Source of the DNA: Arthrobacter sp. Soil764
Lineage (GTDB): Bacteria; Actinomycetota; Actinomycetes; Actinomycetales; Micrococcaceae
DNA length: 64,000 nt
NCBI RefSeq assembly: GCF_001428075.1
Contig: NZ_LMSI01000019.1
Coordinates: 186,895 to 250,894, forward strand
Direction of reading: 5' to 3'
The notes under the pieces are model-generated. The model made no database searches. It was not told the origin of the DNA and saw only the letters and a program-made list of their open reading frames with translations. Shown piece by piece: positions 1-64,000 of this stretch. The first letter of the stretch is position 1. Each line of letters starts with the position of its first letter. A program made the translations under genes and the position numbers.

Positions 1-802
1 CGGTGCCGGCTTCGAAGATGGTGGTCAGGGAGGCCTGGTCGACGCCGGGTGAGCCAATCAGCGGCTTGCCCACCACCCGCCCTTCGGCGTCGTGCAGCGC
101 ATTGTCCCGGATGTAGCCGTGATAAATGCTGTTGTTGTAGTCACGCGGGTGGTGGTCGGTGGTGATGAGGTCAATGCGGTCGGTGCCGTTGCCGTAGTAG
201 CGGGTGTAGCCGTTGACATAGCCCACTTTGGGCCGGCTGAAGAGCTTGCCGCCGAAACTCCAGGTACTGCCGCCGTCCCCGGAGACCATCAGGGTGGGAT
301 CGTCGTTGATGGCCCGGACAAAGTTGTACACGCGCGACTCCGCGTTCAGCCGGTGCAGGTTGGAATACGTTGCGCCGCGCCCTGCGGCCAGCTCCGTCCA
401 GTCGAAGCGCTCCTCGGGGCCCCATTCGGAGGCGTCGTGGGGCCGGACGGAGATCCGCCAGCGGGAGTAGTTGTCAGTCTTGTGCCTGGCGTACATAGCA
501 AGGTAGCGGCCGTCCGGCCTGACCAGCAGCGCCGGGGCATCATGGTCGTCAGGCTCCAGCCTGTGGTGCAGGACGTGGACTGTGCTGCTCCCGGAGGCCA
601 GGTCCAGGACGGCGACTTCAATGTTGCCGCCGCGGCGCTCGCCGTCCGGGCCCTCCGGAGCGGCTACGGAACCCACCAACAGCGTCTTGTTGACGGGGTC
701 CACCAGGGCCCGCTCGTCCTGGAACCAGCACCACGCGCCGTTGTCGTTGATGGTTTCCGGCGAGCCATGCCCGAATTCCCTGCCTTCGATACTGGATGTC
801 AT
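1..802 (-). CDS. BNR_4-type beta-propeller protein (3' end outside window)
   Basis: About 267 N-terminal codons are visible; the gene runs off the left edge. The first ATG (802) is followed by NDNGAWCWFQDERALVD and then regular strand-turn blocks such as LLVGSVA, ALLVRPDGRYLAMYA and LMVSGDGGSTWSF, the Asp-box-like pattern of the BNR_4 family (sialidase-fold propellers often found with polysaccharide-degrading enzymes). No signal peptide is visible, so the product looks cytoplasmic unless the start lies elsewhere. Substrate cannot be inferred. The bases before the start (AACGATAACGGG) give only a weak ribosome site. The gene is divergent from the exonuclease at 1029 with about 226 bp between them. 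Confidence 0.7.
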   Translation of the reverse strand, partial: MTSSIEGREFGHGSPETINDNGAWCWFQDERALVDPVNKTLLVGSVAAPEGPDGERRGGNIEVAVLDLASGSSTVHVLHHRLEPDDHDAPALLVRPDGRYLAMYARHKTDNYSRWRISVRPHDASEWGPEERFDWTELAAGRGATYSNLHRLNAESRVYNFVRAINDDPTLMVSGDGGSTWSFGGKLFSRPKVGYVNGYTRYYGNGTDRIDLITTDHHPRDYNNSIYHGYIRDNALHDAEGRVVGKPLIGSPGVDQASLTTIFEAGT

Positions 803-1028
803 CCCGTTATCGTTACGTACGGGCTTCGGAGGGTCAACGACAACACGGCGGTCGATCGCGGTCGGTCAGCAACCCGATCATGGGGATGTGCCAGGGGCAG
901 TCTGCAGGACCTTAATAGAGGCCGGCCGCGGCCTGCCGGGGCTGGAAGTCACCATGCGGTCCTTCCAGCCGCCACGGCGCCGGGTCCGGCTGCTGCCCCG
1001 CCGGCCATTTCCATGTCAGGATCAAGGT

Positions 1029-1985
1029 ATGCCCCAGCGCCTCATGCTGCTCGACACTGCCTCCCTGTACTTCCGCGCCTTCTACGGCCTGCCGGACACC
1101 ATCCGCCGTCCCGACGGCACCCCGGTCAACGCCGTCCGCGGGTTGCTGGACATGATCGCCCGGCTCAGCACCGACTACCATGCCACCCACCTGGTGGCCT
1201 GCTGGGACGATGACTGGCGTCCGCAATGGCGGGTGGACTTGCTCCCCACCTACAAAGCCCACCGTGTGGACGAAGCAGTTCCGGGCGGGACCGACGTCGA
1301 AGTGGTGCCCGAGGGCCTCCAGGCCCAGCTGCCCATGATCCGCCGCGTACTGGAGTTGGCCGGGATCGCCATTGTGGGCGCGGCGCACCACGAGGCCGAC
1401 GACGTCGTAGGCACCTACGCGAGCCATGCCGGCTTCCCGGTGGACGTGGTTACAGGCGACCGCGACCTGTTCCAGGTATGCGACGACGAGCGGGCCGTCC
1501 GGGTGATCTACACCGCCCGCGGCATGAAGAACCTCGAAGTCATCACGGAAGAAACGGTGGTGGCCAAGTACAAGGTCCTGCCCCAGCAGTACGCAGACTA
1601 TGCCACCCTCCGGGGAGACGCCTCCGACGGCTTGCCCGGCGTGGCCGGGATCGGAGAGAAGACGGCCGCGTCCCTGCTGCTGAAATATGGAACCCTCGAA
1701 CGCCTGCTGGCCGCCGCGGAGGAGCCGGGCACGGGCGTATCCGCGCCTGTCCGGGCCAAACTCTCAGCAGCCGCCGCCTACCTGGAAGCAGCCCCCGCCG
1801 TCGTCCGGCTGGTGCGTAACCTGGAGCTGCCCACCCTTGAAGAAGCGGGCGCCCGCCTGCAGCCCGTGACGGGGGACCGGCGGGCGGAACTGGAGCAGCT
1901 GGCCGCCGACTGGAACCTGGGCGGCTCGGTCCGCCGCCTGCTCGCCGCCCTGGACCTGCAGCAGCAGCCTGCGGGGCCGTCCTGA
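1029..1985 (+). CDS. 5'-3' exonuclease, PolA N-terminal type
   Basis: A 318-aa stand-alone 5' nuclease of the FEN/PolA family. Visible landmarks are the N-terminal LLDTASLYFRAFYG, the metal-binding blocks HEADDVVGTYA and VVTGDRDLFQV, and the helix-3-turn-helix LRGDASDGLPGVAGIGEKTA, in the family order. No polymerase domain follows, so it is a second 5' nuclease besides polA (14078). Likely roles are flap or primer removal and repair. The start was chosen because MPQRLMLLDTASLYF matches the family N-terminus; the frame stays open upstream but that part does not look coding. A CAGGAT hexamer ends 6 bases before the ATG, so the mRNA may be leaderless. Confidence 0.88.
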   Translation: MPQRLMLLDTASLYFRAFYGLPDTIRRPDGTPVNAVRGLLDMIARLSTDYHATHLVACWDDDWRPQWRVDLLPTYKAHRVDEAVPGGTDVEVVPEGLQAQLPMIRRVLELAGIAIVGAAHHEADDVVGTYASHAGFPVDVVTGDRDLFQVCDDERAVRVIYTARGMKNLEVITEETVVAKYKVLPQQYADYATLRGDASDGLPGVAGIGEKTAASLLLKYGTLERLLAAAEEPGTGVSAPVRAKLSAAAAYLEAAPAVVRLVRNLELPTLEEAGARLQPVTGDRRAELEQLAADWNLGGSVRRLLAALDLQQQPAGPS

Positions 1986-2028
1986 TCACCGGACACCTCA
2001 TTCTGTTGCGTCAAACAACGACAATCCC

Positions 2029-2045
2029 GCCCCGCACAGCGGGGC
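2029..2045. terminator. short GC hairpin after the exonuclease
   Basis: GCCCCGC (2029-2035) and GCGGGGC (2039-2045) form a perfect 7-bp stem with an ACA loop, 44 bp after the stop at 1985. There is no T-run, so termination is only inferred. Confidence 0.35.
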
Positions 2046-2173
2046 GCCCATGACGCCGAAAGTACGGGCGTGACAATTCGTTGCGTCCCGGGTCGGCACA
2101 TTTCAGGCGGCTTGAAGGAGTTGAATCGCTGATGGTTTGGTGAGGTAACGATCCAGATGAGAGGCCACTTTCC

Positions 2174-2689
2174 ATGTCAGTCACTTCAGATCTTGCTCCG
2201 CGCCGGCTTCGGGATATTTTTGGAACATTTGCCAGCGGCTTGACGGTCATTACGGCGACCACTGCGGACGGGCCCGCCGGCTTCACCTGCCAGTCCTTCG
2301 CGTCCCTGTCGCTGGAGCCGGCGCTGGTCACGTTCAGCCCGGCCCGCACATCAACCACCTGGCCCGCGCTGCGAAGGGCAGGCTCGTTTACCGTGAACAT
2401 CCTCCCGGCGGAACACCAGCACCTGGCGGGGCAGTTCGCCCGTTCTGGCACGGATAAGTTCGCGGGCGTCAGCCATGCCCGCTCACCGCTGGGGAATCCC
2501 GTGCTGGATGACGCGCTCGCCTGGATCGACTGCGAGCTCCATGAAGAGTACGACGGCGGCGACCACACCATCGTGGTGGCAGCGGTACGCCACCTCGATG
2601 CCCGGAACGACGCGGAGCCGCTGGTGTTCTTCAAAGGCGGGTACGCCGGCCTCCGCCCGGCGGAACGCCTGCTCGAAGCGGCAGGCTGA
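2174..2689 (+). CDS. flavin reductase family protein (FMN-binding)
   Basis: 171 aa with the flavin reductase-like fold: RDIFGTFASGLTVIT near the N-terminus, GFTCQSFASLSLEPALV as the FMN-binding strand-loop, then FTVNILPAEHQHLAGQFA. The family reduces FMN with NAD(P)H, often to feed a two-component monooxygenase, but no oxygenase partner is adjacent, so the partner is unknown. The ATG follows GAGAGG by about 10 bases. The end of the gene abuts a decayed CBS-domain fragment on the other strand. Confidence 0.85.
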   Translation: MSVTSDLAPRRLRDIFGTFASGLTVITATTADGPAGFTCQSFASLSLEPALVTFSPARTSTTWPALRRAGSFTVNILPAEHQHLAGQFARSGTDKFAGVSHARSPLGNPVLDDALAWIDCELHEEYDGGDHTIVVAAVRHLDARNDAEPLVFFKGGYAGLRPAERLLEAAG

Positions 2690-2714
2690 GCCGGAACAGG
2701 AGAAGCCGGTCATT

Positions 2715-2852
2715 GCGGATCGCTTCCTCAACGGAGTCGTCGGTTCCAATGGTGACCGGCTTGCCTTCGGCCAGGTTGCCGGCCTTGGCACTGCGCGGGT
2801 CGCCGCCTTCGGCCACGCACTTCACCACGATGTGGCGGTCCGTCAGCAGCCC
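2715..2852 (-). pseudogene. remnant of a CBS-domain protein
   Basis: Read on the minus strand, these about 46 codons give GLLTDRHIVVKCVAEGGDP, then AGNLAEGKPVTIGTDDSVEEAIR. This is the classic junction between CBS repeats: the end of one (LTDRDIVVK) and the start of the next (ddSveeAir). The match stops abruptly at both ends. Beyond AIR the frame reads antisense into the flavin reductase gene, and upstream of GLLTDR nothing CBS-like remains. No complete domain or plausible start is left. I read it as a gene deleted at both ends; recent decay is suggested by the still-good match. Confidence 0.7.
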
Positions 2853-2888
2853 GGAATTCGTCGAACGCTTGCCTTGGGCCCGTCAAGT

Positions 2889-2924
2889 AGTAAGCTTGCT
2901 GAGCATTACTAGTAAGCTTGCTGA
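2889..2924. promoter_or_regulatory. twin 14-bp repeat, candidate operator
   Basis: AGTAAGCTTGCTGA occurs at 2889-2902 and again at 2911-2924, a 22-bp period, about two helical turns. Each copy is a near-palindrome centred on AAGCTT, and TTACTAGTAA (2906-2915) between them is a perfect palindrome. The pair sits 25 bp before the start of the small membrane protein at 2949. Two in-phase sites suggest cooperative binding of a dimeric regulator; the regulator is unknown. Confidence 0.5.
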
Positions 2925-2948
2925 TTAAATGGGATTGGAGCAGGAGCT

Positions 2949-3251
2949 ATGGGCGCAATTTTCGGGACGGCCCTGTCACTGATGCTGACCGTTGGGGGCG
3001 CTGCGGTGGCGGCGGACCGGGGCGTGGGAGCGGCACAGCACCATCTCGCCGGCCACGTCCTCCTGGGTGTGGGCATCGGCCTGCTAATCGCCACCGCCCT
3101 GCGAACCGGCCTTCGGCTTCTCCTGGCCCGGCCCGCCTCGCCTGCGCGGACCGCTCCCGTGGCACCCCCGGAAGCTGAGTACGCTCCTGTGACTGTTCTC
3201 CCTGTCCGGACTGCCCGCACCGCCCCGCTGCGGGGCCGGCATGCCGCTTAA
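2949..3251 (+). CDS. small membrane protein, function unknown
   Basis: 100 aa. Two hydrophobic stretches are visible: residues about 4-22 (IFGTALSLMLTVGGAAVAA) and about 37-50 (HVLLGVGIGLLIATAL). A Pro/Ala/Arg-rich tail of about 40 residues follows. I do not recognise the family. GCAGGAGCT immediately before the ATG is a strong ribosome site. The last 11 bases overlap the next frame (3241), so the two are probably co-transcribed and coupled. The twin repeat at 2889-2924 lies directly upstream. Confidence 0.65.
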   Translation: MGAIFGTALSLMLTVGGAAVAADRGVGAAQHHLAGHVLLGVGIGLLIATALRTGLRLLLARPASPARTAPVAPPEAEYAPVTVLPVRTARTAPLRGRHAA

Positions 3252-3858
3252 GGTGCAGCCACCAATGGAACAAGTGCAGCCCGTGGCGGCCGGCGCGGCG
3301 CAGTCCGTGCCGCAGGGCCGTCCGGGAGCCCGCGCGCTGATCGTCCTGTGCTGCGCCCTTGTTGCGGCTGCGCTGGTTGGGGGTGCAGCCGGCATCCGTT
3401 CGGGCGATGCTGACGAAAACGTCCTGCGGGGTTTCCAGATCCGGGTGCTGAGCATCAGCCAGGCCGCGGCCGAGAACAGGATGGACGGGGCGCTGGCCGC
3501 CCTGCATGCCCTCGAGAAGGACCTGGGGGATGCGGCAGCCAATGGCCGGCTCTCCGCGTCGCGGTACCGCAGCATCGAGAACGCACTGTCGGCCGTCCGG
3601 ACTGATCTGGCTACACAGGTCGCGGCAGCCTCCGCGGCGGCGCCCCCTGTCGCAGCGCCCGACGCCGTCACGCCCGTCCCTGCCCTCGCCGGCACCGGGC
3701 AGGACCAGGTTGCTCCCGTGGAACCGGCCGTCCCTGCCGTCGCGCCGGCGCCGGCCGCCCCCGCGCCCGGAGAGTCCGCCCCGGAAGCTCCGGGCCAGGA
3801 GCGGGCGGAGGCTGCGAAGGAAGCCAAAGGCAAGGGCAAGGGTCCGGGCAAGTCCTGA
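3241..3858 (+). CDS. single-pass membrane protein with Pro/Ala-rich tail
   Basis: 205 aa if translation starts at the ATG overlapping the previous gene; an ATG at 3265 would shorten it by 8 codons, and neither has a clear ribosome site. Residues about 32-51 (ALIVLCCALVAAALVGGAAG) are one membrane helix. Residues 55-120 look helical (LHALEKDLGDAAANGRLSAS), and the rest is a low-complexity Pro/Ala tail ending in the basic KEAKGKGKGPGKS. The layout suggests an N-terminally anchored protein with an extracytoplasmic helical region. No known function; similar proteins in relatives tend to be called hypothetical or mucin-like, which says little. Confidence 0.6.
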   Translation: MPLKVQPPMEQVQPVAAGAAQSVPQGRPGARALIVLCCALVAAALVGGAAGIRSGDADENVLRGFQIRVLSISQAAAENRMDGALAALHALEKDLGDAAANGRLSASRYRSIENALSAVRTDLATQVAAASAAAPPVAAPDAVTPVPALAGTGQDQVAPVEPAVPAVAPAPAAPAPGESAPEAPGQERAEAAKEAKGKGKGPGKS

Positions 3859-3900
3859 CCACAGCAATGGACAACGTCCCGGTCAGGGCAGAATGGACGG

Positions 3901-6522
3901 ATGATTTCTCCTGACGTCCGCCCCGGTGCCGGCGCCTTTGACCTTGGCGCCATCGGAGCCGGACTTGCCTTCGAAGGATCCCTTTCCGTACTGCGGAACG
4001 CGCTGGAAAGCGCTGGTTCGCCGGGCGCGGCCGTGGTGCAGGCACCGCCGGGGACGGGCAAAACCACGCTCGTTCCGCCGTTGCTGGCCAATCTTTACGG
4101 CCGGCGGGGCCGGGTGGTGGTCACCCAGCCGCGGCGGGTTGCCGCCCGTGCCGCCGCCCGGCGCCTCTCAACACTCGATGGCAGCCGGCCGCCAGGGCGC
4201 GTGGGGTACACGGTTCGCGGGGAACGCCAGGCCGGCCCGGACACCCTGATCGAATTTGTCACCCCGGGGATCCTGTTGCGCCGCCTGCTGGCAGACCCCG
4301 GGCTGGAAGGCACTTCCGCCGTCGTCCTGGATGAGGTGCACGAGCGCGGCCTGGAAACGGACCTTCTGCTCGGCATGATTGCGGAGGTTCGTGCGCTGCG
4401 GGGTGACCTCGCCGTCGTCGCCATGTCCGCAACCTTGGACGCACCCCGGTTCGCCGCCCTGCTGGGGGAAGCCGACGGCGGCGGCCCCGCACCCGTCGTC
4501 GACTGCCCTTCCGTAAACCATCCGCTGGAAGTGCAATGCTTGCCGGCGCCCACCCCGCGGCTGGATGCAAGGGGTGTGGCGCGCGCCTTCCTGGACCACG
4601 TCGCCGCCACCGCCGCGGACGCCCATGTCCATGCTCTTGCTGCCGACAGGTCCGTGGACGCACTCGTGTTCCTGCCGGGTGCCAGGGAGGTTTCCCAGGT
4701 TGCAGCCACGCTGCGCAGTCGGGTGGGCAGCCAGGTGGACGTGCTGGAACTTCACGGCCAGGTGGGCCCGGCGGAGCAGGACAGGGCAGTGTCGGGGCGC
4801 GGTCCCGGGGCTCTTCCGCGGATCATCGTCTCCACGGATCTTGCCGAGTCTTCCCTCACAGTGCCCGGCGTCCGGCTGGTCATCGACTCCGGTCTGGCCC
4901 GGGAACCGCGGCGGGACGCCGGCCGGGGCATGAGCGGATTGGTTACCGTCTCCTGCTCACGGGCCTCCGCAGACCAGCGCGCAGGGCGCGCCGCGCGGCA
5001 GGGTCCGGGAACCGTGGTGCGCTGCTATTCCCCGCAGGCCTATGGAGCGGCTCCCGCTCACGTAACGCCGGAAATCAACGTGGCGGACCTGACCGGCGCC
5101 GCCCTGGTCCTCGCCTGCTGGGGCGCACCCGGTGGGAACGGGATCGCCTTGCCAGACCCGCCGCCGCGCCAGGCCATGGACGACGCAGTGGAGGTGCTCC
5201 GGGAGCTGGGCGCCGTCACCGATGCAGGCTTGGTGACGGCAGCTGGCCGGGCCCTCGCCCGCATCCCCGCCGATCCGCGGCTTGCAAGAGCTTTGCTCGA
5301 CGGCGGCACCGCCACCGGCCACCAGTTTGCTGCCGACGTGGTGGCCGCACTGTCCGGGGACCACCGGGCGCCCGGAGCGGACCTGCCCCGCCTTCTGGCC
5401 CAGCTCCGTGGCGACACAGGCGCGGCGGGAAAGCGGTGGGCGGAGGAGTCGAGACGGCTGGCCGCACTGGCACGGCGGCAACAGGACGGCGCGGCGGCAG
5501 TTCCCGCCCTTCCCGCCACTGGAGGCGATGCTGTTGGGGCCGTCGTCGCCCTCGCCTTTCCTGACCGCGTGGCCCGCCGTGCCCCCGGCAGCGACGGCGC
5601 GGAACAGTACCTGCTGTCCTCCGGGACCAGGGCAGGCCTGCCGGTGGGCAGCACCCTGTCAGGCCATGAGTGGATCGCCGTGGCCGACGTAACCCGGGCG
5701 GAAGGCAGGGACGCGGCCGGCACCGGCGCCGTCATCCGTGCCGCCGCCCCCATTTCCCTTGGCATTGCCGAAACGGCGGCATCGCATCTGCTGACTGATA
5801 CCGTGGACGCGGGATTCACTGGAGGCCGGCTCAGCGCGCGCAGGACCAGGCGGCTGGGATCGATCGTGCTTTCCACCACACCAGTGCGGCCCAGCGCTGG
5901 ACAGGGCAGGAGGGCGGTGGCGGCTGCGCTGCAGTCCGGCGGACTTGCAGTCTTGTCATGGTCGACGGCGGCGGCGTCCTTCCGGCGCCGCCTCGCCTTC
6001 CTGCACCGGGAGTTGGGAGCGCCTTGGCCTGATGTGTCGGACGTGGTGCTGCTGGACCGGCTGGAAGAGTGGCTGGGACCCGAGCTGGGGGACCTTGCCG
6101 CCGGGAAACCGGTCACCTCGGTTGACCTGGCGCACCCTTTGCACCGGCTGCTGCCCTGGCCCGAGGCTGGGCGGCTGGACGAGCTTGCGCCGGAGAACCT
6201 TAAGGTCCCCAGCGGTTCCCGGGTCAGGATCGACTATCCGGAACCAGGGGACGACGCCGCAGCGCCCGTGGTTGCGGTGAAACTGCAGGAGTGCTTCGGG
6301 CTGGCTGAGTCCCCAAAACTGGTGGGCGGCCGTGTTCCGGTCCTGTTCCACCTGCTGTCCCCGGCGCGCCGGCCCCTCGCCGTGACGGATGACCTGACCT
6401 CGTTCTGGTCCGGCCCGTACACGCAGGTGCGTGCGGAAATGCGGGGCCGCTACCCCAGGCATCCGTGGCCGGAGGACCCTTTGTCGGCCCCCGCCACGGC
6501 ACGCACCAAGCAGCGCAAATAG
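3901..6522 (+). CDS. hrpB: ATP-dependent helicase HrpB
   Basis: 873 aa, normal for HrpB. The DEAH-box RNA-helicase-like core shows Walker A APPGTGKT (residues 48-55), TQPRRVAARAAA, Walker B LDEVHERG (DEVH 144-147) and SAT (176-178). The second RecA domain has ISTDLAESSLTVPGV and QRAGRAARQGPG. The C-terminal HrpB region (VALAFPDRVARRAPG, and a tail with FHLLSPARRPLAVTDDL) separates it from HrpA. Substrate and cellular role of HrpB are poorly defined in any bacterium. A CAGAAT hexamer ends 6 bases before the ATG and no ribosome site is seen, so the message may be leaderless. Confidence 0.93.
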   Translation: MISPDVRPGAGAFDLGAIGAGLAFEGSLSVLRNALESAGSPGAAVVQAPPGTGKTTLVPPLLANLYGRRGRVVVTQPRRVAARAAARRLSTLDGSRPPGRVGYTVRGERQAGPDTLIEFVTPGILLRRLLADPGLEGTSAVVLDEVHERGLETDLLLGMIAEVRALRGDLAVVAMSATLDAPRFAALLGEADGGGPAPVVDCPSVNHPLEVQCLPAPTPRLDARGVARAFLDHVAATAADAHVHALAADRSVDALVFLPGAREVSQVAATLRSRVGSQVDVLELHGQVGPAEQDRAVSGRGPGALPRIIVSTDLAESSLTVPGVRLVIDSGLAREPRRDAGRGMSGLVTVSCSRASADQRAGRAARQGPGTVVRCYSPQAYGAAPAHVTPEINVADLTGAALVLACWGAPGGNGIALPDPPPRQAMDDAVEVLRELGAVTDAGLVTAAGRALARIPADPRLARALLDGGTATGHQFAADVVAALSGDHRAPGADLPRLLAQLRGDTGAAGKRWAEESRRLAALARRQQDGAAAVPALPATGGDAVGAVVALAFPDRVARRAPGSDGAEQYLLSSGTRAGLPVGSTLSGHEWIAVADVTRAEGRDAAGTGAVIRAAAPISLGIAETAASHLLTDTVDAGFTGGRLSARRTRRLGSIVLSTTPVRPSAGQGRRAVAAALQSGGLAVLSWSTAAASFRRRLAFLHRELGAPWPDVSDVVLLDRLEEWLGPELGDLAAGKPVTSVDLAHPLHRLLPWPEAGRLDELAPENLKVPSGSRVRIDYPEPGDDAAAPVVAVKLQECFGLAESPKLVGGRVPVLFHLLSPARRPLAVTDDLTSFWSGPYTQVRAEMRGRYPRHPWPEDPLSAPATARTKQRK

Positions 6523-6666
6523 GCGTTCTTCCCAGTGGCTGGACCCGGGAGTGAAAAGTCCGATACACGGCCGAAACGTCCTGTCGACGTGCTGAAACAT
6601 CGCTGGCCTAGGCTCATTCCCACGCGGACGACGCAGTCCGCATCCACCTACGGAAGGACGTACGCC

Positions 6667-6813
6667 ATGTTTCTCTTGAACAGCCTCAACCTCCTGCTGG
6701 ACGGGCACCGCAGCGACGCCGCTGCTTTCCGCACCAGCGATACGGGCTCATTTCCGGAAGGCCGGCTCACCTCGGCTGCCTGGGAAGGCTGGTGGCACGA
6801 GGACGCTGCCTAG
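6667..6813 (+). CDS. 48-aa orphan protein
   Basis: A small open frame with its own signals: TAGGCT (-10-like) at 6609-6614, a 6-bp hairpin (GCGGAC 6624-6629 / GTCCGC 6636-6641), GGAAGG at 6652-6657 and ATG nine bases later. The product starts MFLLNSLNLLLDGH and ends AAWEGWWHEDAA; it is acidic and Trp-rich at the C-terminus, with no membrane helix or known motif. Its TAG stop overlaps the TAG stop of the convergent hydrolase by three bases (shared palindrome CTAG, 6810-6813). The signals make translation plausible; function unknown. Confidence 0.55.
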   Translation: MFLLNSLNLLLDGHRSDAAAFRTSDTGSFPEGRLTSAAWEGWWHEDAA

Positions 6814-7497
6814 CGACTCGATGCCTGCGCTGCGATGAACACTGCCACGGGGGCTGCCAGGGACGCACCCACCTCATCGGCGTCCCGCTTCTTCCCCGCC
6901 ACCGCGAACGAGTGGTCACCACCCTCCACCCACTGCAGCACGGCGTTGGGCCCGATCCGGGCCACGACGTCCGCCAGGATGCCGGGCGTTGCAAAGGTGT
7001 CGCGGGTTCCCTGCAGGAACAGCATCGGTGTAGTGATTCCGTACAGGTGCTCATCACGCAGCTTTTCCGGCTTTCCGGGGGCATGCAGGGGGTAGCCCAG
7101 ATACACCAGGCCGGAGGCCTCCATTCCGTCGGCGACAGCCATGGACGCCATCCTGCCGCCGAACGACTTGCCCGCCGCCCAGACCGGGCCGCTGTCACCG
7201 TTCGCATCGGCCCCGGGCGCGGGCCGTATCCATGGCAGCCCGCCAGGCGGCGATGGCGGCCGGAGGGCGGTCAGGGAATTTCCGCCCTGCCTCACGGTAC
7301 GGAAAGTTGAAGCGGAGCGTGGCCAGTCCCAGGCCGTTCAGGGCATCAGTGAATCCGCGGAGGAACGGATGATCCATCCCTGCACCCGCACCGTGTGCCA
7401 CCACCACAGTGGCGGTGGGATCTGCGGGGCGGGCATACGCGGCGGAAAAGGTGGTGTCACCAACGGTGACGGTGAACTGCTGATCGGCTGCGGGCAT
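6810..7497 (-). pseudogene. alpha/beta hydrolase (dienelactone/KANL3-like), frameshifted
   Basis: Two frames together make one hydrolase. The first, from ATG 7497 (MPAADQQFTVTVGDTTF), carries VVVAHGAGAGMDHPF and LRFNFPYRE, then stops at 7195. The second continues with GPVWAAGKSFGGRMASM (nucleophile elbow G-K-S-F-G-G), FLQGTRDTFATP (acid) and WVEGGDHSF (catalytic His), and stops at 6810. Removing one base from the C-run at 7211-7214 (GGGG on the coding strand) joins TARARA directly to DANGDSGPVW and gives a normal 228-aa protein. All catalytic residues are intact, so this is either a very recent mutation, a phase-variable run, or a sequencing error. Confidence 0.8.
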
Positions 7498-7585
7498 GGA
7501 ACCATCATGCCGGAGTCCTGCCTGGTCCGCGGGAGTCAGGCATGATGTTCCGGTTCCTGCCCGTGGCTGGGTGTACGTTGTCCCC

Positions 7586-8608
7586 ATGGCGAGCGAACAG
7601 ACCACCATCACAGTGCAGGGTCCCAACGGGCCGCGTGACATGCGCATTTCCAGTCCCAGCCGCGTCCTCTGGCCGGACCTGGGCCTTACCAAGCTGGACC
7701 TGGTCAACTACATCTGCGACGTGGGGGACGCGTTCATCGCCGCCAACGGGGACCGGCCCGTGTCGCTGCAGAGGTTCTCCGGCACCATCGAGGGTGAGCA
7801 GTTCTTCTCCAAGAATCCGCCCAAGGGCACGCCGGATTTCATCCGCTCCGTTAAGGTCGTCTACCCCAGCGCACGGTCACACCCGCAATTGGTGTTCGAC
7901 GAGCCTGCTGCAGCCGTCTGGGCCGCGCAGATGAACACCGTGGTGTTCCACCCCTGGCCGTCCCGGGCGGAAAACACGGACAACCCGGACCAGCTGCGCA
8001 TCGATCTTGACCCGCAGCCGGGAACCGACTTCGACGACGCCGTCCCCGCCGCGCTGGTGCTTAAGGATGTCCTGGCCGAGGCGGGTCTGGCCTGCTTCAT
8101 CAAGACCTCCGGAAACCGCGGACTCCATGTCTATGCACCCATCGAAGCAACGCGCGAGTTCCTCGACGTCCGGCATGCAGTGATCGCGGCGGCAAGGGAA
8201 GTGGAGCGCCGCATCCCGGACAAGGTGACCACAGCATGGTGGAAGGAAGAACGCGGCCGGCGGGTGTTCCTGGACTTCAACCAGGCCAACCGCGACCGCA
8301 CCATCGCCGGCGCCTACAGCCCCCGCGCGCTGCCTCACGCTCCCGTGTCCTGCCCCATCACGTGGGAGGAGCTGGAGAACGCCGATCCAAAGAACTTCAC
8401 CATCCTGACGGTTCCCGAACGCTTGAAGACCGTGGGGGACCCCTGGGCGGATTTCAGCGCCCATCCGGGCACCATCGACACCCTGCTGGAGTGGTGGGAC
8501 CGCGACTGCAAAGCCGGCCTGGGGGAAATGCCTTTTCCACCGGACTACCCGAAGATGCCGGGCGAGCCGCCCCGGGTCCAGCCCAGCCGGGCCCGCAAAC
8601 AGGACTGA
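7586..8608 (+). CDS. stand-alone LigD-type polymerase/primase (NHEJ)
   Basis: 340 aa matching the polymerase domain of bacterial LigD, an archaeo-eukaryotic-primase-like enzyme that fills gaps and adds nucleotides at DNA ends. Visible blocks are SPSRVLWPDLGLTKLDLVNY, RPVSLQRF, VFHPWPSRAENTDNPDQ, the metal-binding DxD in LRIDLDPQPG, IKTSGNRGLHVYAP and AYSPRALPHAPVSCPITW. No ligase or nuclease domain is fused and no ku gene is nearby, as in mycobacterial PolD1/PolD2. TACGTT ends 6 bases before the ATG (leaderless-type start). Confidence 0.88.
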   Translation: MASEQTTITVQGPNGPRDMRISSPSRVLWPDLGLTKLDLVNYICDVGDAFIAANGDRPVSLQRFSGTIEGEQFFSKNPPKGTPDFIRSVKVVYPSARSHPQLVFDEPAAAVWAAQMNTVVFHPWPSRAENTDNPDQLRIDLDPQPGTDFDDAVPAALVLKDVLAEAGLACFIKTSGNRGLHVYAPIEATREFLDVRHAVIAAAREVERRIPDKVTTAWWKEERGRRVFLDFNQANRDRTIAGAYSPRALPHAPVSCPITWEELENADPKNFTILTVPERLKTVGDPWADFSAHPGTIDTLLEWWDRDCKAGLGEMPFPPDYPKMPGEPPRVQPSRARKQD

Positions 8609-8655
8609 ACCTAACAGGACTGAGCCAAGCAGGACTCACCATTGCGCCCCAACAA

Positions 8656-8724
8656 GGGGCACTTTGGCGCGGACACGCCGGCCGTCGTCGTGATTCCCGA
8701 CGGCGGCCGGCCGCAAAGTGCCCC
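8656..8724. repeat. long inverted repeat between convergent genes
   Basis: GGGGCACTTTG (8656-8666) and CAAAGTGCCCC (8714-8724) are perfect 11-bp arms around a 47-bp centre that itself folds (GCCGGCCGTCGTC facing GACGGCGGCCGGC). It lies between the LigD-polymerase (plus) and YrdC (minus) 3' ends, so it may serve as a bidirectional terminator, although there is no T-run. The AT-bearing arms are unusual for a simple terminator and could mark a dispersed intergenic repeat. Confidence 0.55.
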
Positions 8725-8770
8725 GTGACGGCCAGCCGGGGCCCGGACCCGGACAGGGCAGGCGGGCGGG

Positions 8771-9391
8771 CTATTCGAAGCGGGACGGATCGCCCATGCC
8801 GCGCCGGACAACCTCGGCCACCCCGCTGGAGAAGTCGACCACGGTGGTGGGCTCGGCGCCGCAGTCTCCGGCATCGATCACGGCGTCCACCTGGTGGTCC
8901 AGCCGCTCCTTGATCTCCCAGCCAACAGTCAGCGGCTCTTCCTCATCCGGCAGCAGCAGCGTGCTGGACAGCAGCGGCTCGCCCAGTTCGGCCAGGAGCG
9001 CCTGGACAACGCGGTTGTCAGGAATCCGCACTCCGACAGTCTTTTTCTTCGGGTGGAGAAGGCGCTTGGGAACCTCCCTGGTGGCAGGCAGGATGAAGGT
9101 ATAGCTGCCCGGAGTAACGGCCTTGATGCTGCGGAAGACATCATTGCCGATGTTCACGAACTGGCCCAGCTGCGCGAAATCCCGGCAGACCAGGGTGAAG
9201 TGGTGCTTGTCGTCCAGGTGCCGGATGCTCCTGATCCGGTCCAGGGCCTCCCGGTTGCCCATCTGCGCTCCTAACGCGTAGCAGGAATCCGTGGGGTAGG
9301 CGATCAGGCCGCCGTCCCGGATGATGTTCACCGCCTGCGAGATGGCGCGCGGCTGGGGGTCCTGGGGATGAACGTCAAAGAATCTGGCCAT
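8771..9391 (-). CDS. YrdC/Sua5-family threonylcarbamoyl-AMP synthase-like protein
   Basis: 206 aa with the YrdC fold. Motifs are DGGLIAYPTDSCYALGAQ, DKHHFTLVCRDF, PGSYTFILPATREVPK and VGVRIPDNRVVQALL. The family makes threonylcarbamoyl-AMP for tRNA t6A; this shorter form resembles YciO as much as TsaC, so the t6A role is not certain. The ATG at 9391 (MARFFDVHPQ) was chosen because TAGGCT (plus-strand 9399-9404) ends seven bases upstream, giving a leaderless start; longer frames upstream lack family similarity. Confidence 0.85.
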   Translation of the reverse strand: MARFFDVHPQDPQPRAISQAVNIIRDGGLIAYPTDSCYALGAQMGNREALDRIRSIRHLDDKHHFTLVCRDFAQLGQFVNIGNDVFRSIKAVTPGSYTFILPATREVPKRLLHPKKKTVGVRIPDNRVVQALLAELGEPLLSSTLLLPDEEEPLTVGWEIKERLDHQVDAVIDAGDCGAEPTTVVDFSSGVAEVVRRGMGDPSRFE

Positions 9392-9567
9392 GTCCCCGAG
9401 CCTACGTTCCCGCGCGCCCCGCCGCACCATATGCCCACGGCAGGCGTCCTGAAATACGGGGTGAACAGGGGAGACTTCCCCTACCGGGTTGCCGCGGGAT
9501 GGGGCAGGATGTTGTCTGCCCACGTTCCGGCCGGCGCAGTTCCGGCCCCTGTGAAGGAGAGCTCCCC

Positions 9568-9999
9568 ATGCCAACGATCCTCAACCCCTACATCAGTTTC
9601 AGGGACAATGCCCGTGAGGCAATGAACTTCTACCAGTCGGTGTTCGGCGGCGAGCTGACACTCAGTACTTTTGGCGACTTCCAGGCCAGCGAGGATCCGG
9701 CGGAAGCGGAAAAGATCATGCACGGCATGCTGACCACCACCCAGGGCCTGGTGATCATGGGCGCTGACACCCCCGACAGCATGGAGTACCACCCGGGTTC
9801 CGCAATTTCCATCTCCGTTAGCGGTGATGACGAGGTGGAGCTGCGCGGCTACTACGAAAAGTTGACCGCTGATGGGGGAGCGGTGACTGTCCCCATGGAA
9901 CAGTCACCGTGGGGTGACGTCTTTGGCATGTGCACCGACCGGTACGGCGTCGCGTGGCTGGTCAACGTCAACGCGGCCCAGCCCGCGCCGGCACCTTGA
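9568..9999 (+). CDS. VOC family protein, PhnB-like
   Basis: 143 aa of the glyoxalase/VOC fold, PhnB subgroup: LNPYISFRDNAREAMNFY at the start, FGGELTLSTFGDF, then a second half with HPGSAISISVSGDDEVELR and SPWGDVFGMCTDRYGVAWL. The family includes metal-binding isomerases and dioxygenase-like proteins as well as many of unknown activity; the substrate cannot be read here. GAAGGAGAG 8 bases before the ATG is a clear ribosome site. Monocistronic by context. Confidence 0.85.
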   Translation: MPTILNPYISFRDNAREAMNFYQSVFGGELTLSTFGDFQASEDPAEAEKIMHGMLTTTQGLVIMGADTPDSMEYHPGSAISISVSGDDEVELRGYYEKLTADGGAVTVPMEQSPWGDVFGMCTDRYGVAWLVNVNAAQPAPAP

Positions 10000-10101
10000 G
10001 CGGCGAGGGGCCTGCGGCTTGGCAGGGCCCTGCCTCCCGGCCGCCCGCCTGGATCTGCGCTTTGCCTTGAGGCCGGGCCTCCGGGCTGGGAGGATTAATG
10101 C

Positions 10102-10788
10102 GTGAGGCCCCTTATGGAGTTCCTGTCCGACAAATGGTGGATGGTGTTCCCACTGATGGCGCTGGCCGGCCGCTGGGCGGGCGGCTGGCGGCGCGGCGCC
10201 GAACGCAGGTACCGGCGCAGGGCTGAACTGGACAACCTCCGGAACCAGGCACGAGAAGCCGAAAGGGCATCGGTGGCCGAGGTGCAGTCACTGATGGACA
10301 CCCACGACGCCAGCAACCGGCGATGGCTTGATTATGAGCTCGACGTGGGCAAGCTCATCGATTTTCCCATGATGACGGACGTGCGGGAACCGCTCACGGT
10401 GGCCTTCCTGCGCGCCAAACGGGAAGCCGACGGGCAACGCCCCCCTTCCGCCGAACACCTGACATCGCTGTCCGGCCTGGACGCATACCGGCAGGCGGTC
10501 AACAACTTCGCGGTGGCCCTGGACGTGGCCGAGCGTGAAGCCAGGCGAATCAGGGACAGCACGTTCAGCGGACCCGAACGCGAACGGCTGGCCACTGCGC
10601 GGAAACTCCTGATGATTGCGGAGAACCACGCGGCTACCCCGGCCGAACGGCAGGCAGCCTACAAGCGGGCACGCCGCGAACTGGACGGGCTCATCGTCCT
10701 GCCGGACGCCACCGTTGCGGCCCTTGAGGAAAAAATAGCCCCGCAACTGGGTGCCGGCTCCAGGCCGCCGCAGTTCCACCAGGGCTGA
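10102..10788 (+). CDS. conserved-looking hypothetical, one N-terminal membrane helix
   Basis: 228 aa from a GTG at 10102; GGGAGG ends 8 bases upstream. An ATG at 10114 is also possible. Residues about 11-24 (KWWMVFPLMALAGRWAGGW) are a weak membrane anchor, followed by a very basic stretch (RRGAERRYRRRAE) and long, charged predicted helices to about residue 215, including FAVALDVAEREARRIRDS. No family recognised. The topology suggests a membrane-tethered cytoplasmic helical protein. It precedes the HAD gene by 17 bp on the same strand, so they may be co-transcribed. Confidence 0.65.
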   Translation: MRPLMEFLSDKWWMVFPLMALAGRWAGGWRRGAERRYRRRAELDNLRNQAREAERASVAEVQSLMDTHDASNRRWLDYELDVGKLIDFPMMTDVREPLTVAFLRAKREADGQRPPSAEHLTSLSGLDAYRQAVNNFAVALDVAEREARRIRDSTFSGPERERLATARKLLMIAENHAATPAERQAAYKRARRELDGLIVLPDATVAALEEKIAPQLGAGSRPPQFHQG

Positions 10789-10805
10789 AGCCTTTTAGGT
10801 GCAGC

Positions 10806-11312
10806 GTGGGGCGGACGCTTTATCTGGATGTCGACGGCGTGGTCTGTCCATTCGGCCCGGGCGGAACCACCGGCTGGGGGTCCGCCTGGCAGCACGCCGA
10901 CGCTGGACTGCTGCCCGTGACTTTCGCCGCCGAACTCGTGGCCGGGCTCAACTCCCTTGCCCTGACGCCCGGGCTGCGTTGTGTCTGGCTTACCAGCTGG
11001 GAGGAGCTGGCGCCCCAATACCTTTGCCCCGCCGTCGGAATTAAAGGCAGCAGCTGGCCATACCTTGCCGCGGACGGGGCGGCCGGCGGGACCGGCTGGT
11101 GGAAGCTCCGGGCCATCCAGGAGGACGTCGAAAATACCGGGCCCGACGCCGTCGCATGGGTGGACGACCAGCTGGGCTTCGAGGCTGAAGCACAATCATG
11201 GGCGCGTTTCCTGGGCAGGCGCATCCTCACGGTGTCACCGCATCCGCGCCAGGGAATCACGCCCGCAGAACTGGGCCTGCTCCGCTCTTTCCTGTCCCGG
11301 TCCGTGTTTTGA
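10806..11312 (+). CDS. HAD-superfamily protein, small
   Basis: 168 aa. The N-terminal TLYLDVDGVVCPFGPGG is HAD motif I (nucleophile and acid/base DxD), CVWLTSWEEL is motif II-like, and PDAVAWVDDQLGFEAEA is the motif III/IV region with its DD pair. There is no large cap. The pattern resembles the HAD domain of Swiss-Army-Knife RNA-repair proteins, but that is inference; substrate unknown. Start is GTG with only AGGTG nearby. Follows the membrane-anchored hypothetical by 17 bp. Confidence 0.75.
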   Translation: MGRTLYLDVDGVVCPFGPGGTTGWGSAWQHADAGLLPVTFAAELVAGLNSLALTPGLRCVWLTSWEELAPQYLCPAVGIKGSSWPYLAADGAAGGTGWWKLRAIQEDVENTGPDAVAWVDDQLGFEAEAQSWARFLGRRILTVSPHPRQGITPAELGLLRSFLSRSVF

Positions 11313-11376
11313 CCTCATGCCCGGGACGCGTACGATCGATAAGGTTTCCCGCCGGTTGTGCCGTCGCCGCAAGTCA

Positions 11377-11405
11377 TTCCAAGCAAACAGCTGGTGAACT
11401 ATGCT
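11377..11405 (+). promoter_or_regulatory. promoter of the phosphate transporter gene
   Basis: TTCCAA (11377-11382), a 17-bp spacer and TATGCT (11400-11405) have textbook sigma-70 spacing, placing the start of transcription near 11412 and leaving a leader of about 50 nt. GGTGAAC inside the spacer is the complement of GTTCACC, the actinobacterial PHO-box half-site. Confidence 0.55.
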
Positions 11406-11464
11406 GTGCAAGGCAGCCGGGTAAGAGAAACTGCTGAACGTCGACTCTGCAGATTGGGCAACAG

Positions 11465-12712
11465 GTGGATATCACCTTCATGGTGGCGCTGGTCATCGCA
11501 CTGGCACTATTTTTCGACTTCACGAACGGCTTCCACGACACCGCGAACGCCATGGCAACGCCCATCGCGACCGGCGCCATCAAACCGAAAACCGCGGTGG
11601 CCCTGGCAGCCGTCCTGAACCTGGTGGGCGCCTTCCTTTCCACCGAGGTGGCCAAGACGGTATCCGGCGGCATCATCCGTGAGGGATCCGGCGGTGTCCA
11701 GATCACTCCCGAGATCATCTTCGCCGGTCTCATGGGAGCCGTGCTGTGGAACATGATCACGTGGCTGAAGGGGTTGCCGTCCAGCTCTTCCCACGCCCTG
11801 TTCGGCGGATTGATCGGCGCCGCAATCGTCGGTGCCGGGTTCAGCTCCGTCAATCTTGAGACGCTGCTGCAGAAGGTCATTCTGCCGGCCATCTTCGCCC
11901 CGGTTATTGCAGGCCTTGCCGCATACGTGTGCACACGCCTTGCCTACGCCCTCACCTCACGCCATGACCCCGAGACGGGCAGCAAGCTCACCCAGAAGCG
12001 CGGTGGTTTCCGCACCGGACAGATCTTCACGTCCAGCCTTGTGGCACTGGCGCACGGCACCAATGACGCCCAGAAGACCATGGGCATCATCACGCTGGTC
12101 CTGATCGCCGCCGGAACCCAGACGCCCGGATCCGGTCCGCAGCTCTGGGTCATCACCGCCTGCGCCCTGGCCATCGCCATCGGCACCTACGCCGGCGGCT
12201 GGCGGATCATCCGCACCATGGGTTCGGGTCTGACCGAGGTCAAGCCCGCCCAGGGTTTCGCAGCCGAGTCCAGCACAGCCTCAGCCATTCTCGCCTCATC
12301 CCACCTGGGCTTCGCCCTTTCCACCACCCAGGTGGCTTCCGGTTCCGTCATCGGCTCCGGAATGGGACGCCGCGGAACCACAGTCCGCTGGAACATGGTG
12401 GGCAAGATCGCCCTGGGCTGGCTCTTCACCCTGCCGGCCGCCGGGATCGTCGGTGCCCTGACCGCCCTGCTGGTCATGACAGGCGTCGTGGGCGTCCTCA
12501 TTGCCGCCATCGCCGGCACCGGCGCAGTGCTCTTCATGTTCTTCTACTCACGCAAGTCCTCGGTGAGCCACCAGAATGCCGTCGAGGTGGAGGAAGCCGG
12601 CCAGGCCGTCCGGTTCGCCAAGAAGAAGGCCATGGCCCGCGCCCGGGCCGAAGCCAAGGCAAAAGCCAAGGCCGATGCAAAAGCCAACGACCCCAAGGAG
12701 AATCGGCGATGA
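11465..12712 (+). CDS. pit: PiT-family inorganic phosphate transporter
   Basis: 415 aa, a multi-spanning membrane protein with the two inverted PiT signatures: DFTNGFHDTANAMATPIATG near the N-terminus and ALAHGTNDAQKTMGI in the second half. The family imports metal-phosphate complexes by cation symport at low affinity. A very Ala/Lys-rich cytoplasmic tail follows the last helix. GTG start matches the family N-terminus (MDITFMVALVIAL). It overlaps the next small membrane gene by 4 bp (ATGA), indicating an operon. Confidence 0.93.
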   Translation: MDITFMVALVIALALFFDFTNGFHDTANAMATPIATGAIKPKTAVALAAVLNLVGAFLSTEVAKTVSGGIIREGSGGVQITPEIIFAGLMGAVLWNMITWLKGLPSSSSHALFGGLIGAAIVGAGFSSVNLETLLQKVILPAIFAPVIAGLAAYVCTRLAYALTSRHDPETGSKLTQKRGGFRTGQIFTSSLVALAHGTNDAQKTMGIITLVLIAAGTQTPGSGPQLWVITACALAIAIGTYAGGWRIIRTMGSGLTEVKPAQGFAAESSTASAILASSHLGFALSTTQVASGSVIGSGMGRRGTTVRWNMVGKIALGWLFTLPAAGIVGALTALLVMTGVVGVLIAAIAGTGAVLFMFFYSRKSSVSHQNAVEVEEAGQAVRFAKKKAMARARAEAKAKAKADAKANDPKENRR

Positions 12713-12930
12713 AGTGGTTGGAACTCCTGGCCGTTGCCGGCGCCACCCTGATAGCTTCCGCAACAGTGGTCACCCTTTACTCCCTCGGCGTCCGGCTGAC
12801 GGCCATCGCCGGTGACGCGGAACAGACCTCTCCGGGCCTGAAGCGCTCCTTCGCCTACGCCTGCTTCGGCCTGTGCGGCCTGGCCGTCCTGGTGGGCCTG
12901 TACCTGATCATTCCGTACTTCTCCAAGTAG
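12709..12930 (+). CDS. 73-aa membrane protein coupled to pit
   Basis: Two helices are visible: residues about 3-27 (WLELLAVAGATLIASATVV) and about 48-69 (AYACFGLCGLAVLVGLYLI). The start overlaps the pit stop as ATGA, and the preceding AAGGAGA in the pit reading frame is a good ribosome site. It is presumably an accessory subunit or stability partner of the transporter; the sequence itself shows no catalytic motif. Confidence 0.75.
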   Translation: MKWLELLAVAGATLIASATVVTLYSLGVRLTAIAGDAEQTSPGLKRSFAYACFGLCGLAVLVGLYLIIPYFSK

Positions 12931-12986
12931 CAGCTCCGGGCCGTCCAGCCTGGGCAGGTGCGGGGCTGTTGGATGGGATTGGCCCC

Positions 12987-13015
12987 TTGGCTGGGCCGGG
13001 GCGCTTGTCTAGGCT
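12987..13015 (+). promoter_or_regulatory. leaderless promoter of the DHFR-like gene
   Basis: TTGGCT (12987-12992), 17-bp spacer, TAGGCT (13010-13015), then 6 bases and the ATG at 13022. The predicted +1 falls on or next to the start codon. It is the clearest example of a pattern seen before many genes here. Confidence 0.65.
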
Positions 13016-13021
13016 GGGGCC

Positions 13022-13582
13022 ATGCCGCGCATCCAATACTTTGTGGCCGCGTCCATAGATGGCTTCATCGCCACCTCCACCGACGACCTCGGCTGGCTCC
13101 TGCAGTTCGACGGCTTCGAGGGCGGTGCAGAGAGTTACAACGGGTTTATGGCCGGTGTGGGCTGCATCGTCATGGGCGGGGAAACCTACGCCTGGCTAAT
13201 GGAACATGAGCCCGGCAAGTGGCCCTACACCGGTACGCCCAGCTACGTCTTCACGCATCACGAATACCGTGCCCCGGACGGGGCGGACATCACGTTCGTC
13301 CGCGGCGACATCCAGGAATTCGTCACGGACTTCCGCAGCGCTGCCGCGGACCGCAATATCTGGGTGGTGGGCGGCGGCAACCTGGCCGCCCAGTTCGCGG
13401 ACGCCGGGCTGCTGGATGAGATCATCCTCTCCGTCATACCGGTGGTGCTGGGCGGCGGGAAGCGGCTGTTGCCGATGAAAGGCCCGACGCCGCCGCTTGA
13501 GTTGGCTGCCTCCAGCACCCTGGGCAGGGGGATCGTCGAGCTGCGCTACCTGATGCCCGGAAGGACAAGTCCGCAGCCCTGA
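13022..13582 (+). CDS. dihydrofolate reductase-family (RibD C-terminal-like) protein
   Basis: 186 aa: RIQYFVAASIDGFIATSTDD at the N-terminus, GCIVMGGETYAWL, NIWVVGGGNLAAQFADAG, and the C-terminal IILSVIPVVLGGGKRLLP. These are the conserved blocks of the RibD-C/DHFR-like reductases, which bind NADPH through the VGGG loop. Members are rarely true folate enzymes; a substrate cannot be assigned. Starts directly at a leaderless-type promoter. Confidence 0.85.
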   Translation: MPRIQYFVAASIDGFIATSTDDLGWLLQFDGFEGGAESYNGFMAGVGCIVMGGETYAWLMEHEPGKWPYTGTPSYVFTHHEYRAPDGADITFVRGDIQEFVTDFRSAAADRNIWVVGGGNLAAQFADAGLLDEIILSVIPVVLGGGKRLLPMKGPTPPLELAASSTLGRGIVELRYLMPGRTSPQP

Positions 13583-13593
13583 CGCCCGCCGCG

Positions 13594-14058
13594 TCAGCCG
13601 GCGTTGTCCCTGAGCATGTTGGTGATCCGTGCCGTTGACAGGCGCCGTCCCTGGCCGTCGGTCATGACGATCTCATGGGTGGCCAGCGTGCGCCCCAGAT
13701 GGATCGCCGTGCAGGTACCCGTGACCAGGCCCTTCGCGATGGACCGGTGGTGGGTCGCGTTGACCTCAATGCCTACGGCGTGCCGGCCTGGCCCCGCATG
13801 CATTCCCGCAGCGAACGAGCCCAACGTCTCCGCCAGCACCACATGCGCCCCGCCATGCAGGATTCCTGCCACCTGCGTGTTCCCCTCCACGGGCATGGTG
13901 GCAACGGTGCGTTCCGGGCCCATCTCCAGGAAATGGATGCCCATCTTGACCACCAAGGCGCCGACGCCAAACCTCCCCAGCCAGCCGTGCATGTGGTCGG
14001 GAATTCCGGCGGCTGCAAGCTCTTCGGCGAAAGCACCCGGCGTGAAATTGTCTGTCAT
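13594..14058 (-). CDS. PaaI-type hotdog thioesterase
   Basis: 154 aa with the hotdog-fold signature NTQVAGILHGGAHVVLAETLG (the conserved HGG loop and catalytic acid) and HHRSIAKGLVTGTCTAIHLG. The family hydrolyses acyl-CoA thioesters, often aromatic ones. Divergent from polA with only 19 bp between the two start codons, so the promoters overlap each gene's coding start. The 3' end lies 11 bp from the end of the convergent DHFR-like gene. Confidence 0.85.
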   Translation of the reverse strand: MTDNFTPGAFAEELAAAGIPDHMHGWLGRFGVGALVVKMGIHFLEMGPERTVATMPVEGNTQVAGILHGGAHVVLAETLGSFAAGMHAGPGRHAVGIEVNATHHRSIAKGLVTGTCTAIHLGRTLATHEIVMTDGQGRRLSTARITNMLRDNAG

Positions 14059-14077
14059 GGCAACTAGGCTGGCACCT

Positions 14078-16918
14078 GTGAGTGAAACAACCAAACCGGC
14101 CCCTTTCCCGTCTTCGGCCATCGAAGAGGAGGCTGCCGCGCAGCTTTCGTCCTCCACGCCCCGGCCCGCTGCAAAGGTCGCCGCCCCCGCTGCCGGTGGG
14201 TCTGTTTCAGCCACGGAAGCACCCGTCATTCCCATCACCGGCCAGCCGCGGCTGCTGGTCCTCGACGGCCACTCCATGGCGTTCCGCGCCTTCTTCGCCC
14301 TGCCCGCGGACAAGTTCTCCACCTCCAACGGCCAGCACACCAACGCCATCCATGGCTTCACCTCCATGTTGATCAACCTCATCAAGGAGCAGCAGCCCAC
14401 CCACGTCGCTGTTGCGTTCGATGTCTCGGACGAATCCACCCACCGGAAGACCGAGTACAGCGAGTACAAGGGCGGCCGGAACGAAACGCCCCGCGAGATG
14501 AGCGGCCAGATCGACCTCATCGCGCAGGTCATGGAGGCCTGGGGCATCAAGACCATCAAGATGCCCGGCTACGAGGCCGACGACATCCTGGCCACCCTTG
14601 CCGCGATGGGTGAGAAGGCCGGATTCGAGGTCCTGCTGGTCTCCGGCGACCGGGACGCCTTCCAGCTCATCACGGACAACGTGTTCGTGCTCTACCCCCG
14701 GAAGGGCGTCAGCGACATCCCCCGGATGGACGCTGCCGCCATTGAAGCGAAGTACTTCGTCAGCCCGTCCCGCTACTCCGACCTTGCGGCCCTGGTGGGG
14801 GAGACCGCGGACAACCTCCCCGGCGTGCCCGGTGTCGGGCCCAAGACCGCGGCCAAATGGATCAACCAGTACGGCGGGCTGGAAGGCGTCCTGGAACACC
14901 TTGACTCCATCGGCGGCAAGGTGGGCGACGCCCTGCGGGAGAATGTCGACGCTGTGAAACGCAACCGTCGGCTGAACCAGCTCCACACGGATCTGGACCT
15001 GCCCGTCACGCTGGAGGACCTCTACCAGCCGCGCCCCGACCAGGCCGCGATTGAAGATCTCTTCGACCAGCTGGAATTCAAGGCCATCCGCGGCCGGTTG
15101 TTTGCCCTCTACGGCGACACTGACGCTCCCGCTGCCGAACGCGAAAGCATCGAAACCCCGGACTACACCACGCCGGCCACTGCCGCGGAACTTGCCGCTT
15201 TCCTGGCAGCCGGTGCGGGTCAGCGGACCGCCCTCGCCGTGGACCTCGTGCCCGGCCGGATCGGTGAAGACGCGGCCGCTCTGGCCATCGTGCGCGGTGA
15301 TGCCGCTGTCTACGTCGACCTCGCCGGCCAGGACGCGGAGACCGAGAATGCGCTGGCCGCCTGGCTGCGCGACCCCGAGGCACCCAAAGTGATGCACGGC
15401 TTCAAGGCTGCGCTCAAGGCACTTACGGCCCGCGGCCTTGAGCTGGAAGGCGTAGTGGATGACACCTCCATCTCCGGCTACCTCATCCAGCCGGACCGCC
15501 GCACCTACGAACTGGCAGAACTTGCCCAGCACCATCTCAGTGTGGGAATCCCGGCCGCCACGGCGAAAGCCGGGCAGCTGGAACTGTCGTTCGACGGCGA
15601 CGACAACGCTGCCGCCGACTCCCTGGTCCAGGCAGGCGCGGTGGTGCTGGCCCTGAGCCGCTACTTCGAGGACGAGCTCAAGGAACGCCGGGCGGAGGAA
15701 CTGCTGTCCACCCTCGAGCTGCCGGTCAGCCGCGTCCTTGCGGACATGGAGCTCGCCGGCATCGCCATCGACATGGACAAAATGGACGAGCAACTTGCCG
15801 ACCTTGCCCGGGTCATCGACCAGGCGCAGGAACAGGCGTTCGCGGCCATCGGCCACGAAGTCAACCTGGGCTCGCCCAAGCAGCTGCAGACCGTCCTGTT
15901 CGAGGAACTCCAGCTCCCCAAGACCAAGAAGATCAAGTCCGGCTACACCACGGACGCTGCGTCCCTGAAGAACCTCCTGGAAAAGACCGGGCACGAGTTC
16001 CTGGTGCAGCTCATGGCCCACCGGGAGGCCGCCAAGCTGCGGCAGATGATCGAGTCGTTGAAGAAGTCCGTGGCGGAAGACGGCCGGATCCACACCACCT
16101 ATGCACAGAACGTGGCAGCCACCGGCCGGATCTCCTCCAACAACCCCAACCTGCAGAACATCCCCATCCGCAGCGAGGAAGGCCGCCGCGTTCGCGGCAT
16201 CTTCGTGGTCAGCGACGGCTACGAATGCCTGTTGTCCGCCGACTACTCCCAGATCGAGATGCGCATCATGGCGCACCTTTCCGGGGACGCCGGCCTGATC
16301 CAGGCGTACAAGGACGGCGAGGACCTGCACCGCTTCGTCGGCTCCAACATTTTCCACGTCCCCACGGACCAGGTCACCAGCGCCATGCGCTCAAAGGTGA
16401 AGGCCATGTCCTACGGCCTTGCCTACGGTTTGACCTCCTTCGGCCTGTCCAAGCAGCTGGAGATCTCCGTTGACGAGGCCCGGACCCTCATGAAGGACTA
16501 CTTCGACCGCTTCGGCGCCGTCCGCGACTACCTCCGGGGCGTGGTGGACCAGGCCAGGGTGGACGGCTATACCGCCACCATCGAGGGACGCCGCCGCTAC
16601 CTTCCGGACCTCACCAGCACGGACCGCCAGCTGCGCGAGAACGCAGAGCGCATTGCCCTCAACAGCCCCATCCAGGGCTCCGCGGCGGACATCATCAAGC
16701 GCGCCATGCTGGGTGTCCACGCCGAACTGCAGGCCCAGGGCCTGAAATCCCGGATGCTGCTCCAAGTTCACGACGAACTGGTCCTGGAAGTTGCCGCCGG
16801 GGAGCGGGCCGCGGTGGAGAAACTCGTCACCGACCAGATGGCGGCGGCTGCCAACCTCAGCGTGCCCCTGGAAGTCCAGATCGGCGTCGGGCCCAGCTGG
16901 TACGACGCCGGCCACTAG
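14078..16918 (+). CDS. polA: DNA polymerase I
   Basis: 946 aa from the GTG at 14078. A low-complexity leader of about 50 residues precedes the 5' nuclease domain (LLVLDGHSMAFRAFFALP; VSGDRDAFQLI; DNLPGVPGVGPKTAAKW). A degenerate 3'-5' exonuclease domain follows: the DxE metal site reads AVDLVPG, so the Glu is gone and proofreading should be absent, as is usual in actinobacteria. The polymerase domain shows motif A ADYSQIEMRIMAHLSGD (Asp about residue 722), the O-helix RSKVKAMSYGLAYGLTSFG and motif C LLQVHDELVLEV. TAGGCT (14065-14070) ends 7 bases before the GTG, so the mRNA is probably leaderless. Confidence 0.96.
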   Translation: MSETTKPAPFPSSAIEEEAAAQLSSSTPRPAAKVAAPAAGGSVSATEAPVIPITGQPRLLVLDGHSMAFRAFFALPADKFSTSNGQHTNAIHGFTSMLINLIKEQQPTHVAVAFDVSDESTHRKTEYSEYKGGRNETPREMSGQIDLIAQVMEAWGIKTIKMPGYEADDILATLAAMGEKAGFEVLLVSGDRDAFQLITDNVFVLYPRKGVSDIPRMDAAAIEAKYFVSPSRYSDLAALVGETADNLPGVPGVGPKTAAKWINQYGGLEGVLEHLDSIGGKVGDALRENVDAVKRNRRLNQLHTDLDLPVTLEDLYQPRPDQAAIEDLFDQLEFKAIRGRLFALYGDTDAPAAERESIETPDYTTPATAAELAAFLAAGAGQRTALAVDLVPGRIGEDAAALAIVRGDAAVYVDLAGQDAETENALAAWLRDPEAPKVMHGFKAALKALTARGLELEGVVDDTSISGYLIQPDRRTYELAELAQHHLSVGIPAATAKAGQLELSFDGDDNAAADSLVQAGAVVLALSRYFEDELKERRAEELLSTLELPVSRVLADMELAGIAIDMDKMDEQLADLARVIDQAQEQAFAAIGHEVNLGSPKQLQTVLFEELQLPKTKKIKSGYTTDAASLKNLLEKTGHEFLVQLMAHREAAKLRQMIESLKKSVAEDGRIHTTYAQNVAATGRISSNNPNLQNIPIRSEEGRRVRGIFVVSDGYECLLSADYSQIEMRIMAHLSGDAGLIQAYKDGEDLHRFVGSNIFHVPTDQVTSAMRSKVKAMSYGLAYGLTSFGLSKQLEISVDEARTLMKDYFDRFGAVRDYLRGVVDQARVDGYTATIEGRRRYLPDLTSTDRQLRENAERIALNSPIQGSAADIIKRAMLGVHAELQAQGLKSRMLLQVHDELVLEVAAGERAAVEKLVTDQMAAAANLSVPLEVQIGVGPSWYDAGH

Positions 16919-16994
16919 GCTCGGCGGCGCGCTCTTGGGAAGAGAGGACGTTTATGCTGGTCAGCGGCCGGATGCATTGACTAGGCTCGGGTAA

Positions 16995-18293
16995 ATGGGT
17001 GATCTGAGCGGAAACTATGAAATCCGGCGCTTTCCCGCTGTGTCCAAAGGCAGGGACGGGTACGCAGAGGCGGAGGCATGGGCGCGAGCAGTTGCCTTCG
17101 GCTTCCACGACTCGACCCGCACTCCCGAGCATGTGGCGCGTTCAATGGCCACCTACGAGGCAGACGGCAGGATCTTCACGGGCGCCTACCAGACGGGAAC
17201 GCCAGCGCAGCACTCGCTCCCGGCCGAGGTTCCTGTGGCCACCTTCGGAACGTTCCGAAAGACCCTTAACATCGGGTTTGGCCGGATGCTTGAAGCCCAA
17301 ATGGTCACCGCCGTTACCGTTCGGACCTCCCACCGCCGGCGAGGCCTGCTGCGCCGCATGATGACCGGGGACCTGCAGGCAGCCAAGGATGACGGCATTG
17401 CAGTGGCCGCGCTCACTGCATCCGAGGGAAGCATCTACGGACGGTTCGGCTATGGCGTCGCCAGCATGGAACGCACTGTCAAGGTGGACACAACGGCCCG
17501 GTTCAACCTGCGCCACCAGGCCACGGGGACCGTAGAGGTGGCCGATCCCAAAGTCCTGCTCGACGTTGCCCCCACAGTCTTCGCCCGGGTGCACCGCCAC
17601 ACTCCCGGATCCCTCGGCCGCCAGGAATGGTACCGGCAGTTGGCATCGGGGTCGCTGGGCCGTGACGGGAAGGAAGACCCTGCCATCAAGGCAGCGCTCC
17701 ACTACGGGCCGGACGGCAGGGTGGACGGGTACGTCTCCTACAAGTTCGCCGGCTGGGACACCACGCCCGCCACGGTGGAAGTGGTGGACCTCCTGGCTGC
17801 CACGGATCACGCCTACTTGGAGCTCTGGCAGTATTTGGCTGCCATCGACCTCGTTGAACGCATTTCGTGGAATGAAGCGCCGGTGGATGATCCGCTGGCG
17901 TGGGCGCTGGTGGATCCACGCTGCATCGACGCCTCCGACAGCCGCGACATGCTCTGGCTCCGGATCCTGGACGTCCCGCAGGCCCTCTCGGCGCGGCACT
18001 ACCCGGTTGACGGCCGGCTGGTCCTCGACGTGGAGGACCCGCTGGGCCTCACGGCAGGAACTTTCGCCCTGGAGGTCAAAGGCGGCCAGGCCGCCGTCGA
18101 ACCTGTGGCCGCGGGAGAGAAGGCCGACCTGGCGCTGGATGTCTCGGCGCTGTCCTCGATCTACCTCGGCGGAATCAGCCCCGTGACGCTCAAGGCGGCA
18201 GGCAAGGTCTGCGAGGCAACTCCCGGCGCAGCATTCAAGGCGCAGCAGATGTTCGCGGTGGAACGGGCAACACACTGCCTGACCCACTTCTGA
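16995..18293 (+). CDS. Eis-like GNAT acetyltransferase
   Basis: 432 aa, the length and layout of the Eis family: an N-terminal GNAT domain with the acetyl-CoA loop SHRRRGLLRRMMTGDLQAAK, a second GNAT-like half, and a C-terminal sterol-carrier-like region (DLALDVSALSSIYLGG). Mycobacterial Eis acetylates aminoglycosides at several amines; environmental relatives have unknown substrates. TAGGCT (16982-16987) ends 7 bases before the ATG, a leaderless-type start. The last residue is Phe after LTHF, consistent with the family's C-terminal carboxylate acting as general base. Confidence 0.88.
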   Translation: MGDLSGNYEIRRFPAVSKGRDGYAEAEAWARAVAFGFHDSTRTPEHVARSMATYEADGRIFTGAYQTGTPAQHSLPAEVPVATFGTFRKTLNIGFGRMLEAQMVTAVTVRTSHRRRGLLRRMMTGDLQAAKDDGIAVAALTASEGSIYGRFGYGVASMERTVKVDTTARFNLRHQATGTVEVADPKVLLDVAPTVFARVHRHTPGSLGRQEWYRQLASGSLGRDGKEDPAIKAALHYGPDGRVDGYVSYKFAGWDTTPATVEVVDLLAATDHAYLELWQYLAAIDLVERISWNEAPVDDPLAWALVDPRCIDASDSRDMLWLRILDVPQALSARHYPVDGRLVLDVEDPLGLTAGTFALEVKGGQAAVEPVAAGEKADLALDVSALSSIYLGGISPVTLKAAGKVCEATPGAAFKAQQMFAVERATHCLTHF

Positions 18294-18320
18294 TCTCCTC
18301 CCGTGTCCTGCACGCCCGCT

Positions 18321-18350
18321 TTGACCCGAATTGCGGGCAGCGACTAGAAT
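18321..18350 (+). promoter_or_regulatory. rpsA promoter
   Basis: TTGACC (18321-18326), 18-bp spacer, TAGAAT (18345-18350): the best consensus promoter in the window. The start near 18357 leaves a leader of about 175 nt before rpsA, long enough for the autogenous control known for S1 in other bacteria. Confidence 0.65.
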
Positions 18351-18531
18351 AAACGGGCGTGTACCACGTGCATGCACTTGCGGCCCCTTAGGGGCTGCAT
18401 TGAAAGCAATCCACAAAATCAGGATGACCCGGAGGATCCGTCGGATTCACCGCGAATCGCGCCTGCGTTCCATAACGCGGGCGCGCCGGTTTGCCTGACC
18501 GACTAACTATCCACAACGGAGCCCCTACTAC

Positions 18532-20007
18532 ATGACCATCACCTCCACCGAGAAGCCCGGTACCCCCGTAGTCGCGATTAACGACATCGGTACCGCTGAG
18601 GACTTCCTCGCAGCTGTCGACGCCACCATCAAGTACTTCAACGACGGAGACCTCGTCGAAGGTACCGTCGTCAAGGTCGACCGCGACGAAGTCCTGCTCG
18701 ACATCGGTTACAAGACCGAAGGTGTCATCCCCTCCCGCGAGCTTTCCATCAAGCACGACGTTGACCCCGGAGACGTTGTCTCCGTTGGCGATCAGGTCGA
18801 AGCCCTGGTGCTCACCAAGGAAGACAAAGAAGGCCGTCTGATCCTCTCCAAGAAGCGCGCGCAGTACGAGCGCGCCTGGGGCGACATCGAGAAGGTCAAG
18901 GAAGAAGACGGTGTCGTCACCGGTACCGTCATCGAGGTTGTCAAGGGTGGTCTTATCCTCGACATCGGCCTGCGCGGCTTCCTGCCCGCATCCCTCGTCG
19001 AGATGCGCCGTGTGCGCGACCTGGCTCCGTACATCGGCCAGCAGATCGAAGCCAAGATCATCGAGCTGGACAAGAACCGCAACAACGTGGTCCTGTCCCG
19101 CCGTGCATGGCTCGAGCAGACCCAGTCCGAGGTCCGCTCCACCTTCCTCAACAAGCTGGAAAAGGGCCAGGTCCGTCCCGGCGTTGTTTCCTCCATCGTC
19201 AACTTCGGTGCATTCGTGGACCTGGGCGGCGTAGACGGCCTGGTTCACGTTTCCGAGCTGTCCTGGAAGCACATCGACCACCCGTCCGAGGTTGTCGAAG
19301 TTGGCCAGGAAGTCACCGTCGAGGTTCTCGAGGTGGACCTGGACCGCGAGCGCGTCTCCCTGTCGCTCAAGGCTACGCAGGAAGATCCGTGGCAGACCTT
19401 CGCCCGCACCCACGCCCTGGGCCAGGTTGTTCCGGGTAAGGTCACCAAGCTGGTTCCGTTCGGTGCGTTCGTCCGCGTCGAAGACGGCATCGAAGGCCTG
19501 GTCCACATCTCCGAGCTGGCTGTCCGCCACGTGGAGCTGGCCGAGCAGGTTGTCTCCGTTGGCGACGAACTGTTCGTCAAGGTCATCGACATCGACCTGG
19601 AGCGCCGCCGCATCTCGCTGTCCCTCAAGCAGGCCAACGAGGGCGTCGACGCCGACAGCACCGAATTCGATCCGGCTCTGTACGGCATGGCCGCAGAGTA
19701 CGACGAAGAGGGCAACTACAAGTACCCCGAGGGCTTCGATCCCGAGTCCAACGAGTGGCTTGAAGGCTACGAGAACCAGCGCGCAGCCTGGGAGCAGCAG
19801 TACGCTGACGCCCAGGCCCGCTGGGAAGCCCACAAGAAGCAGGTTGCCCAGCATGCTGCCGACGACGCTGCAGCTGCAACGTCCGGCGACAACGATTCCG
19901 GCACCACCAGCTACTCCTCCGAGCCTGCTGCCACCGACACCGGTGCCGGCACCCTGGCTTCGGACGAGGCACTTGCTGCCCTGCGCGAGAAGCTGACCGG
20001 CAACTAA
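18532..20007 (+). CDS. rpsA: 30S ribosomal protein S1
   Basis: 491 aa with four S1 RNA-binding repeats, each beginning GTVV, GTVI, GVVSSIVNFGAFVDLGG and GKVTKLVPFGAFVRVEDG. This is the four-to-six-repeat actinobacterial form rather than the six-repeat E. coli one. The last about 110 residues are acidic and Glu/Gln/Ala-rich with no repeat. The protein delivers mRNA to the 30S subunit. Codon use is strongly biased toward C-ending codons, as expected for high expression. Followed by a 20-bp-stem terminator. Confidence 0.97.
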   Translation: MTITSTEKPGTPVVAINDIGTAEDFLAAVDATIKYFNDGDLVEGTVVKVDRDEVLLDIGYKTEGVIPSRELSIKHDVDPGDVVSVGDQVEALVLTKEDKEGRLILSKKRAQYERAWGDIEKVKEEDGVVTGTVIEVVKGGLILDIGLRGFLPASLVEMRRVRDLAPYIGQQIEAKIIELDKNRNNVVLSRRAWLEQTQSEVRSTFLNKLEKGQVRPGVVSSIVNFGAFVDLGGVDGLVHVSELSWKHIDHPSEVVEVGQEVTVEVLEVDLDRERVSLSLKATQEDPWQTFARTHALGQVVPGKVTKLVPFGAFVRVEDGIEGLVHISELAVRHVELAEQVVSVGDELFVKVIDIDLERRRISLSLKQANEGVDADSTEFDPALYGMAAEYDEEGNYKYPEGFDPESNEWLEGYENQRAAWEQQYADAQARWEAHKKQVAQHAADDAAAATSGDNDSGTTSYSSEPAATDTGAGTLASDEALAALREKLTGN

Positions 20008-20032
20008 TTGCCGCCGGTCCGGATTCCGGGCC

Positions 20033-20075
20033 AACGCAACAGACCCCCTGCCATTGGCAGGGGGTCTGTTGCGTT
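20033..20075. terminator. strong bidirectional terminator after rpsA
   Basis: A perfect 20-bp stem (arms 20033-20052 and 20056-20075) with an ATT loop, 25 bp after the rpsA stop. The A/T-ending outer stem gives a T-run on either strand, so it can also end the convergent GNAT transcript. Confidence 0.9.
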
Positions 20076-20115
20076 TAATGTGGTGCGCCGGCTTCGTGCT
20101 GCAGCCGGTCTGTCC

Positions 20116-20616
20116 TTAAAGTTCGACGACGGCGCGAACAGTCCCGTCGTCGTCGAAGATAAGCTGGGCGCCGGCTGAGGCGAGAAGGCGCTGGGCGCCG
20201 GCGTTGCCCGCCAAAGTGCGGGCGGTTACCCGGGACAGGCCAGCCCTGCGGGCCTCTTCCAGCACCAGATGCAGGGCTGCACCTCCGATCCCGCGCGCCC
20301 GGAAGCTCCGGCCCAGCCAGATACCAGTCTCGGCGGACGGGGTGCCCGCACTGGTGACGCGCTTGAGTCGCACCGAGCCGGCAACCCGCCCGCCGCTGAA
20401 GACGGCCCAGGACTTTTCCGCAGCGGGTCCGTCCAGCCCGCCGGCGGCAGCGTGGTGGTAGCTGTAGAACCAGGCGGTGCGCTCCAGGTTCCAGCCGGGG
20501 CCGCCCAGCGGGGGCGCCACCTCATCCGGGGAGGCATCGCGTTTGGCCAGCTGGAGCAGTTGGTCCGCTACAGTTTCGTCAACGTCCACCAGGCTCACAT
20601 CAGGTGAGGCGTTCAT
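20116..20616 (-). CDS. GNAT family N-acetyltransferase
   Basis: 166 aa. The acetyl-CoA-binding region reads GIWLGRSFRARGIGGAALHLVLEEAR (R-x-x-G-I-G/A loop), followed by RVTARTLAGNAGAQRLLASAGA. Substrate unknown. Its start (MNASPDVSLVDV, ATG at 20616) lies inside the end of the upstream yigZ, a 17-bp overlap that implies one operon and coupled translation. Confidence 0.82.
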   Translation of the reverse strand: MNASPDVSLVDVDETVADQLLQLAKRDASPDEVAPPLGGPGWNLERTAWFYSYHHAAAGGLDGPAAEKSWAVFSGGRVAGSVRLKRVTSAGTPSAETGIWLGRSFRARGIGGAALHLVLEEARRAGLSRVTARTLAGNAGAQRLLASAGAQLIFDDDGTVRAVVEL

Positions 20617-21289
20617 CCACCCATTCCGTTTCATTGGGAGTGAGCGTAGCGGACCCCGCAGTGAGCTGCAGGATGCGGTCGCTTGCGGCGGCAATCGCGG
20701 CAGCATGGTCCGGCACGGCAATGCGCAGCACCGTGTGCCGGTCCTGGTAACTGGTTTCTGCCATGACTTGGCCCGCGGCACGCAGATCGTTCTCCAGCCG
20801 GCCCGCAGCCGCGTGCGGTACGGCGGCCGAACAGATCCGGAGCCGGCTGCGGCGCACCAGGGGTGCCAGCTCCAGGGCTGCGGAGACCGACTCGGAATAG
20901 GCCCGGACCAGGCCGCCGGCGCCGAGCAGGACGCCGCCGAAATAGCGCACGACGACGGCACTGATGTCGCTAAGGTCGGTCACCCCGGGCGCTGTTTCAC
21001 GCTTCAGCAGGGCTTCGAGCATAGGGATGCCGGCGGTCCCGGCGGGCTCACCGTCATCGCTGGAGCGCTGGATGCTGCGGTCCGGCCCGATGACGAACGC
21101 CGAGCAGTGATGGCGGGCGTCGTGGAATCCGCGGCGGAGCACCGCCACCAGGTCACGGGCCTCCTCCTCGGTCCCGGCCCTGCGCAGGACGGTGATGAAC
21201 CGGGAGCGTTTGATTTCGAGTTCGTGCCGGAAGTCCTGGCCGGCCGCGAGCGTGGTGTACGAGGTGGCCCGGCTGTCTTGCTCTTGCAT
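20600..21289 (-). CDS. yigZ: YigZ/IMPACT family protein
   Basis: 229 aa with the IMPACT N-terminal domain: EIKRSRFITVL, HHCSAFVIG, SDDGEPAGTAGIPMLEAL and VVVRYFGGVLLGAGGLVRAYS, then the C-terminal DUF1949-type ferredoxin-like fold. The family has been linked to translation control and ribosome or RNA binding, but the bacterial role is unresolved. TAGACT (complement at 21297-21302) ends 7 bases before the ATG. The gene is divergent from coaE, with 76 bp between the starts. Confidence 0.9.
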   Translation of the reverse strand: MQEQDSRATSYTTLAAGQDFRHELEIKRSRFITVLRRAGTEEEARDLVAVLRRGFHDARHHCSAFVIGPDRSIQRSSDDGEPAGTAGIPMLEALLKRETAPGVTDLSDISAVVVRYFGGVLLGAGGLVRAYSESVSAALELAPLVRRSRLRICSAAVPHAAAGRLENDLRAAGQVMAETSYQDRHTVLRIAVPDHAAAIAAASDRILQLTAGSATLTPNETEWVDERLT

Positions 21290-21365
21290 CCGCCCCAGTC
21301 TAGGCCCACCCGGACCCTGTCCCACCTTCACTGAACACGGCTGCCCGGGCTAGTAGGCTGGCGGC

Positions 21366-22580
21366 GTGCTGAAAATTGGACTGACGGGCGGGATCGCATC
21401 AGGGAAATCCGTAGTGGCCGCGCGGTTGCAGGAACGGGGCGCCGTGCTGGTGGACGCTGATGCCCTGGCGCGGGAAGTGGTGGAGCCCGGAACCGAGGGA
21501 TTGCACCGGATTGTGGAGGAGTTTGGCGCCGAGATGCTCGACGGCGACGGGCGGCTCGACCGGGCACGGCTCGGCGCGGCGGTGTTCGGCAACCAGGATC
21601 GGCTGGCTGCGCTGAACGCCATCGTCCACCCCCTGGTCCGCGCCCGCGCCGCGGCCATCACGGCAGCGGCGCCGGACGACGCGATTGTGGTCCAGGACAT
21701 CCCCCTGTTGGTGGAGACGGGGCAGGGGAGTGCCTTCCACCTGGTGCTGGTAGTGGACGCCCCCGAAGACGTGCGGCTGAAGCGCATGCAGGAGCTGCGC
21801 GGCATGACCGCGGAAGCGGCGCGTTCACGGATGGCCGCACAGGCCACGCGCGAGGCACGGCTGGCCGCTGCCGACATCGTCCTAGACAACTTAGGGACAG
21901 TGCAGCAGCTGCTTGACCAGGTGGACAGGCTTTGGGACGGGCGGCTGGTGCCTTTTGCCCGCAACCTGGCGGCAGGGTCCCGCGCCCCGCGGGACGGGGG
22001 ACCGGTGCTGGAGCCGTACCGGCCGGAATGGGCGCAGCAGGCCACGAGGATCGCGGCCCGGCTGGCGGCGACCGCACCCGGACTCATCCTGGCCGTGGAC
22101 CACATCGGCTCCACCTCCGTTCCGGGCCTGGCCGCCAAGGATGTCATTGACCTGCAGGTGGCGGTGCCGGACCTGGAGGCAGCGGCCAGGATCGCACCGC
22201 TCCTGGCAGCTGCCGGTTTCCCCGCGGTGCGGGGGATCGAATCCGACACCCCGAAACCCAGCGCTGCCGATCAGTCCGAATGGCTGAAGCGGTTCCACGC
22301 CAACGCAGACCCGTGCCGTGCCGTGAACGTGCATGTCCGGGCGGCCGGCTCGGCCGGTTGGCGTTACGCCCTGATGTTCCGGGACTGGCTGCGGAGCGAT
22401 CCCTCGGCGCTCAAGCTTTACGCGGCACACAAGGCCGGGCTGGCAGCACGCTTTGCCGGTTCGGGCACCACGAACGGATATGCCGAAGCCAAGGAACCCT
22501 GGTTCACGGACGTGGCGTGGCCGCGGATGTCCGCCTGGGCGGAGGCAACCGGGTGGGTGCCGCCGTCGTACGCCTCCTGA
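21366..22580 (+). CDS. coaE: dephospho-CoA kinase fused to a GrpB/UPF0157 domain
   Basis: 404 aa in two parts. Residues about 1-195 are CoaE: P-loop GLTGGIASGKS, DADALAREVVEPG, then VVQDIPLLVETG and the lid RMQELRGMTAEAA. It phosphorylates dephospho-CoA, the last step of CoA synthesis. Residues about 215-400 are a GrpB domain (nucleotidyltransferase-like): VDHIGSTSVPGLAAKDVIDLQV with the G-S-T/S signature, and RFHANADPCRAVNVHV. The same fusion is known in mycobacteria. TAGGCT (21354-21359) ends 6 bases before the GTG start. Confidence 0.94.
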   Translation: MLKIGLTGGIASGKSVVAARLQERGAVLVDADALAREVVEPGTEGLHRIVEEFGAEMLDGDGRLDRARLGAAVFGNQDRLAALNAIVHPLVRARAAAITAAAPDDAIVVQDIPLLVETGQGSAFHLVLVVDAPEDVRLKRMQELRGMTAEAARSRMAAQATREARLAAADIVLDNLGTVQQLLDQVDRLWDGRLVPFARNLAAGSRAPRDGGPVLEPYRPEWAQQATRIAARLAATAPGLILAVDHIGSTSVPGLAAKDVIDLQVAVPDLEAAARIAPLLAAAGFPAVRGIESDTPKPSAADQSEWLKRFHANADPCRAVNVHVRAAGSAGWRYALMFRDWLRSDPSALKLYAAHKAGLAARFAGSGTTNGYAEAKEPWFTDVAWPRMSAWAEATGWVPPSYAS

Positions 22581-22660
22581 AGCAGGAACTTGGACGGACG
22601 GCTGTTCGCCTGTAACGGACGGGACCGTTCACTGTCGGTGCCCGGCTGTAGATTAGATCC

Positions 22661-24760
<2,100 letters not shown>

Positions 24761-24772
24761 GGACGGTGCGCT

Positions 24773-24810
24773 TCCACGCAGGCCCGGCATCTCCACGCAG
24801 GCTCGGCGTC
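24773..24810. repeat. two tandem 19-bp repeats after uvrB
   Basis: 24773-24791 and 24792-24810 match at 17 of 19 positions (both begin TCCACGCAGG). They sit between the uvrB stop and the terminator. Probably replication slippage; no function evident. Confidence 0.6.
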
Positions 24811-24816
24811 GCATAA

Positions 24817-24846
24817 CGACGGGCACCCACCCGGGTGCCCGCCGTC
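24817..24846. terminator. bidirectional terminator between uvrB and the binding-protein gene
   Basis: GGGCACCC (24821-24828) pairs with GGGTGCCC (24833-24840) across an ACCC loop, with flanking CGAC and GCCGTC adding partial pairing. TGCTTTT follows on the plus strand. It separates two convergent genes. Confidence 0.75.
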
Positions 24847-24873
24847 ATGCTTTTCCCAGCGATGCTGCGGCCT

Positions 24874-26199
24874 TTACTTCCTGGCCGAGTCGATCATTCC
24901 CTTTGCTTCCTGCATCAGGCCCTTGGCTGCATCAGCGGGGGATTTACGGTCAAACAGCACATCGGTGCTGTACCGCTGGATCAGCGCCTGCACCCCGGAG
25001 GAACCGGTGGGAGGCACCGGCGGACCACTCTTCAGATCCGGCTTGATGTCCTTCAGGAACGCCGCGGCCGCCTTGTCCGCGGGTGTAAGCAGCGGGTCGA
25101 TCGCGGTCTGGACCTCAGAGTTGGTGGGGAAACCGCGCTCGGTCAGGATGGTCTTGGCCGCGTCCAGGTTATTGAGCATGTAATTGACCACTTCGGCGGC
25201 TTCCTTCGGGTGCTTGCTGCGCGAGGAAACCGACCAGAACATGGACGGCTTGTAGGACATGCCGTTCTCCTTGGCGCTGCCGGTGGAGCTGGGCGCGCGG
25301 AGGATCTTTACGTCCGTCTTCAACGCTGACTGGAGCGCGTTCACCTGGTTGGTCCACCACCAGGACATGGCCGTCTTGCCGGTGGCGAACAGGGTCTGTT
25401 CCACGGGGGCGCTGATATCCTCGGTGGCAATGTTGGCCGGAGGGGCCGCACTTTGGTTGCGCAGGTTCAGCACGTTCTGGAAGAAGGACGTGGCGGTGTC
25501 TTCCTTGAAGCCCAGGCCTCCGTCCTCCGAGTACAGTGACTCGCCGTGCTGCATGGCCCAGGTGTTCAGGTCGGAGTCGGTCAAGGAGTAGGAACTGCCG
25601 TAATTGGTCTGGCCGGCCTTGCCCGCGGCCGCTGCGATCTGGGCGGCGGTCCTCGTGTAGTCGTCCCAGGTCCAGGTCTTGTCGTCCGGGATTGGAACTC
25701 CGTAGTCCTGGAACATCTTGGTGTTGATCATCACGGCCTTGGCATTCTGGCCGGTACTCAGGCCGTACTGTTTGCCGCTGACCTGACCGGATTTGAGCGC
25801 GTCCTGGTCAATTTTGGACGTGTCGATGTTCCCCTGCTTCGACAGGTCCAGCAGTGCGCCGCGGCCGCCGTACTCGGCGATGTAGGCCTGGTCCATCTGG
25901 ATGACGTCGGGCGAATCGTTGGCCGCGGTGGTGGTGGCCAGTTTGTCCCAGTAACTGCTCCAGACTCCGGGCTCAGCCTGGATCTTGATGTTGGGGTGCG
26001 ACGCCTGGAATGCATCAATCACCTGTTGTGTCTGTTTGTTCCGCAGGTCGTTCCCCCACCACGTGAAGCGGACGGTGACGTTTCCTCCACTGTCGCCCGA
26101 GGCCGACGGGGAGGATGAGCAGCCGCTGGCCAGCATGGCCAGCGCGGCGGCGGTGGCGAGGGCTTTGACCGCCACGCCAGTGCGATGAGGAGTCTTCAT
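24874..26199 (-). CDS. sugar ABC transporter substrate-binding lipoprotein
   Basis: 441 aa. Signal peptide with lipobox LASGC (Cys 27), then the extracellular solute-binding family 1 fold: VRFTWWGNDLRNKQTQQVID, SPDVIQMDQAYIAEYGGRGA, PDDKTWTWDDYTRTAAQIA and the C-terminal AAEVVNYMLNNLDAAK. Members bind oligosaccharides at the outer membrane leaflet for ABC uptake. No permease or ATPase gene is within 8 kb on either side, so it must use subunits encoded elsewhere. AAGG precedes the ATG (26199). Two LacI-type palindromes at 26240-26253 and 26305-26318 suggest sugar-responsive repression. Confidence 0.9.
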   Translation of the reverse strand: MKTPHRTGVAVKALATAAALAMLASGCSSSPSASGDSGGNVTVRFTWWGNDLRNKQTQQVIDAFQASHPNIKIQAEPGVWSSYWDKLATTTAANDSPDVIQMDQAYIAEYGGRGALLDLSKQGNIDTSKIDQDALKSGQVSGKQYGLSTGQNAKAVMINTKMFQDYGVPIPDDKTWTWDDYTRTAAQIAAAAGKAGQTNYGSSYSLTDSDLNTWAMQHGESLYSEDGGLGFKEDTATSFFQNVLNLRNQSAAPPANIATEDISAPVEQTLFATGKTAMSWWWTNQVNALQSALKTDVKILRAPSSTGSAKENGMSYKPSMFWSVSSRSKHPKEAAEVVNYMLNNLDAAKTILTERGFPTNSEVQTAIDPLLTPADKAAAAFLKDIKPDLKSGPPVPPTGSSGVQALIQRYSTDVLFDRKSPADAAKGLMQEAKGMIDSARK

Positions 26200-26239
26200 T
26201 GACCAACCTTGATTTTTGGGACGGACATCTGACAGAGTG

Positions 26240-26253
26240 AGAAAGCGTTTTCT
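26240..26253. promoter_or_regulatory. LacI-type operator, proximal
   Basis: AGAAAGCGTTTTCT is a near-perfect palindrome around CG, the LacI/CcpA-type core, about 40 bp before the binding-protein start. Confidence 0.6.
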
Positions 26254-26304
26254 GGCTCCAGCGAAATTATTCCAACCGGAATTGCGGGTCGTCAACGGTT
26301 TGGG

Positions 26305-26318
26305 GGAAAACGTTATCC
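26305..26318. promoter_or_regulatory. LacI-type operator, distal
   Basis: GGAAAACGTTATCC is palindromic around ACGT with one mismatched pair, about 105 bp before the start and 65 bp from the proximal site. The pair would permit looping. Confidence 0.55.
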
Positions 26319-26392
26319 AAGCTGTTGCGCCACGGTGCCTGCCGGACCTCCGGGCGCGTGCCGCCACCTGGCTGGGGTACAGTTAAAGCCAC

Positions 26393-26518
26393 GTAGGGGA
26401 GTATCCCAAGCGCTACGATCGTCAACACGCAGGGCACAGTTGCCCCGCCGGGCGTAGCGGGCCGCCACATCAGCACCAAGTGCACAGGCTGGCCGGAGAG
26501 ACTTACACCATTCTTGTG
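26393..26518 (+). ncRNA. yybP-ykoY manganese riboswitch
   Basis: The region before terC begins GTAGGGGAGTATCCC and ends GGCCGGAGAGACTTACACC. These are the two conserved ends of the yybP-ykoY aptamer (GGGGAGUA box and GGAGAGAC-type three-way junction strand), with the intervening hairpins (GGGCACAGTTGCCC, GCCGGGCGTAGCGGGC). The family senses Mn2+ and is typically attached to Mn exporters and TerC-like proteins, which fits the gene that follows. TACAGT at 26379-26384 is a candidate -10. Only about 20 bases separate it from the start, so it probably acts on translation initiation. Confidence 0.85.
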
Positions 26519-26539
26519 TACCCTGCGAAAGGCTGCCCT

Positions 26540-27568
26540 GTGCTTGATTTGCCCGTTTGGTTCGAGGTTGGCTCGTTTGTCGTCCTCGGCCTGATTCTCC
26601 TGATCGATCTCCTCCTGGTGGTCCGGCGCCCGCACGAACCGTCCATGAAGGAAGCCGGTCTGTGGGTGGCCTTCTACGTCACCTTGGCCCTGGCCTTCGC
26701 CGGTGCCATGTTTGCTTTCACGGGTCCGGAGTTCGGCAGCCAGTTCGTGGCTGGCTGGGTCACGGAATACAGCCTCAGCATCGACAACCTGTTCGTGTTC
26801 ATCATCATCATGGCCAGGTTCTCGGTCCCCCGGAAATACCAGCAGGAAGTGCTGATGGTGGGAATCATCATCGCCCTGATCCTGCGCGGCATCTTCATCA
26901 TGCTCGGCGCCATCGTCATCGAGCAGTTCAGCTGGGTGTTCTACATCTTCGGTGCGTTCCTGCTGTGGACGGCCTGGAAGCAGGCCCAGGATGAAGGCGA
27001 AGAGGAAGAGGACCGGGAGAACCCGCTGATCGCCAGGATCCGCAAGGTCATCCCCATGTCCGAAAAGTTCGACGGCGGCAAACTGCGCACCACGGTCAAC
27101 GGCAAGAAGGTCTTCACTCCCATGGTGATCGTCTTCATCACCATCGGCCTTACGGACCTGCTGTTCGCGGTGGACTCCATTCCCGCCATCTTCGGCCTGA
27201 CCCAGAGCCCCTTCATTGTCTTCACGGCCAACCTGTTCGCCCTGATGGGCCTGCGGCAGCTGTACTTCCTGCTCGGCGGCCTGATGAACCGGCTGATTTA
27301 CCTGAAGCACGCACTGTCCTTCATCCTTGCGTTCATCGGCGTCAAGCTTGTCCTGCACGCCATGCACGTCAACGAATTGCCCTTCATCAACGGCGGACAG
27401 CACATCGAATGGGCTCCGGAGATCCCCACCTTTGTCTCCCTGGCCGTGATCGTGGGCACCATCATCATCGCCGTGGTCGCCAGCCTGCTCAGCTCCAAGG
27501 CCCAGGCTGCCAAGATCGATCCCCGGCTCGAGGAAGACGCGCGCAAGAGCCACAGCGACGCCGAGTAG
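26540..27568 (+). CDS. TerC-family membrane protein (Mn-linked)
   Basis: 342 aa from GTG 26540 (VLDLPVWFEVGSFVVLG); longer starts would run into the riboswitch. The TerC/Alx pattern shows in FAGAMFAFTGPEFGSQF, TEYSLSIDNLFVFIIIM (conserved Asp-Asn in a helix), TIGLTDLLFAVDSIPAIFG and KHALSFILAFIGVKL. At least seven helices with one acidic cytoplasmic loop (QDEGEEEEDRE). Family members export Mn2+ or metalate secreted enzymes. The riboswitch directly upstream supports Mn-induced expression. GAAAGG precedes the GTG by about 8 bases. Confidence 0.9.
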   Translation: MLDLPVWFEVGSFVVLGLILLIDLLLVVRRPHEPSMKEAGLWVAFYVTLALAFAGAMFAFTGPEFGSQFVAGWVTEYSLSIDNLFVFIIIMARFSVPRKYQQEVLMVGIIIALILRGIFIMLGAIVIEQFSWVFYIFGAFLLWTAWKQAQDEGEEEEDRENPLIARIRKVIPMSEKFDGGKLRTTVNGKKVFTPMVIVFITIGLTDLLFAVDSIPAIFGLTQSPFIVFTANLFALMGLRQLYFLLGGLMNRLIYLKHALSFILAFIGVKLVLHAMHVNELPFINGGQHIEWAPEIPTFVSLAVIVGTIIIAVVASLLSSKAQAAKIDPRLEEDARKSHSDAE

Positions 27569-27596
27569 GCGCCCGCCCCGCTCATTCAATCCGGAA

Positions 27597-27633
27597 GATC
27601 CCGGCCGCCTGCGCGGCCGGGATCCCGCCTTTT
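27597..27633 (+). terminator. terminator after terC
   Basis: GATCCCGGCCGC (27597-27608) pairs perfectly with GCGGCCGGGATC (27613-27624), loop CTGC, followed by CCGCCTTTT. Confidence 0.88.
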
Positions 27634-27701
27634 AAACCCCTTTAGGAGGCAGCGGACCAAACCCCCTGTGGCGCCCGCCGCCGCGGGACTATGCTCTGAA
27701 C

Positions 27702-29108
27702 ATGGCCCGCACCCTTGTGTTGGAGCAGGACGTGCGCCACGTGCAGCGGCGCACTGTCGTGCTTTTGAGCGTGGCCCAGGTCTTCAGTGGACTTGGGACT
27801 GGATCAACGGTGTCCATCGGCTCGATCCTGGCCGTGGAGCTTTCCGGTTCCAGCGCGTGGGCCGGTGCCGTGGCGACGGTCATGACCCTTGGGGCCTCCG
27901 CGGCGGCGCTGCCCCTGGCGTCGCTTGCCGAGCGGCGTGGACGCCGGGCCGGCCAGGTGGCCGGTCTCTCGGCGGCTTTGGCAGGCGCCGTGCTGATGGT
28001 GCTGGCTGTTGTGTTCGGCCTCTTCGTCCTGTTGCTCCTGGGGTCCGCGGGCATCGGCGTGGGCACGGCGGCCAGCCTTCAGGCAAGGTTTGCCGCCGTC
28101 GACCTCGCCGCGGCCGAGCACCGCGGGCGGGCCTTGTCCACCGTGGTCTGGGCGGTGACCGTGGGCGCGGTGGCCGGGCCCAACCTGATCCAGCCAGGTG
28201 CAGCCGTGGGAGCAGCGCTGGGGCTGCCGCCGGTCGCGGGCCCGTTCGTGATTTCCGGCGCCGGGCTCCTTATTGCAACGGTGATCCTGTTCACCGGCCT
28301 TCGCCCGGACCCGCTGCTGCTGGCCCGCCAACGTGCCGGGACCAACGCTGCCGGTGTTGTCCCGCTTGCAGGGCAAGCACCCGCAGGAGGAGCGCCGGCC
28401 GGGGTTCCTGCCGCCCCTGCCACTGCCGTCCCTGCCCCTGCCGCCGTGCCCGCAGCGGCGGCTGCCCGGGGCTCGCTCAGCCGCGGCCTGCGCGCCATCC
28501 GGAGCTCGCGGACAGCCCTGCTGGCGGTGACCGGCGTCGTGGCCGCGCATGCGGTGATGGTCGGCGTGATGTCCATGACGCCGCTGCACCTCCAGCACCT
28601 GGTGGAAGGACCGGGACCACATGCAGGGCACGTTGCCGAAGGGGACGTGCTGGTCATCATCGGCTTCACCATTTCACTGCACATCGCCGGGATGTTTGCG
28701 CTCTCCCCGCTCATGGGCTGGCTGACCGACAGGGCCGGCAGGGTGGAGACCATCATGATCGGTTTCACCGTGCTGATCGCGGCCGTGGTTGTTGCCGGGT
28801 TCGGCCAGTCCTCCACTGCGGCAGTTGCCGTGGGGCTGGTGCTGCTGGGCGTGGGCTGGTCCGCGGCAACGATCTCAGGCTCCACCCTGCTGGCCGAAAG
28901 CGTGGGGCAGGACGCCCGGGTGGCGGTCCAGGGTGTCTCCGACATGCTGATGGGCGCCGCGGGTGCGGTTGGCGGTGCCCTGTCCGGGCTGGTCCTGGGC
29001 TTCGCCGGCTACCTTGGCCTGAACCTGTTGGGCGGAGCCATCGGGGCGGCGGTCCTGGCCGCGGCGGTCGTCACCCGCCTGTCACGCCGGCAGTCAGCGG
29101 CCGCCTGA
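27702..29108 (+). CDS. MFS transporter
   Basis: 468 aa with about 12 membrane segments in two halves, separated by a Pro/Ala-rich loop of about 60 residues (QAPAGGAPAGVPAAPATAV). MFS motif A-like loops read SLAERRGRRAGQVAGLSAA in the first half and GWLTDRAGRVETIM in the second. Such proteins export drugs or small molecules; substrate cannot be told. TATGCT (27690-27695) ends 6 bases before the ATG, so the message is probably leaderless. The 3' end overlaps the convergent peptidase gene by 15 bp. Confidence 0.88.
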   Translation: MARTLVLEQDVRHVQRRTVVLLSVAQVFSGLGTGSTVSIGSILAVELSGSSAWAGAVATVMTLGASAAALPLASLAERRGRRAGQVAGLSAALAGAVLMVLAVVFGLFVLLLLGSAGIGVGTAASLQARFAAVDLAAAEHRGRALSTVVWAVTVGAVAGPNLIQPGAAVGAALGLPPVAGPFVISGAGLLIATVILFTGLRPDPLLLARQRAGTNAAGVVPLAGQAPAGGAPAGVPAAPATAVPAPAAVPAAAAARGSLSRGLRAIRSSRTALLAVTGVVAAHAVMVGVMSMTPLHLQHLVEGPGPHAGHVAEGDVLVIIGFTISLHIAGMFALSPLMGWLTDRAGRVETIMIGFTVLIAAVVVAGFGQSSTAAVAVGLVLLGVGWSAATISGSTLLAESVGQDARVAVQGVSDMLMGAAGAVGGALSGLVLGFAGYLGLNLLGGAIGAAVLAAAVVTRLSRRQSAAA

Positions 29109-30440
29109 CCGCACCATGCCCAGCAGGCGCGCAAAGATCCGTTCACCGTCGTCGGCGATTCCGTCGTGATGGAAGTCGGCCGTCTCCCAGACCTGCAGCC
29201 CGCGCACGGCCGCTGCAGTCCGCAGGGAAAGGTCCCGGTCCACGTAGATGTCGTCTGAGTAAACCGCTGCTGCCACGGGAACAGTGTTCGCCGTCAATGC
29301 CTCAGGGCTGTACAGCGGCGCCCAGTCCTGCTTGGCGGCCAGCAGTTCCGCCACGTCCCGCAGCGGCCGGAGGGCGGGGTCCTGCTCGAAGAACCACGGG
29401 TACACCATCTCGCCGGTCAGCAGCAGGGGATCGGCGTCCGGCCGGAACCACGGGTTCTCGCCGAGCATCCGCCAGGCGGACCAATTGGTTGCCCCGCCCT
29501 GGCCGTAGATGGATTCGTGCATCAGCGCGTACAGCGGATTGGAGCGGCGGGAAACCACGCTGTGGAGCTGCTCGAGGAACGCGTCGGAGAGCCGGGGTCC
29601 TGCGGGCGTTTCCACAAAGGCGTCCTCGAGCAGGTAGTGGAGGCTGTCCACGCGCGTGTTGCCGCCCAGGAACGCGCCGGCCATCTGGAACCGTTCCACG
29701 GTGAGGGGCCCGCCGTCGGGCAGGAATTCGGGCGTGGAGCGGAGGTGGCGGGCGATCCGCTCCACAGCCTCCCTGTCCTCGGGATACCAGCGGAAGTACT
29801 CATCGTTGCGGGCAGCCACCCGCTGGTAGGTTGCGCGGTACACGTCATCCGCGCTGCCGGTGAGTGGGGCGAGCCCGCCCGTGATCAGCACTTCCCGCAG
29901 GCCCTCCGGCGCAAAGGACAGGTAGGTGAGCGCGCAGAAGCCCCCGTAGCTCTGGCCGTAGATGGTCCAGGGCGGTGATTCCAGCGCCTGGCGGATCAGT
30001 TCCGCGTCCGCCACGATCGAGTCGGCCCGGAAGTGCTGCAGGTAGGCGGCCTGCTCCGCTGCGGTTCCGCGGACGGGCAGGGTGGTCCGGTCGAGGGGCG
30101 TGGAAAGCCCGGTGCCGCGCTGGTCAAGCATCAGGATGCGGAAGTCCTGTGCTGCCGCCTTGCCCCATCCGCCCAGGGAACCCCATCTGTTGCCGCGGCC
30201 GCCGGGGCCGCCCTGCAGGAAGAGGAGCCACGGCAACTGTGAGGCGGCCTCCTCGCTGTGTGCAGCTGAGACATACTCCCGGGCAAAAACGGTGATGGTT
30301 TCCGCGGAGCCGTCCACTGAAGCGAAATGGTCCAGGGGGACTGTGAAGCAGTGCTCCACGGTGCGCATGCCACGGAACTCATGCCGGGCCCTGATCTCAT
30401 GCCCGGCCACGATCGCCTGGCCCTGCCGCGCGTCAGCCAC
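29094..30440 (-). CDS. alpha/beta hydrolase, S33 prolyl-aminopeptidase type
   Basis: 448 aa. PWLLFLQGGPGGRGNR (oxyanion loop), ILMLDQRGTGLSTPL, the nucleophile elbow IYGQSYGGFCALTYLSF and the C-terminal VWETADFHHDGIADDG with the catalytic His. The long inserted helical domain and overall size fit S33 peptidases that remove N-terminal Pro or other residues. No signal peptide, so cytoplasmic. The GTG start overlaps the stop of the preceding GNAT gene (GTGGCTGA), and no ribosome site is seen, so translation is likely coupled. An internal ATG (MRTVEHCF) is a possible alternative. Confidence 0.9.
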   Translation of the reverse strand: MADARQGQAIVAGHEIRARHEFRGMRTVEHCFTVPLDHFASVDGSAETITVFAREYVSAAHSEEAASQLPWLLFLQGGPGGRGNRWGSLGGWGKAAAQDFRILMLDQRGTGLSTPLDRTTLPVRGTAAEQAAYLQHFRADSIVADAELIRQALESPPWTIYGQSYGGFCALTYLSFAPEGLREVLITGGLAPLTGSADDVYRATYQRVAARNDEYFRWYPEDREAVERIARHLRSTPEFLPDGGPLTVERFQMAGAFLGGNTRVDSLHYLLEDAFVETPAGPRLSDAFLEQLHSVVSRRSNPLYALMHESIYGQGGATNWSAWRMLGENPWFRPDADPLLLTGEMVYPWFFEQDPALRPLRDVAELLAAKQDWAPLYSPEALTANTVPVAAAVYSDDIYVDRDLSLRTAAAVRGLQVWETADFHHDGIADDGERIFARLLGMVRSGGR

Positions 30441-30948
30441 GGGAGGAAGCGGGAAGGGACATGCGGGACGGTGCCCGGCCGAACTGGTCCAGCGCTTCTC
30501 CAGTCAGCCTGAAGGTGGACCAGCCATCCATGGGGAGGGCGCCGAGGCGGCGATAGAAATTGATGGAAGGCTCGTTCCAGTCCAGCACGCTCCATTCCAC
30601 CCGTGCGTAGCCGTTCTCAACGGCGATGGCCGCAAGGTGCTGCAGCAGGGCCTTGCCGTGTCCTTCGCCGCGGGCTTCCGGACTGACGTACAGGTCTTCG
30701 AGGTAGATCCCGTGCACGCCCTCCCAGGTGGAGTAGTTCAGGAACCACAGTGCGAAGCCCTGCACCTCGCCCCCCGCGTTTTCGGCCATGGCCGCGAAGA
30801 CGGCGGGGTTTTCGCCGAAGAGCACCTGCTCCAGCCGTTCCGGGGTGTTCCGGACAGCGTCGGGTTCCTTCTCGTAATGGGCCAGTTCATGGATCATCCG
30901 GAGGATGGCGGGCACGTCATTCGGGGTTGCGGGGCGGATTACACTCAT
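30433..30948 (-). CDS. GNAT N-acetyltransferase, diamine/SSAT-like
   Basis: 171 aa beginning MSVIRPATPNDVPAILRMIHELAHYEKEPD, which resembles spermidine/spermine acetyltransferases. Acetyl-CoA loop is SPEARGEGHGKALLQHLA; YARVEWSVLDWNEPSINFYRRLGA is the typical SSAT C-terminus. It may acetylate polyamines or other amines. TAAGCT (complement at 30955-30960) ends 6 bases before the ATG, although the gene also follows the helicase by only 21 bp, so it may be expressed both alone and as part of that unit. Confidence 0.88.
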   Translation of the reverse strand: MSVIRPATPNDVPAILRMIHELAHYEKEPDAVRNTPERLEQVLFGENPAVFAAMAENAGGEVQGFALWFLNYSTWEGVHGIYLEDLYVSPEARGEGHGKALLQHLAAIAVENGYARVEWSVLDWNEPSINFYRRLGALPMDGWSTFRLTGEALDQFGRAPSRMSLPASSRG

Positions 30949-30969
30949 TGTTCGAGCTTACCGCCGGCG

Positions 30970-33513
30970 TCAGAGCCGGTTGACGTCCGTCACCCTGACC
31001 ACCGCTGTTCCGGTGGCATCGGATGCGGCAAGATCCACCTCAGCCGAGATGCCCCAGTCGTGGTTGGCCGCCGGGTCATCGAAAATCTGGCGGACCTTCC
31101 AGGATCCGGGTTCCTCGGTGATGATGAGCAGGCCCGGCCCGCGGGCATCCGGCCCTGTCCCAATATCGTCGTGTTCGTCGAAGTAGTCGTCCAAAGCGTC
31201 TTCCCAGCGTTCTGAACCCCAGCCGGAACCGCCGTCGAGCTCTCCCAGGGCGGCGGCGTCCTCGTCCGCGAAAAGTTCCACGCGCCGGAACATCTCGTTG
31301 CGCACCATCACCCGGAACGCACGGATATTTGAGGTGAGCGACGGCGGTGGAGGCGGCGGTGCGTCGTGGGGTGTCGGCGCCGCCCCGGAAGCCAGTTCCT
31401 CCCATTCGTCCAGGAGGCTGGAGTCCACCTGCCGCACCAGCTCACCCAGCCAGGCCGTCAGGTCCGCCAGGTCCTCACGAAGCATGTCCTGCGGGACTGT
31501 CTGGCGCAGCGCCTTGAAGGCATCGGCCAGGTACCGCAGCACGATTCCTTCGGACCGGGCCAGGCCGTAGAACTGGACGAATTCGCCAAAGTTCATGGCC
31601 CGCTCGTACATGTCGCGGACCACCGACTTGGGCGCGAGTTCGAAGTCTCCCACCCACGGCGCGGCCTTCCGGTACACCTCGAACGCTTCGCCCAGGATCC
31701 CGGCGAGCGGCTGGGGGTAGGTGACCTCGTCCAGCATGGCCATCCGCTGGTCGTAGTCGATGCCGTCGGCTTTCATGGCCGCCACCGCCTCGCCGCGCGC
31801 CTTCTTCTGCTGGGCCGACAGGATCTGCCGCGGTTTCTCCAGGGTCGCCTCGATCACGGACACCACGTCCAGGGCGTACGACGGCGACTCCGGGTCAAGG
31901 AGCTCCAGTGCGGCAAGTGCGAAGGGGGAGAGCGGCTGGTTCAGGGCGAAGTTCGGCTGCAGGTGGACGGTCAGCCGGACCGTGCGGCCGTCGGTGCCCT
32001 GTTCCTCCGGCGGGATCCGTTCGATGACCTCGGCGGCCAGCAGTTCCCGGTAAATGCCCAGGGCCTTCTTCATCAGCCGCAGCTGGGAGGACCGCGGCTC
32101 GTGGTTCTCCGTGAGCAGCCGCCGTGCCGCCGCGAACGGGTCGCCCGGCCGTTCCATCAGGTTCATCAGCATGGCGTGTGTCACCGTGAAGCTGGACGTC
32201 AGCGGATCCGGCACCGATTCCACCAGCCGCTTGAACGTCGGCTCACCCCAGGAAACAAAACCCTCGGGCGGCTTCTTCTTCACCACCTGGCGCAGCTTCT
32301 TTTGATCGTCCCCGAACTTGGCGGTGGCCTTGGCCATCGCCTTGACGTTCTCGATTACATGCTCGGGTGCCTGAACCACCACCGTCCCGGCGGTGTCGTA
32401 GCCCGCCCGCCCGGCCCGGCCCGCAATCTGGTGGAACTCGCGTGAGTTGAGCAGGCGGGTGCGGACGCCGTCGTACTTGCTCAAAGCCGTGAGCAGCACC
32501 GTGCGGATGGGAACGTTGATCCCCACCCCCAGCGTGTCCGTGCCGCAAATAACCTTCAGCAGCCCCGCCTGCGCCAGCTGCTCCACCAGCCGGCGGTACT
32601 TGGGCAGCATTCCGGCGTGGTGCACGCCGATCCCGTGGCGCACCAGGCGGTTAAGCGTCTTGCCGAACCCGGCGGCGAAGCGGAAGTTGGCAATCAGCTC
32701 CGCGATCCTGTCCTTCTCCTCCCGGGTGCAGACGTTGATGCTCATCAGGTTCTGGGCGCGGTCGATCGCTTCGAGCTGGCTGAAGTGCACCACGTAGACG
32801 GGCACCTGCCGGGTGGACAACAACTCCTCCAGCGTCTCGTGGACGGGAGTCTGGTGGTAGTAGTAATGCAGCGGAATGGGCCGTTCGGCGGAGCTGACGG
32901 TAGTGGTGGCGCGGCCGGTCAGCTCCGTGAGCCCCGTTTCGAACCGGGTGACATCGCCCAGGGTGGCGGACATCAGCAGGAACTGCGCCTGTGGAAGCTC
33001 CAGCAGGGGGACCTGCCAGGCCCAGCCCCGCTGCGGGTCGGAGTAGAAGTGGAACTCGTCCATGATCACGGCGCCCAGTTCGGCTGCGGAACCTTCGCGC
33101 AGCGCGATGTTGGCAAGGATCTCTGCGGTGCAGCAGATGATGGGAGCATCCTGGTTCACCCCGGAGTCACCGGTGATCATGCCTACGTTCTCTGCTCCGA
33201 AGATCTCACAGAGCGCGAAGAATTTTTCGGACACCAGGGCTTTGATCGGCGCCGTGTAGTAGCTTCGCCGGCCCTGCGCCATCGCCTGGAAGTGCGCCGC
33301 GATGGCCACCAGGGATTTCCCTGACCCGGTGGGCGTGGCCAGAATGACGTTCGCCCCCGTCGCCAGCTCCATGATGGCCTCGTCCTGTGCCGGGTACAGC
33401 GACAGGCCCCGGCTTTCCGTCCACTCCACAAACCGGGTGTAAAGGGCGTCGGGGTCGACGGCGGCGGATTGGACGGGGGCGGACAGATCGCTCAGCTGGT
33501 CAACGAGTTTCAT
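30970..33513 (-). CDS. DEAD/DEAH-box helicase with DUF3516
   Basis: 847 aa. Helicase motifs in order: YPAQDEAIMELATG, Walker A ATPTGSGKS, APIKALVSEKFF, Walker B VIMDEFHFYSD, SATL, then HHAGMLPKYRRLVEQLAQ, CGTDTLGVGINVPIRTVL and HQIAGRAGRAGYD. The C-terminal half is the DUF3516 region found mainly in actinobacteria, with a charged, Pro-rich insert (PHDAPPPPPP). It resembles Ski2-like RNA helicases; substrate unknown. The ATG at 33513 (MKLVDQLSDL) follows AAGGTTGAAGTCA. Confidence 0.9.
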   Translation of the reverse strand: MKLVDQLSDLSAPVQSAAVDPDALYTRFVEWTESRGLSLYPAQDEAIMELATGANVILATPTGSGKSLVAIAAHFQAMAQGRRSYYTAPIKALVSEKFFALCEIFGAENVGMITGDSGVNQDAPIICCTAEILANIALREGSAAELGAVIMDEFHFYSDPQRGWAWQVPLLELPQAQFLLMSATLGDVTRFETGLTELTGRATTTVSSAERPIPLHYYYHQTPVHETLEELLSTRQVPVYVVHFSQLEAIDRAQNLMSINVCTREEKDRIAELIANFRFAAGFGKTLNRLVRHGIGVHHAGMLPKYRRLVEQLAQAGLLKVICGTDTLGVGINVPIRTVLLTALSKYDGVRTRLLNSREFHQIAGRAGRAGYDTAGTVVVQAPEHVIENVKAMAKATAKFGDDQKKLRQVVKKKPPEGFVSWGEPTFKRLVESVPDPLTSSFTVTHAMLMNLMERPGDPFAAARRLLTENHEPRSSQLRLMKKALGIYRELLAAEVIERIPPEEQGTDGRTVRLTVHLQPNFALNQPLSPFALAALELLDPESPSYALDVVSVIEATLEKPRQILSAQQKKARGEAVAAMKADGIDYDQRMAMLDEVTYPQPLAGILGEAFEVYRKAAPWVGDFELAPKSVVRDMYERAMNFGEFVQFYGLARSEGIVLRYLADAFKALRQTVPQDMLREDLADLTAWLGELVRQVDSSLLDEWEELASGAAPTPHDAPPPPPPSLTSNIRAFRVMVRNEMFRRVELFADEDAAALGELDGGSGWGSERWEDALDDYFDEHDDIGTGPDARGPGLLIITEEPGSWKVRQIFDDPAANHDWGISAEVDLAASDATGTAVVRVTDVNRL

Positions 33514-33610
33514 TGACTTCAACCTTAGTGCCACGTTGCGGGCGGATCAGGAGTCCGTTGCGGGTTAGGCTACGCCTTGCCCGTGTGTGCGTCAGAAGCT
33601 GGAGAATTTT

Positions 33611-34390
33611 ATGAAATGGGACCCCGCGAAGTACGTCCAGTTCGGCGACTACCGGAACCGGCCGTTCTTCGATCTCACAGCCCGGATCCATGCCGACGCT
33701 CCCGCACGGGTGGTCGACCTGGGCTGCGGACCGGGGAACCTCACGGCCACCCTGGCTGAACGCTGGCCCGGCGCCCAGGTCCTGGGTGTGGATTCCTCCG
33801 CGGAGATGCTGGCAAAGGCGGCAGCCCTGGTGGAGGAAGGTTCCTCCCTTCAGTTCGAGCAGGCGGACATTGCCGACTGGATGCCGGCTCCGGAGACGGA
33901 CGTTGTGGTCACCAATGCAGCCCTGCAGTGGGTTCCGGGCCACCAGGACATGATGCGGAAATGGCTGGAAGTTCTACGGCCGGGGGCCTGGTTTGCCATG
34001 CAGGTGCCCGGAAACTTCAATGCCCCCTCGCACTCGCTCATGCGGGAGCTCGCGGGGTCGCACCGGTGGGCAGCGAAGCTGGACGGGGTGCTGCGGGGCG
34101 GCGAGTCAGTGGGGGAGCCGGGGGACTACCTGGGCATCCTGCTCGACGCCGGCTGTGCGGCGGACGCGTGGGAAACCACCTACCATCAGGTCCTGCCCGG
34201 GCCGGACCCGGTGCTGGAATGGGTCCGGGGCACGGCACTGCGGCCCGTCATGGCCGTCCTCGAAGATAACGACGCCACGCGTTTCGAAGCCGAATACGCG
34301 GCCGCCCTGCGGGATGCCTATCCCCGCGGTGTCCATGGCACCGTTTTTCCGTTCCGCCGGATATTCGCCGTGGGGCGCAAAGCGGGCTGA
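33611..34390 (+). CDS. tam: trans-aconitate 2-methyltransferase
   Basis: 259 aa. MKWDPAKYVQFGDYRNRPF is the Tam N-terminus, which fixes the start. SAM motif I is VVDLGCGPGNLTATLAERWP, with the acidic GVDSSAEML and the motif-II DVVVTNAALQWVPGH. The enzyme methylates trans-aconitate, an inhibitor of aconitase. CTGGAG lies 7 bases before the ATG. TAGGCT is found about 45 bp upstream as a -10, giving a short leader. Divergent from the helicase gene. Confidence 0.9.
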   Translation: MKWDPAKYVQFGDYRNRPFFDLTARIHADAPARVVDLGCGPGNLTATLAERWPGAQVLGVDSSAEMLAKAAALVEEGSSLQFEQADIADWMPAPETDVVVTNAALQWVPGHQDMMRKWLEVLRPGAWFAMQVPGNFNAPSHSLMRELAGSHRWAAKLDGVLRGGESVGEPGDYLGILLDAGCAADAWETTYHQVLPGPDPVLEWVRGTALRPVMAVLEDNDATRFEAEYAAALRDAYPRGVHGTVFPFRRIFAVGRKAG

Positions 34391-34420
34391 GCGCGAGCCC
34401 GCCGCATGGTTTTCCAGCCG

Positions 34421-34435
34421 GTCACAGGCTGTGAC
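34421..34435. promoter_or_regulatory. 15-bp perfect palindrome, candidate GntR operator
   Basis: GTCACAG-G-CTGTGAC has perfect 7-bp arms. It lies 22 bp upstream of the TACAAT hexamer and at the head of an operon whose last gene is a GntR/YtrA regulator, so autoregulation through this site is the simplest reading. Confidence 0.5.
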
Positions 34436-34457
34436 AGCAGCGGAAAGTGATCTGGCT

Positions 34458-34463
34458 TACAAT
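34458..34463 (+). promoter_or_regulatory. -10 element of the ABC-ABC-GntR operon
   Basis: TACAAT matches the -10 consensus at five of six positions. No clear -35 at normal spacing; the palindrome occupies that area, as in a repressed or activator-dependent promoter. Confidence 0.5.
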
Positions 34464-34529
34464 GACGACTGTGGTTTAGGGGTCAAGCCGCTGGCCCCCT
34501 CTGCGGCCCAGGCATTTACAGGGGGTATT

Positions 34530-36290
34530 TTGCTGGTCGGACTCATGAGGCGGCAGCTTGCCGGTCAATACGCGTACGTTGGGGCGATCGTTTTCCTCCA
34601 GCTGGTCCAGGCAGCGGCAAACCTGCTGCTGCCCACGGTGAACGCGGCCATCATCGACGATGGGATCGTTGCGGGCAAACCGGAGGTGATCGCGCGACTT
34701 GGCGTGCTCATGGCCGTTATTGCCGTGGTGCAGGCGGCATCCGCCATTGCGGCGGGCTACCTTGGTGCGGTGGTGGCCATGAGGACGGGGCACCGTCTGC
34801 GGGCCGAGGTTTTCACCCGGATCCAGTCACTGTCCTCCCAGGACGTGGCCCTGTTCGGAACGCAAAGCCTGACCACCCGGGCAACGAACGATGTGCAGCA
34901 GATCCAGGCTTTCGCTGTACTTGTCTTCACCATGCTCTTCGCAGGGCCCGCCATGGGCATCGGCGGCATCGCCCTGGCCGTACAGCAGGATATGGCGTTG
35001 TCCCTGGTGGTGATCGTCATCGTGCCCCTGCTCCTGCTGATCATGTACCTGATCGTCCGGCGCCTGATTCCGCTCTATCGTGAGGGCCAGGACCTGCTCG
35101 ACCGGTCGGGGGGGATCCTGCGCGAGCAGATCATCGGTGCGGACGTCATCCGCGCCTTTGTCCGCCAGGACCATGAGATCCGGCGGTTCGCGGAGACCAA
35201 CGCGGGATTAACCGCCAACAACCTGCAGTCCGCGCTCCTGGTGGCGGGGATGTTGCCCATGATCATGCTGGTGGTCAACACCAGCTCGGTTGCCATCGTA
35301 TGGTTCGGTGGGCACCGCATCCAGGCTGGACTGATGAACCTTGGCGCGCTGACGGCATTCATTGCCTATATTATGCAAATCCTGCTGGCGATCATGATGT
35401 CCATGTACGTCCTGATGACGGCGCCGCGTGCCGCAGTCTGCGCCGAACGCATCCAGGCGGTCCTGGAGACCGAGCCGTCCGTCCCCAGTCCGGCCGGCCA
35501 CAGCGCCGCCGCGCCGGCGAAGCCCGTGGCCGGCCTGCCAAAGCAGCCGGCAACGCTGGCGTTCCAGGGTGTTGCCTTCTCCTATCCGGGAGCAGAAGCG
35601 CCCGTGCTGGCGGATATCACCTTCACCGCGGCTCCCGGCACTACCACCGCAATCGTTGGCTCCACCGGAAGCGGCAAGACCACGCTGCTGAACCTGATTC
35701 CACGTTTCCTTGAGGCGACCAAAGGCAGCATCACCCTGGCCGGCCACGACATCCGGGACCTGCCCCTGGACCAGCTCCGCGCTGCCATGGCCATCGTGCC
35801 CCAGCACTCCCACCTGTTTACCGGAACCATCGCAGACAACCTGAGGATGGCGGCCCCTGACGCCACGGATGGGGAACTCTGGGCCGTCCTGGAGGCGGCC
35901 CAGACCATGCGGTTCATGCGCGACCTCCCGCTTGGACTTGCAACCCCGGTGGGCCAGGGCGGTGCCAGCCTCTCAGGCGGGCAGCGGCAGCGGCTCTGCA
36001 TCGCAAGGGCCCTGTTGCGAAAGGCACCCCTGTACCTCTTTGACGACAGCTTCTCCGCACTGGACTACGACACCGATACGAGGCTGCGGCAGGCCCTGGA
36101 GCAGGGGCTCGCCGACGCAACGGTCATCATTGTTGCCGAGCGCCTTTCCGCCGTGGAGGACGCGGACCGCATCCTGGTGCTCGACGACGGCCGGCTGGTG
36201 GCGCAGGGAACGCACCAGGAGCTGCTGGAAACGTCCGCCACGTACCGGGAAATCGCCGAGTCCCAGCTCGCGCTGGACGGCACGCCGTGA
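34530..36290 (+). CDS. ABC exporter half-transporter, first subunit
   Basis: 586 aa from TTG at 34530 (MLVGLMRRQLAGQY, the family N-terminus), with AGGGGG 5-6 bases upstream; an ATG at 34545 is the alternative. Six-helix permease domain to about residue 320, then an ATPase: IVGSTGSGKTTLLNLIPRF, PQHSHLFTGTIADNLRMA and signature GASLSGGQRQRLCIARALL, then FDDSFSALD. The Walker B acid region reads LYLFDDSFSALDYD: the usual D-E pair is D-D, so this may be the degenerate site of a heterodimer with the next gene. Substrate unknown. Confidence 0.88.
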   Translation: MLVGLMRRQLAGQYAYVGAIVFLQLVQAAANLLLPTVNAAIIDDGIVAGKPEVIARLGVLMAVIAVVQAASAIAAGYLGAVVAMRTGHRLRAEVFTRIQSLSSQDVALFGTQSLTTRATNDVQQIQAFAVLVFTMLFAGPAMGIGGIALAVQQDMALSLVVIVIVPLLLLIMYLIVRRLIPLYREGQDLLDRSGGILREQIIGADVIRAFVRQDHEIRRFAETNAGLTANNLQSALLVAGMLPMIMLVVNTSSVAIVWFGGHRIQAGLMNLGALTAFIAYIMQILLAIMMSMYVLMTAPRAAVCAERIQAVLETEPSVPSPAGHSAAAPAKPVAGLPKQPATLAFQGVAFSYPGAEAPVLADITFTAAPGTTTAIVGSTGSGKTTLLNLIPRFLEATKGSITLAGHDIRDLPLDQLRAAMAIVPQHSHLFTGTIADNLRMAAPDATDGELWAVLEAAQTMRFMRDLPLGLATPVGQGGASLSGGQRQRLCIARALLRKAPLYLFDDSFSALDYDTDTRLRQALEQGLADATVIIVAERLSAVEDADRILVLDDGRLVAQGTHQELLETSATYREIAESQLALDGTP

Positions 36291-38098
36291 CGGCGGTGGA
36301 AGAAGCAGGGGAGACGGAGCACAGGTTCTGGCCGACGGCCGGCAGGCTCCTTGGACTGCTGCGCCCCTTCCGACTGCAGATGCTCGGTGCGGTGGCGGCA
36401 ACCTGCGCCTTCGCGACTCTCAACGTTGCCGCCCCAAAGTACCTGGGCGACGCCACTGACGTGGTGGTGGATGGCATCTTCCAGGGAAGCCTTGACCAGC
36501 GCCTCGGAATCCTGCTGGCCGCCGTGGCCGTCATGTACGTCTTTGCCTCCCTGTTTAACTGGATCCAGGGCGCGCTGACCGCACGCGCAGTCCAGGGACT
36601 CATGTACGGCCTGCGTGCAGCAGTTGAGGACAAGCTGCACCGCCTCCCTTCGACCTATTTCCGGCAACGCTCCCGTGGTGACGTCCTGAGCAGGGCCACG
36701 AATGACATCGACAACATTGCACAGGCCCTGAACCAGGTCCTGACCCAGCTCATCGTGTCCGTTCTGATGCTGTGCGGTTCCCTGGCCATGATGCTGTGGA
36801 TCTCGCCGTTGCTGGCGGCCATTGCCATTGCCAGCGTTCCGGTCTCCACCTGGATCACCGTCCTGGTGGCCAGGCGGTCCCAGGAGCACTTCGCCAGGCA
36901 GTGGAAGGAAACGGGCGAGCTCAACGCACACGTGGAGGAATTCGTCAGCGGGCATGAAGTCATCAAGGCTTTTGGCCGGCAGGCACAGGCGGCGGAGGTG
37001 TTCAGGGCCAGCAACGGCCGCCTTGCCCGGGCAGCGGCCAAAGCCCAATACTCAGCCGGGGTGGTCCAGCCGCTGATGGTGCTGATGTCCAACCTTAACT
37101 ACATTGCTGTTGCCGTGGTGGGGGCGCTGCAGGTCATCGCCGGAACCATGACCATTGGCGGAGTCCAGGCATTCATTCAGTTCAGCCGGTTGTTCACCCA
37201 GCCGGTGGGGCAGATCGGCGGGCTGCTGAACGTGATGCAGTCCTGCGCCGCATCCGCAGCACGGGTTTTCGTGCTCCTGGACGCCGGCGAAGACCCGCAG
37301 GAGCCCCCGGGCAAGGCAACCGGCGTGGCTGCAGCAGGGCGCATGGCCTTCCACGACGTCACGTTCGGCTACCCGGGCTCCGTCCCGGCGGTCCGCAACC
37401 TCACCTTCACGGTGGAGCCCGGCCAGGCAGTGGCCATCGTAGGACACACCGGCGCGGGCAAGAGCACTGTGGTGAACCTGCTCATGCGGTTCCTGGAACC
37501 TTCCTCCGGACGGATCACCATGGGCGGGAGGGACATCGCCGACATTCCCCGTGACCAGCTGCGGGCCCGGTTCGGCGTAGTGCTTCAGGATTCCTGGCTC
37601 TTTGCGGGGACAATCCGGGAAAACATCGCTTATGGCCTGACCGGTGCCACGGATGCTGCCATCGTTGCCGCCGCCGAAGCCACCTACGCGGACCGTTTCA
37701 TCAGATCCCTGCCACACGGCTACGCAACGATGCTGGAGAACAGCGGGGAGCCGCTCAGCCAGGGGCAGCGCCAGCTCATCACCATCGCCAGGGCACAGCT
37801 TGCCGGGCGCAGCGTGCTGGTCCTGGATGAAGCCACCAGCTCCGTGGATTCCAGGACCGAGCTGCTCATCAGGCAGGCGATGCAGCGGCTCCGCCAAGGA
37901 CGGACCAGTTTCGTGATTGCGCACCGTTTGTCCACCATCCGGAACGCTGATCTAATTCTCGTCATGGACCATGGACGCATCGTCGAGCAAGGCACGCATG
38001 GAAGCCTCCTTGCTGCCAACAGCTACTACGCAAGGCTGTACAACGCGCAGTTCGCCGAACGTGACGGCCGGGCCGGCGTTCTGGAGGGTGGCCTGTGA
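36287..38098 (+). CDS. ABC exporter half-transporter, second subunit
   Basis: 603 aa; GTG start overlaps the previous stop as GTGA. Permease domain, then AIVGHTGAGKSTVVNLLMRF (Walker A), LQDSWLFAGTIRENIAYG (Q-loop), GEPLSQGQRQLITIARAQL (signature LSQGQ) and LVLDEATSSVDSRTE (Walker B with intact catalytic Glu). It should pair with the first subunit in a heterodimeric exporter with one full and one degenerate ATP site, the BmrCD/TM287-288 layout. It overlaps the GntR gene by 4 bp. Confidence 0.9.
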   Translation: MTAVEEAGETEHRFWPTAGRLLGLLRPFRLQMLGAVAATCAFATLNVAAPKYLGDATDVVVDGIFQGSLDQRLGILLAAVAVMYVFASLFNWIQGALTARAVQGLMYGLRAAVEDKLHRLPSTYFRQRSRGDVLSRATNDIDNIAQALNQVLTQLIVSVLMLCGSLAMMLWISPLLAAIAIASVPVSTWITVLVARRSQEHFARQWKETGELNAHVEEFVSGHEVIKAFGRQAQAAEVFRASNGRLARAAAKAQYSAGVVQPLMVLMSNLNYIAVAVVGALQVIAGTMTIGGVQAFIQFSRLFTQPVGQIGGLLNVMQSCAASAARVFVLLDAGEDPQEPPGKATGVAAAGRMAFHDVTFGYPGSVPAVRNLTFTVEPGQAVAIVGHTGAGKSTVVNLLMRFLEPSSGRITMGGRDIADIPRDQLRARFGVVLQDSWLFAGTIRENIAYGLTGATDAAIVAAAEATYADRFIRSLPHGYATMLENSGEPLSQGQRQLITIARAQLAGRSVLVLDEATSSVDSRTELLIRQAMQRLRQGRTSFVIAHRLSTIRNADLILVMDHGRIVEQGTHGSLLAANSYYARLYNAQFAERDGRAGVLEGGL

Positions 38099-38475
38099 GT
38101 AACGGCGCCGGCTTCCCCGGTTCCTGGCGGCCCAACCCGGCCAGCACTGTTGCGTTGTTTGAGCAGCTGCGGCTCCAGGTCATCCACCTGGCAGACAGCG
38201 GCGCGCTGGCACCGGGCACCAGGCTGCCTGCCGTGCGGGCCCTCGCGGAGAAGCTGGACGTCGCCCCGCACACCGTGGCCAGGGCGTACAAGGAACTGGA
38301 GGCTGCCGGCATCGTTACCACCCGCGGCCGCAACGGGACGGTGGTCGCCGCACGGGATGAGCGGCTGGGAGGCCTGTCGGCCGCGGCTTCCGCCTACGCC
38401 GCCGCCGCCAAATCCCAAGGGGCCAGTTTCGCCGAGGCAGTGAAGATCCTGGCGGCCGCCTACGATGTTCCCTGA
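38095..38475 (+). CDS. GntR-family regulator, YtrA type
   Basis: 126 aa; GTGA overlap with the transporter. It contains only the winged-helix domain (LFEQLRLQVIHLADSGALAPG, then RLPAVRALAEKLDVAPHTVA and AYKELEAAGIVTTRGRNGT) plus a short helical C-terminus for dimerisation. YtrA-type regulators typically repress the ABC transporter genes beside them and respond to antibiotics or envelope stress. Its position as the last gene of the operon supports autoregulation, possibly at 34421-34435. Confidence 0.9.
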   Translation: MSNGAGFPGSWRPNPASTVALFEQLRLQVIHLADSGALAPGTRLPAVRALAEKLDVAPHTVARAYKELEAAGIVTTRGRNGTVVAARDERLGGLSAAASAYAAAAKSQGASFAEAVKILAAAYDVP

Positions 38476-38493
38476 TGGCGGAACCGTAAGTGT

Positions 38494-38509
38494 TCGAAAA
38501 AGTTTTCGA
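38494..38509. promoter_or_regulatory. LexA (SOS) box of uvrA
   Basis: TCGAAA-AAGT-TTTCGA is a perfect 6+4+6 palindrome of the actinobacterial/Gram-positive LexA type (consensus TCGAAC-N4-GTTCGA). It directly abuts TAGCAT (38511-38516), the -10 that ends 6 bases before the uvrA GTG, so bound LexA would block the promoter. Confidence 0.8.
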
Positions 38510-38522
38510 TTAGCATAATGGG

Positions 38523-41447
<2,925 letters not shown>

Positions 41448-41526
41448 GCGGGGGAAATTCCGGTGAAGTATTCCTCCCGGGGAATGCGAGTTTCAGGCAC
41501 TCCTGCTGTCGTGAGAAACTAACCCG

Positions 41527-42243
41527 GTGACTTCAACAACAGTGCCCGTGATCTTTGACCTGGACGGCACTCTTGTCGACCCTGCAGGTGGAATAACCGA
41601 GGGAATTGCCTCAGCCCTCCGTGGACTGGGACTCCCGGTTCCCGGCCAGGACCTGCTCGATGCGATGATCGGCCCCAAGCTGAGCGATTCCCTGCTCAAC
41701 GTGGCAAAGGTCCCGGCGGACCGCCTGGAAGAGGTGGTCCGCCGGTACCGCGAGCACTATGTGTCCACGGGAATAGCCCAGAGCCGGCTGTATCCGGGCA
41801 TCCGCGCGATCCTTGAATCCTTCGCCGCCGCGGGACAGCCTGTGGCAGTAGCCACGCAAAAGCCCCAGCGCCTGGCGCACAAAGTACTGGCACACCATGG
41901 CATCGACGGATTCTTCCACGGCATCCACGGATCCGCCGATGACGAAGCGGCAGTGGACGGCGTCCCGCTGGGCAAGACCCAAATCATCGCCGCCGCCCTG
42001 CGGGACCTGGACACGCAGCACGCCATCATGGTGGGGGACCGCGCCCAGGACGTGTCCGGCGCAATCGCCAACGGACTGGACTGCATCGGCGTCGCATGGG
42101 GATTCGCGCCGGACGGCGAACTGGAGGAAGCCGGCTCTGTGGCCGTCGTCAGTACCCACGGGGAATTGGTCGACGTCATCGAGCGGCTGCAGGCTGTCCA
42201 CGCTGCGGCAATGAGCGGGGTGAGCAACGATGGAAATGTTTGA
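41527..42243 (+). CDS. HAD hydrolase, phosphoglycolate phosphatase-like
   Basis: 238 aa: motif I VIFDLDGTLVDPAGGI, cap domain to about residue 85, motif II AVATQKPQR, motif III Lys in VDGVPLGKTQIIAA and motif IV IMVGDRAQDVSGAIANGLD. The Gph/PGP subgroup removes phosphate from small sugars or glycolate. GTG start at 41527. Overlaps the following acyltransferase by 14 bp, so both are likely in one operon. Confidence 0.88.
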   Translation: MTSTTVPVIFDLDGTLVDPAGGITEGIASALRGLGLPVPGQDLLDAMIGPKLSDSLLNVAKVPADRLEEVVRRYREHYVSTGIAQSRLYPGIRAILESFAAAGQPVAVATQKPQRLAHKVLAHHGIDGFFHGIHGSADDEAAVDGVPLGKTQIIAAALRDLDTQHAIMVGDRAQDVSGAIANGLDCIGVAWGFAPDGELEEAGSVAVVSTHGELVDVIERLQAVHAAAMSGVSNDGNV

Positions 42244-42898
42244 TGCCGTCCGCTGGACCACGCGCAACCTGATTGCCGGCACCTGCCGGCCCACCGTCGT
42301 CGGACTGGAAAACGTCCCCTCCGACGGCCCCTTCATCGTGGCTCCCAACCACCTGTCCTTCTTCGACAGCGTGATCGTGCAGGCACTGATGCCCAGACCG
42401 GTCGCTTTCTTTGCCAAAGCCGAATACTTCACCACCGGCGGCGTCAAGGGCAAGGTCATGAAGGCGTTCTTCGAATCCGTGGGCTCCATCCCGGTGGAGC
42501 GCGGCGAACAGGCCGCCAGTGTCCAGGCGCTCAAGACGCTCCTGGACATCCTTGAAGCAGGCCGCGGCATCGGAATCTACCCGGAGGGAACCCGTTCCCG
42601 TGACGGCATCCTCTACCGGGGACGCACCGGGGTCGGCTGGCTGGCGCTCACCACCGGGGCGCCCGTGATTCCCGTGGGCCTGATCGGCACCGAGGAGCTC
42701 CAGCGTGCCGGCGAAAAGGGGGTCAGGCCGCAGCACTTCACCATGAAAGTGGGGGAGCCGCTGTACTTCGACAAGACCGGGCCGGACCACTCCCTTCCTG
42801 CCCGCCGGGAAGTCACGGACCGGATCATGGATGCCATTGCCGAACTCAGCGGCCAGCAGCGCTCCACCAGCTACAACCAGAGCAAGGCCGCAGAATAG
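42230..42898 (+). CDS. 1-acyl-sn-glycerol-3-phosphate acyltransferase
   Basis: 222 aa, PlsC family. Catalytic HX4D is in APNHLSFFDS; the substrate-binding block is GIYPEGTRSRDGILYRGRTG, and a third block is PVIPVGLIGTEEL. It acylates lysophosphatidic acid in membrane lipid synthesis, peripheral to the membrane. The start lies inside the HAD gene and GAGCAACG precedes it. Confidence 0.9.
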   Translation: MEMFDAVRWTTRNLIAGTCRPTVVGLENVPSDGPFIVAPNHLSFFDSVIVQALMPRPVAFFAKAEYFTTGGVKGKVMKAFFESVGSIPVERGEQAASVQALKTLLDILEAGRGIGIYPEGTRSRDGILYRGRTGVGWLALTTGAPVIPVGLIGTEELQRAGEKGVRPQHFTMKVGEPLYFDKTGPDHSLPARREVTDRIMDAIAELSGQQRSTSYNQSKAAE

Positions 42899-42941
42899 CC
42901 GCCTGGCAGGGAGACCCGGCGCGACTCAGTAGACTTGATAG

Positions 42942-44957
42942 GTGGCAAATCCAGCAAGTTACCGGCCCAAAACCGGTGAAATCCCCACCAACCCGGGCGT
43001 CTACCGGTTCCGTGATCCGCACGGCCGGGTCATCTATGTCGGCAAAGCGAAAAGCCTCCGGTCCCGGCTGAACTCCTATTTCGCCAACCCGGCCGGGCTG
43101 CTGCCCAAGACCTACGCCATGGTCCACGCGGCCAGCAGCGTCGAGTGGACCGTGGTTGGCAGCGAACTGGAGTCGCTGCAGCTCGAATACACCTGGATCA
43201 AAGAATTCAAGCCGCGCTTCAATGTGGTGTTCCGGGATGACAAAACCTATCCCTACCTTGCCGTGACCATGAGCGAGAAGTACCCCCGGGTACAGGTCAT
43301 GCGGGGGGACAAGCGCAAAGGCACCCGCTACTTCGGCCCCTACACTGCCGGTGCCATCCGCGAAACCATGGACACCCTGCTCCGGGTCTTCCCGGTCCGC
43401 AGCTGCAGCGCCGGCGTCTTCAAGCGCGCGCAGGCCAGCGGACGCCCCTGCCTGCTGGGATACATCGACAAGTGCTCCGCCCCATGTGTGGGGCGGATCG
43501 AGCCGGAGGACCACCGGGCACTGGCGGAGGATTTCTGCGCCTTTATGGGCGGCGAGGCCAAGCGGTTCATCACCAAGCTGGAAAAACAGATGGCCGACGC
43601 CGTGGCGAAACTCGACTACGAGCACGCCGCACGTTTGCGGGACGACATCACCGCCCTGCGCAAGGTCTTCGAGCGGAACGCAGTGGTGCTGGCCGAGGAC
43701 ACCGACGCCGACGTTTTCGCCCTGCATGAAGACGAACTGGAGGCCGCAGTCCAGGTGTTCCATGTCCGCGGCGGCAGGATCCGCGGCCAGCGCGGCTGGG
43801 TGGTGGAAAAGGTGGAGGACTTCACCACTCCGGACCTCGTGGAGCACCTGCTGCAGCAGGTCTACGGCGAGGACGGCGACACCCACGGCCGGCTGCCCCG
43901 CGAAGTCCTGGTGCCCGTGGCACCCAGCAACGGGGAGGACCTCGCCAAATGGCTGGGCGGCATCCGCGGTGCCAAGGTGGACATCCGGGTGCCGCAGCGC
44001 GGAGACAAGGCGGCGCTGATGTCCACCGTCCGCGAAAATGCCGAGCACGCGCTGAAACTCCACAAGACGCGGCGCGCCGGGGACATCACCGTCAGGTCCC
44101 AGGCCCTTCAGGAACTCCAGGAAGCGCTGGACCTGCCCGTGCCCCTGCTCCGGATCGAATGCTTCGACGTCTCCCATGTCCAGGGCACCAACGTGGTGGC
44201 GTCAATGGTGGTGGTGGAGGACGGGTTGCCCAAGAAGTCCGATTACCGCAAGTTCTCCATCACCGGCCCCGCTGCAAACGATGACACGGCGGCCATGCAT
44301 GACGTCCTGACCCGGCGGTTCCGCCATTACCTGCAGGACAAGTCTGCCCAGGTGGATGAATCCGTCCTGGCCTCCGACGGGCAGGATGCGGCCCAGGAAG
44401 TGGCGGTGGACAAGAGTTCCGTACTGGACACCACCACACCTGCCCCCAAGGCAAAATTCGCCTACCCACCCAACCTGGTGGTGGTGGACGGCGGGCAGCC
44501 CCAGGTGAACGCGGCGGCCCGTGCCCTGAGGGACCTGGGCATCGACGACGTCTACGTCGTTGGCCTGGCCAAACGACTGGAGGAAGTGTGGCTTCCGGAC
44601 AGCGACTTCCCTGTCATCCTGCCCCGCACGTCGCAGGGGCTGTATCTGCTGCAGCGCATCCGTGACGAGGCGCACCGCTTCGCCATCACGTTCCACCGGC
44701 AAAAGCGGGGCAAGGCCATGACGGTGTCGGCGCTCGACGCCGTTCCGGGCCTCGGTGCCTCCAAGCGCAAAGCCCTGTTGGCCCACTTTGGATCGGTCAA
44801 GGGCGTCAAGGCCGCCACTGTGGAAGAGCTGGCGCAGGCAAAGGGCATTGGTCCGGCACTGGCCACTGCCATCGTGAACCACTTCGCGTCCGACGGACCC
44901 GAGGCCGTTGCCGTGCCCGCGATCAACATGACCACCGGTGAAATCATCGAGACTTAG
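42942..44957 (+). CDS. uvrC: UvrABC excinuclease subunit C
   Basis: 671 aa from GTG 42942. The N-terminal GIY-YIG nuclease reads [20 protein letters not shown]; the Cys cluster CSAPCVG follows; the UVR motif is [20 protein letters not shown]; the RNase H-like second nuclease shows [13 protein letters not shown] and [13 protein letters not shown]; and a C-terminal helix-hairpin-helix pair ends the protein. TAGACT (42930-42935) ends 6 bases before the start. No LexA box seen. Confidence 0.97.
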
Positions 44958-45043
44958 CGCCGGCCCCGGAAACTTAGCTAGGGTAAAGGACGGGCAGCGC
45001 CATTGCGGCTGCCGGCGGACAACGAGGAAACGGGGCAGGCTTC

Positions 45044-45967
45044 ATGGCAGACACGACGGCGGGATCCGGAGCGGATCAGGACGGGCTGGAGCCTGTCAAA
45101 CCGCTCGAAGCGGAGCTGCTGGTGGTCACCGGAATGTCCGGCGCCGGGCGGAGCACCGCGGCGGACGCCCTGGAAGACCACGGCTGGTATGTCGTGGAGA
45201 ACCTCCCGCCCCAGATGCTCGGCACACTGGCAGAGCTCGTCTCACACGCCCCGCAATCAATTCCCCGGCTCGCAGTAGTGATCGATGTCCGCAGCAAGGG
45301 CCTCTTCGCGGACATCCGCGCGGCCCTGGGGGCTCTCGCCGCCAGCGGGGTCACCTTCCGTGTCCTGTTCCTTGACGCCAGCGACAACGTCCTGGTCCGG
45401 AGGTTCGAACAGGGGCGCCGGCCCCACCCGCTGCAGGGCGGTGGACGGATCCTGGACGGCATCGCTGCTGAACGCGAGCTGCTGCAGGAACTGCGCGACA
45501 GCTCCGACGTCGTTCTGGACACCTCCAACTACAACGTTCATGGCCTGGCCACCGCAATCACTGAACTATTCAGCGAAACCGGGCCGGTGGCCCTGCGGCT
45601 GAACGTCATGAGCTTTGGCTTCAAGTACGGCCTGCCGGTGGACGCGAACTATGTGGCCGACGTCAGGTTCATTCCCAATCCGCACTGGGTGCCGCAGCTG
45701 CGTCCGCTGACCGGCCTGGACAAGGACGTCAGTGATTACGTGCTGGAGGCCGAGGGCGTCAAGAACTTCGTGGACCGCTACGTCCTGGCCCTGGAACCCG
45801 TCCTGGAGGGGTACCGCCGGGAGAACAAGCACTACGCCACCATCGCCGTCGGGTGCACGGGCGGCAAACACCGCTCCGTGGCGGTTGCAGAGGAGCTTTC
45901 CAAGAAACTTGCGCAGTACCCGCGGGTCACGGTGACCACCGCGCACCGGGATCTGGGCCGCGAATAA
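45044..45967 (+). CDS. rapZ: RapZ/YvcJ RNase adapter-like nucleotide-binding protein
   Basis: 307 aa. P-loop [18 protein letters not shown] has Arg where E. coli RapZ has the Walker Lys, as is usual in actinobacteria. Further blocks are [12 protein letters not shown]-like [31 protein letters not shown] and the C-terminal [19 protein letters not shown]. In E. coli RapZ controls GlmS through small RNA decay; no such RNA is known in this group, so the role is open. First of rapZ-yvcK-whiA, with yvcK overlapping by one base. Confidence 0.92.
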
Positions 45968-46986
45968 TGGCCCTGTTCACCGGAGCCCTGCCCCTGGTGC
46001 CGCCCGCCACAGGCAAGGGCTCGGGCCAGCAGGACAAGGGCCCCAACGTGGTGGCTTTGGGGGGCGGGCACGGCCTGGCGGCCTCACTGTCCGCGCTGCG
46101 CCTGCTCACCTCCGAACTTACCGCGGTGGTCACGGTGGCGGACGACGGCGGCTCCTCCGGGCGTCTGCGCGAGGAGTACGGCGTCCTTCCGCCGGGAGAC
46201 CTCCGCATGGCCCTGTCCGCGCTCTGCGACGACACCGACTGGGGCCGCACTTGGCGCGATGTCATGCAGCACCGGTTCCGTGCCGGGAAGGGGCCCGGCG
46301 GGTCGCTGGACGAGCACGCCATGGGGAACCTGCTGATCGTCACGCTGTGGGAGCTGCTGGGCGATACCGTTGCCGGGCTCAAGTGGGCCGGCGCGCTGCT
46401 CGGCGCCCGCGGCCAGGTCCTGCCGATGTCCACCGTCCCGCTCACCATTGAGGGTGATGTGCGCGTGCCCTCACCGGACGGCGGAACGGCACTGGAGACT
46501 ATCCATGGCCAGGCGCGGTGCGCCGTAGCCGGTTCGCTCGAGGAAGTCCGGCTCCTGCCAAAAGCGGCGCCCGCCTGCACGGACGCCCTGACCGCCATTG
46601 AGCTGGCGGACTGGGTGGTCCTGGGCCCGGGCTCCTGGTACACGTCAGTCCTGCCGCACCTGCTCCTGCCCGAAATGCGCCAGGCGCTCTGCAGCACGCC
46701 CGCCAAGCGCTGCCTGACCATGAACCTCGCCATGGACACCAAGGAAACCACCGGCATGACGGCGGCGGACCACCTGCACGTCCTTCGGCGGTACGCCCCG
46801 GAGTTCAGCGTGGACGTGGTCCTGGCCGACCCCACGTCCGTACCGGACCGGCAGGAGTTCGAGAAGGCAGCCGGCATGATCGGGGCAGAGGTGGTCTTGG
46901 GTAAAGTAGGGGCGTCGGGACGCCGCCCTGTCCACGAGCCGCTGCGGCTGGCGACGGCGTACCAGGACATTTTTGGGAACAGTTAG
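45967..46986 (+). CDS. yvcK: YvcK/CofD-like gluconeogenesis factor
   Basis: 339 aa. VVALGGGHGLAASLSALR is the nucleotide-sugar-binding glycine loop, followed by VTVADDGGSSGRLREEYGVL, PPGDLRMALSAL and VLGPGSWYTSVLPHLL. YvcK-like proteins bind UDP-GlcNAc and control cell-wall synthesis on gluconeogenic carbon in other Gram-positives. The ATG shares the last A of the rapZ stop (TAATG). Nine bases separate it from whiA. Confidence 0.94.
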   Translation: MALFTGALPLVPPATGKGSGQQDKGPNVVALGGGHGLAASLSALRLLTSELTAVVTVADDGGSSGRLREEYGVLPPGDLRMALSALCDDTDWGRTWRDVMQHRFRAGKGPGGSLDEHAMGNLLIVTLWELLGDTVAGLKWAGALLGARGQVLPMSTVPLTIEGDVRVPSPDGGTALETIHGQARCAVAGSLEEVRLLPKAAPACTDALTAIELADWVVLGPGSWYTSVLPHLLLPEMRQALCSTPAKRCLTMNLAMDTKETTGMTAADHLHVLRRYAPEFSVDVVLADPTSVPDRQEFEKAAGMIGAEVVLGKVGASGRRPVHEPLRLATAYQDIFGNS

Positions 46987-46995
46987 GAAGGTGCC

Positions 46996-47976
46996 ATGGC
47001 ACTGACAGCATCAGTCAAGGAAGAACTGTCCCGTCTGGACATCAAGAAGTCATCAGTGCGCAAGGCCGAAGTCTCCGCCATGCTCCGGTTCGCCGGGGGA
47101 CTGCACATCATTTCCGGCCGGATCGTCATCGAGGCGGAAGTAGACCTCGCCTCGACGGCCCGCAGGCTCCGTGCCGCGATCGCCGAGGTCTACGGACACC
47201 AGAGCGAGATCATCGTAGTGTCGGCCGGCGGACTCCGGCGCGCCAGCCGCTACGTGGTCCGCGTGGTCCGGGACGGCGAGGCGCTGGCCCGCCAGACCGG
47301 TCTCCTGGACGGCAGGGGACGCCCCGTGCGCGGCCTGCCGTCCGCCGTCGTCAACGGGTCCGCGGCAGATGCCGAAGCCGTATGGCGCGGAGCCTTCTTG
47401 GCCCACGGCTCACTCACGGAGCCCGGCCGGTCATCCTCCCTTGAGGTCACCTGCCCCGGGCCGGAATCAGCGCTGGCCCTGGTGGGCGCGGCCCGCCGCC
47501 TGGACATCCAGGCCAAGGCCCGGGAAGTCAGGGGAGTGGACCGTGTGGTCATCCGCGACGGCGACACCATTGCCGCACTCCTCACCCGCATGGGAGCGCA
47601 CGACGCGCTGATGGTGTGGGAGGAACGCCGCATGCGCAAGGAGGTCCGGGCCACCGCCAACAGGCTCGCCAACTTCGACGACGCCAACCTGCGCCGTTCC
47701 GCGCAGGCAGCCGTGGCCGCAGGGGCAAGGGTGGACCGGGCGCTGGAGATCCTGGGCGACGACGTTCCGGACCACCTCAAGTACGCGGGTGAACTGCGGG
47801 TGGCGCACAAGCAGGCAAGCCTGGACGAGCTGGGCCGTCTTGCCGATCCCGTCATGACCAAGGATGCAATTGCCGGCAGGATCCGGCGCCTGCTGGCCAT
47901 GGCGGACAAGCGCGCGCTTGACCTGGGCATCCCCGGAACGGACGCCAATGTGACGCCTGAAATGCTGGACGAGTAA
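46996..47976 (+). CDS. whiA: WhiA regulator
   Basis: 326 aa. The N-terminal LAGLIDADG-like domain ([20 protein letters not shown]) is followed by a C-terminal helix-turn-helix ([21 protein letters not shown]). WhiA controls sporulation genes in Streptomyces; in non-sporulating actinobacteria it is conserved and tied to division. AGGAAGG lies 5 bases before the ATG. Confidence 0.96.
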
Positions 47977-48002
47977 CCGCCCCATAGAATCAAAAATAAT
48001 TC

Positions 48003-48021
48003 CGGGCACCACCTGCCCGGA
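48003..48021. terminator. hairpin between whiA and sodA
   Basis: CCGGGCA / TGCCCGG, 7-bp stem, loop CCACC. It lacks a T-run. TAGAAT at 47985-47990 just upstream is a possible sodA -10, so the hairpin could equally be part of the sodA leader. Confidence 0.4.
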
Positions 48022-48077
48022 TGCACGATCCGAGAGTTACCAACCGGGCCTGCGGGTCCACGATATTGGAGGATTTT

Positions 48078-48704
48078 GTGACCGAGTACGTATTGCCGGA
48101 ACTCAGCTACGATTACGCCGCCCTCGAACCGCACATCTCTGCGCGGATCATGGAACTGCACCACAGCAAGCACCACGCCACCTACGTGGCGGGCGCCAAC
48201 AACGCCCTGGCCCAGCTGGCCGAGGCGCGCGAAAAGGGCGACTTCGCCAACATCAACCGGCTTTCCAAGGACCTCGCGTTCCACACCGGCGGCCACATCA
48301 ACCACTCCGTCTTCTGGAAGAACCTTTCCCCGGACGGCGGCGACAAGCCCGAGGGTGAGCTGGCTGCCGCCATCGATGACGCCTTCGGCTCCTTCGATGC
48401 CTTCCGCGCACAGTTCTCCGCCGCTGCCCTGGGCCTCCAGGGATCGGGCTGGGGCTTCCTCGCCTACGAGCCCATCGGTGGAAATCTCGTCATCGAGCAG
48501 CTGTACGACCAGCAGGGCAACACCGCCCTGGGCACCACCCCGCTGCTGATGCTGGACATGTGGGAGCACGCCTTCTACCTGGACTACGTCAACGTGAAGG
48601 CCGACTACGTCAAGGCGTTCTGGAACATCGTCAACTGGGCAGATGTCGCCCAGCGCTTCGAGGCAGCACGCACCAACGCAACGGGCCTCATCACCCTCCC
48701 GTAG
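48078..48704 (+). CDS. sodA: superoxide dismutase, Mn/Fe type
   Basis: 208 aa from GTG 48078 with GGAGG five bases upstream. Metal ligands are visible: His in [19 protein letters not shown], His in [14 protein letters not shown], and Asp/His in [31 protein letters not shown] is the Mn-type second-sphere region (G-rich loop). It converts superoxide to peroxide and oxygen in the cytoplasm. Placed between whiA and gap. Confidence 0.96.
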
Positions 48705-48770
48705 TGACCGGGGTTATACCCCGCTGTAACAAACTTCACATTCGGACTTAAACTGGCCGGGATGTGGACG

Positions 48771-48798
48771 GTCCGCCCCCGCACTTGCGGGGGCGGAC
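48771..48798. terminator. terminator after sodA
   Basis: GTCCGCCCCCGC (48771-48782) pairs perfectly with GCGGGGGCGGAC (48787-48798), loop ACTT; it lies 67 bp after the stop. The T-run is weak. Confidence 0.7.
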
Positions 48799-48870
48799 CC
48801 AGTTAAACGTAAGATAGGTCACGGAAGGCGGTTAGCCTTCAGCAATGAGGCTGGTCGCCCTCCGTGTTAA

Positions 48871-49974
<1,104 letters not shown>

Positions 49975-49984
49975 GGTTAGACAC

Positions 49985-51211
49985 ATGACATCTCACACCC
50001 TCAACGAACTGATCGCTGAAGGTGTCCGCGGGCGGTACATTCTGGTTCGAAGTGACCTGAATGTGCCGCTCGACGGCTCTACAGTCACTGATGATGGCCG
50101 TATCAAGGCCTCCCTGCCAGTGCTGCAAAAGCTCACGGACGCCGGTGCCCGCGTGCTGGTTACAGCCCACCTCGGACGCCCCAAGGGCGCCCCGGAAGAC
50201 AAGTACTCCCTCCGTCCCGCAGTGGACCGCCTCGCCGAACTGGCGGGCTTCAAGGTCACCCTGGCCGCCGACACCGTCGGCGATGCCGCCAAGGCGGCCG
50301 CCGCATCGCTGCAGGACGGCGAAGCCCTTGTCCTCGAGAACGTCCGCTTCGACGCCCGCGAGACCAGCAAGGACGACGCTGAACGCGGAACCTTCGCGGA
50401 CGAGCTTGTAGCATTGACCGGCGGCAACGGCGCGTACGTGGACGACGCCTTCGGTGCCGTCCACCGCAAGCACGCCAGTGTCTACGACGTCGCCACCCGG
50501 CTCCCGTCATACCAGGGCGACCTGGTGCACACGGAGGTGGAAGTCCTCCGGAAGCTGACCGCTGACACCCAGCGCCCCTACGTGGTGGTGTTGGGCGGTT
50601 CCAAGGTCTCGGACAAGCTTGCGGTGATTGACAACCTGATCGGCAAGGCTGACACCATCCTGGTGGGCGGCGGCATGCTCTTCACATTCCTGGCGGCGGC
50701 TGGCCACAAGGTTGGTTCGAGCCTCCTTGAGGAAGACCAAATACCTGTTGTCAAGGACTACCTGAAGCGCGCAGCTGACGCCGGAACCGAATTCGTGGTT
50801 CCCACGGACGTCGTGGTGGCGGAGAAGTTTGCTGCCGACGCCCAGCACGAAACCGTGGCGGCCGACGCGATTGAAGGCAGCAGCTTCGGCGCCCAGGGCA
50901 TCGGCCTGGACATCGGGCCCGATACCGCGGCTGCCTTTTCCCAGCGGATCAAGGGTGCGCGGACGGTTTTCTGGAATGGCCCCATGGGTGTCTTCGAATT
51001 CGAGGCGTTCTCGGCAGGCACCCGTGCCATCGCGCAGGCCCTGACCGAGACTGAGGGATTCACCGTGGTGGGCGGCGGCGATTCTGCTGCCGCAGTCCGC
51101 ACCCTGGGATTCAGTGATGACCAGTTCGGGCACATTTCCACCGGCGGCGGCGCCAGCCTTGAATACCTTGAAGGCAAGGAACTCCCCGGCCTGAGCGTCC
51201 TGGACCGATAG
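49985..51211 (+). CDS. pgk: phosphoglycerate kinase
   Basis: 408 aa. [47 protein letters not shown] and the C-terminal [17 protein letters not shown] (the ATP site) are all in place. Ten bases after gap; same operon. Starts [20 protein letters not shown]. Confidence 0.97.
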
Positions 51212-51233
51212 AACCCGGCCGGTAGAACCACCC

Positions 51234-51303
51234 GCTGCTGACCAGCAGCAACCGGACTTCACAGTCCTCCGGCCGGCAGGTTGCCCGCGGCAGCCTGCCG
51301 GCC
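51234..51303 (+). promoter_or_regulatory. two hairpins between pgk and tpiA
   Basis: A 6-bp stem (51234-51239 / 51244-51249, loop GACC) is followed by a 15-bp stem (51271-51285 / 51289-51303) with a CGC loop and one T-G wobble. There is no T-run. Possible partial terminator or RNA processing site within the glycolytic operon. Confidence 0.55.
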
Positions 51304-51334
51304 GCACCCATATCAAGAACTTTTTGGAGATTAC

Positions 51335-52150
51335 GTGACTACGTCAACGAACGGCGCTTTCGACCGCAAGCCCTTCATCGCGGGCAACTGGAAAATGAAC
51401 ATGGACCACGTGCAGGGCATCACGCTCCTGCAGAAGCTGGCCTGGACCCTCTCCGACGCCAAGCACGACTACAGCCGCGTTGAGGTAGCCGTCTTCCCGC
51501 CGTTCACGGACCTCCGCGGTGTCCAGACCCTGGTCCAGGGCGACGACCTCCAGGTCGCCTACGGTGGCCAGGACCTGTCCCAGTTCGATTCGGGAGCCTA
51601 CACCGGTGACATCTCGGGGCAGTTCCTGAACAAGCTCGGCTGCAAGTACGTCCTGGTGGGCCACAGCGAACGCCGGACCATCCACAACGAATCCGACGAG
51701 GTCCTCAACGCCAAGGTCAAAGCTGCCTTCAAGCACAACCTGGTTCCCGTGCTCTGCGTGGGCGAAGGCCTGGAGATCCGCCAGGCCGGAACGCACGTGG
51801 ACCACACGCTGCAGCAGCTCCGCGCCGGCGTGGCCGGGCTCACCAACGAGCAGGCCGCTGAACTGGTGGTGGCCTATGAACCCGTTTGGGCCATCGGCAC
51901 CGGCGAAGTGGCAGGACCGGAGGACGCCCAGGAAATGTGCGCCGCCATCCGCGCCGAGCTGGAGTCGCTGTTTGGAGCGGAAACGGCCGGCAAAACCCGC
52001 CTGCTCTACGGCGGCTCGGTGAAGGCCAACAACGCGGCCGCGATCCTTCAGGAACGCGACGTGGACGGCCTGCTGGTGGGCGGCGCAAGCCTGGACCCGG
52101 CCGAGTTTGCTAATATTGTCAGGTTCGAGAGCCACCTGGTCACGGACTAG
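51335..52150 (+). CDS. tpiA: triosephosphate isomerase
   Basis: 271 aa from GTG 51335, preceded by [39 protein letters not shown] (catalytic His), [25 protein letters not shown] (catalytic Glu) and [13 protein letters not shown] are all present. A 15-20-residue N-terminal extension beyond the E. coli protein is short and unremarkable. Confidence 0.96.
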
Positions 52151-52198
52151 TCCGTAGCCAGCCAATACTCCCGCAATCCCAACTTCTGAAAGGCCGTC

Positions 52199-52456
52199 GT
52201 GGACGTTCTTCATGTCATTCTGCAGATCCTCCTGGGGATCACCAGCCTCCTGCTGACGCTGTTGATCCTCCTGCACAAGGGACGCGGCGGCGGGTTGTCC
52301 GATATGTTCGGCGGCGGCATGAGCTCGGGCCTCAGCTCTTCAGGCGTGGCAGAACGGAACCTCAACCGCTTCACCATCATCCTGGGCGTCACCTGGGGCG
52401 TGGTGATCATTGCCCTCGGCCTGATCATGCGGTTCAGCGGGGCCGGGGATTCCTGA
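52199..52456 (+). CDS. secG: protein translocase subunit SecG
   Basis: 85 aa. Two helices (VILQILLGITSLLLTLLILL and FTIILGVTWGVVIIALGLIM) flank the cytoplasmic LHKGRGGGLSDMFGGG loop that is characteristic of SecG. It supports SecYEG translocation. GTG start with AAAGG 6 bases upstream. Located after tpiA, as in many actinobacteria. Confidence 0.95.
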   Translation: MDVLHVILQILLGITSLLLTLLILLHKGRGGGLSDMFGGGMSSGLSSSGVAERNLNRFTIILGVTWGVVIIALGLIMRFSGAGDS

Positions 52457-52509
52457 CCCCTGCGGGACAAGGTCCTTTAGGCCCTGCCGGTCATAAAGCC
52501 TGCAAATTA

Positions 52510-52543
52510 GACTGTGGCTGTCGGAAAACCGGCAGCCACAGTC
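52510..52543 (+). terminator. terminator after secG
   Basis: GACTGTGGCTG pairs with CAGCCACAGTC and the inner CGG/CCG also pairs, giving about 15 bp with an AAAA loop, followed by TTGTTT. This is a strong intrinsic terminator. Confidence 0.9.
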
Positions 52544-52592
52544 TTGTTTAAGCTGCAGGTCCGCCGGCGCTCCCTTCGAGGCAGGAGTCGTT

Positions 52593-52991
52593 ATGGTCCA
52601 CCCATCATCCGGGTTCAGGGGCACCCGCGCCGGCGTGACGGCAGGGTCCGGTTCGAGCCTTCAGTCCACCGACTCGTCGTCGTCGCGTCCGCTGCCGCGC
52701 ATCCGCGTGTCCTATTGGTGCGCCAAGGGGCACGAGACGCAGCCCGTGTTCCTGAAGATGCCGGAGGACCAGATTCCCAGGATGTGGGACTGCAGGCGCT
52801 GCGGCGCTGCGGCTTCCCGGGACGGCCGTGCCGCGGCAGCTGACGACCCCTTTGACGACGGCTACAAAAGCCACCTGGAATACGTTAAAGAACGACGCTC
52901 CGGCCAGGACGCCGAAGCTGTCCTGGCCGGAGCGTTGGAAAAGCTACGCGCCCGCGGCGTCCTTCCGGACCAACTGCTGCGGGACCCGTGA
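52593..52991 (+). CDS. rbpA: RNA polymerase-binding protein RbpA
   Basis: 132 aa with the RbpA layout: N-terminal basic GFRGTRAG tail, the zinc-ribbon-like VSYWCAKGHETQPVF...WDCRRCGAAA core (C-x-x-x-H and C-x-x-C), and the C-terminal sigma-interacting SHLEYVKERRS. It stabilises the promoter complex with housekeeping sigma factors and is restricted to actinobacteria. The last 48 bases overlap the convergent pgl gene. Confidence 0.95.
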   Translation: MVHPSSGFRGTRAGVTAGSGSSLQSTDSSSSRPLPRIRVSYWCAKGHETQPVFLKMPEDQIPRMWDCRRCGAAASRDGRAAAADDPFDDGYKSHLEYVKERRSGQDAEAVLAGALEKLRARGVLPDQLLRDP

Positions 52992-53762
52992 GGCTGCATT
53001 CTCGTCGATCAGCCACAGGGTACGCGACGTTCCGCGGGGACCGGAGGCTGGTACCTGGACCGGGTTGGCTCCGGCCAGGGCCAATCCCACCGCTCCTGCC
53101 TTGTCCTCCCCGGCGACAACCATCCATACCTCCGCCGCAGTATTAATGGCAGGCAGGGTAAGGGAAATCCGCAGCGGCGGCGGCTTGGGCGAGTTCCTGA
53201 CGCCCACCACCGTGCGGTCCTTTTCGCGGATGCCGGCCTGTTCCGGGAACAGTGATGCAATGTGTGCGTCGGGTCCCACGCCGAGCAGCACCACATCCAG
53301 CCGGGGGAGTGCGGAGGGTTCCTCCGGCCGGTCGTCGGACATGTCAGCGGCATGCTCGGCTGCAGCAGCGTCCCGCAGCCGGCGTGCGTAGTCCTCGGCG
53401 GCCTCTTCCGGAGTGTCGAACTCATCTGCGGAACCAGGGGAATGCACCCGCTCCGGGTCCACGGGGATGTGGGACAGCAATGCGTCGAACGCCTGCCTGG
53501 TATTCCGCTCAGGATCAGTGGACCCCACGAAACGTTCGTCACCCCACCAGAAGTTGACCTTGGACCAGTCGACGGCGGGCGCTGCCGGTGAATCCGCAAC
53601 AGCCTTCAGCGTGCCAATCCCCACGGTTCCCCCGGTGAGCACCACGGTGGCTTCGCCGTACTTGTCCTGGACATCAACGAGCTTGGTGATCAGGCGTGCC
53701 GCGATGGCGGCCATGAGGACGGACGAATCCGGATGGATGCTTACTCGTGGGTCAACGCTCAC
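52944..53762 (-). CDS. pgl: 6-phosphogluconolactonase
   Basis: 272 aa. VVLTGGTVGIGTLKAV, FWWGDERFVGSTDPERN, LDVVLLGVGPDAHIASLFP and SLTLPAINTAAEVWMVVAG mark the 6PGL/GlcN6P-isomerase-like fold. It hydrolyses 6-phosphogluconolactone in the pentose phosphate pathway. GTG start at 53762, overlapping the opcA stop by 11 bp. Last gene of the operon; its 3' end is antisense to rbpA over 48 bp. Confidence 0.94.
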   Translation of the reverse strand: MSVDPRVSIHPDSSVLMAAIAARLITKLVDVQDKYGEATVVLTGGTVGIGTLKAVADSPAAPAVDWSKVNFWWGDERFVGSTDPERNTRQAFDALLSHIPVDPERVHSPGSADEFDTPEEAAEDYARRLRDAAAAEHAADMSDDRPEEPSALPRLDVVLLGVGPDAHIASLFPEQAGIREKDRTVVGVRNSPKPPPLRISLTLPAINTAAEVWMVVAGEDKAGAVGLALAGANPVQVPASGPRGTSRTLWLIDENAASRVPQQLVRKDAAGA

Positions 53763-54693
53763 TGGGTCGGACGCTCCTTAGATTGGTACGTGGCAGTCCA
53801 ATAGTAATCACTTCCCCAAACACTTCGTCCGGGTCAAGGCGGCGGAGTTCTTCGGCGAGGCAGTCGCGGAGGCTGCGCCTCGGCAGTGAAATGCGCTGGG
53901 CGGGCTGGCCTGGTTGGGTCAGTTCCGCCACGGAGAGTCCGGGTCGGAAGAGCTGGACGTCGCCGCCGGGGCGGGTGAGCCGGACGCGGCGGATGCCGGT
54001 TCCGGCGGGGTCCGCGACGATGGTGACGGGGGCGTCCAGGGTCAGGGTGAGCCACGCTGCGAGCAGGATGGTGGACGGTGAGTCCGAGGCGCCTTCGACG
54101 GCGACGGCCGTGACCGGGGAGGAGTCCACCTCATCCAGGGCCGCCGCGAGCTGGATCCGCCAGTTAGTCAGCCGGGTCCAGGCGAGGTCTGTGTCCCCGG
54201 CCTTGTAGGTGCGGTGGATCCGTTCCAGTGCCGCTTGCGGGTCCGGTTCGTTGGCGGAGTCGGTGATCCTGCGGTGCGCGATCGCACCGATGGATGTCTC
54301 GCAGGCATTTTCCGGGGCGCCGTGCGGCCACCAGGCTACGATCGGGGCGTCCGGGAGCAGCAGCGCGGCCACCAGGGATTCGGACTCGTGGGCCAGCTGA
54401 CCGTAGCCGCGCAGGACAATGACTTCCGAGGCGCCGGCGTCCCCGCCCACCCGGATCTGGGCGTCGAGGCGGTCCTCGTTATCCTTCCCGGCGTCGGCCA
54501 GGACGATGATCCGGCAGGGGTGTTCCCGGCTGGCGTCGTTCGCCGCCTCGATCGCTTCTTCCTCGAGCCCGGATTTGGTCACGACCACCAGGGTCAGGAC
54601 CCGGCCCAGGGCGATCACGCCTCCCTGCTCGCGCAGGGCCATGAGTTTCTTGGACACCTTCGAGGTGGTGGTGTCGGGCAGGTTAACGATCAT
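53752..54693 (-). CDS. opcA: OpcA, glucose-6-phosphate dehydrogenase assembly protein
   Basis: 313 aa starting MIVNLPDTTTSKVSKKLMALREQGG, the actinobacterial OpcA start. Further conserved blocks are TLVVVTKSGLEEEAIEAANDA, DAPIVAWWPHGAPENACETSIG and VEGASDSPSTILLAAWLTL. OpcA promotes assembly or redox tuning of G6PDH and occurs with zwf in actinobacteria and cyanobacteria. ATGA overlap with the zwf stop indicates coupling. Confidence 0.95.
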   Translation of the reverse strand: MIVNLPDTTTSKVSKKLMALREQGGVIALGRVLTLVVVTKSGLEEEAIEAANDASREHPCRIIVLADAGKDNEDRLDAQIRVGGDAGASEVIVLRGYGQLAHESESLVAALLLPDAPIVAWWPHGAPENACETSIGAIAHRRITDSANEPDPQAALERIHRTYKAGDTDLAWTRLTNWRIQLAAALDEVDSSPVTAVAVEGASDSPSTILLAAWLTLTLDAPVTIVADPAGTGIRRVRLTRPGGDVQLFRPGLSVAELTQPGQPAQRISLPRRSLRDCLAEELRRLDPDEVFGEVITIGLPRTNLRSVRPSER

Positions 54694-56249
54694 GGCCTTC
54701 TCCAGGTTCGTCCGTCACGGGCCAGCAGCTCGTCGGCGGAGGCGGGGCCCCAGGAGCCCGGGGCGTAGGGCTCGGGCTGTTCTGCCAGCGAGGCCCAATA
54801 TTCCTCGAACGGGTCGAGGATCTTCCAGGACAGCTCCACTTCCTCATGCCGCGGGAACAGCGGCGGCTCGCCCAGGAGCACGTCCAGGATCAGCCGCTCG
54901 TAGGCCTCCGGGGAGGACTCGGTGAAGGAGTGGCCGTAGCCGAAGTCCATGGTCACATCCCGCACTTCCATCTGGGTGCCGGGGACCTTGGAACCGAACC
55001 GGATGGTCACGCCCTCGTCAGGCTGGACCCGGATTACTACCGCGTTCTGCCCGAAATCGTCCTCGCCGTGGTCCCGGAACAGCAGGTTGGGGGCGCGTTT
55101 GAAGACGACGGCGATTTCCGTCACCCGCCGCCCCAGCCGCTTGCCCGCACGGAGGTAGAACGGGACCCCGGACCAGCGGCGGGTGTGGATGTCCACGCGG
55201 ACCGCGGCGTAGGTCTCGGTGGTGGAATCGGCCGGGATGCCTTCCTCTTCCAGGTAGCCCTGGACCTGCTCGCCGCCCTGCCAGCCGCCGGTGAACTGTC
55301 CCCGCGCTGAGTGCGTGGACAGGTCCTCCGGGAGCTTGACCGCGGCGAGGACCTTTTCCTTCTCGGCCCGCAGGTCATCGGCGTTGAAGGAGATGGGCTC
55401 CTCCATGGCCGTGAGCGCGAGCAGCTGCAGCAGGTGGTTCTGGATCACGTCGCGGGCCGCGCCCACGCCGTCGTAATACCCCGCCCGGCCGCCGGTGCCG
55501 ATGTCCTCTGCCATGGTGATCTGGACGTGGTCAACGTAGTTGGCGTTCCACAACGGTTCGAACAACTGGTTGGCGAAACGCAGTGCCAGGATGTTCTGCA
55601 CCGTTTCCTTGCCCAGGTAGTGGTCGATCCGGAACACCGCGTCCGGCGGGAACACCGACTCGACGATGTCGTTCAGCTTTCGGGCCGACTCAAGGTCGTG
55701 CCCGAACGGCTTTTCGATCACCACGCGCCGCCATTTGTCCCCCTCGGCCTGCGCCAGGCCGTGCTTGGACAACTGGCGGCAGACCTGTTCGAACGCCTTG
55801 GGCGGAATCGACAGATAGAACGCGTGGTTCCCGCGGGTGCCGCGGACATCGTCGAGTTCCTTGATCGTCTCACCCAGCCGCTCAAAGGCTGCATCGTCGT
55901 CGAACTCGCCCTGGACAAACCGGATGCCCTCGGACAACTGGTTCCAGACCGCCTCATCAAACGGTGTACGGGCGTGAGCCTGCACCGAAGCCTTCACCTC
56001 GGCGGCGAAATCCTCCTTGTCCCACTCCCGGCGGGCGAACCCCACCAGCGCGAAACTCGGCGGCAACAGCCCCCGGTTGGCGAGATCGTACACAGCCGGC
56101 ATCAACTTCTTCCGGGCCAAATCACCCGTCACCCCAAAGAGGACCAACGACGACGGACCGGCAATCCGGTTCAAACGGCGGTCACGCGGGTCACGCAGCG
56201 GATTGCGCCCGCGGACCGCGCCCTTCCTGCCGTATTCAGTTTCTGGCAT
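54690..56249 (-). CDS. zwf: glucose-6-phosphate dehydrogenase
   Basis: 519 aa. NADP site VLFGVTGDLARKKLMPAVYD; substrate/catalytic block RIDHYLGKETVQNILALRF; VVIEKPFGHDLESARKL. It makes NADPH and 6-phosphogluconolactone. ATG at 56249 is 15 bp after the pgi stop. The product feeds pgl two genes downstream. Confidence 0.97.
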   Translation of the reverse strand: MPETEYGRKGAVRGRNPLRDPRDRRLNRIAGPSSLVLFGVTGDLARKKLMPAVYDLANRGLLPPSFALVGFARREWDKEDFAAEVKASVQAHARTPFDEAVWNQLSEGIRFVQGEFDDDAAFERLGETIKELDDVRGTRGNHAFYLSIPPKAFEQVCRQLSKHGLAQAEGDKWRRVVIEKPFGHDLESARKLNDIVESVFPPDAVFRIDHYLGKETVQNILALRFANQLFEPLWNANYVDHVQITMAEDIGTGGRAGYYDGVGAARDVIQNHLLQLLALTAMEEPISFNADDLRAEKEKVLAAVKLPEDLSTHSARGQFTGGWQGGEQVQGYLEEEGIPADSTTETYAAVRVDIHTRRWSGVPFYLRAGKRLGRRVTEIAVVFKRAPNLLFRDHGEDDFGQNAVVIRVQPDEGVTIRFGSKVPGTQMEVRDVTMDFGYGHSFTESSPEAYERLILDVLLGEPPLFPRHEEVELSWKILDPFEEYWASLAEQPEPYAPGSWGPASADELLARDGRTWRRP

Positions 56250-56264
56250 GGTTGCTTTTGTGCC

Positions 56265-57896
56265 TTAGCTTTCGGTGGTGGACGCGCGGGTGGACAAGGC
56301 AGCGGCAATGTCCTGCAGCTGCGCCACGCCGGCGGCACGGTCGGTGAGGTGGAGGCGCAGCACGGGACGGCCGTGCCCGGCCAGGACCTGGGCGTCTCCT
56401 GCAGCCTGCGCGGCGATGAGTTCGCCGAAGCTGAAGGGCCGGTCCGGGATCCCCAGGTCCTCGGCGGGCGTCGCCGTAACCTGGAGGAAGACGCCAATGG
56501 CAGGTCCGCCCTTGTGGAACTGGCCGGTGGAGTGCAGGAAGCGCGGGCCCCAGCCGAACGTCACCGGGCGGCCGGTGGCGGCGGCCAGTTCGTCCCGGAT
56601 ACCCTCCAGGTTGGCGAAGGCCAACCGGTCAAAGTACGCCTGGACGCTCAGGTAGCTGTCCGCGGCCAGGGTCCCCAGCAGGGCCTTGACGGCGCCCTCT
56701 GCGGTGGCAGCGTTTCCGAGCCAGTCCCCGCCACGCACCTCAATGGCGCCATCGACGAACGCTGCAGGCGTAGGCTCCGGCTGGGCGTCCAGGAGTCCGC
56801 GCGCGGCCACTTTTGCGGCCTCGACGTCAGGCTGGTCGAAGGGGTTGATGCCCAGGAGCCTGCCGGCAACGGCCGTGGCGAATTCCCAGACCATCATCTG
56901 GGTGGCAAGGCCGCCGGCAATGGCCACCTGGTTGTCGACGGGTTCGACGTCGGCATCCGCGGCCACGAGCCGCACCACCAGGACGTCAGGGGCGCCGGAG
57001 GTTACCTCCGGGGCATCCGGACCCGCGACAACCGGCAGGATGCCGGTTTCCAGTTTGCCGGTGGATTCAGCGATGAGCTGTTCAGCCCAGTCGGCGAACC
57101 CAACAATGCCGGAGCCGTCCTCGGCAATGACGATCTTATTCCGCAAGGGGCTGGTTCCGCCCAGCGCGGCACCCAGGGCCAGTCCGATGTTTTCGGGGGC
57201 GTCATCGTTCAGGATTTCGGCAGCTTCCTCAGCCTCGTCCAGGAACGCCTGGATATCCACGCCGGCCAGGCCCGAAGGAACCAGGCCGAACGCGGTGAGC
57301 GCGGAGTACCGGCCACCGACGTTGGGGTCGGCGTTGAAGACAGCGCGGTAGCCCGCTTCCCGGGAGGCCATGTCCAGCGGGGAACCCGGATCCGTCACGA
57401 TGATGATCCGGCTCTTGGCGTCCAGGCCGGCCTCGGTGAAGGCCTGCTCGAAAATCCGTCGCTGCGAGTCGGTTTCCAGCGTGGAGCCGGACTTGGACGA
57501 GACAACGATCGCGGTCTGCTCCAGCCGGTCAGCCAGGGCAGCCCGGACCTGGTCCGGGTCCGTGCTGTCCAGCACTGTCAGCTCGACGCCGGCGGTACCT
57601 GCGATAACCTCTGGGGCCAGCGAAGATCCGCCCATGCCGCAGAGCACAATCCTGCTGACGCCCTCGGCGCGCAGGGCGTCGCGGAGTTCCAGGATGTCCT
57701 TGACCAAAGGCTGCGAGACTGTTGCCGCCTCCACCCAGCCGAGGCGGATTGCTGACTCGGACTCGGCGTCGGGACCCCACAGGGTGTGGTCCTTGGCGAA
57801 GATCCGGGTGGCGACCCGGTCCTCCACGAGGGCGGGAAGGTGCTGGTCAAGCGCCTGCTGGGCAGCGCCGGTGGCGTCGAAGCTGAGAGTGCTCAT
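56265..57896 (-). CDS. pgi: glucose-6-phosphate isomerase
   Basis: 543 aa. The sugar-isomerase fold shows VLCGMGGSSLAPEVIAGTAG, AIVVSSKSGSTLETDSQRRI, IIVTDPGSPLDMA and the C-terminal FLHSTGQFHKGGPAIGVF. Its size and motifs match the actinobacterial tal-adjacent PGI. Five bases after the tal stop, so the two are coupled. Interconverts G6P and F6P at the branch between glycolysis and the pentose phosphate pathway. Confidence 0.93.
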   Translation of the reverse strand: MSTLSFDATGAAQQALDQHLPALVEDRVATRIFAKDHTLWGPDAESESAIRLGWVEAATVSQPLVKDILELRDALRAEGVSRIVLCGMGGSSLAPEVIAGTAGVELTVLDSTDPDQVRAALADRLEQTAIVVSSKSGSTLETDSQRRIFEQAFTEAGLDAKSRIIIVTDPGSPLDMASREAGYRAVFNADPNVGGRYSALTAFGLVPSGLAGVDIQAFLDEAEEAAEILNDDAPENIGLALGAALGGTSPLRNKIVIAEDGSGIVGFADWAEQLIAESTGKLETGILPVVAGPDAPEVTSGAPDVLVVRLVAADADVEPVDNQVAIAGGLATQMMVWEFATAVAGRLLGINPFDQPDVEAAKVAARGLLDAQPEPTPAAFVDGAIEVRGGDWLGNAATAEGAVKALLGTLAADSYLSVQAYFDRLAFANLEGIRDELAAATGRPVTFGWGPRFLHSTGQFHKGGPAIGVFLQVTATPAEDLGIPDRPFSFGELIAAQAAGDAQVLAGHGRPVLRLHLTDRAAGVAQLQDIAAALSTRASTTES

Positions 57897-57901
57897 AGGT
57901 G

Positions 57902-59017
57902 TTAGGAAGCCTTCCGTGCAGAGGCGAGGGCGCCTTCGACGTCCGCCAGCAGTTCCTTCCAGCTGGCCACGAACTTGTCCAGGCCTTCCGTTTCAAGGAG
58001 TGCTACGACGTCGTTGTAGGAGATCCCCAGCTTTTCCAGGGCGTCGAGGGTGGCGTTTGCTTCGTCATAGGTGCCGGTGACGGTGTCCCCGGTAACCACA
58101 CCGTGGTCGAAGGTGGCGTCCAGGGTCTTTTCGGGCATGGTGTTCACCACGCCGGGGGCAACGAGCTCGGTGACGTAGAGGGTGTCCGGGTAGGCCGGGT
58201 CCTTCACGCCGGTGGAAGCCCACAGGGGACGCTGGGGGAGTGCGCCTGCGTCAGCGAGCAGGGCCCAGCGCTCGGTGGCGAAGAGCTCTTCGTAGACCTG
58301 GTAGGCCAGGCGGGCGTTGGCCAGGCCGGCCTTGCCCTTGAGGGCCTTGGCCTCGTCGGTGCCGATCTTGTCCAGGCGCTTGTCGATTTCCGTGTCCACG
58401 CGGGAGACGAAGAACGATGCCACGGAGTGGATCTTCGAGAGGTCGTGGCCGTTTTCCCTGGCCTGCTCCAGGCCGGACTGGAAGGCGTTGATGACGGCGC
58501 GGTAGCGCTCCAGGGAGAAGATGAGGGTCACGTTGACGCTGATGCCCTCGGCGAGGGTTGCCGTGATGGCCTCAAGGCCCTCGATGGTTGCCGGGATCTT
58601 GATGTGGACATTGTCCTTGTTCACGCGCTGCGAGAGGTGCTTGGCCTCCGCGATGGTTCCTGCGGTGTCCCAGGCAAGGCGTGGGTCGACCTCAATGGAG
58701 ACGCGGCCGTCAACGCCCCTGGTGGCGGCAGCCACGGGTGCGAAGAGGTCGCAGGCGTCGGCGACGTCCGTGGTGGTGATCTCGAAGATCGTGTCCTCCA
58801 CGCTGGCGCCTTCGGCTGCCTTGGCGGCGATGATGTTGTCGTAGTCAGTGCCGGAGGTGATGGCAGCATGGAAGATGGACGGGTTGGTGGTCACACCAAC
58901 CACGTTCTTCTCTTCGATGAGCTTGCGCAGGGTGCCGGTCTGCAGGCGTCCGCGGGAAAGGTCGTCGAGCCAGATGGAGACTCCGGCGTCGGAGAGCTGC
59001 TGGGTGGGAGTAGTCAT
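57902..59017 (-). CDS. tal: transaldolase
   Basis: 371 aa, the long actinobacterial class. [19 protein letters not shown] and [15 protein letters not shown] are the N-terminal blocks; the Schiff-base Lys is in [33 protein letters not shown] is conserved. AGGAGA lies 8 bases before the ATG. Between tkt and pgi in one operon. Confidence 0.96.
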
Positions 59018-59044
59018 TTTTCGTATCTCCTAAAAGATGAGGTT

Positions 59045-61171
59045 TCAGGCCTGGAGGCTGGAGAGGGAGTCCTTGGCTGCGGCAGCCACTGCTTCTGCCG
59101 TGATGCCGAACTCCTGGAAGAGGCGCTTGTAGTCCGCGGAAGCGCCGTAGTGCTCAAGGCTGACGGAACGGCCGGCGTCGCCGACGAATTCGCGCCAGCC
59201 CAGGGCCAGTCCTGCTTCCACCGAGACGCGTGCCTTGACGGCGGCGGGCAGAACGGACTCGCGGTAGGCGGCGTCCTGTTTCTTGAACCATTCGACACAC
59301 GGCATGGAGACGACGCGGGCTGCGATGCCTTCGCCCTGGAGGGCTTCGCGGGCCTGGACGGCCAGCTGGACCTCGGAACCGGTGGCAATGAGGATCACGT
59401 CGGCCGGCACCGTGGCGCCGTCCTTTGATGCCTCAGCCAGGACGTAACCGCCCTTTGCCACACCTGCCGTGGAAGCGAAGGTGTCACCGTCGGCGTCGCC
59501 CGCGCCCCGTTCCCAGGTGGGGATGTTCTGGCGGGTCAGGACGATGCCTGCCGGGTTGGCGTGGTTTTCCAGCATGGTCTTCCAGGCCGCCGCCACTTCG
59601 TTGGCGTCGCCGGGACGGACCACGTCCAGGCCCACGATGGCGCGCAGCGAGGCGAGCTGCTCCACCGGCTGGTGGGTGGGGCCGTCCTCGCCCAGACCGA
59701 TGGAGTCGTGGGTCCATACGTACAGCGACGGCACACCCATGAGGGCACCCAGGCGGATGGCCGGACGCTGGTAGTCGCTGAAGATCAGGAAGGTTCCGGA
59801 GAACGCACGGGTGTTGCCCGCAAGGCTGATGCCGTTCACGATCGACGCCGCGGCGTGCTCGCGGATGCCGAAGTGCAGCACGCGGCCGTAGGGGTTGCCG
59901 GACCAGGCGCCGGTCTGCTTGGAGGCCGGCACGAAGGACGGGGAGCCTTCAATGGTGGTGTTGTTGGACTCAGCAAGGTCGGCGGAGCCGCCCCAGAGTT
60001 CGGGCATGACCGGGCCCAGGGCGTTGAGGACCTTGCCCGATGCTGCGCGGGTGGAAACGTCCTTGCCGGCCGGGAAGACCGGGAGGGCTGCGTCGATCCC
60101 CTCCGGAAGTTCCTGCGCTTCGATGCGCTGCAGGAGTGCTGCGCCTTCCGGGTTGGCTGCCTGCCAGGCGTTGAAGGTCTCTTCCCATTCCTTGCGCTCG
60201 GACGCGCCGCGCTCCACCACCTGGCGGGCGTGGTCAAGGACTTCCTGGTCCACCTGGAAGGACTTGGCGGGGTCGAAGCCCAGGACCTCCTTCAATGCGG
60301 CCACCTCGTCGGCACCGAGGGCGGATCCGTGGATCTTGCCGGTGTTCTGCTTCTTGGGTGCGGGGTAACCGATGATGGTGCGCAGTGAAATGATGGACGG
60401 CTTGGAGGTTTCGGCCTTGGCGGCGAGCAGGGCGCTGTAGAGCTCCTGGACGTCTTCCTTGTATTCGCCGGTCCGGGTCCAGTCCACCCGCTGCGTGTGC
60501 CAGCCGTACGCTTCGTAACGCTTCAGGACGTCCTCGGTGAAGGCGATGTCGGTGTCGTCCTCAATGGAGATGTGGTTCTCGTCGTAGATGACCACGAGGT
60601 TGCCGAGTTCCTGGTGGCCGGCCAGCGAGGAAGCCTCGGCCGTCACGCCTTCCTGGAGGTCGCCGTCGGAAGCAATGACCCAGATGGTGTGGTCGAACGG
60701 TGATTCGCCGGCGGGGGCGTCGGCGTCGAACAGGCCGCGCTGGCGGCGCTGGGAGTAAGCGAAGCCCACGGAGGATGCAAGGCCCTGGCCCAGCGGGCCG
60801 GTGGTGATCTCAACGCCGGCGGTGTGCTTGTACTCGGGGTGCCCCGGGGTCAGCGAACCCCAGGTGCGGAGCGCTTCCAGGTCCTTCAGCTCCAGGCCGT
60901 AGCCGGAGAGGAACAGCTGGATGTAAAGGGTGAGCGAGGTGTGGCCGGGGGACAGCACGAAACGGTCGCGGCCCAGCCACTGCGGATCGCGCGGGTCATG
61001 GCGCATCAGCTTCTGGAAAAGCAGGTACGCGGCCGGCGCAAGGCTCATGGCGGTTCCGGGGTGGCCGTTGCCCACCTTCTCCACGGCGTCGGCGGCCAGG
61101 ACGCGGATGGTATCCACGGCACGCTGGTCCAAGCTGGTCCATGACAGTTCTTGCTCTTCCAAATGTGGCAC
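59045..61171 (-). CDS. tkt: transketolase
   Basis: 708 aa from GTG 61171 (MPHLEEQELSWTSLDQ, the usual Arthrobacter N-terminus); the frame stays open about 50 codons further upstream but that part is the structured leader. VGNGHPGTAMSLAPAAYLLF, the ThDP motif ASDGDLQEGVTAEASSLAG...NLVVIYDENHI and the C-terminal GIREHAAASIVNGISL are present. First gene of the pentose phosphate operon. A purine-rich GAGAGGGG lies 12-20 bases before the start. Confidence 0.94.
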   Translation of the reverse strand: MPHLEEQELSWTSLDQRAVDTIRVLAADAVEKVGNGHPGTAMSLAPAAYLLFQKLMRHDPRDPQWLGRDRFVLSPGHTSLTLYIQLFLSGYGLELKDLEALRTWGSLTPGHPEYKHTAGVEITTGPLGQGLASSVGFAYSQRRQRGLFDADAPAGESPFDHTIWVIASDGDLQEGVTAEASSLAGHQELGNLVVIYDENHISIEDDTDIAFTEDVLKRYEAYGWHTQRVDWTRTGEYKEDVQELYSALLAAKAETSKPSIISLRTIIGYPAPKKQNTGKIHGSALGADEVAALKEVLGFDPAKSFQVDQEVLDHARQVVERGASERKEWEETFNAWQAANPEGAALLQRIEAQELPEGIDAALPVFPAGKDVSTRAASGKVLNALGPVMPELWGGSADLAESNNTTIEGSPSFVPASKQTGAWSGNPYGRVLHFGIREHAAASIVNGISLAGNTRAFSGTFLIFSDYQRPAIRLGALMGVPSLYVWTHDSIGLGEDGPTHQPVEQLASLRAIVGLDVVRPGDANEVAAAWKTMLENHANPAGIVLTRQNIPTWERGAGDADGDTFASTAGVAKGGYVLAEASKDGATVPADVILIATGSEVQLAVQAREALQGEGIAARVVSMPCVEWFKKQDAAYRESVLPAAVKARVSVEAGLALGWREFVGDAGRSVSLEHYGASADYKRLFQEFGITAEAVAAAAKDSLSSLQA

Positions 61172-61693
61172 GAAAACCGGGCCCCTCTCTGTGCTGATGG
61201 CGGCGGTACACCGGCTCCGTTTAAGGGCGCACTGCGTGGCGCCCGCTGCGGTGTGTACCAGCCGTTCACCATCGAAACGTTGATCCTTGCATTCAGTCAC
61301 GGACAGCAGCGGGAATGCGTTTTCCACCGCTTTCTTGCTGCGTGCTGATCTGGTGACAGCTTAGCCCGTATCCATTCTCCGGGCGGGCCAAATCTCACGT
61401 TTTGGACGCAATTTCCCCTTTTGTGAATCAGCATTCCGACCGGTTGAGTTAATCTGCTCGAATGGGCCCGTGAGCAATCAATTGCGCATATGGAAGGGCC
61501 GGGACAGGGCCTGCGGCGCGGTATGATATTCGAAGGCCAACGCCGGATGGGCATCGCTATCGCCGCCCGGGGTTTCCCGACTGTTGCACGCTCTTGGAGC
61601 ATTTCCTCCCTTTGTGCCGTGCCCGGGTCCGGGCCGCACGACCGGAGCTGCATTGCCAGCCTCAACTGCCACACAGAACGGGTGACTGCCACC
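61172..61693. other. divergent tkt/ctaB intergenic region
   Basis: This 522-bp stretch has no gene I can support. On the tkt side it holds a two-stem element at 61205-61259. On the ctaB side TATGAT (61522-61527) is a candidate -10 with a leader of about 160 nt that contains a GCCCGG/CCGGGC hairpin at 61621-61634. Leader-like rather than coding composition. Confidence 0.6.
61205..61259 (-). promoter_or_regulatory. two-stem element in the tkt leader
   Basis: Outer arms GGTACAC (61205-61211) and GTGTACC (61253-61259) enclose an inner perfect stem GGGCGC (61225-61230)/GCGCCC (61239-61244). It lies 34-88 bases upstream of the tkt GTG in the transcript. No known riboswitch class recognised. Confidence 0.5.
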
Positions 61694-62641
61694 GTGAGCA
61701 CTACAGATACGCCGCTGAACGCATCCCGGGCCTCCGGCGCCGGGTTTGCCCGTAAGGCCAAGGCGTATCTCGCCCTCACCAAGCCGCGCGTGATCGAACT
61801 GCTCCTGGTCAGCACCCTGCCCACCATGATCTATGCCGAACGGGGCTTCCCGTCCATCGGGCTGATCCTGGCCACGCTGGTTGGGGGCGCCTTCGCCGCC
61901 GGCAGCGCCGGCGCGTTCAACTGCTACATCGACCGCGACATCGACAAGCTGATGCACCGTACGGAAAACCGGCCCCTGGTCACGGGCGAAGTCACCCCGC
62001 GCGAGGCCCTCGTCTTCTCCTGGCTGCTGGGCGCGGCCGCGATCGTGATCCTGTGGTTCGGTGCCAACCCCCTCTCGGCCTGGCTCGGGCTGGCCGCCAT
62101 CTTCTTCTACGTTGTCATCTACACCATGATCCTCAAGCGGCGCACGGCCCAGAACATCGTCTGGGGCGGTGCCGCCGGCTGCTTCCCGGTACTGATTGCC
62201 TGGGCTGCCGTCACCAACTCCGTCGAGTGGCCGGCGGTGATCCTGTTCATGGTGATCTTCCTGTGGACGCCGCCGCACTACTGGCCCCTGTCCATGCGCT
62301 ACGGCGAGGACTACCGGAACGCCAACGTCCCCATGCTTGGTGCCATCGCTGGCGCCAAAGTGGTGTCCGTCCAGGTGGTCCTGTACGCCTGGGCAATGGT
62401 GGCCTGCTCGCTGCTGATGATCCCGGCGGGAGGGGCCGGTTGGGTCTACACCGTCACGGCAGTCATTGCAGGCGCATGGTTCCTCTACGAATCACACGCT
62501 CTCTACGCCCGCGCCCAGCGCGAGGACGTCCAGGACAAGCGCGCCATGAAGGTCTTCCACGGATCCATCAGCTACCTGACCCTGCTGTTCATCGCACTGG
62601 CGGTGGACCCCTTCGTCGGGAATGCAGTCATCGCCGGGTAG
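61694..62641 (+). CDS. ctaB: protoheme IX farnesyltransferase (heme O synthase)
   Basis: 315 aa from GTG 61694; a GTG at 61682 is also possible. UbiA-family polyprenyltransferase with about nine helices. The two Asp-rich motifs are [22 protein letters not shown] (N-x-x-x-D-x-x-x-D) and [12 protein letters not shown]. It attaches a farnesyl group to heme b for the cytochrome oxidase. Divergent from tkt, as in many actinobacteria. Confidence 0.94.
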
Positions 62642-62656
62642 GCCCAGGCAACAGCC

Positions 62657-62690
62657 ATGGCGGCTCCCACCTGATGGTGGGGGCCGCCAT
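62657..62690 (+). terminator. terminator after ctaB
   Basis: A 15-bp stem (62657-62671 / 62676-62690) with one T-G wobble and loop TGAT, followed by CTGCTTT, 15 bp after the stop. Confidence 0.85.
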
Positions 62691-62829
62691 CTGCTTTAAC
62701 AACCTGTGTCATAACCGAGGGAGGCTGGACGGGTATGACTTTTCTGTCATATCCGTCACGTTAACTGTCATCAAGAATGACAAGCTGCTTACGGTGGAGC
62801 GGACCCTTCCCTCGACCAAAGGAAAATCC

Positions 62830-64000
62830 ATGGAAGCCCGTCCCTCCACGGTCCCGGCCCCCAGCCACAGCCCGCCGGGTAAAAACCGCTTCAGATTTCC
62901 CCGCCCGTCCTTTGCTGCCCATCTCGGTGCCGACGTACCGGCATCCCTGGTGGTGTTCCTGGTGGCCCTCCCGCTCTCGCTCGGCATCGCAGCCGCGTCG
63001 GGAGCGCCCATCATGGCCGGGCTCATTGCCGCAGCCGTTGGCGGAATCGTGGCGGGAAGCCTTGGCGGCTCACCGCTGCAGGTAAGCGGACCCGCAGCGG
63101 GCCTTACCGTCGTCGTGGCCGGCCTGGTCCAGGAGTTTGGCTGGCAGGTGACCTGCGCGATCACCGCGGCCGCCGGCGTCGTGCAGCTCCTGCTGGGCAT
63201 CAGCCGCGTGGGCAGGGCCGCCCTGGCCGTTTCGCCGGTAGTGGTCAAGGCGATGCTCGCCGGCATCGGCGTCACGATCATCCTGCAGCAGCTCCACGTA
63301 CTCCTCGGATCAAAGCCGGCAGGCTCGGCCCTCGAGAACCTCGCCGCACTGCCGGCAGCCATCACCAACCTGGAACTGCACGCAGCCCTGCTGGGACTCG
63401 CCGTCGTGGCAATCCTTTTGTGCTGGAAGTTCCTGCCCGCCGCGGTCCGGCGGATTCCCGGCCCACTGGCCGCCGTCGCCGCAGGCACGGCACTGGCCGT
63501 GGCCTTTGCCCCCGGCGTCGAGCGCATCTCCCTGGACGGCTCGATCGTCGATGCGGTCGCCCTCCCGCAGCTTCCGGACAGCAACTGGCGCGCCTTCGCC
63601 TTCGCCATCCTGACCATGGCCCTGATCGCCAGCATCGAGTCGCTTCTCTCCGCCGTTGCCGTGGACAAGATGCAAACCGGTCCCCGGACCAACCTCAACA
63701 GGGAGCTCATCGGCCAGGGCACGGCCAACATCGTTTCCGGGTCCCTCGGCGGGCTGCCCGTAACGGGCGTCATTGTCCGCAGCGCCACAAATGTTGAGGC
63801 GGGTGCGGCCACTCGCGCATCTGCAGTTCTGCACGGTGTGTGGGTCCTGGCCTTCTCTGCCCTCTTTGCCGGCCTGATCCAGCTGATCCCGCTGGCCGTC
63901 CTGGCCGGCCTGCTGGTGGTAATCGGCGCGCGCCTGATCAAGGTGGCCGATATCAGGACCAGCCTGCGGACCGGTGACCTCCCCATTTACGCTGTGACCC
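62830..64000 (+). CDS. SulP-family anion transporter (3' end outside window)
   Basis: About 390 codons are visible from ATG 62830, with AAAGGA 6-7 bases upstream. A short basic N-terminus leads into DVPASLVVFLVALPLSLGIA and SGAPIMAGLIAAAVGGIVAG, SLGGSPLQVSGPAAGLTVVV, then AILTMALIASIESLLSAVAVD and GQGTANIVSGSLGGLPVTGV. These are the SulP permease blocks (sulfate/bicarbonate type). Relatives with this start often end in a STAS or carbonic anhydrase domain; that part is not in the window. Confidence 0.9.
   Translation, partial: MEARPSTVPAPSHSPPGKNRFRFPRPSFAAHLGADVPASLVVFLVALPLSLGIAAASGAPIMAGLIAAAVGGIVAGSLGGSPLQVSGPAAGLTVVVAGLVQEFGWQVTCAITAAAGVVQLLLGISRVGRAALAVSPVVVKAMLAGIGVTIILQQLHVLLGSKPAGSALENLAALPAAITNLELHAALLGLAVVAILLCWKFLPAAVRRIPGPLAAVAAGTALAVAFAPGVERISLDGSIVDAVALPQLPDSNWRAFAFAILTMALIASIESLLSAVAVDKMQTGPRTNLNRELIGQGTANIVSGSLGGLPVTGVIVRSATNVEAGAATRASAVLHGVWVLAFSALFAGLIQLIPLAVLAGLLVVIGARLIKVADIRTSLRTGDLPIYAVT

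Follow-up and report, generated by a model that had tools for sequence, protein, structure and literature searches.

A predicted promoter and leaderless small ORF nested in an ABC exporter gene ahead of a GntR regulator in Arthrobacter

Leaderless small ORFs joined by an RTGA overlap to the next gene are a described class in mycobacteria, in which selection seems to act more on the linkage than on the peptide (excerpts of PMC4633059), and in Shigella a promoter internal to a gene, virF, gives rise to a leaderless mRNA (excerpts of PMC5101355). For short GntR proteins of the YtrA subfamily, a 24-bp motif has been called the typical operator, and one such regulator, YtrASa, is an autorepressor encoded together with a membrane protein (excerpts of PMC6746942). 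Among heterodimeric ABC exporters, the mycobacterial isoniazid efflux pump MsRv1273c/72c, described in a paper that contains the code 8wcw, has Asp497 in the Walker B motif and Gln528 in the switch of MsRv1273c (excerpts of PMC12038006).

Here, we describe a locus of Arthrobacter sp. Soil764 (G000; genome of 4.35 Mb). The window, the whole stretch of DNA that was analysed, is 64,000 nucleotides long, and all positions refer to it. A helicase-like gene (30970-33534, minus strand, named from its sequence) and a trans-aconitate 2-methyltransferase gene (33587-34390; NCBIfam NF010703, 366 bits against a cut-off of 320) are followed on the plus strand by abc1 (34530-36290), abc2 (36287-38098) and gntR (38095-38475), and then by uvrA (about 38523-41447, named from its sequence). 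The start of abc1 is most likely the TTG at 34530, with a Shine-Dalgarno sequence, AGGGGG, at 34520-34525. As an earlier note on this DNA had read them, the genes overlap as GTGA, the abc1 stop with the abc2 start at 36287-36290 and the abc2 stop with the gntR start at 38095-38098, and the operon is closed by a GntR/YtrA-like regulator, a 126-residue protein with a PF00392 winged helix (residues 28-84, E 4e-15) and a short C-terminal part. The anatomy described earlier is thus real and, as an exporter operon, ordinary. The regulator has 13 solved matches, several being GntR chains of 113-134 residues, and scores 115.2 bits against NF053730, the family of Rv1152, below its cut-off of 170. Between gntR and uvrA lies an SOS-box-like palindrome, TCGAAA-AAGT-TTTCGA (38494-38509), a putative LexA site; TCGAA-N6-TTCGA is found at all 114 loci checked. 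At 38511-38525, uvrA may be leaderless too, with TAGCAT, 6 nt and a GTG at 38523.

The two adjacent half-transporters each carry a membrane domain (PF00664) and an ATPase domain (PF00005). In the translation of abc1, Walker B reads LFDD, with Asp in place of the expected Glu, and the switch motif AERLS has Glu in place of His; ABC2 keeps an intact Walker B and switch (VLDEATSSVD and IAHRLS). The ABC2 signature LSQGQ, absent from the earlier note, also belongs to the degenerate site, and all three changes map to one composite ATP site. Domains and motif changes in both halves agree with the exporter pair first proposed, with a degenerate first ATPase and an intact second one. Within the genus of the window, the D-D Walker B is found in 75 of 77 ABC1 proteins and the signature LS[QHRKT]GQ in 78 of 78 ABC2 proteins; the pattern used for the ABC1 switch matched 6 of 77 and is too narrow to count altered switches. 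The BmrCD-like layout suggested at first holds for the degenerate and intact halves, but the closest solved relative is MsRv1273c/72c, chains 8wcw_A and 8wcw_B being the best solved relatives of ABC1 and ABC2 (E 1.3e-160 and 1.3e-161). As described in the excerpts, that pump shares the Walker B Asp of its first half with ABC1 but has Gln at the switch position (Gln528) where ABC1 has Glu, and it exports isoniazid, whereas drug export here is putative. BmrCD (YheI/YheH) is likewise a solved heterodimeric multidrug exporter; it is more distant from ABC2 (299 bits for 7m33_D versus 542 for 8wcw_B and 446 for TM_0288) and is not among the 60 listed solved matches of ABC1. Two more ABC1 relatives (49-50% identity) are encoded outside the window, at C2:55116-56801 and C5:94079-95800 of the same genome.

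Upstream of abc1, the perfect palindrome GTCACAG-G-CTGTGAC reported earlier is present at 34421-34435 (box A, GTCACAGGCTGTGAC; conserved core GTCA-N7-TGAC). It is the only exact copy in the 4.35-Mb genome, and two other places have one mismatch. Box B (GTGATCTGGCTTACAAT, 34447-34463, plus strand) contains TACAAT (34458-34463), the predicted -10 of the exporter promoter, and has no copies with fewer than 3 mismatches elsewhere in its own genome. The palindrome had been placed on the -35; however, TACAAT and a 17-bp spacing put the -35 slot at 34435-34440 (CAGCAG), so that only its upstream edge is touched. No -35 hexamer stands at the usual place, the promoter scan found no sigma-70-type pair in 34300-38700, and about 41-42 bp separate the centre of box A from the downstream transcription start that TACAAT predicts; box A could as possibly be an activator site as an operator.

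Conservation of this region was counted in 73 of 81 unique loci with abc2, these 73 having room for a promoter before abc1; L191 and seven loci with a gap of 30-37 nt between the methyltransferase gene and abc1 were left out, and L027, which has no methyltransferase match, stayed in. Conservation of the palindrome before orthologous operons is borne out for the core (38/73) but not for the perfect form (5/73), which by this count is lineage-specific. The core precedes the block GTGAT...TACAAT by 11 nt at 34 loci and by 12 nt at 4, and box A is, on this evidence of a core in 38/73 regions at 11 or 12 nt from box B, more than chance. Box B itself is found in 66/73 upstream regions by a loose pattern, and stricter forms of both boxes at the common spacing occur in 34/206 genomes. 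Box A is missing at 35/73 loci, all of which keep gntR, and its centre varies. Three further candidates were rejected: an RNA fold shared by the abc1 5' UTRs (that of the window folds at -22 kcal/mol, yet 64 aligned UTRs yield no common structure, with a consensus energy of 0), leaderless initiation of abc1 close behind its -10 (36/66 show a start codon at +6 to +8, not consistently), and an Rfam family (one chance snoRNA match, E 0.89). In the seven loci with the 30-37 nt gap (L015, L017, L018, L020, L100, L101 and L105) there is no room for boxes A and B, and the exporter seems, because of that gap, to have joined the methyltransferase transcription unit.

A second element, absent from the earlier note, lies inside abc2 at 37928-37966 and reads TTGTCC-N17-TCTAAT-N7-ATG, with the ATG in the abc2 frame. 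The predicted nested promoter (37928-37956, plus strand) consists of TTGTCC (37928-37933), 17 bp and TCTAAT (37951-37956); 7 nt later, the ATG of Met560 opens a predicted leaderless small ORF made of the last 44 codons of abc2 (37964-38098, plus strand), whose stop falls in the GTGA that starts gntR. The codons that spell this element are frozen across the genus, with TTG for TTGTCC (100%, expected 7%), GCT, GAT and CTA for TGATCTAAT (100% each, versus 8%, 24% and 2% expected), and GTC (99% versus 38%) and GGA (97% versus 17%) around the nested ATG. Among 78 unique abc2 genes (L191 and L199, with short or broken abc2, and 16 identical abc2 were left out), codons 546-559 reach 1.85 bits of codon preference, against maxima of 1.43 in 5000 column permutations and 1.51 in 2000 others. 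A thinned set of 29 rows (<55% codon identity) peaks at 1.77 bits at codons 548-563, a value reached by 0 of 5000 permutations (largest 1.76). No similar hidden element was found in abc1 (best window p=0.85, 77 genes), gntR (0.55, 117 genes) or the methyltransferase gene (0.09, 114 genes).

Sigma-70 promoters show a strong preference for A at the second base of the -10. The nested hexamers are conserved and 17 bp apart but have C at this base, and the promoter scan missed them because it requires A there; an alternative -10 register, TAATTC/TAATCT at 19 bp spacing, could also apply. In the window gntR also has GGAGG (38083-38087) 7 nt before its GTG, so coupling to the small ORF need not be essential. 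From codon 6 onward, the small-ORF peptide has a pN/pS of 0.69 across 31 exporter-less loci (L217 omitted), which suggests that it is weakly constrained. A 24-bp dyad, TGGTC-N14-GACCA, covers the nested promoter in 31/32 exporter-less loci, mostly found by pattern; it is broken or shifted in L217, L231, L239, L241 and L242. With its 24 bp, the dyad would suit a candidate operator of the YtrA type (excerpts of PMC6746942).

The exact pattern TTGNNC-N17-TCTAATYYTSGNCATGGA occurs in 174/206 genomes of the genus, once in each of the 174, and a reversed-pattern control gave 0 matches in the 206. Slightly changed versions that fit TTGNNN-N17-TNTAAT-N7-ATG occur in 24 of the other 32 genomes (10 from loci of the initial set and 14 from loci fetched for the purpose), which brings the total to 198/206. 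Two more (G373 and G428) have 6 nt before the nested ATG. The element is absent from G303, G380, G409 and G454, all exporter-less with gntR right after the methyltransferase gene (overlapping it by NTGA in the first three, with a few bases between in G454), and G403 and G455, which have no close gntR, fall outside the element reading. A gntR match at E <= 1e-40 is present in 202/206 genomes. In G372, gntR (C1:1719409-1719774) appears broken, with 2 in-frame TGA and two overlapping partial matches, and the nested promoter pattern is present. Beyond the genus, the element is absent from 15/15 more distant loci that have both exporter and regulator, which places its origin in or near the genus of the window. 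Another genus of the family (g7) has no exporter at any of 15 loci, and at 13 of these gntR itself appears leaderless; in four g19 genomes, 27-39 nt separate gntR from the end of the methyltransferase match. In six loci of other genera (L111, L112, L127, L129, L130 and L139), an opposite-strand gene for what is by eye a metallo-beta-lactamase-fold hydrolase lies between the methyltransferase gene and gntR, in the exporter's place.

Within the genus, the element also outlasts the exporter. In L097, L102 and L103, abc1 and abc2 are lost and a stretch matching abc2 codons ~554-564 is kept just upstream of gntR. Altogether the element is kept at 36 loci without an exporter, namely 31 first loci, L217 and the loci of G428, G442, G456 and G346; 35 have its strict form, and L231 (G428) has 6 nt before the ATG. 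At 36/36 the ATG opens an uninterrupted small ORF whose stop overlaps the start of gntR (34 by NTGA, 2 by TGATG), with lengths of 5 codons (G456 and G346), 20-23, 27 or 32, and the -35 and the 17-bp spacing are kept despite a changed spacer. Because 28 of the first 31 loci were found by a pattern holding part of the element, those 28 cannot count as independent evidence for it; that pattern did not cover the -35, the 17-bp spacing or the ORF. The other loci came from a family sample (3), by GntR similarity (L217) and from genomes without the exact pattern (4), and 16 duplicate loci were dropped before counting. By this comparison, exporter-less loci retain the predicted promoter, its ATG and an ORF that terminates on gntR.

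The full exporter is missing at the locus in at least 42/206 genomes of the genus, with gntR still there in nearly all. Whole-genome searches of 33 exporter-less or partly deleted genomes (31 plus G415 and G378; E <= 1e-100) gave no ABC1 match above 51% identity, and the other 9 genomes were judged from the locus alone. A move of the exporter to another place was rejected, since only relatives of 48-51% identity occur in 33/33 and the genome of the window has two such also. On a tree of methyltransferase and GntR proteins made by a quick method (129 rows, 125 ingroup and 4 outgroup), exporter presence changes 6 times, a rough number since several branches are weakly supported, and one change may only set off the other genus g19. 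One group holds 34 exporter-less rows, and all of them except L250 (G303) retain the element; 33 of the 36 element-bearing loci thus fall in one clade, which points to few events. Apart from this group stand L246 and L247 (the 5-codon form), L217 with L249, L248, L251, and the partly deleted L191. L252 (G373), scored as exporter-present, is decaying, with abc2 codons 460-602 only and a frameshift.

Linkage was also read from the exporter's side, in the neighbourhoods of the best 80 of 566 ABC1 relatives found. An ABC2-like match is present in 80/80; gntR occurs in the DNA examined in 28, all from Arthrobacter or Pseudarthrobacter, whereas the remaining 52 show the ABC partner there and lack a regulator of this type. 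Exporter and regulator are, by these comparisons, separable.

We consider it probable that the operon comprises two expression units, the second driven by a nested sigma-A-type promoter with a leaderless small ORF that feeds gntR. The upstream promoter (boxes A and B) would give the exporter mRNA with gntR at its end, and the promoter inside abc2 (37928-37956) a short mRNA starting at or next to the ATG of Met560. Initiation on this leaderless ATG would turn the last 44 abc2 codons into a small ORF, and the GTGA overlap would carry the ribosomes on to gntR; synthesis of the regulator could then proceed with the exporter switched off, which is what autorepression of the operon would call for. 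The comparison of genomes shows frozen codons, fixed spacing, open in-frame ORFs, an overlap with the gntR start and survival of this unit alone at loci that have lost the exporter, and we infer transcription and leaderless initiation at the unit, as well as repression of the exporter by GntR. The nested unit and its survival argue that the regulator, which outlives the exporter, would have an expression unit of its own, and hence that the locus is not the self-contained module of the earlier note. Tentatively, and with the odds somewhat against it, selection may keep a portable nested cassette (promoter, leaderless ATG and a ribosome-delivering ORF ending on the regulator start) rather than an efflux operon. 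Originating within the exporter gene, this cassette would have persisted in several lineages after that gene was lost and shrunk to as little as 5 codons, which would make the regulator's target older than the exporter; leaderless loading may keep the regulator supplied when ordinary initiation is inhibited, for example by antibiotics that the pump exports.

The original proposal was one co-transcribed, self-contained module in which GntR binds the palindrome at 34421-34435, an inducer, conjecturally an antibiotic or envelope stress, releases it and gntR is made only from the exporter promoter. The two GTGA overlaps, the nearly fixed distance of the box A core from box B at 38/73 loci and the adjacency of regulator and exporter in the genus fit this account. 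It nevertheless appears quite improbable to us, since gntR, with its own predicted leaderless promoter inside abc2, persists with the nested element in exporter-less genomes, 52 of the best 80 (of 566) ABC1 relatives have an ABC partner without such a regulator, the 35/73 loci without box A all keep gntR, and 15 bp is short for a YtrA-type operator, for which 24 bp is given as typical (excerpts of PMC6746942). Those same 52 pairs, together with the retention of gntR in at least 40 genomes without a full exporter, would be expected if GntR does not control the exporter at all and has its target elsewhere, the exporter merely sharing the locus. A regulator kept without the exporter does imply another target; the long-standing linkage with GTGA overlap in the genus, and linkage at 15 more distant loci, nonetheless leave an exporter wholly outside GntR control unlikely.

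The nested promoter may also be real and the small ORF incidental, gntR being translated from its own Shine-Dalgarno sequence; the GGAGG 7 nt before the GTG in the window and the weak constraint on the peptide are in keeping with this. It is, however, unlikely given that the ATG stays 7 nt after the -10 in 198/206 genomes and that at 36/36 exporter-less loci an uninterrupted ORF, even one of 5 codons, runs up to the gntR start. Very improbable is a role for the frozen codons other than as a promoter, such as the binding site of an unrelated DNA protein or a part in ABC2 translation or folding. Two preferred codons do lie outside the promoter proper, GGA at 563 (97%, expected 17%) and CGT at 547 (82%, expected 9%), but loci that have lost abc2 still carry the stretch directly ahead of gntR, with its -35 and 17-bp spacing preserved despite a changed spacer sequence, and the pattern occurs once per genome in the 174 genomes that have it.

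Set against the described systems, the two-unit reading is of a known kind, that of leaderless coupled small ORFs; the new part is the nesting and the survival after exporter loss. The mycobacterial RTGA small ORFs, as presented in the excerpts of PMC4633059, share with this unit a leaderless start (predicted here), a short ORF, the RTGA overlap and a linkage kept more than the peptide. They differ in that the predicted unit described here lies within the coding region of a second operon gene and persists once that gene has been deleted. Shigella virF, in the excerpts of PMC5101355, likewise has a promoter internal to the gene and a start 1-2 nt before an in-frame ATG (predicted here), but there the product is a shorter regulator, whereas here it would be the C-terminus of an exporter half and would probably serve to deliver ribosomes to gntR. 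With YtrASa (excerpts of PMC6746942) and Rv1152 (excerpts of PMC4923875) the regulator shares its short GntR protein; unlike in those systems, as far as the excerpts describe them, gntR here closes its operon and has a predicted nested promoter. Among the matches listed from open-licence literature, none describes a leaderless unit nested in an exporter gene, which is no proof of its being unpublished, and none on leaderless genes in Arthrobacter (titles and abstract openings) concerns a nested unit. No paper joining GntR, Pseudarthrobacter, ABC transporter and promoter was found in the open-licence literature.

The nested unit would account for the supply of a repressor whose gene comes last in the operon that it silences, and comparison across genomes makes it an example of a coding sequence whose codons also spell a predicted promoter and leaderless start for another gene. 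Deletion of a transporter need not remove the control element that it carries. Because at least 42/206 genomes are without the full exporter and nearly all of these keep gntR, an exporter plus a regulator should be treated as a closed module with caution.
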